Below are positions 1-41,217 of a DNA stretch of 41,217 bases, in pieces. How positions within the stretch are numbered: the first letter of the stretch is position 1; each line of letters starts with the position of its first letter. Made by a program: the position numbers and the translations under genes. The notes under the pieces are model-generated. The model saw only the letters and a list, made by a program, of their open reading frames with translations. It searched no databases and had not been told where the DNA came from. Source of the stretch: Okeania hirsuta (GTDB lineage: Bacteria; Cyanobacteriota; Cyanobacteriia; Cyanobacteriales; Microcoleaceae). The stretch spans positions 1-41,217 of the forward strand of contig NZ_RCBY01000048.1 in the NCBI RefSeq assembly GCF_003838195.1, read 5' to 3'.

Positions 1-346
1 CTTCTTCCTTCTTCCTTCTTCCTTACCTTTGCTATACAAGACCGATGCTACCGGACATGATATTATACTATCGGTCTTTTATTCCTCCTGTTGCCTGTTG
101 CCTGCGCACAGCGCTATATAAAATCCGGGTAATTAGTCACTGCATTCGTCATTGCGACTGGAACGGAGTGGAAGGAAACAATCTCGTTTGACCATGAGAT
201 TGCTTCCCTTCGGTCGCAATGACAACTGTTGCCACTTTGCAAAGATACCAAATGGCTATCTATAGATAATCATAGGTTTCTCAGAACGGCATAATCATAC
301 CCATAATCAGCAACGGTAATCAATAAATCTTGCTTTGATAAATCCC
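1..346. other. Repeat-bearing spacer at window edge, no gene seen
   Basis: This stretch holds no supported gene. It starts with a heptamer tandem repeat (CTTCTTC units, about 1-24), continues with a short motif ending in GCGCACAGCGCTATA (about 103-118) that recurs near 8192-8212, and contains a strong palindrome at 148-223. The NRPS stop codon lies just to the right, so this is its 3' flank. Whether another biosynthetic gene lies further left cannot be seen. Confidence 0.6.
148..223. repeat. 76-bp palindromic dispersed repeat
   Basis: The ends GTCATTGCGAC (148-158) and GTCGCAATGAC (213-223) are exact reverse complements. The inner arms (GGAAACAATCTC and GAGATTGCTTCC, with small mismatches) also pair, so the whole segment can fold into one long hairpin. 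It resembles the widespread bacterial intergenic repeat that begins GTCATTGCGA and contains GCAATCTC. It could also act on the 3' end of NRPS mRNA, but there is no clear U-run. Confidence 0.75.
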
Positions 347-3300
347 TTATAATTCAGTTTTCCATGCTTTAGCTAGACAAAATTTAAGTTTTTCAGCTAA
401 TACCATTACGTGAGGTTCACTCAACATGGTAATATGATTTCCAGGAACCACATGAACCTCTACAGGTTGACTAGAAAACTGGTTCCATCCCCAAGTTGTA
501 TCTGTGGGAATGTCACCAAGCATTCCCAATTCATCCCGATCAACTTTACTTGTACGGAACAGGGTAATCGCACCTTGATAGCTTCTTTGTGGGAGATAAC
601 TCATAAAAGCCAATTCCTCAGCTTTAATAGTTTGGACAATCCCACGCACTCGTTCAATTCCTGAGTTAGGTGGCAATAAACTGACGATTTCCATCTGCCG
701 TTTGAGATAGTTTAATTGTGCTTCAGGAGTTAAAGGTTTGAGGGTTTCATAAGAAATGTCGAAATTTTTCCCAGATAAAATTTCTAGCATATGGGCAATA
801 TTGGACAACCATCGGGTATCATCCCAATCTAGCTGTTTTGGGGTGGTACCTTGAAGTGGGGCGGGAAAGTCAAATAGGGCGAGTAGGGCGACTGTTTCTC
901 CCTTCTGTTGTAGCTGTTGTGCCATTTCAAAAGTAACTAGACCCCCAAAGGAATGACCGCCGAGGAAGTACGGACTAGAGGGTTGAAGGGTTTGGATGGC
1001 TTGGAGGTAGTAGGCAGCTACCTCTTCAAGACTACTAAAGGGTTCTGATACCCCATCTAAGGATGGAGGTTGCAAAGCGTAAAAGGGTTGCTCGTTTCCC
1101 AGATGACGGGCAAGTTGGTGGAAGTAGACCACATTGCCACCGGAACCAGGCATACAGAAGAACGGTGGGTGGTTTCCTTGGGGTTGAATAGCAACTAAGG
1201 GAGACCAAGAGTGAGTATCAGTTTTTTGAGTGAGCGAAATTTTGGGTTGAATTTCTCTTATAGGCGTCCCCGCGTCCCCGCTTTGGCGCAGTAGAATGGC
1301 TAATTTTTCTAGGGTAGGACCTTGGAAAAGGGCTGCTAAAGATATATTTTGGCCAAATTCTTTCTCAATCTCAGCCATGAGACGCACTGCTAACAGAGAA
1401 TGACCACCGAGGTCAAAGAAGTTATCATGCATTCCCACCTGTTCTATTCCCAACACTTCTTGCCAAATCTCTGCTAATGCTTTCTGTGTCTCTGTTTCAG
1501 GAGCAACATACTCCGTTGATACACTACTGATATTATCCGGTATAGGTAATGCCTTACGATCTACCTTACCGTTAGGAGTCAGTGGCAGTTGCGGCAACAC
1601 TACAAACCCGCTTGGTATCATATACTGCGGCAACCGCTGTTTCAGATACTGTTTCAATTTTCCTATTGCTTCTGTCTGCGATCCTTCTGGAGTTTCACTT
1701 TCTAGCACTAGATAAGCGACTAGACTTTTATTACCAGAGTTATCTTCTGTTGCTAATACTACTGCTTGTTTAACACTGGGATGTTGAGTGAGAGTCGATT
1801 CTATTTCTCCTGTTTCAATACGGTATCCTCGCACTTTTACCTGGTTGTCGATGCGACCGATAAATTCTATATTGCCATCGGGTAAATATCTACCTAAGTC
1901 TCCTGTCTTATATAGTTTAGAGTTGTGAAGATCGAAAGGGTTAGGTATGAATCTTTCTGCTGTTAATTCTGGTCTGTTTAGATATCCTCGTGCTAAACCT
2001 GCACCACCAATATGTAGTTCTCCTGTTACTCCTATGGGTACTGGTTGTAAATCACGATCAAGGATATAAATTTTCAGATCGCCTAAAGCTTTTCCAATTG
2101 GACTACTGACCTGTTCTATGTTGTCTGTGCTTAAGATTTTGTATGTTACATGGACTGTTGTCTCCGTGATACCATACATATTGATTAACTGAGGGAATCG
2201 ATCGCCATGCCGCTCAAACCAGGGGACAAGAGTTTTTATCTGTAGAACTTCCCCCCCGAAGATGACATATCGTAGTTTGAGAGCATCAACACTATAGTCT
2301 TGATCGACTTCAATTAGTTGAGTGAATGCAGATGGAGTTTGATTCAGGACAGTCACCTGATGTTGGACTAACAGATCGTAGAATTCTTTTGGAGAACGAC
2401 TAACCCAGTACGGCACAATTACAAGGCGACCACCATACAGCAGAGCGCTCCACAGTTCCCACACAGATAAATCGAAGGCGTAGGAATGGAATAATGTCGA
2501 GCAGTCGTTAGTGTTAAAATTGTAAATTGATTCAGTTGTGCGAAATAAACGGGTGACATTTTGATGGGAAATTAAGACTCCCTTTGGTTGTCCTGTTGAA
2601 CCTGAAGTATAAATTACATAAGCCAAATTGTCAGGAGTTACTGCCATAGCAGGATTATCTGTACTTTCTTGAGATGAGGGGAGTGTTTCTAAATCTCTAT
2701 CCAAACAAACCACTTTGGCTTGATGTTGTGGCAAATTTGATAAAACTGATTTAGTTGCTACTAATATTGGTACTGCTGCATCTTCCAAGATATAACTCAA
2801 ACGTTCTGCTGGGTAACTGGGATCTAATGGCAAATAAGCTCCACCAGCTTTAAGAATCCCCAACAATCCCACTATCATCTCCAGAGAACGTTCGACACAG
2901 ATACCCACTAATACCTCTGGTGCAACCCCCAGAGTTTGCAAATAATGCGCTAGTTGATTAGCTTGACAATTTAACTGGTGATAAGTTAATTGTCGGTCTT
3001 CAAATACTACCGCCACTGCATCCGGTGTTCTTTCTACTTGTTCTTCAAACAACTGATGAATACATTTATCTTTTGGATATTCAGCTTGAGTATTATTCCA
3101 CTCCACTAATAGTTGATGACGCTCTTTGTCCGTTAACAGAGGTAATTCAGAAATGCTTATGTGGGGATTGGTAACGATTCCCTCTAGCAAAGTACTCAAA
3201 TGCCCACTCATCCCCTTAATTGTAGTGGCATCAAACAAATCACTGTTGTATTCACTCACAATAACCATTCCCTCCGCTCCTTCTTCTAAGAGAGAGAAAG

Positions 3301-6300
3301 TGAGGTTAAACTTAGAAATCCCAGGATCTACCTTGTAGTGAAACGCCTTCCATCCTAACTTGTCTTCGGTGGGAGACCAAGACTGAGTATCAGCTTTTTG
3401 AGTGAGCGAAATTTTGGGTGGAATTTCTCTTATAGGCGTCCCCGCGTCCCCGCGTCCCCGCGTCTGTGCGTCCCCTACTAGAGGTGGATTGATCGTCAAA
3501 GCCACCTGAAACATGGGATTTTGGTTAACTTGTTGATTGGGGCGAAAGGCTTCTACCACCTTCTGGAACGGCACATCTTGATGGGAATAAGCTGATAAAC
3601 AAACATTCCGGACTCGCTTTAACAGTTCGCAGAAACTAGGGTTGCCGCCCAGGTCACTACGCAAAACTAAAGTATTGATAAAGTTTCCCATCATTCCTTC
3701 TAACTCTGGTCTGGTGCGTTGGGAGATGACAGTACCTAGAACAATATCTTCCTGATTTGAATAGCGATAAAGCAAAACTTTGATTGCTGTCGCGAAGGTC
3801 ACAAATAAGGTAACACTTTCTTTGTTGCTAAGAGTTTTGAGCTTTTCGATTAAGTCAAATGAGAGTCGGTGACGAACAAATGAACCAGCAAAAGTCGTTT
3901 GTGCAGTGCGAGGACGGTCAGTGGGAAGTTTTAATTGGGGTAAGTTTTCGAGTTGTCTTTGCCAGTAGGTAAGCTGATGAGAAAGTATTTCTCCTTTTAG
4001 GCGCTGGCGTTGCCAAACCGTAAAATCGGCATATTGTATAGTTAATTCTGGCAGAGGTGATGGTAAACCTTGACAAAATGCCGTATAAATAATTTCTAAT
4101 TCTTGTACTATTTGGCTCAACGATTCGGCATCTACCAGAATATGGTGAATAGCGAAGTAGAGTCGATAGCTGTCTGAAGTAAGCTGAATTAGAGTAGCTC
4201 GCAGTAGGGGTCCTTGATTGAAGTCAAATCTCTGACGAAGTTGTTCAGTGGCAATACGCAGTGCTTCTGTTTCTCTTGCGGTTTCTGACCATTGCCGCAA
4301 ATCGACTATTGGTAAAGTAAATGTAGATGGTGGCTGAATTTCCTGGCAGGGTTGACCGTTAACCAGTGGATAGGTAGTTCGGAGAATTTCGTGGCGACGG
4401 ATGATTTCTGTGAGACCTTTTTCCAAGGCAGGAATATCGATCTCTCCACCTAGATGAATGGTCAAGCTTTCATTGCAGACTGGTTCTTCTGGTGTTAACT
4501 GATTGAGAAACCACATTTGTTCTTGACTAAATGATATTGGCATCATTGGTTCTCGTGGAATTGGTTGTAGGGATGCTCCAACATCTAATCCCTCAAGGGG
4601 AATAACCTCCTGGGCTAACTCAGCAACTGTGGGACACTCGAATAGGAGATTTAGAGGTAATTCTACTTGCAGGCGTACCCGCACTAGCCCGATAATTTTG
4701 GTGGCTAACAAGGAATGTCCGCCTAATTCAATAAAGTTGTCGTGGACTCCGATGGGAGAAACACCCAGAATCTCTGACCAGATTTGCGCTAGTTGCTGTT
4801 CCATTGCATCCCGGGGGGCAACAAAACTGGTTTCACGAAGCAAATTTGAAGCATCGGGAATGGGTAGATCCTTGCGATCGACTTTGCCACTGGGTGTTAA
4901 GGGTAAAGCTTCCAGCATTATAAACGTTCCAGGCATCATGTAGTCTGGTAACTTTTCTGATAGAAAGTGGCGCAGTTGACCCGAAGTCGGGATTTGCCCC
5001 TGATTTGGACAAACGTAGGCGACTAAGCGTTTATCCCCTGGTTGGTCTTCTCGGACAATCACCGCAGTCTGCCGCAGGTTGGGGTGTTGGGCGAGTATTG
5101 CTTCAATTTCTACGAGTTCGATCCGGAAACCCCGCACCTTGACCTGATTATCAATGCGACCGAGATATTCGATATTTCCATCAGGTAAATAACGAGCTAA
5201 ATCTCCAGTTTTGTAAAGACGAGACCCCTCTTCTTGACTAAAGGGATTGGCAATAAATCGTTCTGCACTCAATTCGGGACGGTTGAGATAGCCTATAGCT
5301 AGGCAAACTCCCCCGATGTACAACTCGCCGGGAATCCCCACAGGTACAGGTTTTGCGAATTCATCTAATAGGTAAATCTGAGTGTTAGCAATGGGACGAC
5401 CAATAGGTGGTAGTGCTGACCAATTCTCAGTAGAACCGGTTAAGGTGAATGATGTCACTACATGAGTTTCTGATGGTCCATAATGATTATGAAGGGAACA
5501 ATCTTTTAGCTGGTCGAAAAAGCTGGCGATCGCCGGAGTTATTTGCAACTGTTCCCCTGCTGTTATTACTTCCCGCAAACTGGTGGGAATCAATCCTAAA
5601 GTTTGAGCGGTCTGTGCTAACTGCTGTAAAGCAACGAAAGGAAGAAACAGTCTTTCTATTTGTTTTTCTCTTAATAGATGTAGTAAAGCAACAGGGTCTC
5701 GTCGCACTTGTTCTGAGATTAAGACTAAAGTTCCACCCCCACACCAAGTTGAAAATATTTCTTGAAAGGAGACATCAAAGCTAATTGGTGCAAATTGCAG
5801 AGTTTTTGCTTTTGGTGAAACTCTTGTGTTTTCTAGTTGCCAGAAAATCAGATTACTCAAGGCAATATGCTTCATCGCTACACCTTTCGGCTGACCTGTA
5901 GAACCAGAAGTATAGATTACATAAGCCAAGTTTTCTTCAGAAGCAGTACAGTTTAGATTGAATTGATTTTCTTGATTAACTACATCCCACTCACCATCTA
6001 AACAAATGATTTGCGCTCTTATTTTCGGTAATCCAGCTAACAAGTTTTTTTGAGTTAATAGCACTGAAGCTTGAGAATTTTCCAGCATATAGGCAATGCG
6101 CTCAATCGGATAAGTTGGGTCTATAGGAACATAAGCACCACCTGCTTTGAGAATACCCAAGAGACTGATCACCATCTCTAGCGATCGCTCAAGGCAAATT
6201 CCTACTAATACGTTTGGACCTATCCCCAGATGCTGCAAGTAATGAGCTAGTTGATTGGCTTTTTGATTTAAACTTTCATAAGTTAGTTGGTTCCCCTCAA

Positions 6301-6442
6301 ACACAACAGCTACAGAATTGGGAGTTCGTTCTACTTGCGCTTCAAACAACTGATGCAGACAAATATCCGGAGGGTAATTTACGGCAGTCTTGTTCCACTC
6401 TCTTAAAAACTTATAATTTTCTTGATCTTGAATCAATGCCAC
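347..6442 (-). CDS. Two-module non-ribosomal peptide synthetase, A-PCP-C-A-PCP-TE (predicted Pro, then Thr-like)
   Basis: This 2031-aa synthetase should activate and join two amino acids and release the product through its own thioesterase. Domains in order: A1 (about 30-535; SGSTGQPKGV near 179), PCP1 (Ser in GGHSLL near 575), C (about 630-1090; HHILVDA near 766), A2 (about 1110-1610), PCP2 (GGHSLL near 1681) and TE (about 1735-2031; GHSFGG near 1831, Asp in LFDF near 1857, His in PGNH near 2001). Pocket residues read by alignment to GrsA are DVQFIAHVVK for A1, the proline code, and DLWNIGMVHK for A2, one change from the threonine code DFWNIGMVHK. The start is GTG, preceded by GAGGGG at very short spacing, with an in-frame stop just upstream. 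The protein begins inside what is normally a C-A linker, so it looks like a loading module without a C domain. A nearly identical ~28-residue repeat sits in the C domain (about 990-1025) and in the PCP2-TE linker (about 1721-1748). No tailoring, transport or MbtH-like gene is in the window. Confidence 0.95.
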   Translation of the reverse strand: MALIQDQENYKFLREWNKTAVNYPPDICLHQLFEAQVERTPNSVAVVFEGNQLTYESLNQKANQLAHYLQHLGIGPNVLVGICLERSLEMVISLLGILKAGGAYVPIDPTYPIERIAYMLENSQASVLLTQKNLLAGLPKIRAQIICLDGEWDVVNQENQFNLNCTASEENLAYVIYTSGSTGQPKGVAMKHIALSNLIFWQLENTRVSPKAKTLQFAPISFDVSFQEIFSTWCGGGTLVLISEQVRRDPVALLHLLREKQIERLFLPFVALQQLAQTAQTLGLIPTSLREVITAGEQLQITPAIASFFDQLKDCSLHNHYGPSETHVVTSFTLTGSTENWSALPPIGRPIANTQIYLLDEFAKPVPVGIPGELYIGGVCLAIGYLNRPELSAERFIANPFSQEEGSRLYKTGDLARYLPDGNIEYLGRIDNQVKVRGFRIELVEIEAILAQHPNLRQTAVIVREDQPGDKRLVAYVCPNQGQIPTSGQLRHFLSEKLPDYMMPGTFIMLEALPLTPSGKVDRKDLPIPDASNLLRETSFVAPRDAMEQQLAQIWSEILGVSPIGVHDNFIELGGHSLLATKIIGLVRVRLQVELPLNLLFECPTVAELAQEVIPLEGLDVGASLQPIPREPMMPISFSQEQMWFLNQLTPEEPVCNESLTIHLGGEIDIPALEKGLTEIIRRHEILRTTYPLVNGQPCQEIQPPSTFTLPIVDLRQWSETARETEALRIATEQLRQRFDFNQGPLLRATLIQLTSDSYRLYFAIHHILVDAESLSQIVQELEIIYTAFCQGLPSPLPELTIQYADFTVWQRQRLKGEILSHQLTYWQRQLENLPQLKLPTDRPRTAQTTFAGSFVRHRLSFDLIEKLKTLSNKESVTLFVTFATAIKVLLYRYSNQEDIVLGTVISQRTRPELEGMMGNFINTLVLRSDLGGNPSFCELLKRVRNVCLSAYSHQDVPFQKVVEAFRPNQQVNQNPMFQVALTINPPLVGDAQTRGRGDAGTPIREIPPKISLTQKADTQSWSPTEDKLGWKAFHYKVDPGISKFNLTFSLLEEGAEGMVIVSEYNSDLFDATTIKGMSGHLSTLLEGIVTNPHISISELPLLTDKERHQLLVEWNNTQAEYPKDKCIHQLFEEQVERTPDAVAVVFEDRQLTYHQLNCQANQLAHYLQTLGVAPEVLVGICVERSLEMIVGLLGILKAGGAYLPLDPSYPAERLSYILEDAAVPILVATKSVLSNLPQHQAKVVCLDRDLETLPSSQESTDNPAMAVTPDNLAYVIYTSGSTGQPKGVLISHQNVTRLFRTTESIYNFNTNDCSTLFHSYAFDLSVWELWSALLYGGRLVIVPYWVSRSPKEFYDLLVQHQVTVLNQTPSAFTQLIEVDQDYSVDALKLRYVIFGGEVLQIKTLVPWFERHGDRFPQLINMYGITETTVHVTYKILSTDNIEQVSSPIGKALGDLKIYILDRDLQPVPIGVTGELHIGGAGLARGYLNRPELTAERFIPNPFDLHNSKLYKTGDLGRYLPDGNIEFIGRIDNQVKVRGYRIETGEIESTLTQHPSVKQAVVLATEDNSGNKSLVAYLVLESETPEGSQTEAIGKLKQYLKQRLPQYMIPSGFVVLPQLPLTPNGKVDRKALPIPDNISSVSTEYVAPETETQKALAEIWQEVLGIEQVGMHDNFFDLGGHSLLAVRLMAEIEKEFGQNISLAALFQGPTLEKLAILLRQSGDAGTPIREIQPKISLTQKTDTHSWSPLVAIQPQGNHPPFFCMPGSGGNVVYFHQLARHLGNEQPFYALQPPSLDGVSEPFSSLEEVAAYYLQAIQTLQPSSPYFLGGHSFGGLVTFEMAQQLQQKGETVALLALFDFPAPLQGTTPKQLDWDDTRWLSNIAHMLEILSGKNFDISYETLKPLTPEAQLNYLKRQMEIVSLLPPNSGIERVRGIVQTIKAEELAFMSYLPQRSYQGAITLFRTSKVDRDELGMLGDIPTDTTWGWNQFSSQPVEVHVVPGNHITMLSEPHVMVLAEKLKFCLAKAWKTEL
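1199..1281 (-). repeat. In-frame repeat, copy 1 (PCP2-TE linker of the NRPS)
   Basis: About 80 bp nearly identical to 3371-3471 (roughly three mismatches over 75 bp). It ends in GTCCCCGC octamer units. It is translated without a break into GDAGTPIREI-x-PKISLTQK-type protein sequence between PCP2 and the thioesterase. The domains on either side of the two copies are unrelated, so the similarity is confined to the repeat. Confidence 0.85.
3371..3471 (-). repeat. In-frame repeat, copy 2 (inside the NRPS C domain)
   Basis: Second copy of the repeat at 1199-1281, with more GTCCCCGC octamer units. It lies between the MFQVALTINP motif and the FNLTF motif of the condensation domain, a loop that varies in length in the family, so the fold is probably tolerated. 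The extra octamers keep the reading frame and add residues such as RGRGDAGT. Confidence 0.85.
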
Positions 6443-6565
6443 ATCCCCTCGTTTTTATTGTTAAAATAGCAATATTCTTTTGAGATTATAATGGACTTTG
6501 AGTTTTTTACCGAATAATTAATTAAGATTTAATGCCTCTCCTTTAAAGGATAAAAAATAAGTCAA

Positions 6566-6603
6566 AAGTAAGAAATAAGAAATAAGAAATAAGAAGTAAG
6601 AAG
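6566..6603. repeat. Heptamer tandem repeat (AAATAAG-type)
   Basis: About five units of seven bases (variants of AAGAAAT). One of at least ten loci in the window with a period of exactly seven. Confidence 0.8.
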
Positions 6604-6712
6604 AAAATTATAGTGGTCAATAGGGGTCAAGGATTCAGCAAGTATTTATGCTTAATATTTAACTGATAATTTGACTCCCGATCAAGGTAAATGAAGATAA
6701 TTTATTTGAAGA

Positions 6713-6746
<34 letters not shown>

Positions 6747-7066
6747 AAAATTACATGGGGATTCTCACCCCAAGTAATTTTGAACACCGTGTAGACGGTG
6801 GGGTATTAAACCCACAAAGAAAATGATAATATAAATACCTAAGCAAGCTACGGATTTTATACTAATTTTTATGTTAAAAATTGAAGTGCGGAATGTGGGT
6901 TTTAAGCTTCATTTTTCAGCGCTTGGTCAACCGTTTTACCGCAATTATGAATCATTTATCAACACAATTAAAACAGATAAACAGTTTCAAAATCTTACCC
7001 ATATTGTTTTTTCTAGGATATTTTCTACAGAACCCCAAGAGGACTGATTTATGTTATCTAAATATA

Positions 7067-7177
7067 CTTATCAAAATAATATGGGTTTAAAACCCCGCCT
7101 TGACTGGCGAAATATTTTTGGAGCGAAGCTCAAATCCCCGTTACAAAAATAACTTCTGACTTCTGACTTCTAACTTC
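7067..7177. repeat. Hairpin-plus-heptamer dispersed element, copy 1
   Basis: Closely matches the reverse complement of 17786-17921. Shared parts in order are ATCAAAATAAT, a GGGTT...AACCCCGCC hairpin-like stretch, GCTCAAAT-CCCGTTACAAAAA, and then ACTTCTG heptamers. It lies in the spacer upstream of the coiled-coil gene. Confidence 0.75.
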
Positions 7178-7558
7178 GTTAAACTCTAGCCCAATATCAC
7201 TATGGAAACATTTAAAAATAGCCTAGCTTTTTATGTTAACATGAAAAGCACATTACCTCTAGGGATATAACTAAATCTATATTCAGATCGGGCAATTTAA
7301 TTTATTTAGAGGTTGAATAAAATAAATCTTGACATATCGTTATATATTGTGATGTATTGTTGACAACAACCAGAGCAATTATTACAATCATACATAAATA
7401 AAATAGACAATATATATTCTTTCAGATTCTTAGTAGCCCAATTAACTAATCAGAGTTAGTTGTTCTGGCAATTAGCCAACTTTTAAATCTGTTTGAGAAG
7501 TCAAAGTATTAGTCTATTTTTTTTAGAAAAAATAGTTTTTAATCAAAAAGTGTTTCAG

Positions 7559-7600
7559 TCCGGAATGCTGTTTGCGGAGCATTCCGGTACGGAAAATGCT
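7559..7600. repeat. TGTTTGCG/AGCATTCCGG palindromic repeat
   Basis: CCGGAATGCT and AGCATTCCGG form a 10-bp perfect inverted repeat around TGTTTGCGG. Bases 7567-7600 are identical, in reverse complement, to 13141-13174. Further partial copies lie near 18064, 22840, 23040, 23815, 30010, 30121, 31094, 31336, 31542 and 33857. Confidence 0.85.
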
Positions 7601-7632
7601 AATAGTTAGTTAAACCATATCGAGTCATAATT

Positions 7633-7932
7633 ATGGCAAATAAACCAGAAACAAAACAAGCCTACGAAGCTAAAATCAAAGCTCAAATTGATAAACTTAA
7701 TGCTCAAATTGATGAAATGAAAGCCAAAGCAAAACAAGCTAAAGCTGATGCTGCAATTAATTATCACAAAAAAATAGAAGAATTGTCTACTAAGCGTGAT
7801 GCAGTCAAAACCAAATTTCAGGAACTACAAAACTCAAGCGAACAAGCATGGGGAGATGTAAAAGTTGGTTTTGAAAAGGCTTGGAATGATTTGCACAACG
7901 CCTTTGATAGTGCAGTTTCTAAGTTTAAATAA
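7633..7932 (+). CDS. Small coiled-coil protein of unknown function
   Basis: The product has 99 residues, is very rich in Lys, Ala and Glu, and has no signal peptide or membrane segment. Residues 5-70 have a heptad-like pattern typical of a long helix or coiled coil (IDKLNAQIDEMKAKAKQAKAD). The C-terminal third is amphipathic with aromatic residues (AWGDVKVGFEKAWNDLHNAF). Small coiled-coil proteins of this style are common in cyanobacteria, some stress-induced; that is family knowledge rather than something visible here. The gene stands alone, is preceded by a long repeat-rich leader and is followed by a good terminator. The ribosome binding site is weak. No enzymatic function can be proposed. 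Confidence 0.8.
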   Translation: MANKPETKQAYEAKIKAQIDKLNAQIDEMKAKAKQAKADAAINYHKKIEELSTKRDAVKTKFQELQNSSEQAWGDVKVGFEKAWNDLHNAFDSAVSKFK

Positions 7933-7972
7933 CTGATATTTAGCTACAACTAATTACAGAGTATTTTTGACT

Positions 7973-8003
7973 ATCCCCAGGACTAAAGTCACGGGGATTT
8001 TTA
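7973..8003 (+). terminator. Intrinsic terminator after the coiled-coil gene
   Basis: ATCCCC and GGGGAT pair around an inner GACT/AGTC stem, followed directly by TTTTT. It is placed 40 bp after the stop codon on the same strand. Confidence 0.8.
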
Positions 8004-8243
8004 ATGTGGCGTTGATGAATCAAGCTATGAAACCTAAATTTCGCCAAATATAAAATGCTTTTCAGTTAATAGTTAGATATAGCAATGAGCGCTGGTATAT
8101 TTACAAATTGCAGGAGGGGTTAAATAGCTAAAAGTCTTATATTATCGGCAATTTATTCCCCCTTCCGGAGCTGTTGCTTTCCGGAGCTGTTGCCTGCGCA
8201 CAGCGCTATAATTTTTCCTACCCACTTAATTAATTACGAAAAG

Positions 8244-8273
8244 TTGAAAACTCCTGAGTTAAAACCCAGGAGA
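8244..8273 (-). terminator. Intrinsic terminator after the channel-like gene
   Basis: CTCCTG (8251-8256) pairs with CAGGAG (8267-8272), and a U-run follows when read on the - strand. It lies about 50 bp beyond the stop codon of the gene at 8325-10022. Confidence 0.7.
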
Positions 8274-8324
8274 ATAAAAATGACATATTTGCAAACCTCC
8301 CAATCTATTCGGTGGAGAATTAAA

Positions 8325-10022
8325 CTATTTAACAGCATTACTTATTAGTTGTATAGGTGCATCTCTCCAGAGTTGGTCTAATCTATTAGCTGGCATCGTT
8401 AAGTACAAAACATCACCAGAATTCAGAGTCGCATTTAGCAATTCCCAACCATGAATTTCTTTACCGTTGCTTTCTATATACAAAGGTACAAAATCAGCAC
8501 TGCTAGCTGCTTGTTGAACAATTTTTCCACAAAAAGGATGTCCCGGTGTAATTAAAGTGGCTAACGCTACCCACAAACTATCTGTTGTAATCCCATTACC
8601 AAGAATTCTACCGCCGATAGCTGCTGCTGCAAAAGCAGGGGAAGCTAATTCTGTGGGACTAAGTACAGACTCAAACTCAAAAACCTGTTGCACCATTAGA
8701 GCTAAGTGCGGGTCTTGACTTCTCACCACAACTGTGATTTTAGGAACAAGTCCCTTGGCACTCAGAGCAATTTCTAAATTAACAATATCATTACCAGTTA
8801 CAGCTAAAAGTGCTTCAGCTTTTTCAATATTGGCAACTTCTAGAGTCGTAGATAAACTTGCATCTCCCTCAATTACAGGAATTTTCATAGACCTGGCAGT
8901 ACTGAGAAATCTACAGCTAGGGTTACGCTCTACCACTACTACTTCATACCCACTACCAATCAGTTGCTCGGCAATATGTAAACCAATGCCACCAAACCCA
9001 CAAATAATGTAATGTTGTTTTAGTGGTATGCGGGCAGCATCCCAATACTCTTGGAAGCGAGTACCTAATACAAAATCATTCAGGAGCGCATAACAAATAC
9101 CAACGATCGCCGTTCCCACAAGCATCATTATCGAAGTAAATATTTTGATACTGCCTGGTGCTTGTTCGGCTATTTTTTCATTTCCCCCTGCTCCCGTAAT
9201 CATCCCAACTGTAAAATAGAGAGAATCAACAAAGCTGTTATTCAGATTTATACTAATATAAGTAATAGTGCAGAATAACACAGTTACTAAAAGAGCCAAG
9301 TTGAGAATTACTGCTGATTTACTGTGTCGCTGAAATTGCCTGAGTCTGCCAAATATTTTGAATAAGTAATAAACTAAATTTTGTCTGCGAGTTCGCAGCT
9401 TTGGTTTGCTAGAAAGAATCAGACGATCTCCTACCTGTAACTCCCGCTCTTCTACTACAGCAGAGACTAAATCTATTGGATCTGCCACTGGTATATAGTA
9501 GATCAACATTAGAGAGCGGTCGTCCCACAAAGAACTCAGTTTACGACCTTTCCAAGGATGATTATGACCGATTAATTCTTCTCGCATTGGCCAGGTCTGA
9601 TTGTATATGTGTAACTGGCCAATAGCATGATTTCCTAAAGCTGCAAAAGCAAACACTGGAGCTGCTAAAGCTGACACACTCATTGTTGTATGATCGGTTA
9701 GAGTGTGGTCTAAGCGATCGCCCAAACTTGTATTAAATAGGCGATTGATAATCCGAATTTTCGGATTGAGAATTCTTGCTAACATTAAGACGGCCAAATT
9801 AACAGACTCATCTTTCCCTGCTAAAACCAGAGTATGAGCGCTTTGAATGCCTGCTGCTAATAAGGTAGATGCTGAACGAAAGTTGCCGACAATAATCTCT
9901 GTACCCTCTCCACGGAGTGGGCGATCGCTTATACCTACAACTGTTGCACCCTGCTGTCTTAATAAACGGAATACTTTGTAGCCGGTACGACCCAAGCCAC
10001 AGACTATTATTCTAGGTTTCAT
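8325..10022 (-). CDS. RCK-2TM-RCK channel-like protein with unusual filter
   Basis: The 565-aa protein has a nucleotide-binding RCK/TrkA-N domain at the start (GLGRTG at 9-14), a helical pair with a pore loop in the middle (TM about 237-258, pore about 266-282, TM about 293-318) and a second RCK domain (GFGGIG at 342-347, with acidic ERNPS near 365) to the end. The layout fits a ligand-gated cation channel of the inner membrane. The pore loop aligns with potassium channel pores (SLYFTVGMITGAGG), but the TVGYGD signature is replaced by ITGAGGN, so potassium selectivity cannot be assumed. It could also be a regulatory subunit or a non-selective channel. It is monocistronic, with its own terminator and a 911-bp AT-rich upstream region. 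Confidence 0.85.
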   Translation of the reverse strand: MKPRIIVCGLGRTGYKVFRLLRQQGATVVGISDRPLRGEGTEIIVGNFRSASTLLAAGIQSAHTLVLAGKDESVNLAVLMLARILNPKIRIINRLFNTSLGDRLDHTLTDHTTMSVSALAAPVFAFAALGNHAIGQLHIYNQTWPMREELIGHNHPWKGRKLSSLWDDRSLMLIYYIPVADPIDLVSAVVEERELQVGDRLILSSKPKLRTRRQNLVYYLFKIFGRLRQFQRHSKSAVILNLALLVTVLFCTITYISINLNNSFVDSLYFTVGMITGAGGNEKIAEQAPGSIKIFTSIMMLVGTAIVGICYALLNDFVLGTRFQEYWDAARIPLKQHYIICGFGGIGLHIAEQLIGSGYEVVVVERNPSCRFLSTARSMKIPVIEGDASLSTTLEVANIEKAEALLAVTGNDIVNLEIALSAKGLVPKITVVVRSQDPHLALMVQQVFEFESVLSPTELASPAFAAAAIGGRILGNGITTDSLWVALATLITPGHPFCGKIVQQAASSADFVPLYIESNGKEIHGWELLNATLNSGDVLYLTMPANRLDQLWRDAPIQLISNAVK

Positions 10023-10933
10023 TAGATCGGGAAACTTATTAAAGTAATATTAAGAAGTCATCTTTTAGTTTGTACTATAAACTATCATTTATTATTTATA
10101 CTAAAAAAAATGTAACTTACAACACTGTTTTTTTGCTAATATTTATCTTTGTTTTTTGTCAATAGTCATTCTTTTTATTGATTTATCTTGATTTTTTGAC
10201 ACAAAAATTAATGTTGTTTTTTAATTTTTATCAATCATTCTTTTTAGTGAGTTACAAAAATCAGTTTAAATTCAGCTATTTTTCAAACTAATCAATCTCC
10301 TTAATAATTCATATTCTAACAAAAAAAGCACAAATATGTCAAAGTAATATTGATTTTTCATCGAGAAAAAAAACTTTTGAATGATTATATTTTTTGAAGA
10401 ATATAGTGTATAATTACTATCAAAATTATGCACATGATTGAAAGTATATAAGTAGCTGATATAAAGCCTTTTTATGTTACTTACAAAATATTCTGGGAAA
10501 AGGCAATAGAAGCTAATAATTCAAAATTGCTATCTGAAATCTATTTTCAGATAGAGGGAGCAAAACTTATTGTTTAATCTAACTTTTAGTTTCTAGAAAT
10601 TTAGATAAATAACTATAGATTTAATACACTTTATTTTACTATTTCTCAATTCTGGAGAAATAGACTTAGATCCTCTCTTTATTCTTGACAACCTTGATTT
10701 AGGTAAAACTTGTAAATTAACTACAGATACTGATGATACTGATGATTTAAAGAGTAAGTTTGCAGATAATTACTGAATACATATTCTCCTATAGCTAAAA
10801 ACAAAGTATTTTTCGATCAGTAATTATCCAAGCATGATATAAAAACAAATAATTGAGAAATTTTAGACTTTCAAAAGTAATTAGATATGTAGGTTTGAAT
10901 TCTAAATATAACTGCAGTATAGTATAGATTGTC
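10023..10933. other. AT-rich spacer between divergent genes
   Basis: The 911 bp between the channel-like gene and thiL are very AT-rich and contain no supported gene. A small hairpin (TATCTGAAA / TTTTCAGATA near 10530-10556) is the only local structure noted. The 67-aa open frame at 10795-10998 overlaps the thiL start on the other strand and is not credible. It should hold both promoters. Confidence 0.6.
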
Positions 10934-11959
10934 ATGACCACAGTTAAAGATATTAGTGAACAAGGACTTTTAAAGGTATTACACCGTTTTTGCCCCACAG
11001 AAGTTGTTGGGGATGATGCTGCTATTGTGCCAATTCAACCCCACAAATCATTAGTAGTTACAACAGATACACTCGTTGATGGAGTACATTTTAGCGATCG
11101 CACCACTTCCCCTGAAGATGTCGGTTGGCGTAGCGCTGCTGCCAACTTATCCGACCTCGCAGCAATGGGTGCATTCCCTATTGGTATTACGATCGCACTC
11201 GGTCTCACTGGCGATACTCCCGTTACTTGGGTTGAAAAACTTTACCAAGGAATTTCTGAATGTCTACAACCATATAATACTCCTATAGTCGGTGGAGATA
11301 TTGTGCGATCGCCTATCCGTACTATCTCAATTACTGCTTTCGGACAAATTGAACCTTCACAGACTATTCTTCGTTCAAATTGCCAACCCCAAAATGCGAT
11401 CGTTGTTACTGGAGTACATGGAGCATCAAAAGCAGGGTTAGAATTATTACTGCATCCAGAACTAGGTGAATTTCTCACAGAAGCAGAACGTTCTTCCCTA
11501 ATTTTAGATCATCAACGTCCTCGACCAAGGCTCGATCTTTTAACAAATTTATGGAATTGCTTATCTTTAAATAGTTCTAATAGTGTAGAGAAGAACCAAA
11601 ACTCGGTCTTAGTAGGAGGAATGGACAGTAGTGATGGGCTAGCAGATGCGATCGTTCAGATGTGTCAAGCATCTCAGGTCGGAGCTAAGATCGATCGCAA
11701 TCAAATTCCCATTCCTTCTTCTTTAACTAAACTTGTCTCACCCGAACAAGCATTAAAGTGGGCACTCTATGGAGGAGAAGATTTCGAGCTAGTATTATGC
11801 TTACCTCCAATTTGTGGCCAAGAATTAGTCAAAAAAATTGGAGTCGGTGCAGCCATAGTAGGTACAACCACAGACGACACCGACATCTTATTAATAGATA
11901 GCCAAGGAATTTACCCAAACGAGCAACTTACACTTAGCCAAGCATTTCAACATTTTTGA
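10934..11959 (+). CDS. thiL: Thiamine-monophosphate kinase
   Basis: The enzyme phosphorylates thiamine monophosphate to thiamine diphosphate with ATP in the cytosol, the last step of cofactor synthesis. The 341-aa protein has the AIR-synthase-like fold signatures of ThiL: VVGDDAAIV near residue 24, TTDTLVDGVHF near 43, the AANLSDLAAMGA segment near 68, VGGDIVRS near 117, GVHGASKAG, and the C-terminal SSDGLADAI and GGEDFEL segments. Length is normal (320-350 aa). The start ATG has little Shine-Dalgarno sequence. The gene is convergent with gap2, with 58 bp between the stops and no clear terminator there. Two HIP1 octamers lie within it. Confidence 0.96.
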   Translation: MTTVKDISEQGLLKVLHRFCPTEVVGDDAAIVPIQPHKSLVVTTDTLVDGVHFSDRTTSPEDVGWRSAAANLSDLAAMGAFPIGITIALGLTGDTPVTWVEKLYQGISECLQPYNTPIVGGDIVRSPIRTISITAFGQIEPSQTILRSNCQPQNAIVVTGVHGASKAGLELLLHPELGEFLTEAERSSLILDHQRPRPRLDLLTNLWNCLSLNSSNSVEKNQNSVLVGGMDSSDGLADAIVQMCQASQVGAKIDRNQIPIPSSLTKLVSPEQALKWALYGGEDFELVLCLPPICGQELVKKIGVGAAIVGTTTDDTDILLIDSQGIYPNEQLTLSQAFQHF

Positions 11960-12017
11960 AAAAATTATTTATCTTGGGTTTTTAATTCAATTGCCAGAGA
12001 GTGAAAACTCAGACACA

Positions 12018-13037
12018 CTAAGCAGGCCACTTCTGTGCGACAACTTCAGCCAAGTCTACAACACGCTGACTATAACCCCATTCATTATCATACCAAGCAA
12101 TAACTTTCACCATATCGCCATCCATAACCATTGTCAGACTAGCATCTACAATAGAAGATGAATCATGACCACGAAAATCACAAGAAACCAAAGGCAAATC
12201 GCAGTATTCAATGATACCCTTCATTGGTCCATTAGCAGCTTCTTGTATAACTTCGTTAACTTGTTCAGTAAAAGTATTTTTCTCAACTTGAGCTACAAGG
12301 TCTACTACAGAAACGTTAGGAGTAGGTACCCGCATAGCAATACCATTTAACTTACCTTTCATTTCTGGAATTACCAGAGCCACTGCTTTAGCTGCACCTG
12401 TAGAAGTTGGCACAATATTTACAGCCGCTGCTCTAGCCCGCCGTACATCTCTGTGACTAGCATCCAAAATACGTTGGTCGCCAGTGTAACTATGAGTTGT
12501 GGTCATTGTACCTTTAATAATGCCAAAATTGTCATTTATCACTTTGACCACTGGAGCTAGACAGTTGGTTGTACAACTAGCATTGCTGACAATATCATAA
12601 TCATCATGCTCATAATCTTGATGGTTAACACCTACCACGAAAGTACCAACTTTTCCACCCTTACCAGGAGCAGTAATTAAAACCTTTTTTGCTCCAGCTT
12701 GTAAATGCTTTGAGGCTCCTTCCTCAGTCACAAATACACCTGTAGCCTCTATAATTAGATCGATATTCCAGTCTGCCCATGGTAAATTTAAAGGATTACG
12801 GTCAGATACACACTTAATTGTTTTACCATTAACTGTGATGGAATTTTCATCCGTACTAATATCCACACCCTTTAATGTGCCCAACATTGAATCGTACTTT
12901 AGTAGATGAGCATTGGTTTTGGGGTCGGAAGTATCATTGATAGCAATAACATCAAGTTGGCTATCTGTACGAGTGAGCCAGCAACGTAAAAAATTTCGTC
13001 CAATCCGTCCAAAACCATTTATAGCAACTCTAATCAC
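12018..13037 (-). CDS. gap2: NAD(P)-dependent glyceraldehyde-3-phosphate dehydrogenase, Gap2 type
   Basis: The 339-aa enzyme interconverts 1,3-bisphosphoglycerate and glyceraldehyde-3-phosphate. The cyanobacterial Gap2 form serves the Calvin cycle and gluconeogenesis and can use NADPH. Visible landmarks are the Rossmann start INGFGRIGR at 7-15, [20 protein letters not shown] near 34-53, the catalytic SNASCTTNC with Cys155, and His182 in [11 protein letters not shown]. The DTSDP start of the second strand and the [20 protein letters not shown] segment fit Gap2 rather than the glycolytic Gap1. The start is GTG, chosen because TAGGAGGT lies six bases upstream. The gene is monocistronic and divergent from murC across 1.15 kb. 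Confidence 0.96.
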
Positions 13038-13140
13038 TTTTTACCTCCTAACAACAGCAATAATCATGTATAATTAAAGTTTTTGACAGTTTTAAATACT
13101 GAATTAATCCAGTTTCAGTGTTAACTAGCTATCAGCGCTT

Positions 13141-13174
13141 CAGCATTTTCCGTACCGGAATGCTCCGCAAACAG
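13141..13174. repeat. TGTTTGCG/AGCATTCCGG palindromic repeat, inverted copy
   Basis: These 34 bases are identical to the reverse complement of 7567-7600, although the two sites lie almost 6 kb apart. Confidence 0.9.
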
Positions 13175-13275
13175 CTATCAGCTTTTTGACCTTGGGTTTA
13201 TACTCCGGCAAATAATGCGCCGGATGGTTGAGTCGGGGTTGAAATCCTCGACTAGGGCATAAAAAAAACTCCTAA

Positions 13276-13313
13276 TGCTGACTGCTGACTGCTGACTGCT
13301 GACTGCTGACTTC
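13276..13313. repeat. Heptamer tandem repeat (GACTGCT)
   Basis: About five units with a perfect seven-base period, directly after a GC-rich hairpin-like stretch. The same order, hairpin then heptamers, is seen at 7067-7177 and in inverted form at 17786-17921. Confidence 0.9.
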
Positions 13314-14189
13314 TATTTAATTGAGCCAAGCCCCGTGCTGCCCCACTGGGTGCTTTTTGGTAGTTCCAGATATTGATTTCAGGCTTAAACTCTACCTTAC
13401 CTTCATCTCAGATCCCTAACTTTTTCAGAAGTGATATGAATTTTAGATAAGGAGAGCTTAAAAGAAAATTAATCTTGACCATTATCATACAGCAAAATGG
13501 TAATTTGGTAATTTTTTTGTAGGTTAATTACGATCCCTGCCATTAATCGAGTTAGCTATGGCATTAAATTTAAGTTTTTGTTCACAGCTTGTTGTATAAA
13601 GGAACCTATGTGGATGGGGTATAGAACTTGTGAGGATTTTTTGTCAAAAGTCAAAATTATAAAAGTCAAAAGTCTACATTGAAGTAGAAAAATTTTTCTG
13701 CTCCACTAATCAATCCTGGGACAGTTTAAGTAGTAAGAAGATATAGAAGCGAATAAAAAACTTTTGTTAAATAGTTTTATAGTAAGTTATTCATAACAAA
13801 TTTTGTTTGCTCAATTTAAGTAAGTCAGAATTAGCAACCCATTAGTTATTGGACAACAAGTTACTGACTAACAACTAATGCTTGAATAGCAATCTAAACT
13901 GTGAATGATAATTCATAATTGATTTTGTCTAGTTAGGTTCTATAAATACTTATTCTTTTGTAAAAAATCCTGATAATTTATCCTTGATTAATTTTTCGAG
14001 GTATATCCGGAAAAAGACTGGCCAGTGGGTAAAGATTTGATAGAAAACAAACTCATTGCAAGTAATAGAGCTGATTAACTAAACTAACCAGTATTTTTGG
14101 TAAATTACTGCTAGACTCTATCTAAAAAAAAAAAATCCTGGTATGATATCGCGTGTTATGGGCACAGTGTGGTGTATAAGGAGTAATTA

Positions 14190-15848
14190 ATGTCTATATA
14201 TGTAGATTTCAGTGGTAGGCCGTTTCATTTTATTGGTATTGGAGGCATCGGAATGTCAGCTTTGGCTTACATTTTAGCCAAACGCAATTTACCAACTTAT
14301 GGATCGGATCTAAAATCAAGCCATATAACAAAGCGTTTGCAAGCAATAGGAACCCATATATTTTGGGATCAAGATGCTAAAAATTTAGAACTATTTCAAC
14401 AAATTTCTCTTGAGAAAAATGTATCTCCGTCAAACGACTCAAACTTAAATTTATCCCCTATCGACCTCTGTCTAAGTACAGAAGGATTAATGACGGAAAA
14501 ACACAATAGTAGGATGGAGGATAACCAAGAAATTTCTCAACTTCCACAAGTAATTTGTTCAACAGCAATTAATCAAACTAACTCTGAGTATAAAGCCGCA
14601 ATTGCATTAGGATGTCCCATTTTACATCGCTCGGATCTATTAGCAGCTCTAATTCAAGAATATCAAAGCATAGCTGTAGCAGGAACTCATGGCAAAACTA
14701 CAACTAGCAGTCTCATCGGATTTATGCTTCTAGAAACTGGTTTAGACCCCACTATTGTTATTGGTGGAGAAGTAGATGCTTGGGAAGGTAATGCTCGTTT
14801 AGGTAACAGTCCTTATCTAGTCGCAGAAGCAGATGAATCAGATGGCTCTCTGATTAAATTATCTGCACACATTGGTGTAGTAACAAATATCGAATTAGAC
14901 CATCCAGATCATTATGAAAGTTTAGATCAGGTGGTTGAGACTTTTAAAGTATTTAAAGAAAATTGTCAAACTTTGGTAGGTTGTATAGACTGTTCTACAG
15001 TGAAAAACTTCCTCCAGCCAACTATTAGCTATAGCCTTGACTCAGATAGTAATGCAGATTATACAGTCGATTGTGTAGATTATCAATCTCATGTTACCTT
15101 AGCTCGTGTTTGGGAGCGGGGCCAAATTCTGGGAGAGTTACAGTTGGGGTTATTGGGTAAACATAACTTAAGTAATGCTTTAGCTGCTGTAGCAGTAGGC
15201 AGGTTACTAGGTTTAGAATTTCCTGCTATTGCTATGGCGATCGCTAAATTTGAAGGCGCTCATCGTCGATTTGAACATCGCGGAGAGTGCAATGGTATTG
15301 TATTCATTGATGACTATGCTCACCATCCTAGTGAAGTTAGTGCAACTTTAGCCGCAGCTCGCTTACGAAAAAACAGTCAAAAAGTGACTACAAAATCTCA
15401 CATATCTAAAACCAGTTTATCTTTGACAAAACAAAATAACTCATTGCCGATCCAAAGAGTTGTTGCTATATTCCAACCTCATCGTTATAGTCGTACTCAA
15501 GCTTTTATTTCAGAGTTTGCGAAGTCATTTAATGATGCTGATATGGTGATTGTTACTGATATCTACAGTGCAGGGGAATCACCATTGGGTAAAATTAGTG
15601 GCCAACAAGTAGCTGAAGCAATTTCTGAAGATCATCAACAGGTTTACTATCAACCATCTTTAGAATTAGTAAGTAAATTTTTAAATGAAGTCTTAAGACC
15701 AGGAGATTTGGCAATATTTCTCGGTGCTGGCAACCTCAATAAAATTATTCCAGAGGTTATGGCATATTATCAAAAACCTCACTATCAGGTTGTATCTATT
15801 GAAACAGCTTATATAGAGGAACATTCAGTTGAGTTAGCTAACTCTTAA
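14190..15848 (+). CDS. murC: UDP-N-acetylmuramate--L-alanine ligase
   Basis: MurC joins L-alanine to UDP-N-acetylmuramate with ATP in the cytosol, the first amino-acid addition in peptidoglycan precursor synthesis. The 552-aa protein begins with the nucleotide-binding FIGIGGIGMSALA and has the ATP loop GTHGKTTTS at 165-173, EADESDGS near 213, NIELDHPDHY near 233 and DDYAHHPSE near 374. It is longer than the usual 450-500 aa because of two low-complexity inserts, about 70-118 (before the ICSTAI motif) and about 393-420 (before QPHRYSRT). Neither touches a catalytic motif. The start is chosen for AAGGAG eight bases upstream. murB follows after 38 bp, so the two are likely co-transcribed. Confidence 0.96.
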   Translation: MSIYVDFSGRPFHFIGIGGIGMSALAYILAKRNLPTYGSDLKSSHITKRLQAIGTHIFWDQDAKNLELFQQISLEKNVSPSNDSNLNLSPIDLCLSTEGLMTEKHNSRMEDNQEISQLPQVICSTAINQTNSEYKAAIALGCPILHRSDLLAALIQEYQSIAVAGTHGKTTTSSLIGFMLLETGLDPTIVIGGEVDAWEGNARLGNSPYLVAEADESDGSLIKLSAHIGVVTNIELDHPDHYESLDQVVETFKVFKENCQTLVGCIDCSTVKNFLQPTISYSLDSDSNADYTVDCVDYQSHVTLARVWERGQILGELQLGLLGKHNLSNALAAVAVGRLLGLEFPAIAMAIAKFEGAHRRFEHRGECNGIVFIDDYAHHPSEVSATLAAARLRKNSQKVTTKSHISKTSLSLTKQNNSLPIQRVVAIFQPHRYSRTQAFISEFAKSFNDADMVIVTDIYSAGESPLGKISGQQVAEAISEDHQQVYYQPSLELVSKFLNEVLRPGDLAIFLGAGNLNKIIPEVMAYYQKPHYQVVSIETAYIEEHSVELANS

Positions 15849-15886
15849 ACAATATCTTTAAAATTACGATAATTCAAGTATTAGTT

Positions 15887-16858
15887 ATGACAATGACTCT
15901 CCCTTATAACATAGCTAGTTCAGCTCAAAAGCCACAATATAAACCTATTCCACTACTGGGAACAGATTGTGTAATTAGGTCTAATGTTCCTTTAGCTCCT
16001 CTGACTTCTTACCGAGTTGGAGGACCTGCTGAATGGTATGTCACACCAAAAAAATTAGATCAATTACAAGCAAGTTTTCAGTTTGCTCACTCTGAAGGAC
16101 TACCAATTACTTTGCTAGGAGCAGGTTCCAATATGTTAGTGAGCGATCGTGGTTTATCGGGGTTGGTGATTAGTAGTCGCAACCTCCGTCACATTAACTT
16201 TGAACAGGAAACAGGTCTTCTAACCGTAGGTGCTGGTGAATCATTACCACGTATTGCTTGGAAGGCAGCTAGAATGGGTTGGCAAGGTTTGGAGTGGGTT
16301 GTTGGTATCCCTGGTACTGTTGGTGGTGCTGTGGTAATGAATGCTGGGGCACAAGGTAAGTGTATAGCTGATATATTAGTTAATGCCCATGTTATGTTGC
16401 CTGATGGTCGGATAGAAATTCTGTCTCCTCAAGATTTAGAATACAGCTATCGTCATTCTAGCCTACAAGGTAAGTCTATTTTGGTTGCTCAAGCTACTTT
16501 TCAGTTACAACCAGGGGAAAATCCTGCTTCGGTGACTGCTATAACTTCTGAAAATTTTAACAAGCGAAAGACTAGCCAACCTTATCATTTACCTAGTTGT
16601 GGTAGTGTTTTTCGCAATCCAAGGCCACAAGCTGCTGGTTGGTTAATTGAACAAACTGGGCTTAAGGGTTATCAAATAGGAATGGCCCAGGTAGCTCACC
16701 GTCATGCAAACTTTATTCTTAATTGTGGGGGAGCTACAGCTAACGATATTTTCCAATTGATATATCATGTTCAAGAACAGGTGGAAAAGCAATGGTCTTT
16801 TTTATTAAAACCAGAGGTAAAAATGATCGGAGATTTTTCAGGAGCACTAACTTTCTAA
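15887..16858 (+). CDS. murB: UDP-N-acetylenolpyruvoylglucosamine reductase
   Basis: MurB reduces the enolpyruvyl group of UDP-GlcNAc-enolpyruvate with NADPH to give UDP-MurNAc, the substrate of MurC encoded just upstream. The 323-aa protein shows the FAD-binding pattern SYRVGGPAEW near 42, LLGAGSNMLVSD near 76, the WVVGIPGTVGGAVVMNAGAQG region near 137, the Ser-containing SCGSVFRNP near 236 that supplies the proton donor, and HANFILN near 281. The short form fits type II MurB. A second in-frame ATG at 15893 is equally possible; no strong ribosome binding site separates them. The gene is translated from the murC transcript. Confidence 0.95.
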   Translation: MTMTLPYNIASSAQKPQYKPIPLLGTDCVIRSNVPLAPLTSYRVGGPAEWYVTPKKLDQLQASFQFAHSEGLPITLLGAGSNMLVSDRGLSGLVISSRNLRHINFEQETGLLTVGAGESLPRIAWKAARMGWQGLEWVVGIPGTVGGAVVMNAGAQGKCIADILVNAHVMLPDGRIEILSPQDLEYSYRHSSLQGKSILVAQATFQLQPGENPASVTAITSENFNKRKTSQPYHLPSCGSVFRNPRPQAAGWLIEQTGLKGYQIGMAQVAHRHANFILNCGGATANDIFQLIYHVQEQVEKQWSFLLKPEVKMIGDFSGALTF

Positions 16859-17435
16859 TGTCAGTATACTAAACGGGTGCTTCTTGCTAGTTAAACAATC
16901 TAGTTAAGTGCAAATTAGGTACACAAAACGGATAAATCAACTTTAGATACTGAGTTTTTCTGTTAATTATTCAGATTTCTAACTACAAGTAAATTACTAT
17001 CAGGTTTCAATTAGTAATAGTCACTAAAATTGGCATGATTTTCAGATTCCCCACCTTCTGAATTAATTACTATATTTTAGGAAGTCTATGGTCTATAAAC
17101 AGCTTTTAACTAATATTATTACCAATTATGGTATTGGGAAATCTTGAATAAATTAGGGCTTGAAATGGCAGGTTCGTCAAATTATTAATTTAATTAGGTA
17201 CTAAAAATCTATTGCAGTGTTATGATTTTTATGTAAAGATGCCATGATATTATATATAAGGTAGGTGCGCATTTTGATCGGCTCCTACTAAAGCACAAAA
17301 TCTAACTAGATTCTGTATAAATATATTGAGAATCTAGAAGAATTAAAATATGTGCTGCATAAATTATTAGAGACCTAATAATTTAATGGCAACAAACAAA
17401 TAACAAATAAGACTTACCATAGAAGAGTAATAATT
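16859..17435. other. Spacer, nothing recognised
   Basis: The 577-bp AT-rich spacer lies between murB and the YbaB-type gene. No gene, tandem repeat or member of the dispersed families in this window was recognised. It may carry the promoter of the downstream gene. Confidence 0.5.
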
Positions 17436-17786
17436 ATGTCACAATCAGGAAAAGGCTTTAACTTCGGGTTAGGTAAAATGAAAGAACTAACAGAGGCTTT
17501 TAAAAAAGCTCAACAGGTTCAAGAAGGAGCTAAACAACTTCAAGAAGATCTCGATAAATTAGAGGTTGAAGGGGTAGCAGGTGGTGGTTTAGTCAAGGTT
17601 TTTTTGAGTGGAAACCAAGAACCACGGCGAGTAGAAATTTCACCTGATGCACTAGGAGAAGGGGCAGAAGTAATTTCTGAATTGGTGACAGTAGCAATGC
17701 AAGACGCTTATAGTAAGTCTACTGCTACTATGCGCGAGCGCATGGAAGATTTGACAGGTGGTTTAAATATACCTGGACTTTCATAA
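17436..17786 (+). CDS. YbaB/EbfC family nucleoid-associated protein
   Basis: The family consists of small dimeric proteins that bind DNA and associate with the nucleoid. The 116-aa product has a helical N-terminus with the [33 protein letters not shown] pattern (residues 14-46, split here only in description), then the [25 protein letters not shown] core and the C-terminal [13 protein letters not shown] segment, all standard for the family. Length is normal. The initiator follows AGAAGAGTAATAATT. The gene lies downstream of murB and upstream of a phosphatase gene but is separated from each by about 600 bp, so a single operon is doubtful. A heptamer array starts at the stop codon. Confidence 0.93.
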
Positions 17787-17921
17787 AGTCAGAAGTCAGA
17801 AGTCAGAAGTCAGAAATCAGAAGTCAGAAGTTGTTTTTGTAACGGGTATTTGAGCAAGCCTACAAAAACATTTTGCCTTAAAAGGCGGGGTTACGCGACC
17901 CAATTATTTTGATAATTTAAG
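17786..17921. repeat. Hairpin-plus-heptamer dispersed element, copy 2 (inverted)
   Basis: AGTCAGA heptamers (17786-17832) are followed by GTAACGGGTATTTGAGC, GCCTTAAAAGGC, GGGGTTACGCGACCC and ATTATTTTGATAA. The whole matches the reverse complement of 7067-7177. It abuts the YbaB stop codon, so its hairpins will be in the 3' end of that transcript. Confidence 0.78.
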
Positions 17922-18425
17922 TCTTAATAGCTAGGGCAGGTTTAAGTTAAGAACCAATGTATCGTAGACTAATAACTAACCTGTATCCTAGTCTTAATCA
18001 TATTTATAAAATTGTCATTTCAGTTAGTCTCCTCCGGAGGAACTTCGGACTTCAGTATCTCTAGCTGTTTGCGCAGCATTCCGTAGGAAAACCTTATTTA
18101 AAACATAAGGAATATTCTCTTTCTCTTGGTCGATTGGATATGGCGTTAGCGGAGCGGCTCTGCAAGAGCGGGTCTCCTCCCCATGCCACCCTTCGGGAAG
18201 CTGCGCTAACGACCGCTTTTTATACTCTTAAAAAGGGAGGCTTGAAACAAAATTTTTTCTTTCAGAAGACTACTGCTAAAGTAATTATTTCAATCATTTA
18301 GATGAATTTTTATGATTAATTAATGAGGCTTGATATTAGCGATAAAAAACTTTCTTATCCTCTTCCTTCTTCCTTCTTGCTTTTTCCTTTTTCCTTCTTC
18401 AAGATTACCTATTTTTGATTAATTT
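17787..18425. other. Repeat-filled spacer
   Basis: The 639 bp after the YbaB gene hold copy 2 of the hairpin-plus-heptamer element, a TGTTTGCG repeat (18064-18090), copy 1 of the TCTCTTGGTCGATTGG family (18117-18250) and a TTCCTTC heptamer tract (about 18357-18382). No gene is supported. Confidence 0.65.
18117..18250 (+). repeat. TCTCTTGGTCGATTGG dispersed repeat, copy 1
   Basis: It shares TCTCTTGGTCGATTGGATAT, CCCACCCTTCGGGAAGCT and a tail like GACCGCTTTTT...AGGGAGGCTTGAAA with copies at 23660-23800 and (inverted) 30831-31030. The centre differs: here CGTTAGCGGAGC and GCTGCGCTAACG form an additional stem. Confidence 0.85.
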
Positions 18426-18902
18426 ATGGAATATAAATTATTATTTGTTTGTCTTGGTAATATCTGCCGTTCTCCATCAGCAGAAAATATTATGAATCAT
18501 CTGATAGAAAAAGCTAATTTGAGCGGTCGTATAGTTTGTGATTCTGCTGGTACAGGAGGCTATCATATAGGTAGTCCACCTGATTCTAGGATGACTTATG
18601 CAGCTAAGATGCGAGGAATTACCCTTAAAGGTGCAGCTCGTAAATTTCAAGTAGAAGATTTTGATAATTTTGACTTAATCTTAACAATGGATAAGGATAA
18701 TTATCGGGATGTACTGCGCTTAGATACTGCTGGTAAGTATCAGGATAAAGTCAAATTAATGTGTGGCTTTTGTAGGTATTTTGATGTGCAGGAAGTTCCC
18801 GATCCCTATTATGGTGGTCAGGATGGATTTGACCATGTGATTGAAATACTTTTAGATGCTTGTGAGGGACTTTTAGAGTATATTATTAATCAAAAAAAAT
18901 AG
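18426..18902 (+). CDS. Low-molecular-weight protein-tyrosine phosphatase
   Basis: The family removes phosphate from protein tyrosine. The 158-aa product has the complete active-site loop at the N-terminus (CLGNICRS, Cys9 and Arg15, C-X5-R-S) and the general acid Asp126 in VPDPYYGG near the C-terminus. Length is normal (about 150-160 aa). No signal peptide, so cytosolic. No tyrosine kinase or polysaccharide export gene is in the neighbourhood, so its substrate cannot be deduced from context; arsenate reductase activity is unlikely because the sequence fits the eukaryote-like LMW-PTP branch. Ribosome binding site not obvious. Confidence 0.94.
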   Translation: MEYKLLFVCLGNICRSPSAENIMNHLIEKANLSGRIVCDSAGTGGYHIGSPPDSRMTYAAKMRGITLKGAARKFQVEDFDNFDLILTMDKDNYRDVLRLDTAGKYQDKVKLMCGFCRYFDVQEVPDPYYGGQDGFDHVIEILLDACEGLLEYIINQKK

Positions 18903-19204
18903 CGGTCTATGAATGCTGAATTAGTCTAAATTTTTGGCAAAAAATCAACTCAAACTAACTAAATTTAAAATTAATTATTGATCTGCTGATTAAATCTAAA
19001 AGCATTTATATATAAAGGTTTTAGCTGTTTTAGGTTGAAAAAAATGCCTGGAAATCAGCTCTTCATACTCATGCATGGAGGGTATTTTAGGCGCATAGTT
19101 GGGCATAAAAATCATTCTTACAATTCTTACTTCTACCTCCTCTTAATTACCATTTTTCCTGTCTCCTGTCTCCTACTTCTACTGAAATACTTTTTCAGCA
19201 AACC
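18903..19204. other. Spacer almost wholly occupied by a MITE-like element
   Basis: Between the phosphatase and response regulator genes (convergent). Nearly all of it belongs to the element at 18973-19210 described separately. No gene. Confidence 0.7.
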
Positions 19205-19210
19205 CTAATT
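18973..19210 (+). mobile_element. MITE-like element (AATTAGGGTTTGCTG ends), copy 1
   Basis: About 238 bp that match the reverse complement of 30534-30760 over the full length. The right end is CAGCAAACCCTAATT; the left end is a degraded version of its complement (AATTATTGATCTGCTG). It carries CCTGTCT heptamers near the right end and no reading frame of note. The right end overlaps the last codons of the response regulator gene, so the element has contributed that gene's stop region. Confidence 0.75.
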
Positions 19211-19879
19211 AGTCAAGTAATTTTCCATAGTAAAACGAACTAATTCAGCTCGATTATTAGTATTGGTTTTTCTAAATAAACTGCTGACATATTTTTCAAT
19301 AGTTCTATGGCTTAAATGTAGGCGGTCGCCAATCTGAACATTAGAAAGACCATTAACTAAAAGACTCAAAACTTGTTGTTCTCGCTCAGTCAAACTAATC
19401 TTAGAATTGGCAATAACTGACTGAGATACTGCTTCTGAATAATGTGATTTAGATAGCTTTTCTGTCTGAGAATATTGGTTAAATATGGGTGAAATTTGGG
19501 CAATAAGAGCAGACCGCTCCAACAAAGACCGAACTATTGCTCCTAACTCTGGTAATTCAAAAGGTTTTGGTAAGTAAATATCACACCCCAAATTATAGCC
19601 TTTTACTCGTTCTTCTGTACTTGTATGGGCAGTTAAAAAAATCACAGGCAATAAACGAAAAATGGGACGCGATCGAACTTGTCGTACCAGGTCATAACCA
19701 TTTATTTCTGGCATAGCAATATCAGTAATCATCAGGTGTGGCCGAGATTTCTCTAATAAATCCAAAGCTTGTTGACCATTTTCAGCTTTGACTACCGAGT
19801 AACCAGAAATCTCTAGGTAATCACCAACACATAAACGAGTTCCCAAATCATCATCAACTACGAGAATTGTTAAGGGCAT
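19205..19879 (-). CDS. NarL/FixJ-type response regulator (Rre1/Ycf29-like)
   Basis: The 224-aa protein combines a receiver domain (1-120; acidic pocket Asp9/Asp10, phospho-acceptor Asp53 in ITDIAMP, Thr83, Lys105 in LPKPFE) with a LuxR-type helix-turn-helix (about 160-224; LTEREQQVLSLLVNGLSN, then IEKYVSSLFRKT). It therefore acts as a phosphorylation-controlled DNA-binding regulator. The sequence style (MPLTILVVDDDLGTRL, GCDIYLPKPFELPELGAIV) is that of the cyanobacterial Rre1/Ycf29 stress regulator; that assignment is from memory of the family and needs a tree. No sensor kinase is adjacent. Its 3' end overlaps the terminal repeat of a MITE-like element. Confidence 0.93.
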   Translation of the reverse strand: MPLTILVVDDDLGTRLCVGDYLEISGYSVVKAENGQQALDLLEKSRPHLMITDIAMPEINGYDLVRQVRSRPIFRLLPVIFLTAHTSTEERVKGYNLGCDIYLPKPFELPELGAIVRSLLERSALIAQISPIFNQYSQTEKLSKSHYSEAVSQSVIANSKISLTEREQQVLSLLVNGLSNVQIGDRLHLSHRTIEKYVSSLFRKTNTNNRAELVRFTMENYLTN

Positions 19880-20242
19880 TGTTTAATGGGAATAGGGAAG
19901 TAAATTAACATTGGGAGTAGGGAAATACCTAGACTATTAGTAACTAAATTTTTATGCTTGTGAAGTTATCTCCTAGTGACATTCTCATGGTGCTGAACCT
20001 GGATGTACGCGTAGACTTCCCAAGATTATAATTATGTGGGTTGCTGTCCAACGCAACTTATTATCTTAGGTCAGAAAGCACCCACAAACTTACTTTACAG
20101 GCTATTTCCGGGTCCCATAGTCCTTGAGTTACTATATTCTCTGGTCCATGAGTAAAAACTATATCTGTTGCTGCACAATCTGGATGAGTCCAATAACCAA
20201 CCCGAATGCTCTAGGCCAAATTAATACCTATAATACTTAATA
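19880..20242. other. Spacer with a possible gene remnant
   Basis: The 363 bp between the response regulator and pgi contain no intact gene. A protein-like frame without a start codon lies at 20061-20210 (see that entry). The rest is unremarkable. Confidence 0.5.
20061..20210 (-). pseudogene. Possible gene remnant, 49 codons without start
   Basis: On the - strand an open frame reads SIRVGYWTHPDCAATDIV, then FTHGPENIVTQGLWDPEIACK, and ends with two stop codons. It is bounded upstream by a stop codon directly next to it and has no initiation codon. The amino-acid composition looks like real protein rather than translated AT-rich spacer. The family was not recognised, so this may be chance. Confidence 0.3.
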
Positions 20243-21829
20243 CTACTGATAGCTTACAGCTAAATTAACTGGTTGCCCAAGATTTCCATGAAAAACAATA
20301 TTCTGTTGGTTAGCTGCCAAATGGCGCAAAATCTTATAGATGATTTCTATTTTGTCATCAGCACCTACTTTTTGGGCAATTTCTTCTAAAGATAGGGGAG
20401 AAACCTCTTGCTTGAGGACATTTACTACCTGTTGTTGTAACTCTAGCACTGTGGCCGCAGCTTTTTTACCTGCTTCTACTCCTGGTTGGTGATAGGCATT
20501 AATATTAACTAGAGAGCCATAAAAACTAACAGCTCTCTCATAAAGAGCAATTAAGGCCCCTACATTTTTAGGATTAACTTTGGGTATTGTAACTGTAATA
20601 GAATCTCGCTGATTTTCATAAAGTGCTTGTCTAGTACCTTGTAGAAAACCAGATAAGTAGTCACCAGAAGTTACTCCAGGTTCTACTTCGGGAGAAATAC
20701 CTTGACGGTCTTCTAGAACTTCGATAAAGGTAAGAAAGAAATTAGGTACACCATCACGCAACTGTTGTACATAAGCGTGTTGGTCTGTGGAACCTTTATT
20801 ACCATAAACTGCAATACCTTGGTTGACTATATTACCATCTAGGTCTTTTTCTTTGCCTAAAGATTCCATGACCAACTGCTGTAAATAACGGCTGAACATT
20901 AGCAGACTGTCTTTGTAGGGGAGAACTACCATATCTTTTTCCCCTCGTCCGTTACCTACGGCATACCAACTCAAAGCTAATAAAGCGGAGGGGTTGCCTT
21001 TAATATCATGTTTGCGAGTGGCTATGTCCATTTCTTTTGCCCCGTCTAGCATGGCCTGGATATCAATTCCTTGCAATGCTGCTGGTAGTAAACCAACGGA
21101 GGATAATTCAGAAGTACGTCCCCCTACCCAGTCTGCCATGGGGGTAATATTTAGCCATCCTTCAGATTTGGCAATTTTACCTAGTTTACTATCGGGGGTG
21201 GTAGTTGCGACGGCGTGGGGAGCAAAGTCTAGATTTTGAGCATCATAAGCTGCTTTGACTTCCATCATACCGTTGCGAGGTTCTGGCGTACCCCCTGACT
21301 TGGAGATGACTATGACTAGGGTACTTTTGAGGCGGTCTTTGAGTTTGTAGAGTACGCGGTCGATACCTGCAGGATCGGTATTGTCGATGAAATGTATTTG
21401 CATTGGTGGGTCATTTGGACTAAGGGCTTCGGCCACAAATTGAGGACCGAGAGCTGAACCACCGATACCAATGGACAGAATATCTGTAAATTTGGGGGCA
21501 TTGGGAGGTTTGATTTCTCCACTATGGACTTTCTTGGCAAAAGTCTCTATCTGTTCGATAGTTTGGACAATTTCTTGTTTGATTTCGGGGGTGGGCGCAA
21601 GTTCTGGGGATCTCAGCCAGTAGTGGCCAACCATCCGGTTTTCGTCTGGGTTGGCGATCGCACCTTTTTCTAATTGCTCTATATCTTGGAAAGCTTTTTC
21701 AAATTTTGGCTTGATTGTTTCTAGAAAAGAATCGTCAAATTTAATGCGACTTATATCAACATAAAATTTTAATCCTTCATGGTAATAAAGCCAGTTAATA
21801 TAGCGTTGCCAGAGTGCTTTTGAGTCCAT
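20243..21829 (-). CDS. pgi: Glucose-6-phosphate isomerase
   Basis: The enzyme interconverts glucose-6-phosphate and fructose-6-phosphate in the cytosol, linking glycogen turnover, the oxidative pentose phosphate route and gluconeogenesis. The 528-aa protein is the usual cyanobacterial length. Visible motifs are the substrate-binding [12 protein letters not shown] near 122, [13 protein letters not shown] near 174, [15 protein letters not shown] near 237, [14 protein letters not shown] near 349 and a helical C-terminus. Start ATG is followed by [12 protein letters not shown], common at the start of cyanobacterial Pgi. It lies 53 bp downstream of the RelE-type gene on the same strand but no functional link is expected. 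Confidence 0.97.
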
Positions 21830-21882
21830 AAAAATTACTGTATTTTTTGTTTTTTTTAGTCTGGTATCTATAGTTTAGAATA

Positions 21883-22140
21883 TTAAATTTGTGGCTTTGG
21901 TAAAATACGGATAAATTTAAGAATTTGACCTGTTACTTCTATACCAATCAGGTATTTGTCCACAGTAAATCTGTAGAAAATAGCACTGGTTCCAAGTTGT
22001 CGTAATTCTGGTAGTTCTTGTAAGTAATTTATTTGACTGAATTTGATAAAAACAAAATCATATATTTTTTGGTAGGTGGCAGTTTCTAAAGTTTTTAGGT
22101 CTTCGACAAAAGACCGAGCATAACGCACTTCTAGGTTCAC
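21883..22140 (-). CDS. RelE/ParE-family toxin
   Basis: The 85-aa basic protein has the compact fold pattern of RelE/ParE toxins: YARSFVEDLKTL at the start, a middle LRQLGTSAIFYRFTVDKYLIGIEV strand region, and ILKFIRILPK at the end. RelE members cleave mRNA on the ribosome, ParE members poison gyrase; sequence alone does not decide between them. A 75-aa gene ends 51 bp upstream on the same strand and is the presumed antitoxin. The pair should be co-transcribed and, by analogy, autoregulated. Confidence 0.82.
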   Translation of the reverse strand: MNLEVRYARSFVEDLKTLETATYQKIYDFVFIKFSQINYLQELPELRQLGTSAIFYRFTVDKYLIGIEVTGQILKFIRILPKPQI

Positions 22141-22191
22141 AATAATATTGTTTTTTCTATATCTTATTTATTATTATTGGTTATTTTTAGT

Positions 22192-22419
22192 TTAACTATC
22201 TTCTCGGTCAAAATACAATATTTGTATGGCTTCTTCTTTGGTTAAGATATCTCCTGGTTTGTGAGTTGTTTTAGATTGTTGAATAGCTTGTAGCATGAAG
22301 CTGTCATAATAAAGTGTTTGTAAATATTCCCAACCTCTTTCTAGGTCTACATCAGACATTATACCTATTAGAGAGTACAACTTACTTTTGAGAAAGTTAA
22401 TTCTTTTTGAATTTACCAT
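22192..22419 (-). CDS. Putative antitoxin partner of the RelE/ParE toxin
   Basis: The 75-aa product is placed directly upstream of the toxin gene, the common order. Its sequence (MSDVDLERGWEYLQTLYYDSFMLQ) is helical and acidic towards the C-terminus (KEEAIQILYFDREDS), suiting a toxin-binding tail. No standard ribbon-helix-helix or Phd/MazE DNA-binding motif is evident at the N-terminus. The call rests mostly on position and size. Confidence 0.65.
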   Translation of the reverse strand: MVNSKRINFLKSKLYSLIGIMSDVDLERGWEYLQTLYYDSFMLQAIQQSKTTHKPGDILTKEEAIQILYFDREDS

Positions 22420-22497
22420 ATATTTATCCTGATTTAATCCGGTTCAATTTTACTCAAAAATTGAGATTTTTCGGGGATGGAATAATTTTTTTTGGCT

Positions 22498-22743
22498 TTA
22501 GTTACTGAAGTTCCGTTGGAATCGTGGGTCAAAGTTATGTTTCTTTTTTTGATTACATTTACTACAGAGGGTTTGTAGGTTACTAATATCATTACTACCA
22601 CCACTAGCTAGGGGGATAATATGGTCTATAGTAAGTTGTGTTTCTCTAGTAGTTTTACCACAACTTTTACAATGGTAGCGGTCGCGCTCGAATACATATT
22701 TTCTGACTGCTAAAGGAATGTTTATTCGGGGAGTTTTGCTCAT
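22498..22743 (-). CDS. Small HNH endonuclease
   Basis: The 81-aa protein is little more than an HNH nuclease domain: zinc-binding pair CKSC near residue 25, catalytic DHIIPLASGG with the first His near 43, SNLQTLCSKCNQKK near 58 supplying Asn and the second CxxC. Basic ends suit nucleic acid binding. Family members may be free-standing nucleases, intron or phage associated. The neighbours are a toxin/antitoxin pair on one side and a repeat-rich region with transposon wreckage on the other, so it belongs to an accessory segment. Its target is unknown. The start ATG has no strong ribosome binding site. Confidence 0.88.
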   Translation of the reverse strand: MSKTPRINIPLAVRKYVFERDRYHCKSCGKTTRETQLTIDHIIPLASGGSNDISNLQTLCSKCNQKKKHNFDPRFQRNFSN

Positions 22744-22839
22744 AATTTATTTCTGATTAAATCTCTAATTTTTGTTAATTCAGTATGATTATATCACCAG
22801 TTAATAGTTTATTAAAATACTAACATTATCCCTGCCCTC

Positions 22840-23059
22840 GTTTGTGCAGCATGACAAACGGAAAGTCAGAAATAGGAAGTCACCAAGTCAGAAGTTTTTC
22901 CCCGTGATAATTTCGGTAATAATATCTCTATTTCTAGACGGATAAATAGGGTAACGCAACCCCCGCTATAAATTTTATTTTAGCGGTTGAAAATTAGTGG
23001 TAAGTAACAATCTCCCACTAATTTTAACTTCTGACTTTCGGTCTGAATGCTGCGCAAAC
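22840..23059. repeat. Composite palindromic element
   Basis: Three nested inverted repeats share one axis. The outer arms are GTTTGTGCAGCAT (22840-22852) and ATGCTGCGCAAAC (23047-23059). The middle arms are CGGAAAGTCAG and CTGACTTTCGG. The inner arms are AAGTCAGAAGTT (22885-22896) and AACTTCTGACTT (23026-23037), exact complements. The centre holds further small stems. The outer arms belong to the TGTTTGCG family and the inner arms to the heptamer family, so the element joins both. Confidence 0.8.
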
Positions 23060-23235
23060 ACACTTCTGGTTCCTGACTTCTTGAATTTACTGTGGATATT
23101 CAGTTATAATAAATCTTTAAGCATAATGTTTTATTGATTGAATAATGCTAGCAAAAGATACTTACAAGAATACAGTTAAAATGCTTTAAATGCTTGAATT
23201 AAAGATGGGTTGACTATTCTAGTGCCGCTACGCGG

Positions 23236-23268
23236 AAGTCAAAAGTCAAAAGTCAAAAGTCAAAAGTA
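23236..23268. repeat. Heptamer tandem repeat (AGTCAAA)
   Basis: Four perfect seven-base units in unique-looking DNA. The complementary form (TTTTGAC) recurs at 27073-27099. Confidence 0.88.
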
Positions 23269-23629
23269 TTGATTGGTAAGGCTTTTAGGATTTTTTAACT
23301 GGTCAGTTATTTCCGCCATCCTGCACTAGTCGCTTCTTATTTTCTACAATATTGAAGCTCCGGATGTCTTGACTGTGCTATTGGCAGATTTTTCTAGATA
23401 ACTAAAACCTTATTCTTTCTTGAATTAGTTCATAAATCAGATGAAATTTGCAACCACTATAACAATTTTATTTGAATTTTGAAATATCCTAGACTTTTAG
23501 ATAATAATACGAATTTTATAAATCTTAGCTACAAATAGCTAGTTTATTTCTTAGGAGTCAGGTAGGGAAGCTGTCGGATTAGCAACGTACAGAATGAATA
23601 GTTTCAATATCATTTATTAGGTCTTCAAC

Positions 23630-23667
23630 AATTAATAATTAATAATTAATAATTAATAATTAACAAT
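23630..23667. repeat. Heptamer tandem repeat (AATTAAT)
   Basis: Five units of seven bases; the same array type adjoins the matching end of the related element at 30831-31030, which ties the array to that element family. Confidence 0.85.
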
Positions 23668-23800
23668 TACCTCTCTTTGAAAAGAAGAGGATTGACTAAA
23701 AGGAAAATTTTTTCTTTTCTCTTGGTCGATTGGATATGGCGAGGAGACCCGTTCTTACAGACCCGCTCCGAAGATCGCCATCCCACCCTTCGGGAAGCTC
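23660..23800 (+). repeat. TCTCTTGGTCGATTGG dispersed repeat, copy 2
   Basis: It shares AATTACCTCTC...AGAGGATTGA, TCTCTTGGTCGATTGGATAT and CATCCCACCCTTCGGGAAGCT with the inverted copy at 30831-31030. The right-hand GACCGC...AGGCTTTAAA module is missing here and replaced by a TGTTTGTCATGC segment. Confidence 0.85.
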
Positions 23801-23949
23801 CGCTTTTTCCGTTTGTCATGCTCCGCAAACATGTCGCGCAGCGTTACCTGGACTTTTGTAAAAAAGTAAAATAGATTTAGCTCTATTCTATAATTAGAGC
23901 GAGTTATACCTGAGTCTACCCCCAGATTACCCCCAAGTCAGCTTGATGT

Positions 23950-25370
23950 TGAGCAAAATATTTCTTGATTCTGTTGTCACCAGCAAAAAAATTTGTAGGA
24001 AACACCACTCACAAATACTTCTAATGTCTCTGTAAAATTTGTCACAGCTTGGCGAGAATCACCCTTTCTCAAGCCTGCCATTAATTGTTGGTAAACAATG
24101 AAAGTATAGGCAACAAACACTCAGATCAAATGACGCATCATACTGGTTTGAGCTGTGAGTTGATCTTCTTTTCAACCCAACCATCCCTGAGCTTCCCGAT
24201 CAAACTTTTCAATATAGTTTCTCTCACAAAAGGTTGTAAGTATCCATCCATTCTCCGGTCACACTTTTATATTGTTTATGTGTGATTAAATCATCAATTT
24301 CAGTCCCTTGAGATATATAACTATGATTGATGACGATCGCAATAGTTCTAGGACCAGTTAAACCTTTGGTTTCTACTTCTATGGTAGCTACCCAAACTGT
24401 TTTGGGTATATCTTGTTGTGATCGATCCTTCCAGCAAAATTATTTTCAGGTAAAGATATGCCTATTTCATCTCACCTTTTTTGTGATTGTTTTTTGCCAG
24501 TTTTTTGATGGATAACACTTACCTGACGATTTTTCGCTAACCCCCTTATATATTTGGTGGTGGTGCATAGTCATGGTAAAGGAAGCACCGGGAGTTTGGG
24601 GGGATGGGGGGATGGGGAGATCAGGAGTGTGGGAGATGGGGAGTGTGGGAGAAATTAAAAAATATGTATCCTACCATTACTATGCAGGACTATCATATAT
24701 TTAAGTTCCAGTTGTTCTAACTCCTGTAGAAAAGACGAATTATTTCCATCACCTCCATTCACTAAAACTATACCTGGTCGATATTTTCTGGACAAAGTTT
24801 TTTTGACTAACTTGATTGCTCAATCGGGTTTTTTCACAAATTCTTGATCTTGTTTTGCATCTGGAATTTGATGATCACTTTTGGTATAACTCCAAATCCA
24901 AAGGTAGACTGCCCACTCCATCATATAGGTGAGTTGTAACTATTACTACTCCATTGTCTGCAGTACTAATTTCTCCAAGATATTGTCGGCCGACTCCACC
25001 AGTAAAATTACCACTTTTTTGATGGCCAGAATCATCAATAATCAGAGCACATCCATTTCTAATTCGGGTTTGATCATGTTGATTCATAATTTCTCAACGA
25101 CCTTTGCTAATGCAAAGCTTCCCTAACATTTATCGAATTTTCAGCCCATTTGGCATAGGCAATAAAATGATGTATATTTTTATATAAAGAGCCGATAATA
25201 TTGTCGGTAATTTGAGCAATATTTTGGCGTTGACTTTCTCCTAATAATCCCGCCAAATCCAAGGCGAAATCCCTTTTTTTGACCTTTGGTTTTGAATAAA
25301 TCATCAAATTTTTGACACCACTTTTGAAACCATGGCGGTAAGGCAGACAAGGTTGTTTGTTTGAGCAGCT
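23950..25370 (-). pseudogene. Degraded IS701-family transposase
   Basis: Read on the - strand with changes of frame, the segment follows an IS701-type DDE transposase: LPPWFQKWCQKFDDLF (near 25350-25310), GLLGESQRQNIAQI (near 25240), HHFIAYAKWAENS, then LIIDDSGHQKSGN and GVGRQYLG (near 25050-24990, containing the first catalytic Asp), VTTHLYDGVGSLPLDLELYQ, KYRPGIVLVNGGDGNNSSF (near 24770), GLAKNRQVSVIH (near 24530), and a tail to about 24000. At least two frameshifts (about 25280 and 24875) and several stops (for example near 25107, 25092 and 24825) destroy it. A 139-bp foreign element splits it between LKY and GLAKNR. No intact terminal repeats were identified. The open frames on the + strand in this region are shadows. 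Confidence 0.85.
24556..24694. mobile_element. MITE-like insertion inside the IS701 pseudogene
   Basis: A 139-bp element interrupts the transposase between the codons for LKY and the following GLAKNR motif. The ends form an imperfect 23-bp inverted repeat (18 of 23 positions; core GCATAGTCATGG versus GCATAGTAATGG). It is flanked on both sides by the identical octamer ATATATTT (24548-24555 and 24695-24702), a typical target duplication. Inside are G-rich tandem units (GGGGGAT, GTGTGGGAGATGGGGA). It codes for nothing recognisable. Confidence 0.85.
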
Positions 25371-25518
25371 ATCAAGTTTAGGTAAAAACCATAATATATC
25401 ATAATTTTCACCTCAGAGACTGCATTTTTTTTTGAAAGTCCAGTTAACGGAGTTGTGCGCCAGCAAAACGACCGCTTTTCTCCTTTAAAGGAGAGACTTT
25501 AAACCTTAATTATTCGGT

Positions 25519-25598
25519 AAGTTATCTTTTTAGTCAAAGAGGCATTTCCTGCACTTGTGTTTTAATTGCCCTGATTATTCGTAACATTCTTTTTTTTA
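25519..25598 (+). repeat. Inverted-pair repeat X, left copy
   Basis: About 75-80 bp, roughly 80% identical to the reverse complement of 26869-26936, with the best-conserved end TTATTCGTAACATTCTTTT. The pair encloses the broken mini-gene and the 101-aa gene. Confidence 0.8.
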
Positions 25599-25749
25599 AT
25601 TAGTATTTAGTATAAGGAATAGGGAAAACTAAAGTAATAAAATTCTCATAAATCATTCCGGATTGCTGTATTTATGGTTAACACTTGATTAGTAAGGAAA
25701 AAAAATGGGCGTTGGTAAAGCGCGTGTATTATATTAATCTTAATTCTTT

Positions 25750-25812
25750 AGGAGTCAACCCACCCGCGTGCCTCTCCCAGGAGGGGAAGTCAGTCGGAGC
25801 GAGTCAGGAGGG
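25750..25812 (+). repeat. Inverted-pair repeat Y, left copy (AGGAGTCAACCCACCC)
   Basis: AGGAGTCAACCCACCC...CTCCCAGGAGGGGAAGT matches the reverse complement of 26971-27032. CTCCC/GGGAG types of inner stems make each copy a hairpin. This sequence type is a frequent dispersed repeat in cyanobacterial spacers. Confidence 0.8.
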
Positions 25813-25932
25813 AAGAAAGAAGAAGAAACCCCGAGTAAAAGGAGAAAGTTTTTTGGTCGCGTAAAGGTCACGGAGTTCTATAGCGCTCTTATCCAGACAT
25901 GATATCATACCTCAAATTACCAACGCCAAAAA

Positions 25933-26109
25933 ATGAAATATACTGATGTTTATATTGAGTTTAAAAATGAAAATATTTACATAGAATAATATTTTACTGG
26001 AGAAGGAATAACTGATGAGTTAATCAGATTAGATCTTATTAAAAGTGATATTATTTTTGCTTTTAAAGCTCCAGATGTGAGAAAGTTTACTGAGTTTGCT
26101 ATGAGTTAA
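25933..26109 (+). pseudogene. Small gene broken by one stop codon
   Basis: From ATG 25933 the frame reads MKYTDVYIEFKNENIYIE, then TAA at 25987-25989, then continues in the same frame as [18 protein letters not shown] and [18 protein letters not shown] to a TAA at 26107-26109. Only one base change (for example CAA to TAA) separates this from an intact 58-residue reading frame. No family recognised. It could be the relic of a longer gene. Confidence 0.4.
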
Positions 26110-26200
26110 ATTTTAATTGGAAAAATTTACTCCTATAGAAAGTTTTGAGGTGTGCCTTACACGAGATAAAATAATCATGTAAACCCAATAATTTTTTGCT

Positions 26201-26506
26201 ATGTCTTCAGAAAAAACTTCCACAACTGCATCCACTACTGGAGCAGATGCTGTGGATGAGGCGATCGCTAAAGGAATAGATTTAGATGGTTCTGCTATCC
26301 CAACAGAAAAGCTCGACCTTTATCACAAGGTAATGGCATTAGAAGGTCAACGACAACGGAGTGGGGTTAGTAATACAATGCGGTCTCGTATTGTGCGTAT
26401 TGGGGCGAAGCATATTTCCCAGGAAGAGTTAAATCAAATGTTGAAAGATGCAAATTTTGCTCCACTTAAAGAGAAAGAAATTGCTTTTTATTATGGTGGG
26501 AAATAA
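26201..26506 (+). CDS. Conserved-looking 101-aa protein of unknown function
   Basis: The first ~20 residues are Ser/Thr-rich and probably flexible. The rest is mostly helical and basic, with the segments DLYHKVMALEGQRQRSGVSNTMRSRIVRIGAKHISQEELN (residues about 40-79, quoted as one region) and a C-terminal LKEKEIAFYYGGK. The many Arg/Lys residues and lack of any membrane segment suggest a soluble protein that might bind nucleic acid or another protein; that is inference. A HIP1 octamer in the gene and normal codon use suggest long residence in the genome. It stands alone between inverted repeats of two families. Start ATG has no obvious ribosome binding site. The family was not recognised. Confidence 0.75.
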   Translation: MSSEKTSTTASTTGADAVDEAIAKGIDLDGSAIPTEKLDLYHKVMALEGQRQRSGVSNTMRSRIVRIGAKHISQEELNQMLKDANFAPLKEKEIAFYYGGK

Positions 26507-26868
26507 AAATAGTTTGTAGTTAGTATTTTAATGTTTTTGTTTCAGGGTTTGATAATTGTTATCTCTAAATTTTGAATCCTGACAGGAGGGGGAAGCATTC
26601 GGAAAGAAAATCTAGAGTTTATACTTTTAGTTACTGCCTGAATGTTAGCCCCTACAGAATATTTTCAACTAGGTAAACAGGGGATTTTTTCTATAGCACT
26701 CCGTCTTTTGGCGTTTGACAATAAATTTTGGTTGTAAGGGAACACCGGAGTAGGGAACAGGGAACAGAAGAATGTCAAGAGCGTATTTGCGTAGCGCTAT
26801 ATCTTCAAAATGATCGGGTTTATCAAAATATATTGATTTTTGGTATTACATCAATTTGCAAAAAGAAT

Positions 26869-26936
26869 GTTACGAATAATAAGTGCGATTAAAAGACTTG
26901 ACAGGAGATATCTCTTTGACGAAAAAGATAATTTAC
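26869..26936 (-). repeat. Inverted-pair repeat X, right copy
   Basis: Reverse complement matches 25519-25598, see that entry. AAAGAATGTTACGAATAATAA is the best-conserved end. Confidence 0.8.
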
Positions 26937-26970
26937 AACCTAAAAAATGGAATCGAAGCCATTCATTCTG

Positions 26971-27032
26971 ACTCGGTCCTCCTAACTTCCCCTCCTGGGA
27001 GGGGTTAGGGGTGGGTTGACTCCTAAGAAATA
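26971..27032 (-). repeat. Inverted-pair repeat Y, right copy
   Basis: CTTCCCCTCCTGGGAGGGG followed by GGGTGGGTTGACTCCT, the reverse complement of 25750-25812. The CCCCTCC/GGGAGGGG parts also pair locally. Confidence 0.85.
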
Positions 27033-27171
27033 ACCTATTGATTTGTAGTAAATATTTATCAAACTGGTATTACTTTTAACTTTTGACTTTTGACTTTTGC
27101 CTTGCGCAAAGCACTATAACTGTAGGATGCTTCAACAACACACCCTACATTTTTCTGAAATAAAACTACCC

Positions 27172-29724
27172 CTAACTATTCAAATTCATCTGCTGTCTTA
27201 AATCATCAAGTGGAGATACTTCTTCACTCTCCAATAATTTCTCATTTTCATCACTTACTACATCCAAATCATCCCCATTTTTCCCAAAATTAAACCCATA
27301 AATAATTGGCAATTGTCGCTCATTCAATAACATCGTCCGTAAACAACTATTAATACTAGAAACCAACTGATTATAAACCCCTATTTTCTCCTCAACCTCA
27401 CTTTGTAAACGTAAATTTCGTTGAATTTTTTCCGCAGCTTCAGTCTCCAAACTTTTCTCTAAATATTCCCGCGCTTGATTATATTGCTGCATAATATCTT
27501 CCCCTTGTTTTTCCGCCATAGGTAATAAATGAGTCTTCAAAGTTTGATTCAAAGTCTGACGAAAAGTCTGTCGAATAGTCCTAGAAACTTTCGGCTCAAA
27601 ATCCAACTTCAACAATTGCCTAATTGACGGTTCAGCTTCTACCATACTGCTACAATCAAAACTTTGAGAAGTCTGCAACAAAGTCTGCCGAAACTGATAG
27701 ATAGAAAAAGTTCCTTCATCATAAAAACGGGGACTTTCTCGCACAAACCTGTCACATTCTATCCGCGCCGCACTTATTAATGCCGTAGTAACTACTTTTT
27801 TTACTTCCTTTAAATGTTGTTCAATACCTCCATCATTCCCCAACAAACGATAAAGTTGTCGATAATATTCTGACTTACGAACTCGGTCAATTAAACGTTG
27901 GAAAAATCCACTTACCACTGACTCGGTAGAATCAACTAAAATATCCTCCAATTGATTGGCTAAATAATAAAGTGCTTCGACCAAAACTGCTAATAAAGGT
28001 GCCGTTGCATTCCGTGGATGATTAATAGTTGCCCTACTATAAGCAGCTTCTACAGAAAAAGTATCTAACAGTTCATCTAAACGACGAATCATTCGAGATT
28101 GGAGTTGATTAAAATCTGCTTCAAAAGCATCACATTTATTTGTGACTAGCAAATTTACTTCCTCAGAAATATGTTGATTAAATCCTTCGCCCACTTCCTG
28201 AAGTTGAGAATTCAACAATGATAATTCCTGGATTTTCATTGCCTCTATTTCCTGAGGTTGACTCGCCAAGTTTTGTTGAGTAGCTAAATAATTTTTCTGT
28301 AATTGAATACAGATATTTTGCAAATCATCTGCCAAATTTGCAAATAATTGTGGACGTTTCTCCTCCTTCAGATACCGAGTAATTCCATCCCTAAATTCTT
28401 CTATTCCACTATCTTTTATTAATTGTTCGATTAACGGTTTTCCCCACTCACCTAAAATCCGGACATAATTTTCATTAGGTGACTCAAAACCATGAATACT
28501 CACCGGAAAGTTACTAGGAAGTTTGCGAGAAGTACCACAATAATTGTTAAAAGCATAGACAAATTGTGGCGTTTCCTCCTCCTCATCTAAACCTTTAACA
28601 CTATTAGCAAATATAGTATCTAAACCAAAGCGATCGCCTGCACTTGCTTCTTTAATTAAACTGCCATAAAAACCTAACAACCCACTGGTCTTATAAATCC
28701 TTTCTGTATCCCGAAAATCAGAAATAATCAAACTTTCTAATCGTTGTCTGAGTTGAGAATTGTACCAAGTTTCATCAATACGATTAAACACATAAAAAAC
28801 CCGGTCTCTAATTCCAGGATTTTCTCGCATTTTTTCCAGTAATTCTGTTTCTTCAGTTGTCATATCTCCCGCAGCAGCAGCTTTTAAAACACAAACAACC
28901 GCAGAAGTTTCTGGATGCTCTATTTTGTCATAAGTAATTTGAGCATCTTTTTCTACTGGCGCATCAATTCCTGGAGTATCAATAATTACATTTCCATCTT
29001 CTAAAAGAGGATGATGACAATAATATTCTACTCTCTTCAACACAGCACTATTCATCCCCCGTCGTGCATAACTTGCCGCTTCTTTCAGGTTAGAAAAGTT
29101 AAACTGCTCCATAGAATAAATAGCATTTTCGGCAGAATGAATACATTCCTTATTCGCCTCAAAACCATCTACTAATAATTTCAATGCTTTTGCTTGTTTA
29201 GCCCGCTCCGATTTATTTTCGCCACCTTCATTTTTAATAATTGCGTCGCATTGTTCCCTAATAATTTGGATTACCTCTGGTTGTTGAATATTAGCATTGG
29301 AGTCTAAGCCTAATTCCTTTCGTAAAATTGCTACTTGTTCTTGAATTTCTGCCCCGCTTAAAAATGTTAAAACTACTCGTTCTTTTTCAGGTTCGGCATA
29401 TTCAATATAACATTCTGTTCCTGTAGCGTGTCCCTCGGCACTATAAAGTAATTCTCTTCCTAATAAAGCATTAATTAACATTGACTTACCCGCACTAAAA
29501 GCTCCCGCAAATACTATTTCAAATTTGGGAGAAATTACTTTATTTAAAGAAGCACGAACCGCTGTTGTATCTTGTTGTCTTAGAGTAGATTCTTGATGCA
29601 ATAATTGAAGTAAATTTTCTACCTGATTTTGTAAGTATTGACATTGAGTAGGAATTATATTCATTTCTATTTTATGGTGTGAGTAAATGTCTGTTATTTT
29701 ATTATTAATTATTTGTTGATGCAC
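27172..29724 (-). CDS. Dynamin-like large GTPase
   Basis: Bacterial dynamin-like proteins are large GTPases that act on membranes (fusion, remodelling, stress repair). The 850-aa product has a full set of GTP-binding motifs: P-loop GAFSAGKS at 74-81, the switch-I Thr in GHATGTE (about 98-104), DTPG at 249-252 and NRID at 314-317. After the GTPase domain come long helical regions (about 440-640 and 730-850) and a short hydrophobic stretch near 590-605 (LLAVLVEALYYLANQL) that could contact membrane. The N-terminus as drawn uses a GTG. An ATG at residue 21 (position 29664) begins MNIIPTQCQYL and is at least as likely, because the 20 residues before it look like translated AT-rich spacer. It is a single gene, whereas many bacterial dynamins come in pairs. 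Confidence 0.88.
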   Translation of the reverse strand: MHQQIINNKITDIYSHHKIEMNIIPTQCQYLQNQVENLLQLLHQESTLRQQDTTAVRASLNKVISPKFEIVFAGAFSAGKSMLINALLGRELLYSAEGHATGTECYIEYAEPEKERVVLTFLSGAEIQEQVAILRKELGLDSNANIQQPEVIQIIREQCDAIIKNEGGENKSERAKQAKALKLLVDGFEANKECIHSAENAIYSMEQFNFSNLKEAASYARRGMNSAVLKRVEYYCHHPLLEDGNVIIDTPGIDAPVEKDAQITYDKIEHPETSAVVCVLKAAAAGDMTTEETELLEKMRENPGIRDRVFYVFNRIDETWYNSQLRQRLESLIISDFRDTERIYKTSGLLGFYGSLIKEASAGDRFGLDTIFANSVKGLDEEEETPQFVYAFNNYCGTSRKLPSNFPVSIHGFESPNENYVRILGEWGKPLIEQLIKDSGIEEFRDGITRYLKEEKRPQLFANLADDLQNICIQLQKNYLATQQNLASQPQEIEAMKIQELSLLNSQLQEVGEGFNQHISEEVNLLVTNKCDAFEADFNQLQSRMIRRLDELLDTFSVEAAYSRATINHPRNATAPLLAVLVEALYYLANQLEDILVDSTESVVSGFFQRLIDRVRKSEYYRQLYRLLGNDGGIEQHLKEVKKVVTTALISAARIECDRFVRESPRFYDEGTFSIYQFRQTLLQTSQSFDCSSMVEAEPSIRQLLKLDFEPKVSRTIRQTFRQTLNQTLKTHLLPMAEKQGEDIMQQYNQAREYLEKSLETEAAEKIQRNLRLQSEVEEKIGVYNQLVSSINSCLRTMLLNERQLPIIYGFNFGKNGDDLDVVSDENEKLLESEEVSPLDDLRQQMNLNS

Positions 29725-29948
29725 AACAATAGTATTTTCACTGATTAATATTTCACTTGAATCAGCATAAGACCGTAATTTGAGGGATAAATCAAAAAAA
29801 TATTCATTGGTAATTTTTAAACAAGGAAATGTATATAGTAATTATCGGGTAAGCATTCAGCCATCAGCTATCAGCTATGAATTATTAACTCATTTCTTAC
29901 CACATAATTGCATGGGTTTACAACTCAAGCGAGTCTTTCTTGTACTTC

Positions 29949-30176
29949 AATACTCTGGTTAAAAATGTAGTATAAGTTAAAATAAAGTTGGCTTCATTCA
30001 TTAAAAAAATGTTTGTGTAGCATTCCGGAGGAAGAGCTGATTACTCATAGCTAAATGTTTATAATACTCTGGTTAAAAATGTAGTATAAGTTAAAATAAA
30101 GCTGGCTTCATTCATTAAAAAGCTGTTTGCGCAGTATGACCTAGGAAGAGCTGACTACTAATACCTGAATGCTGAC
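29949..30176 (+). repeat. Tandem duplication, two units of 114 bp
   Basis: AATACTCTGGTTAAAAATGT starts at 29949 and again at 30063. The units are nearly identical through CTTCATTCATTAAAAA and each then carries one TGTTTG-G-AG-AT palindrome copy followed by GGAAGAGCTGA. The second unit decays towards its end. Confidence 0.85.
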
Positions 30177-30533
30177 ATTCTCGACGCAGTTTTGTAGAAA
30201 ATATAAGTACTTGTGCAAAATTAATTCAAAATTTGTAAGTAGATAGTAGGTAGTAGGGAACAAAAAATATACTTGTCTACTTCAGCAGTTAATCTAAAAA
30301 TACTTTTTCGTTAAATATTCAGCTAGCTTGCATTCAGCTTTTAGCTGTTTCATAAATAATGAATATACACTGCTAAGGTCAAGATAAGTTGTTTTTTCAA
30401 TACTTTGAATTATCCTTAAACCGTTCAATACTAATTCCTGTTATAAAGGCAGTGAATTAATAGCTGATTGCTGAATGCTTACTTTTTTCCTATCTATTTA
30501 ACCAGACCATCAAATAAACAATTAATTTTGCTT

Positions 30534-30760
30534 AATTAGGGTTTGCGTATCGAAAGTCTTTTTGCTGGGGTAGGAGACAGGAGAAATGGAAATGAGTGAG
30601 GAGGTAGGAGTAAGAATTTTCTCTCAATTTTTATGCCATAATCATCCCAATATACTAGCTTTTTGAGCTTTTTCCACCGAAAAGCTGATACTTTTTTCAA
30701 AAAAAAACGCTAAAATATTTATCTGTCAATACTTTTAGAATTAATCAGCAAGCCCTAATT
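30534..30760 (-). mobile_element. MITE-like element (AATTAGGGTTTGC ends), copy 2
   Basis: The 227-bp element has one end AATTAGGGTTTGCG and the other CAGCAAGCCCTAATT, a terminal inverted repeat of about 13-15 bp. Its reverse complement matches 18973-19210 along the whole length. No coding capacity. AATT at both outer ends may be part of the ends or a duplicated target. Confidence 0.82.
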
Positions 30761-30830
30761 ATTTCTTGGCAAAAAAGAACAGCACCCCAAAATTAATATA
30801 GACTTTAAAGCCAACTTTGGTAGTAAGATT

Positions 30831-31030
30831 TACCGAATAATTAATAATTAATAATTAAATAATTCTGGTTTAAAGCCTCCCCTTTTAAGGGGAAAAAAGT
30901 GGTCGATATTCGCAGCTTCCCGAAGGGTGGGATGGATGGGTTTCCTAACAATATCCAATCGACCAAGAGAAGAAATAATATCTCCTGATATTCAATCCTC
31001 TCGGTTTTAACCAGAGGTAATTATCAATTA
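30831..31030 (-). repeat. TCTCTTGGTCGATTGG dispersed repeat, copy 3 (most complete)
   Basis: Read on the - strand: AATTACCTC...GAGAGGATTGA, TCTCTTGGTCGATTGGATAT, CATCCCACCCTTCGGGAAGCT, CGACCACTTTTTTCCCC, AAAAGGGGAGGCTTTAAA, then TAATTAT heptamers ending TTCGGTAA. It appears to be the full-length member of the family. Partial right modules occur at about 6505-6560, 25465-25518 and 33786-33823. Confidence 0.85.
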
Positions 31031-31425
31031 TCCATTATCAATTAATGAAATCTACCTCAATTAGTAAAGCTTTGATCTAAAACTAAAAGCAATAGCTGTT
31101 TGCGTAGCATCCTACAGGGAATATCTGATAGCTGACGGCTAAATGCTTACTAATAAAGTCATTTATACCTAACTGATTATGATTGTGAAATCTACTTAAA
31201 TCACTAACAATTTCTTAACTGATAAAAATGATTGTTGGAAAAATTTTGCCAAACACCATACTCGCATCTCTAAAATTATCTCCATCTCTCTTTTTTCAAG
31301 AATAAGAAAGATTTACCTTCTAAAAGATAAGCATTTCCTGCGGAATGCTGCGCAAACAGGAGTCAGCTATCAGTTTTATTACCTTTCAAGGAGAAAAAAG
31401 TAATTTTATCAAAGCTTCAGAGTAC

Positions 31426-31535
31426 GAAATTGGAACAATTCTTACTCCTATCTCCTCTAAATTCCCCGTTCCTCCTGTCTCCTGTCTCCTGTCTCCTACA
31501 AAGAGCAAAAATACTTTTTTCAGCAAACCCTAATT
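31426..31535 (+). mobile_element. Partial MITE-like element, copy 3
   Basis: ACAATTCTTACTCCTATCTCC through the CCTGTCT heptamers to CAGCAAACCCTAATT matches the right 110 bp of the element at 18973-19210. The left part is absent or replaced by a TGTTTGCG-containing segment. Confidence 0.75.
31472..31499. repeat. Heptamer tandem repeat (CCTGTCT)
   Basis: Three to four units of seven bases inside the MITE-like copy 3. The copy at 18973-19210 has about two units, so the array length varies between copies. Confidence 0.85.
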
Positions 31536-31722
31536 AGGTATCTGTTTGTGGAGCATTCCGGAACAGAAAAGCTTGGGTTTAAATCTCCGACTTCTATTAA
31601 GTCGCTTAATTTTAAGAAGAATTTAAATCCCCTTATCAAAAGCTGACTGCTGATTGCTGAAGTACTTAATTGCTAAAGGCTTTTTAATAGCAAACTCAAT
31701 AAAAATTAGAGCTTTTTAAATT

Positions 31723-32412
31723 ATGACTATCGACTTATATTATTGGCCTACTCCTAATGGCTGGAAAATTTCTATTATGTTAGAAGAAACAGAAACCCCT
31801 TATAACTTAATTCCAGTTAATATTACCGCCGGAGACCAATTTCAGCCAGAATATTTGAAAATTAGCCCTAACAATAAAATGCCAGCCATTGTTGACCCTA
31901 ATGGACCCAATGGCAACCCTATTTCTATCTTCGAGTCAGGAGCTATTTTGCTCTATTTAGCTGAAAAAACAAGTCGCTTTATTCCCGATAACCCAAGCGA
32001 TCGCTACACAGTAATTCAGTGGCTAATGTTTCAAATGGGAGGTCTTGGCCCAATGTTAGGGCAAGCTGATCATTTTCGTCAATATGCACCCGAAAAAATT
32101 CCCTATGCAATTGAAAGATACACCAATGAAGCATCACGTTTATATGGGGTATTAAATCAACAATTATCTCAAGTAGAATATGTGGCGGGAGATTATTCTA
32201 TTGCTGATATGGCAATATATCCTTGGATAGTACCCCACGAAAAGCAAGGGCAAAATTTATCAGACTTTCCTCATTTAAAGCGATGGTTTGAAACTATTAG
32301 TCAGCGACCTACAGTAAGTCGTGGTTTAGCAGTTTTAAGTGAGAGTCGGACAAAGAAGTTTGATGAAAAAGCCAGGGAAAATCTTTTCGGTACTCGTCAG
32401 TTTCAGCAGTAA
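31723..32412 (+). CDS. Glutathione S-transferase-like protein, nu class (YfcG/YghU type)
   Basis: The 229-aa protein has an N-terminal thioredoxin-like domain (1-85; YYWPTPNGWKISIMLEE with the TPNG-K motif typical of the nu class, KMPAIVD cis-Pro site near 54, FESGAILLYLAE near 70) and a C-terminal helical domain (90-215; GPMLGQADHF near 108, VAGDYSIADMAIYPWI near 150 with the N-capping box). Nu-class members bind glutathione and act as disulfide-bond reductases or peroxidases. Length is normal. It is a stand-alone gene in repeat-rich surroundings, so context gives no further hint. The start ATG is chosen because it gives the normal N-terminus; the ribosome binding site is weak. Confidence 0.92.
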   Translation: MTIDLYYWPTPNGWKISIMLEETETPYNLIPVNITAGDQFQPEYLKISPNNKMPAIVDPNGPNGNPISIFESGAILLYLAEKTSRFIPDNPSDRYTVIQWLMFQMGGLGPMLGQADHFRQYAPEKIPYAIERYTNEASRLYGVLNQQLSQVEYVAGDYSIADMAIYPWIVPHEKQGQNLSDFPHLKRWFETISQRPTVSRGLAVLSESRTKKFDEKARENLFGTRQFQQ

Positions 32413-32564
32413 TTAATAGCTATTTAACTATTAAGTAGAAAATGGTAAATTTTGGGCGCTATTTATCAAATTGTAAATTAGCTCAAAAGTTTATATTAAA
32501 TGGCTTTAGGAGTTTTTTGATTAAATATACAGTGTCTTTTTTTTAGTCTGCTCTACTTAGTTTT

Positions 32565-32596
32565 GGTAGGGTAGGTAAAAATTTACTTACCCTACC
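32565..32596. repeat. Strong 15-bp hairpin
   Basis: GGTAGGGTAGGTAAA and TTTACTTACCCTACC pair at 14 of 15 positions around a two-base loop, with TTTT on the left flank and GTTTT to the right. It lies 150 bp past the GST stop. It could terminate transcription in either direction or be a small palindromic repeat. Confidence 0.7.
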
Positions 32597-32659
32597 TAAC
32601 CTAGTTTTGATAGTAGAATTTGGCACGGTATTATGTAATATTTTCACCAGTTCAATTCT

Positions 32660-32767
32660 ATGGCTAGCTTAAAAGGAGAAGTATTTATTTTTGAGGTAGT
32701 TACTATCAACAACTCTGGCAAAATAATCTACCGCACCTCTACCAGTGCCAGGCAAAAAAGACCATAA
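32660..32767 (+). pseudogene. Possible remnant of an SUMF1-type protein
   Basis: A 35-codon frame reads MASLKGEVFIFEVVTINNSG and then KIIYRTSTSARQ. It resembles the linker just before the formylglycine-generating-enzyme-like domain of many cyanobacterial proteins (FEVVTVN-x-x-G-x-I). The domain itself is absent. The resemblance is from memory and short, so this could be coincidence. Confidence 0.3.
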
Positions 32768-33453
32768 GCAAGTTTCTAATACAGATTTCCAGCCACTTAC
32801 CACAAAACAGTCAATCTATCAATCTACTGAAAAATGAGGAGAGAAAAATTAGTCATTCATCGTCACATAAATTCAGACGATCGCCTCTAAAAACAACGAC
32901 ACGATAGGTATTTGCAGCCTCAAAATTCTTTTAAGCAATACTAACCCTTGGATTTTTATACCATTTAGAGTATCACACAACCGAGTAAAAGCGCTAAAAA
33001 TATTGAAACTTCGTTAGCTGATTGGGAAAACTTTTCTCCGATTTTGTCAGAGGTTGATGACAAAATTAAAAAATTTCAAACTAAAAGACTGAAATTGATA
33101 ACTAAAACTTACCTAATAATTAATAATTAGAGTTTGCGTATGGAAACCCTATTTAAAGTCCCTACAGATTATTTCGTTTACGGTTTGTTCGGGAGCAAGT
33201 AATGAAAGGGGTATTCATAATTCTGATGTTGATTACGGTTAGTCCAAATATCTTAATTCTGATGCTGATTCACCAACGCCAAAACAAATAAGCCGAAAAA
33301 TCCAGACCTCCATCAACATAGATGCGTTTTCTCAAAGGTTGTCTGAATTCTTTTCCAAAACTTCCCTCCGCTGCAAAAAAAAATCATCCTCAATAATAGA
33401 AATATTGCCCGATCGTTCCCTATGAGTATAGGTAATCAAAATATTGAACCTTG

Positions 33454-33731
33454 TCATTTTCTGAAGCTCAAAAAAATTAGAGGATAATGAGGTTGCATCC
33501 CCTCAAAAACCGCGATAGGATATACATATTGGCAGTTGTTCGCCCAGGGCAAACGCATCTTATTTTGCCGTTCCCTATATGTAGTGTTTATTTGATTTTA
33601 TAGACACTATATGTTGAAAGTCTATTGTCAACAAGCGCAATAAAACCCGGTTTATTGATAATTACCCCTAGTTTATTGACGAGATGCGTTTGCCCTGGTT
33701 GTTCGCCCCTACGCATGACTTTTTATTCAAC
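33454..33731 (+). repeat. Direct repeat Z, copy 1 (interrupted)
   Basis: TCATTTTCTGAAGCTCAAAA through ATGAGGTTGCAT to GCATGACTTTTTATTCAAC, about 115 bp once the inserted element and one target copy are removed. It matches 33969-34082, with a reading frame of 22 codons in common. Confidence 0.88.
33545..33697. mobile_element. 153-bp MITE with perfect terminal repeats and target duplication
   Basis: The ends CAGGGCAAACGCATCT (33545-33560) and AGATGCGTTTGCCCTG (33682-33697) are perfect 16-bp inverted repeats. The 10-mer GTTGTTCGCC is present directly on both sides (33535-33544 and 33698-33707). The related repeat at 33969-34082 has no insertion at the corresponding place and so shows the empty site. 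The inside contains an imperfect palindrome (ATATGTAGTG...CACTATAT) and no gene. A larger element with the same ends elsewhere in the genome would be the source of transposase. Confidence 0.92.
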
Positions 33732-33968
33732 AAAAAAAAGTGAAACAGATTTTTATTTGCTCTCAAAAATGCCTCCTGACCAAAAAATAAGGTCTCAAGC
33801 CTCCCCTTTCAATGGGATGAAAAAAAATCAAGTTCAATATTTCAATTCCGATGCTTTCCTGTGGAATGCTCCGCAAACAGGCAGAGGTACTGATAACTGA
33901 TAACTGAAATGACCCTGAATCAGCAGATAAAGCGCAGGACTCCTTCTTGAGTTTAAGTTGCACTTTTT

Positions 33969-34082
33969 CATTTTCTGAAGCTCAAAAAATTAGAGAATAA
34001 TGAGGTTGCATCTTCTCAAAAATCGTGATAAGGTATATAAAGTTTTAGTCACTCGTCCCTTCGCATGACTTTTTATTCAACC
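33969..34082 (+). repeat. Direct repeat Z, copy 2 (uninterrupted)
   Basis: Second copy of repeat Z. It carries an uninterrupted 22-codon frame (34000-34068) that begins ATGAGGTTGCAT and ends TTCGCATGA. See the related copy for comparison. Confidence 0.88.
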
Positions 34083-34183
34083 ACAACCCAGGAAATATAA
34101 ATTATATATGTAAGGTTAGAACATATCAAAAGCTCAAAACTCAGACAAAGCAAGCTTATTCCTTCGCACACCTTAAGCTCAAA

Positions 34184-35182
34184 TCAAACAGGCAAATCCT
34201 TCCTCGGCTTAAACCTCTCAACCTCCCGTAACTTCTGATAAATCTCCAACTCCTCCTGACTAGGCTCCTTCGGAGTCACAATCTTAATCTCCACCAACTG
34301 GTCTCCACGCTCACCCCTCCCATCAGGATACCCCTTACTCGCAAGCCGTAAACGTTGACCAGAAAAAACCCCCGCCGGCAACTTCATCTTCACCCAACCA
34401 TCCAAAGTAGGCACCTCAATATCCCCACCCAAAACGGCCTCCACAGGAGTAATAGGCAACTCACAAAAAATATCCGGTCCATCCAACTGATAAAAATCAT
34501 GAGGAGCGATCGTAATCTTCAAATACAAATCTCCCCCACCAATACCCTGATTTTTCAGACGAATTCTTTGACCACTAACCATAGCCATCGGCATATTCAC
34601 CTCTATCGAACGCCCATCCTCCAAACGTATTTTTTCAACCCCTCCCACATAAGCCTTTTCCAAAGGTAAAGTTAATCTAGCCTCAATATCCTTTTTTACT
34701 TCCCGCTCTGTTGCCTTATAAGTATTCTTTTTCTGACCAGAACGATAAACATTAGAAGTCTGAGTTTTTGGAATTGTCGATTCAACTGGAGTTCTAACTT
34801 CACGGCGACGACCTAATAGTTGGTCTACAAAAGTATTAAAATCTGAAAAGTCACTAACATCTGAATTTTTTTCATTTTTTCGCCCATTTTCATCACGATT
34901 ATCCCAATTCCTAAAATCAGGAACTCGTATCCCCACCCTACCCCCAATTCCTTTAGGTTTCCAATATCGAATAAACTGATCGTATTCTGTTCGTTTTTCT
35001 ATATCTGATAAAATATCATAAGCTTCATTAATATCTTTAAATTTTTCTTCTGACTCTTTATCACCAGGATTTACATCTGGATGAAACTGTCGTGCCAGTC
35101 TCCTATATGCTTTCTTAATTTCATCCACCGAAGCATCTTTAGAAACATCTAAAATCTGATAATAATTCCGAAAATTTTGCAT
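34184..35182 (-). CDS. dnaJ: DnaJ-type co-chaperone (J domain plus C-terminal domains, no zinc finger)
   Basis: The 332-aa protein stimulates the ATPase of an Hsp70 and delivers substrates. The J domain fills residues 1-70 (YYQILDVSKDAS, HPDVNPGD with the essential HPD tripeptide near 37-39, FKDINEAYDILSD). A charged linker follows (about 75-165, with the DFNTFVDQLLGRRRE segment), then the substrate-binding C-terminal domains (about 166-320; LTLPLEKAYVGGVEKIRL, GGDLYLKI, PDGRGERGDQLV). There are no CxxCxGxG repeats, so it is of the CbpA-like class. It lies downstream of dnaK on the same strand with 239 bp between, so it is probably the partner of that DnaK, expressed either from the dnaK promoter or its own. 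Confidence 0.95.
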   Translation of the reverse strand: MQNFRNYYQILDVSKDASVDEIKKAYRRLARQFHPDVNPGDKESEEKFKDINEAYDILSDIEKRTEYDQFIRYWKPKGIGGRVGIRVPDFRNWDNRDENGRKNEKNSDVSDFSDFNTFVDQLLGRRREVRTPVESTIPKTQTSNVYRSGQKKNTYKATEREVKKDIEARLTLPLEKAYVGGVEKIRLEDGRSIEVNMPMAMVSGQRIRLKNQGIGGGDLYLKITIAPHDFYQLDGPDIFCELPITPVEAVLGGDIEVPTLDGWVKMKLPAGVFSGQRLRLASKGYPDGRGERGDQLVEIKIVTPKEPSQEELEIYQKLREVERFKPRKDLPV

Positions 35183-35421
35183 CTGCTAACTTAAACTTAT
35201 AAGTTTTAACTATAAATATTTTCTATAACTTTTTGAGGAAAAACGGTAGAATACTTAAGACTTCTTACCTTCTCACTTTTCGAGAAAAATAATAGAAAGT
35301 CACTAATTTACTTAGGAAATTCTCCAATATTTATAACTCATTCACGACAATAAATTCACTTTTAATTTTAACTATATCTTGCAACTAAGCAAGAAACTAT
35401 CTCCCGTAAAATCTAAAATAG

Positions 35422-37437
35422 TTACAACCAATCATCATCATCATTCCAATCATCACTCTGATAATAACGATTAGGTCTAGTCGGTCTGTTATAACTGACT
35501 CGATCCGAAGACCTACGATCTATCCTACTATCATAATCATAACGTTCCTTGCGCTTGGGCTCCTCTCCAGAAATACTGCGACGCACAGACCCAAAGAAAT
35601 CATCATCCTCAGATTCAGAAGTATAAATTGAAACTTCACGATTCAGATCGTACAGAGCATCCTGTAAATCAACTCCCACCCGATCAATACCACGCTCATC
35701 ATCCCTCTCCAGGCTATCCCTTAGTTCTCTAATCAACATCTCCATCCGTTGACGACTCCTAGCAGCAAATTGCATACCATAATCCAAGGCCACCTCCCGG
35801 AGTTGTCGTTCAGCTTGAAAGGCCAAAGCCTCTGCACGATTGCGCTTTTCTACTTGCTCCCTTCTTAGTCGGTCTGTCTCAGCAAATTTTTCAGCATCCC
35901 GAATCATCTGACTAATTTCTTGCTGAGTTAAAGTCGATGCTCCTTGAATAGTAATACTTTGAGCCCTACCAGTAGTTTTGTCCATTGCAGTCACCTGCAA
36001 AATACCATTAGCATCAATATCAAAAGCCACTTGTACCTGTGGCACACCCCGTGGAGCAGGAGGAATACCCGTCAGCTTAAATTTTCCCAGAGACTTATTC
36101 TCCGCCGCAATTTCTCTTTCTCCCTGAATAACATGAATCTCAACAACAGTCTGGTTATTTTCTGAAGTAGAAAAGATATCAGAACGTCGTACCGGGATAG
36201 TAGTATTTCGAGGAATAAGTTTTTTCATCACCCCACCAATAGTTTCCAATCCAAAAGATAATGGGGAGACATCCAACAGCAGCACATCTCGTACATCCCC
36301 AGCTAAAATTCCCGCTTGAATAGCAGCTCCCACAGCCACAACTTCATCAGGATTAACCCCTTGATTTGGTTCTCTATCTATTAGAGAGTAAACTAAATCT
36401 TGGACAAAAGGAATCCGAGTTGAACCACCCACTAATACTACTTCATCAATCATAGAAGGACTAATACCCGCATCTTTTAATGCCATTTTCACAGGGCGTC
36501 CTATTCTGGGAATTAAATCCCCACAAAGTCCTTCAAATTGAGACCTAGTCAGCCTAGTTTCTAAATGTTTAGGGCCATCTTTTGTGGCTGTAATAAAGGG
36601 TAGGTTAATCTCAGTCACTCCGACCCCAGATAATTCTATTTTAGCTTTTTCCGCAGCCTCCATCAGCCGTTGTAATGCCTGGCGATCGCTTGTCCTTAAA
36701 TCTATTCCTTCTGTCTCTAAAAATTGTTCTGCTAACCAATTTACTATTCGTTGGTCAAAATCATTACCCCCTAGTTGAGTATCTCCACTCGTGGATTTAA
36801 CTTCAAATACTCCATCTCCTACCTCTAATATTGATACATCAAATGTACCTCCACCCAAGTCGAAGACCAGAATTACCTGATTATCTGTATTCTCTAATCC
36901 ATAAGCCAAAGATGCAGCCGTTGGTTCATTCAGAATTCTTTTAACTTCTAAACCCGCAATTGTCCCTGCATCACGAGTGGCCTGTCTTTGGGAATCATTA
37001 AAATAGGCTGGTACGGTAATTACTGCCCCTGTAACTTCTTCTCCCAGATAGCGACTTGCTTCATCTGCTAGCTTCCGCAATATCATTGCTGAGACTTCTT
37101 CCGGAGCAAAATCTCGTTTCATCCTAGGACATTTAATTTTGACATTGCCATATTCATCTCGGCGAATTGTATAGGGAACCCGCTTTGACTCTGGAGATAG
37201 TTCAGAGTATTTACGTCCAATGTATCGTTTGACCCCATAGAAAGTGTTCTGAGGGTTCAGAACAGTTTGTCTTCTGGCCATTTGTCCTACTATTCGTTCT
37301 CCTTCCTTGGTGAAGCCAACTACAGATGGAGTTGTCCGCATTCCTTCTGAATTAGCGATCACTATGGGTTTTCCGCCTTCCATGACGGAGACTACGGAGT
37401 TTGTTGTACCCAGGTCTATGCCGACTACTTTGCCCAT
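35422..37437 (-). CDS. dnaK: Hsp70 chaperone DnaK, cyanobacterial paralogue
   Basis: DnaK binds and releases unfolded polypeptides in an ATP cycle. The 671-aa protein has the ATPase domain (1-375; [11 protein letters not shown] at 5-15, [17 protein letters not shown] near 194, [11 protein letters not shown] near 333), the linker [19 protein letters not shown] near 385, the substrate-binding domain to about 500 and the helical lid to about 605. The last ~65 residues are unlike the usual EVVDAEF-type tail: they are rich in Arg, Tyr, Ser and Asp and end [10 protein letters not shown]. Cyanobacteria carry several DnaKs. The tail and the adjoining dnaJ fit the DnaK1/DnaK3-like paralogues rather than the main DnaK2, though the exact class needs a tree. 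No CIRCE operator was found upstream. Confidence 0.95.
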
Positions 37438-38085
37438 GCCTTAGTTTTCTTTATTCTGTCCTTTTGTTGATTATTCTATCGTGTCAAATTTCTCAAGCTT
37501 TGAGGATAGCCTCACCCTCTGAAAAGAAGGCAGAAGGCCAGAAGCAATAGACAGCAATAATCAAATATATTTTTGCCTTCTGTCTGCTTATAGAGTTGAA
37601 AACAACTAAATTTATTTATGAATTATGGACTAAGGTTAATTTTTTTAGAGAAACAACTATGCTCAAGAATTCCTTGCTAACACCCTCAAATTTATTGAAT
37701 TTATGGGGTTTGTATTCTCCTCTCTGGCTCCTTATTCCTTATTTGGCCTTTTTTTCTATAGCTACATACTTAACTTAGATTTATAGATTTAATTTTTTTT
37801 GTGCTCGCCTCTTACCCTTAGTCTGTTAATCTTAATCTGTTATCGATATTCAAGAGCAAATTTAAGTATGTATTTTTAAATTTTATTAAGATACTTAGAT
37901 TATATTACTAATTTTGCTGTAACATTACCACACTTATCTACTTTTTGTCAAAAGTATATATAACAAAAATTGAGGCAAATGGAATTAAAAATAACAAATG
38001 AGATGTTGCTGAAATTTGTAACAACTTGTAAAGTTATAATAATAAAAAAGAAGTAAATTGAATTAAAGAGGTTTTTACCAAGTAA
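37438..38085. other. Divergent spacer between dnaK and crtP
   Basis: 648 AT-rich bp that must hold the promoters of dnaK and crtP. A TATAAT at about 38035-38040, some 45 bp ahead of crtP, is a candidate -10 box, without a convincing -35. A 60-aa open frame at 37596-37778 ends with a hydrophobic helix (YSPLWLLIPYLAFFSIATYL); it has no recognisable family or strong ribosome binding site and is left uncalled. No dispersed repeats of the main families here. Confidence 0.5.
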
Positions 38086-40465
<2,380 letters not shown>

Positions 40466-40904
40466 GTTTTTGAATTTTTTCTTATAACATATAGTTAGTT
40501 TGAATCATAGAGATAAGTGAATTGCAATATGAGGTAGAGCTAAGTTTAGCTACAAACATAGTCGTTCCAAGCTTAATTAAATATCAAAATCATGAAACCT
40601 ATAACTAATTAACTGAAATCTGTCTTGTCTTACAGCGCTTTTCAGATTGATGAACCACATCATCATAACAAAAATCGTTTAAGGGGAAATGGCTATTCGC
40701 CTCTACTGTGGTCTACTGAAATGAAAATTGCTGTAGTCAAAAATTAAACTATAAAAAGAGCCTTTGATTTATCATTAAATCGAAGGCTTCAAAGTGACTT
40801 TATAAACTTATTAAGATTTTATAGATATAGCTACAGTTCCTTGTACAACTATATCTACAATCATTTTAACTTGATAGTCTAATTTACTTTACTTGTTTGT
40901 TTTC
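40466..40904. other. Convergent spacer after crtB
   Basis: 439 bp between crtB and the convergent RRM-type gene. Apart from the terminator at 40752-40790 nothing was recognised. Confidence 0.6.
40752..40790 (-). terminator. Intrinsic terminator of the RRM-type gene
   Basis: AGCCTTTGATTTA (40759-40771) pairs with TAAATCGAAGGCT (about 40776-40788), and on the - strand the stem is followed by CTTTTTAT. It lies about 115 bp past the stop codon at 40905. It might also stop crtB transcripts, but there is no U-run on that side. Confidence 0.85.
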
Positions 40905-41217
40905 TTAAGAATTACTGGTAGCTGCTAAACGCTGCTTCAACTGTGTTAACGCATCTGCCCAACGGGGGTCTGGCTGAACTGCATCATTTCCGCTAGAATT
41001 AGGAGTACTACTGGTAGTTTTAGATGCTCCTTTATCCTTTTCACGACGAGACTTTTTCGCCTTACCAGTGCTTCTGCTGGCTGGTTTTGACTCATCCTCA
41101 GTTTTTTCTGACTCGCCCTTATTCTTAGAGCGTGGCAAAGCCTTTTCAATTTTCAAAGGACTTTCTTTAAACTGATAACCATTGTACTTTTCGATAATTT
41201 GGTCAGCTTGTTCATCA
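40905..41217 (-). CDS. RRM-type RNA-binding protein, C-terminal part (runs off the window)
   Basis: The frame is open to the right edge of the window, so the N-terminus is missing. The visible start, DEQADQIIEKYNGYQFKES then PLKIEKALPR, looks like the end of an RNA recognition motif (acidic residues, A/I-I-x-x-x-NGY-x-F, L-x-I-x-KA). After it comes a ~45-residue highly charged Lys/Ser/Glu tail, then PDPRWADALTQLKQRLAA, a short amphipathic helix at the very end. Cyanobacterial RRM proteins bind RNA and are often cold- or light-regulated. An internal ATG at 41156 does not mark the start, since homology precedes it. A terminator lies downstream. Confidence 0.7.
   Translation of the reverse strand, partial: DEQADQIIEKYNGYQFKESPLKIEKALPRSKNKGESEKTEDESKPASRSTGKAKKSRREKDKGASKTTSSTPNSSGNDAVQPDPRWADALTQLKQRLAATSNS

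Follow-up and report, generated by a model that had tools for sequence, protein, structure and literature searches.

The window analysed here, a stretch of 41,217 nucleotides from the draft genome of the cyanobacterium Okeania hirsuta, contains a 153-bp MITE situated between the convergent 3' ends of a glutathione S-transferase (GST) gene and a dnaJ-type gene, with an hsp70 gene lying past the latter (Table 1). MITEs are short elements, measuring a few hundred base pairs or less, which do not possess a transposase gene; the ORF list of the window includes no ORF of at least 100 aa that overlaps the one described here. As the element is located outside both neighbouring genes, past their 3' ends, it is expected to be without effect on either of them. 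It splits one unit of a multicopy repeat, which we term repeat Y, and a second unit of this repeat, uninterrupted by the element, is found closer to dnaJ. Other features of the same intergenic region are a 22-bp inverted repeat downstream of the GST gene (32558-32603; 86% complementary, 2-base loop), which was not scored as a terminator, and another abundant intergenic repeat beside the MITE (33780-33907), which recurs at many places in each of four congeners among the matches listed.

Table 1. Positions of the features discussed, in the window unless a contig is named
Feature	Position	Strand	Basis or remark
MITE, 153 bp	33545..33697	+	sequence, ORF list and ten genome copies; edges fixed by differently flanked copies
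Left terminal inverted repeat, CAGGGCAAACGCATCT	33545..33560	+	repeat search and copy comparison
Right terminal inverted repeat, exact complement of left	33682..33697	-	repeat search and copy comparison
Target duplication GTTGTTCGCC, left copy	33535..33544	+	single copy at relatives' orthologous site
Target duplication GTTGTTCGCC, right copy	33698..33707	+	single copy at relatives' orthologous site
Repeat Y, host unit, split by MITE	33444..33781	+	sister unit and units at orthologous loci
Repeat Y, second, empty unit (sister repeat), diverged paralogue	33958..34081	+	103/125 aligned positions identical
GST gene	31723..32412	+	left neighbour, 3' end towards MITE
dnaJ-type gene, J domain and DnaJ_C	34184..35182	-	right neighbour, 3' end towards MITE
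Resident ISAs1-type IS, 1878 bp	C50:2477-4354		ends CAGGGAAAACGCATCT on both sides; intact 379-aa DDE transposase

The two ends of the element are complementary at 16 of 16 bp, and the flanking target duplication is identical at all 10 bp. An inverted-repeat search pairs 17 bp at 100% (33544-33560 with 33682-33698); the 17th pair is a flanking C/G, and the true end is 16 bp long, because copies with different flanks stop at this point. Among the 7 inverted pairs listed for the interval 32400-34800, this is the sole one with 100% complementarity. A preliminary description of this DNA had proposed a 153-bp MITE whose 16-bp ends and 10-bp target duplication are both free of mismatches, and all of these attributes are borne out by the sequence. 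The element is short, lacks a transposase gene, has inverted ends and a target duplication, is dispersed in multiple copies and shares its ends with an IS; it is hence a clear and cleanly documented example of a well-known kind of element.

Ten full copies of the MITE are present on 9 contigs of the 8.79 Mb assembly (716 contigs), which answers the suggestion of the preliminary description to look for others in the genome. They are 98.7-100% identical and differ in their flanks: 5 of the ten, including the window copy, are identical to each other, four differ from the window copy by one substitution (two of these sharing the same change) and the copy on C22 by two. Ten near-identical copies with differing flanks on nine contigs exclude a chance resemblance. 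Perfect 10-bp duplications flank 7/10 copies (C423, C16, C211, C109, C164, C60 and the first C80 copy), the C22 copy has a duplication matching at 8/10 positions, and the duplication is absent from the remaining two, namely C357 and the second C80 copy. The two C80 copies lie in tandem with a single copy of the target between them, near the contig end (L007 1502-1817); this arrangement is probably an assembly fault, given the proximity of the contig end and the exact match of the first 67 bp of the outer flank to that of C60. A further pairing of ends spanning 217 bp (L005) was spurious and was dropped. ORF lists with a threshold of 60 aa were made around the copies on C16, C211, C109 and C164: ORFs of 66-100 aa enter the element at C211 and C109, and none of at least 60 aa does so at C16 or C164.

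Evidence regarding the age of the insertion came from four other species of Okeania, in all of which the orthologous dnaJ/GST region is without a match to the MITE. In each of these the left anchor and the dnaJ side are placed on one contig (G001, L121; G002, L123; G003, L120; G004, L122), and the window flanks, joined with one target copy omitted, align across the junction with 90%, 84%, 87% and 89% identity, respectively. The G002 alignment has one gap base at the target, and the left and right flanks, when matched separately to G001, have 11 bp in common there, i.e. the 10-bp target plus one base. As the number of repeat units varies among the species, the absence of the element from the region as a whole is better established than the orthology of individual units. 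The empty-site comparison covered the window copy and those on C16 and C22. The C16 copy has an empty counterpart in G003, the only one of the four congeners in which its two flanks were found adjacent; they match there at 93 and 97% and share a 10-bp overlap. The flanks of the C22 copy consist of repeat sequence that is partially matched at many places, none of which was assigned as the orthologous site.

Full-length copies of the MITE found elsewhere in the congeners are at most 91% identical to the window copy. For this reason the burst of near-identical copies in the present genome is judged from these alignments to postdate the separation from the congeners sampled. The preliminary description had regarded the insertion as recent, and the near-identical copies, the intact duplications and the empty orthologous region in 4/4 congeners support this. 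It had further proposed a comparison with related strains, which was made here with genomes of other species; since all four are empty, the relatives do not uniformly carry the element between diverged flanks, the pattern it had named as contrary to recency. Its own evidence for an empty site was the sister repeat in the window, which it placed 430 bp away. A unit lacking the element does exist there, but it is a diverged paralogue rather than a pre-insertion allele, and the spacing is instead 513 bp by the left-flank match and 350 bp by the right-flank match. The orthologous sites of the relatives are thus the better empty-site evidence.

The likely mover of these elements is an 1878-bp IS of the ISAs1 family on C50, whose transposase is recovered by the model NF033564 with 433.6 bits (cut-off 70) and by PF13808 and PF01609 above their cut-offs. 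This is the only complete assembled copy of the resident IS; of the 6 ISAs1 matches in the genome, the 5 others are incomplete or disrupted. Edges of the same IS were detected on six further contigs (C312, C357, C679, C703, C212 and C182), three of which (C312, C357 and C679) end exactly 55 bp inside it, a pattern expected from a collapsed multicopy IS. The C50 copy has no target duplication (3/10 positions). When the edges on C182 and C703 are paired a 10-bp duplication, GCAGACTAGC, becomes apparent, the pairing being inferred and the two contigs matching the IS over only 687 and 327 bp, and a similarly inferred pairing of the edges on C357 and C212 yields a second, GCCGTAGAAG. The two ends of the IS start with CAGGG and are identical over their first 35 bp, which is longer than the published range for the family: a paper on Frankia gives ISAs1 ends of 14-22 bp that start with CAGGG, along with a 10-bp repeat (PMC11946415).

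The preliminary description had recommended a search for an IS with ends like those of the MITE, and the resident IS provides one, its ends matching at 15/16 bp (20/22 on the left). The sole mismatch within the 16 bp is at position 6, where the IS has A and the MITE C. The similarity covers only 22 bp from one end and 16 bp from the opposite one, and the interior of the MITE is unrelated to the IS. Derivation of the MITE from the resident IS by simple deletion was considered and rejected, because position 6 differs and the ends alone match. The own genome yielded no intact ISAs1 element whose ends are exactly those of the MITE. The MITE would most likely have been moved by the resident ISAs1-type transposase or a close relative of it.

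Other genomes contain further elements of both kinds. An ISAs1 remnant of 600 bp in G003 (L118 684-1283), retaining transposase residues 1-88, carries on its left side the 16-bp end sequence of the MITE without any mismatch. A 1341-bp ISAs1-type element of G043 with the ends CAGGGTAAACGCATCA is flanked by a duplication matching at 10/10 positions at L086 and 8/10 at L101. Duplications were absent from the two-ended ISAs1-type elements at L085 and L115 (4/10 each) and the remnants at L111 and L118 (3/10 each), and the scan found no such ends in relatives with about 31-33% transposase identity. The MITE itself was searched for in 59 genomes, the own one included, of which 15 match; in five of these (G002, G011, G029, G034 and G049) the match is confined to 22-29 bp of an end. 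The MITE family itself is old, with related copies at about 70-91% identity both within the genus and in a second genus of the taxonomic family. Some single MITEs of the relatives (L076, L077 and L079) combine one GGGC end with one GGGA end, whereby the difference at position 6 seems to be tolerated.

A second group of MITEs, of 125-127 bp and with like ends, was found in the own genome, the congeners, another genus of the family and an order-level relative (G049); its loci include L015 1404-1529, L016 616-741, L079, L159, L162, L065 and L080. In the 17 rows compiled for this group the duplication is 10/10 in 9, 9/10 in 3 and absent in 3, and the other two show 11-bp duplications when read by eye. 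The 11-bp duplications of L015, L056, L064 and L070 score low on account of the one-base shift and stand outside the 10/10 counts. L070 (152-557, on G001 C653) is 406 bp long, related to the MITE and enlarged by additional sequence inside it, probably through a nested insertion.

Our preferred reading is that the MITE was recently pasted into the repeat Y unit, which we hold with high confidence, and that an ISAs1-family DDE transposase acting in trans is the most likely mover. Such a transposase would bind the 16-bp ends, move the element and insert it at a target whose two strands are cleaved with a 10-bp stagger, whereupon repair by the host would generate the 10-bp duplication. Another, unseen transposase that suits the end CAGGGCAAACGCATCTTATTTTG could in principle have performed the same role. 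The left end of the MITE continues as TTATTTTG and the resident IS ends as AATTTTTTTGAC, their interiors are unrelated, and the extension TATTTTG is common to many of the 126-bp MITEs. Moreover, in the four MITE-holding congeners the 379-aa transposase finds either no match or one that is partial or diverged, and a helper may hence be missing from the sample. Against this, CAGGG-type ends close to those of the MITE are recognisable on ISAs1 elements spanning about 43-100% transposase identity (L018, L085, L086, L087, L096, L103 and L118), and the mixed GGGC/GGGA MITEs of the relatives suggest that one base is tolerated; an unseen transposase is therefore rather unlikely.

The age of the family and its spread, at about 70-91% identity, through the genus and another genus of the family might suggest that the MITE is ancestral at this locus. 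This would need precise loss in all four sampled congeners, and the five identical copies in the own genome, set against a ceiling of 91% for full-length congeneric ones, make it highly improbable. We regard insertion by the assembler as equally improbable: the genome is a draft of 716 contigs and the C80 tandem resembles such a fault, but the window copy is located within a contig of 41 kb and is bracketed by a 10-bp duplication of its own, and a chance misjoin would not produce two matching target copies where the orthologous locus is otherwise collinear. There is hardly more reason to view the element as a functional hairpin, acting as an RNA or regulatory element, instead of a selfish insertion. 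Its strand folds very strongly (-53.7 kcal/mol, z -8.08), but an element made up of inverted repeats would be expected to fold strongly, and this one is absent here from four relatives. In addition, a scan with Rfam at gathering thresholds returned no match to it, a terminator scan gave 0 terminator-like sites, and the 9 promoter-like sites of a promoter scan were not above chance (6.8, sd 3.0, in shuffles).

The 20-mer core of repeat Y, CGCATGACTTTTTATTCAAC, occurs 65 times in the own genome with at most 2 mismatches (control 0) and 121-157 times in the four congeners, often in clusters of units a few hundred base pairs apart. We surveyed 61 MITE and IS insertion loci of the own genome and the four congeners (35 two-ended, 26 one-ended) against a repeat Y profile, itself partly built from the window copy; a single end at L137 (C709), apparently a chance match, was left out of this survey. 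The junction falls at the same 10-bp site of repeat Y, with E of 1e-5 or better, in 6 of the 61 loci, which are partly non-independent as some are two edges of one IS or are common to several species. These six are C423, C22 and C357 of the own genome, C20 of G004, and C574 and C116 of G001, the orientation of the C22 copy within repeat Y being opposite to that at C423. Two weak matches, own C182 (E 6e-4) and G003 C57b (2e-4), are 4-5 bases short, and their extension would reach the same base, while strong matches at G003 C101, own C150 and G001 C362 have the junction elsewhere, 9-14 bases past the matched stretch.

Further recurrent sites were read by eye. In six of the 61 loci (own C80, C50 and C223, G002 C101, G004 C72 and G001 C33) the last bases of the flank are GAGTTTAGAC with one mismatch or none, and in three they are TCTCCTACCC. 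The sequence CTGGAGTTTAGAC, which occurs 67 times in the five genomes versus 5 for a reversed control, looks from its context like the terminal repeat of another transposon family. In Trichodesmium erythraeum (L115 1256-3078) and also at L104, an ISAs1-type element lies flush between inverted CTGGAGTTTAGAC and GTCTAAACCCCAG, which look like the terminal repeats of another transposon; its transposase is in pieces, TTAGTAG is repeated outside it, and it is possibly chimeric. A simple sequence consensus for the 10-bp target was rejected, as 24 target duplications, not all independent and made symmetric, hold at most 0.21 bit, at outer positions; any preference would accordingly reside in particular repeats and not in a simple motif. 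The probability of chance alone placing 3 of the 9 insertions of the own genome at a single base of a repeat present in 65 copies is about 1e-12, a post hoc estimate that assumes 2.6 Mb of tolerant sequence and ignores repeats that carried the MITE along.

Several precedents resemble parts of this system. In its ends starting with CAGGG, 16-bp inverted repeats and 10-bp duplication the MITE is like the ISAs1 family as outlined in the Frankia paper, and unlike the IS of that family it is devoid of a transposase; the same paper notes that three of four ISAs1 insertions in Frankia fell in one locus (PMC11946415). A study of the filamentous cyanobacterium Anabaena sp. 90 describes 147 complete or partial MITEs of 77-541 bp, mostly intergenic, alongside a long ISAs1-family IS, ISAsp2, of 1627 bp (PMC3542288). 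The co-occurrence of short MITEs and ISAs1-family IS is thus common to both organisms, but the authors of that study saw no evident similarity of the Anabaena MITE ends to IS ends (PMC3542288), whereas here the ends match a resident IS. Repeated entry of a mobile element into dispersed intergenic repeats recalls the IS elements described as targeting REP sequences; the present case differs in the ISAs1-type system, in the repeat used and in the apparent terminal repeat of another transposon (PMC1525189).

Searches of open-access full text for CAGGGCAAACGCATCT, GCAAACGCATCT and AGATGCGTTTGCCC returned only GCAAACGCATCT, in unrelated work with titles on a human virus and lung cancer, and the open-access literature on MITEs of Trichodesmium and Okeania offered nothing related by title. 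Nezha is another short non-autonomous element of cyanobacteria, an active MITE (Zhou et al. 2008). It has inverted ends of 24 bp and direct repeats of 8 bp in a total of 134 bp, and its mover is a full-length IS. The window MITE resembles it in general plan and differs from it in its 153 bp, 16-bp ends and 10-bp duplication.

We tentatively suggest, at somewhat less than even confidence, that the ISAs1-type IS and MITEs of Okeania and Trichodesmium may home to 10-bp sites in repeats, i.e. the repeat Y base, GAGTTTAGAC at CTGGAGTTTAGAC, and TCTCCTACCC, such repeats serving as safe landing pads on which nested, possibly chimeric transposons are built. The repeated arrival of these elements at one and the same base within other repeats furnishes a natural data set for the target choice of ISAs1 elements. 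More generally, the locus presents a well-resolved case of recent MITE transposition, in which a single genus supplies identical copies and intact duplications together with unoccupied orthologous sites and a plausible helper IS, and it links a set of Okeania and Trichodesmium MITEs to ISAs1-type transposases.
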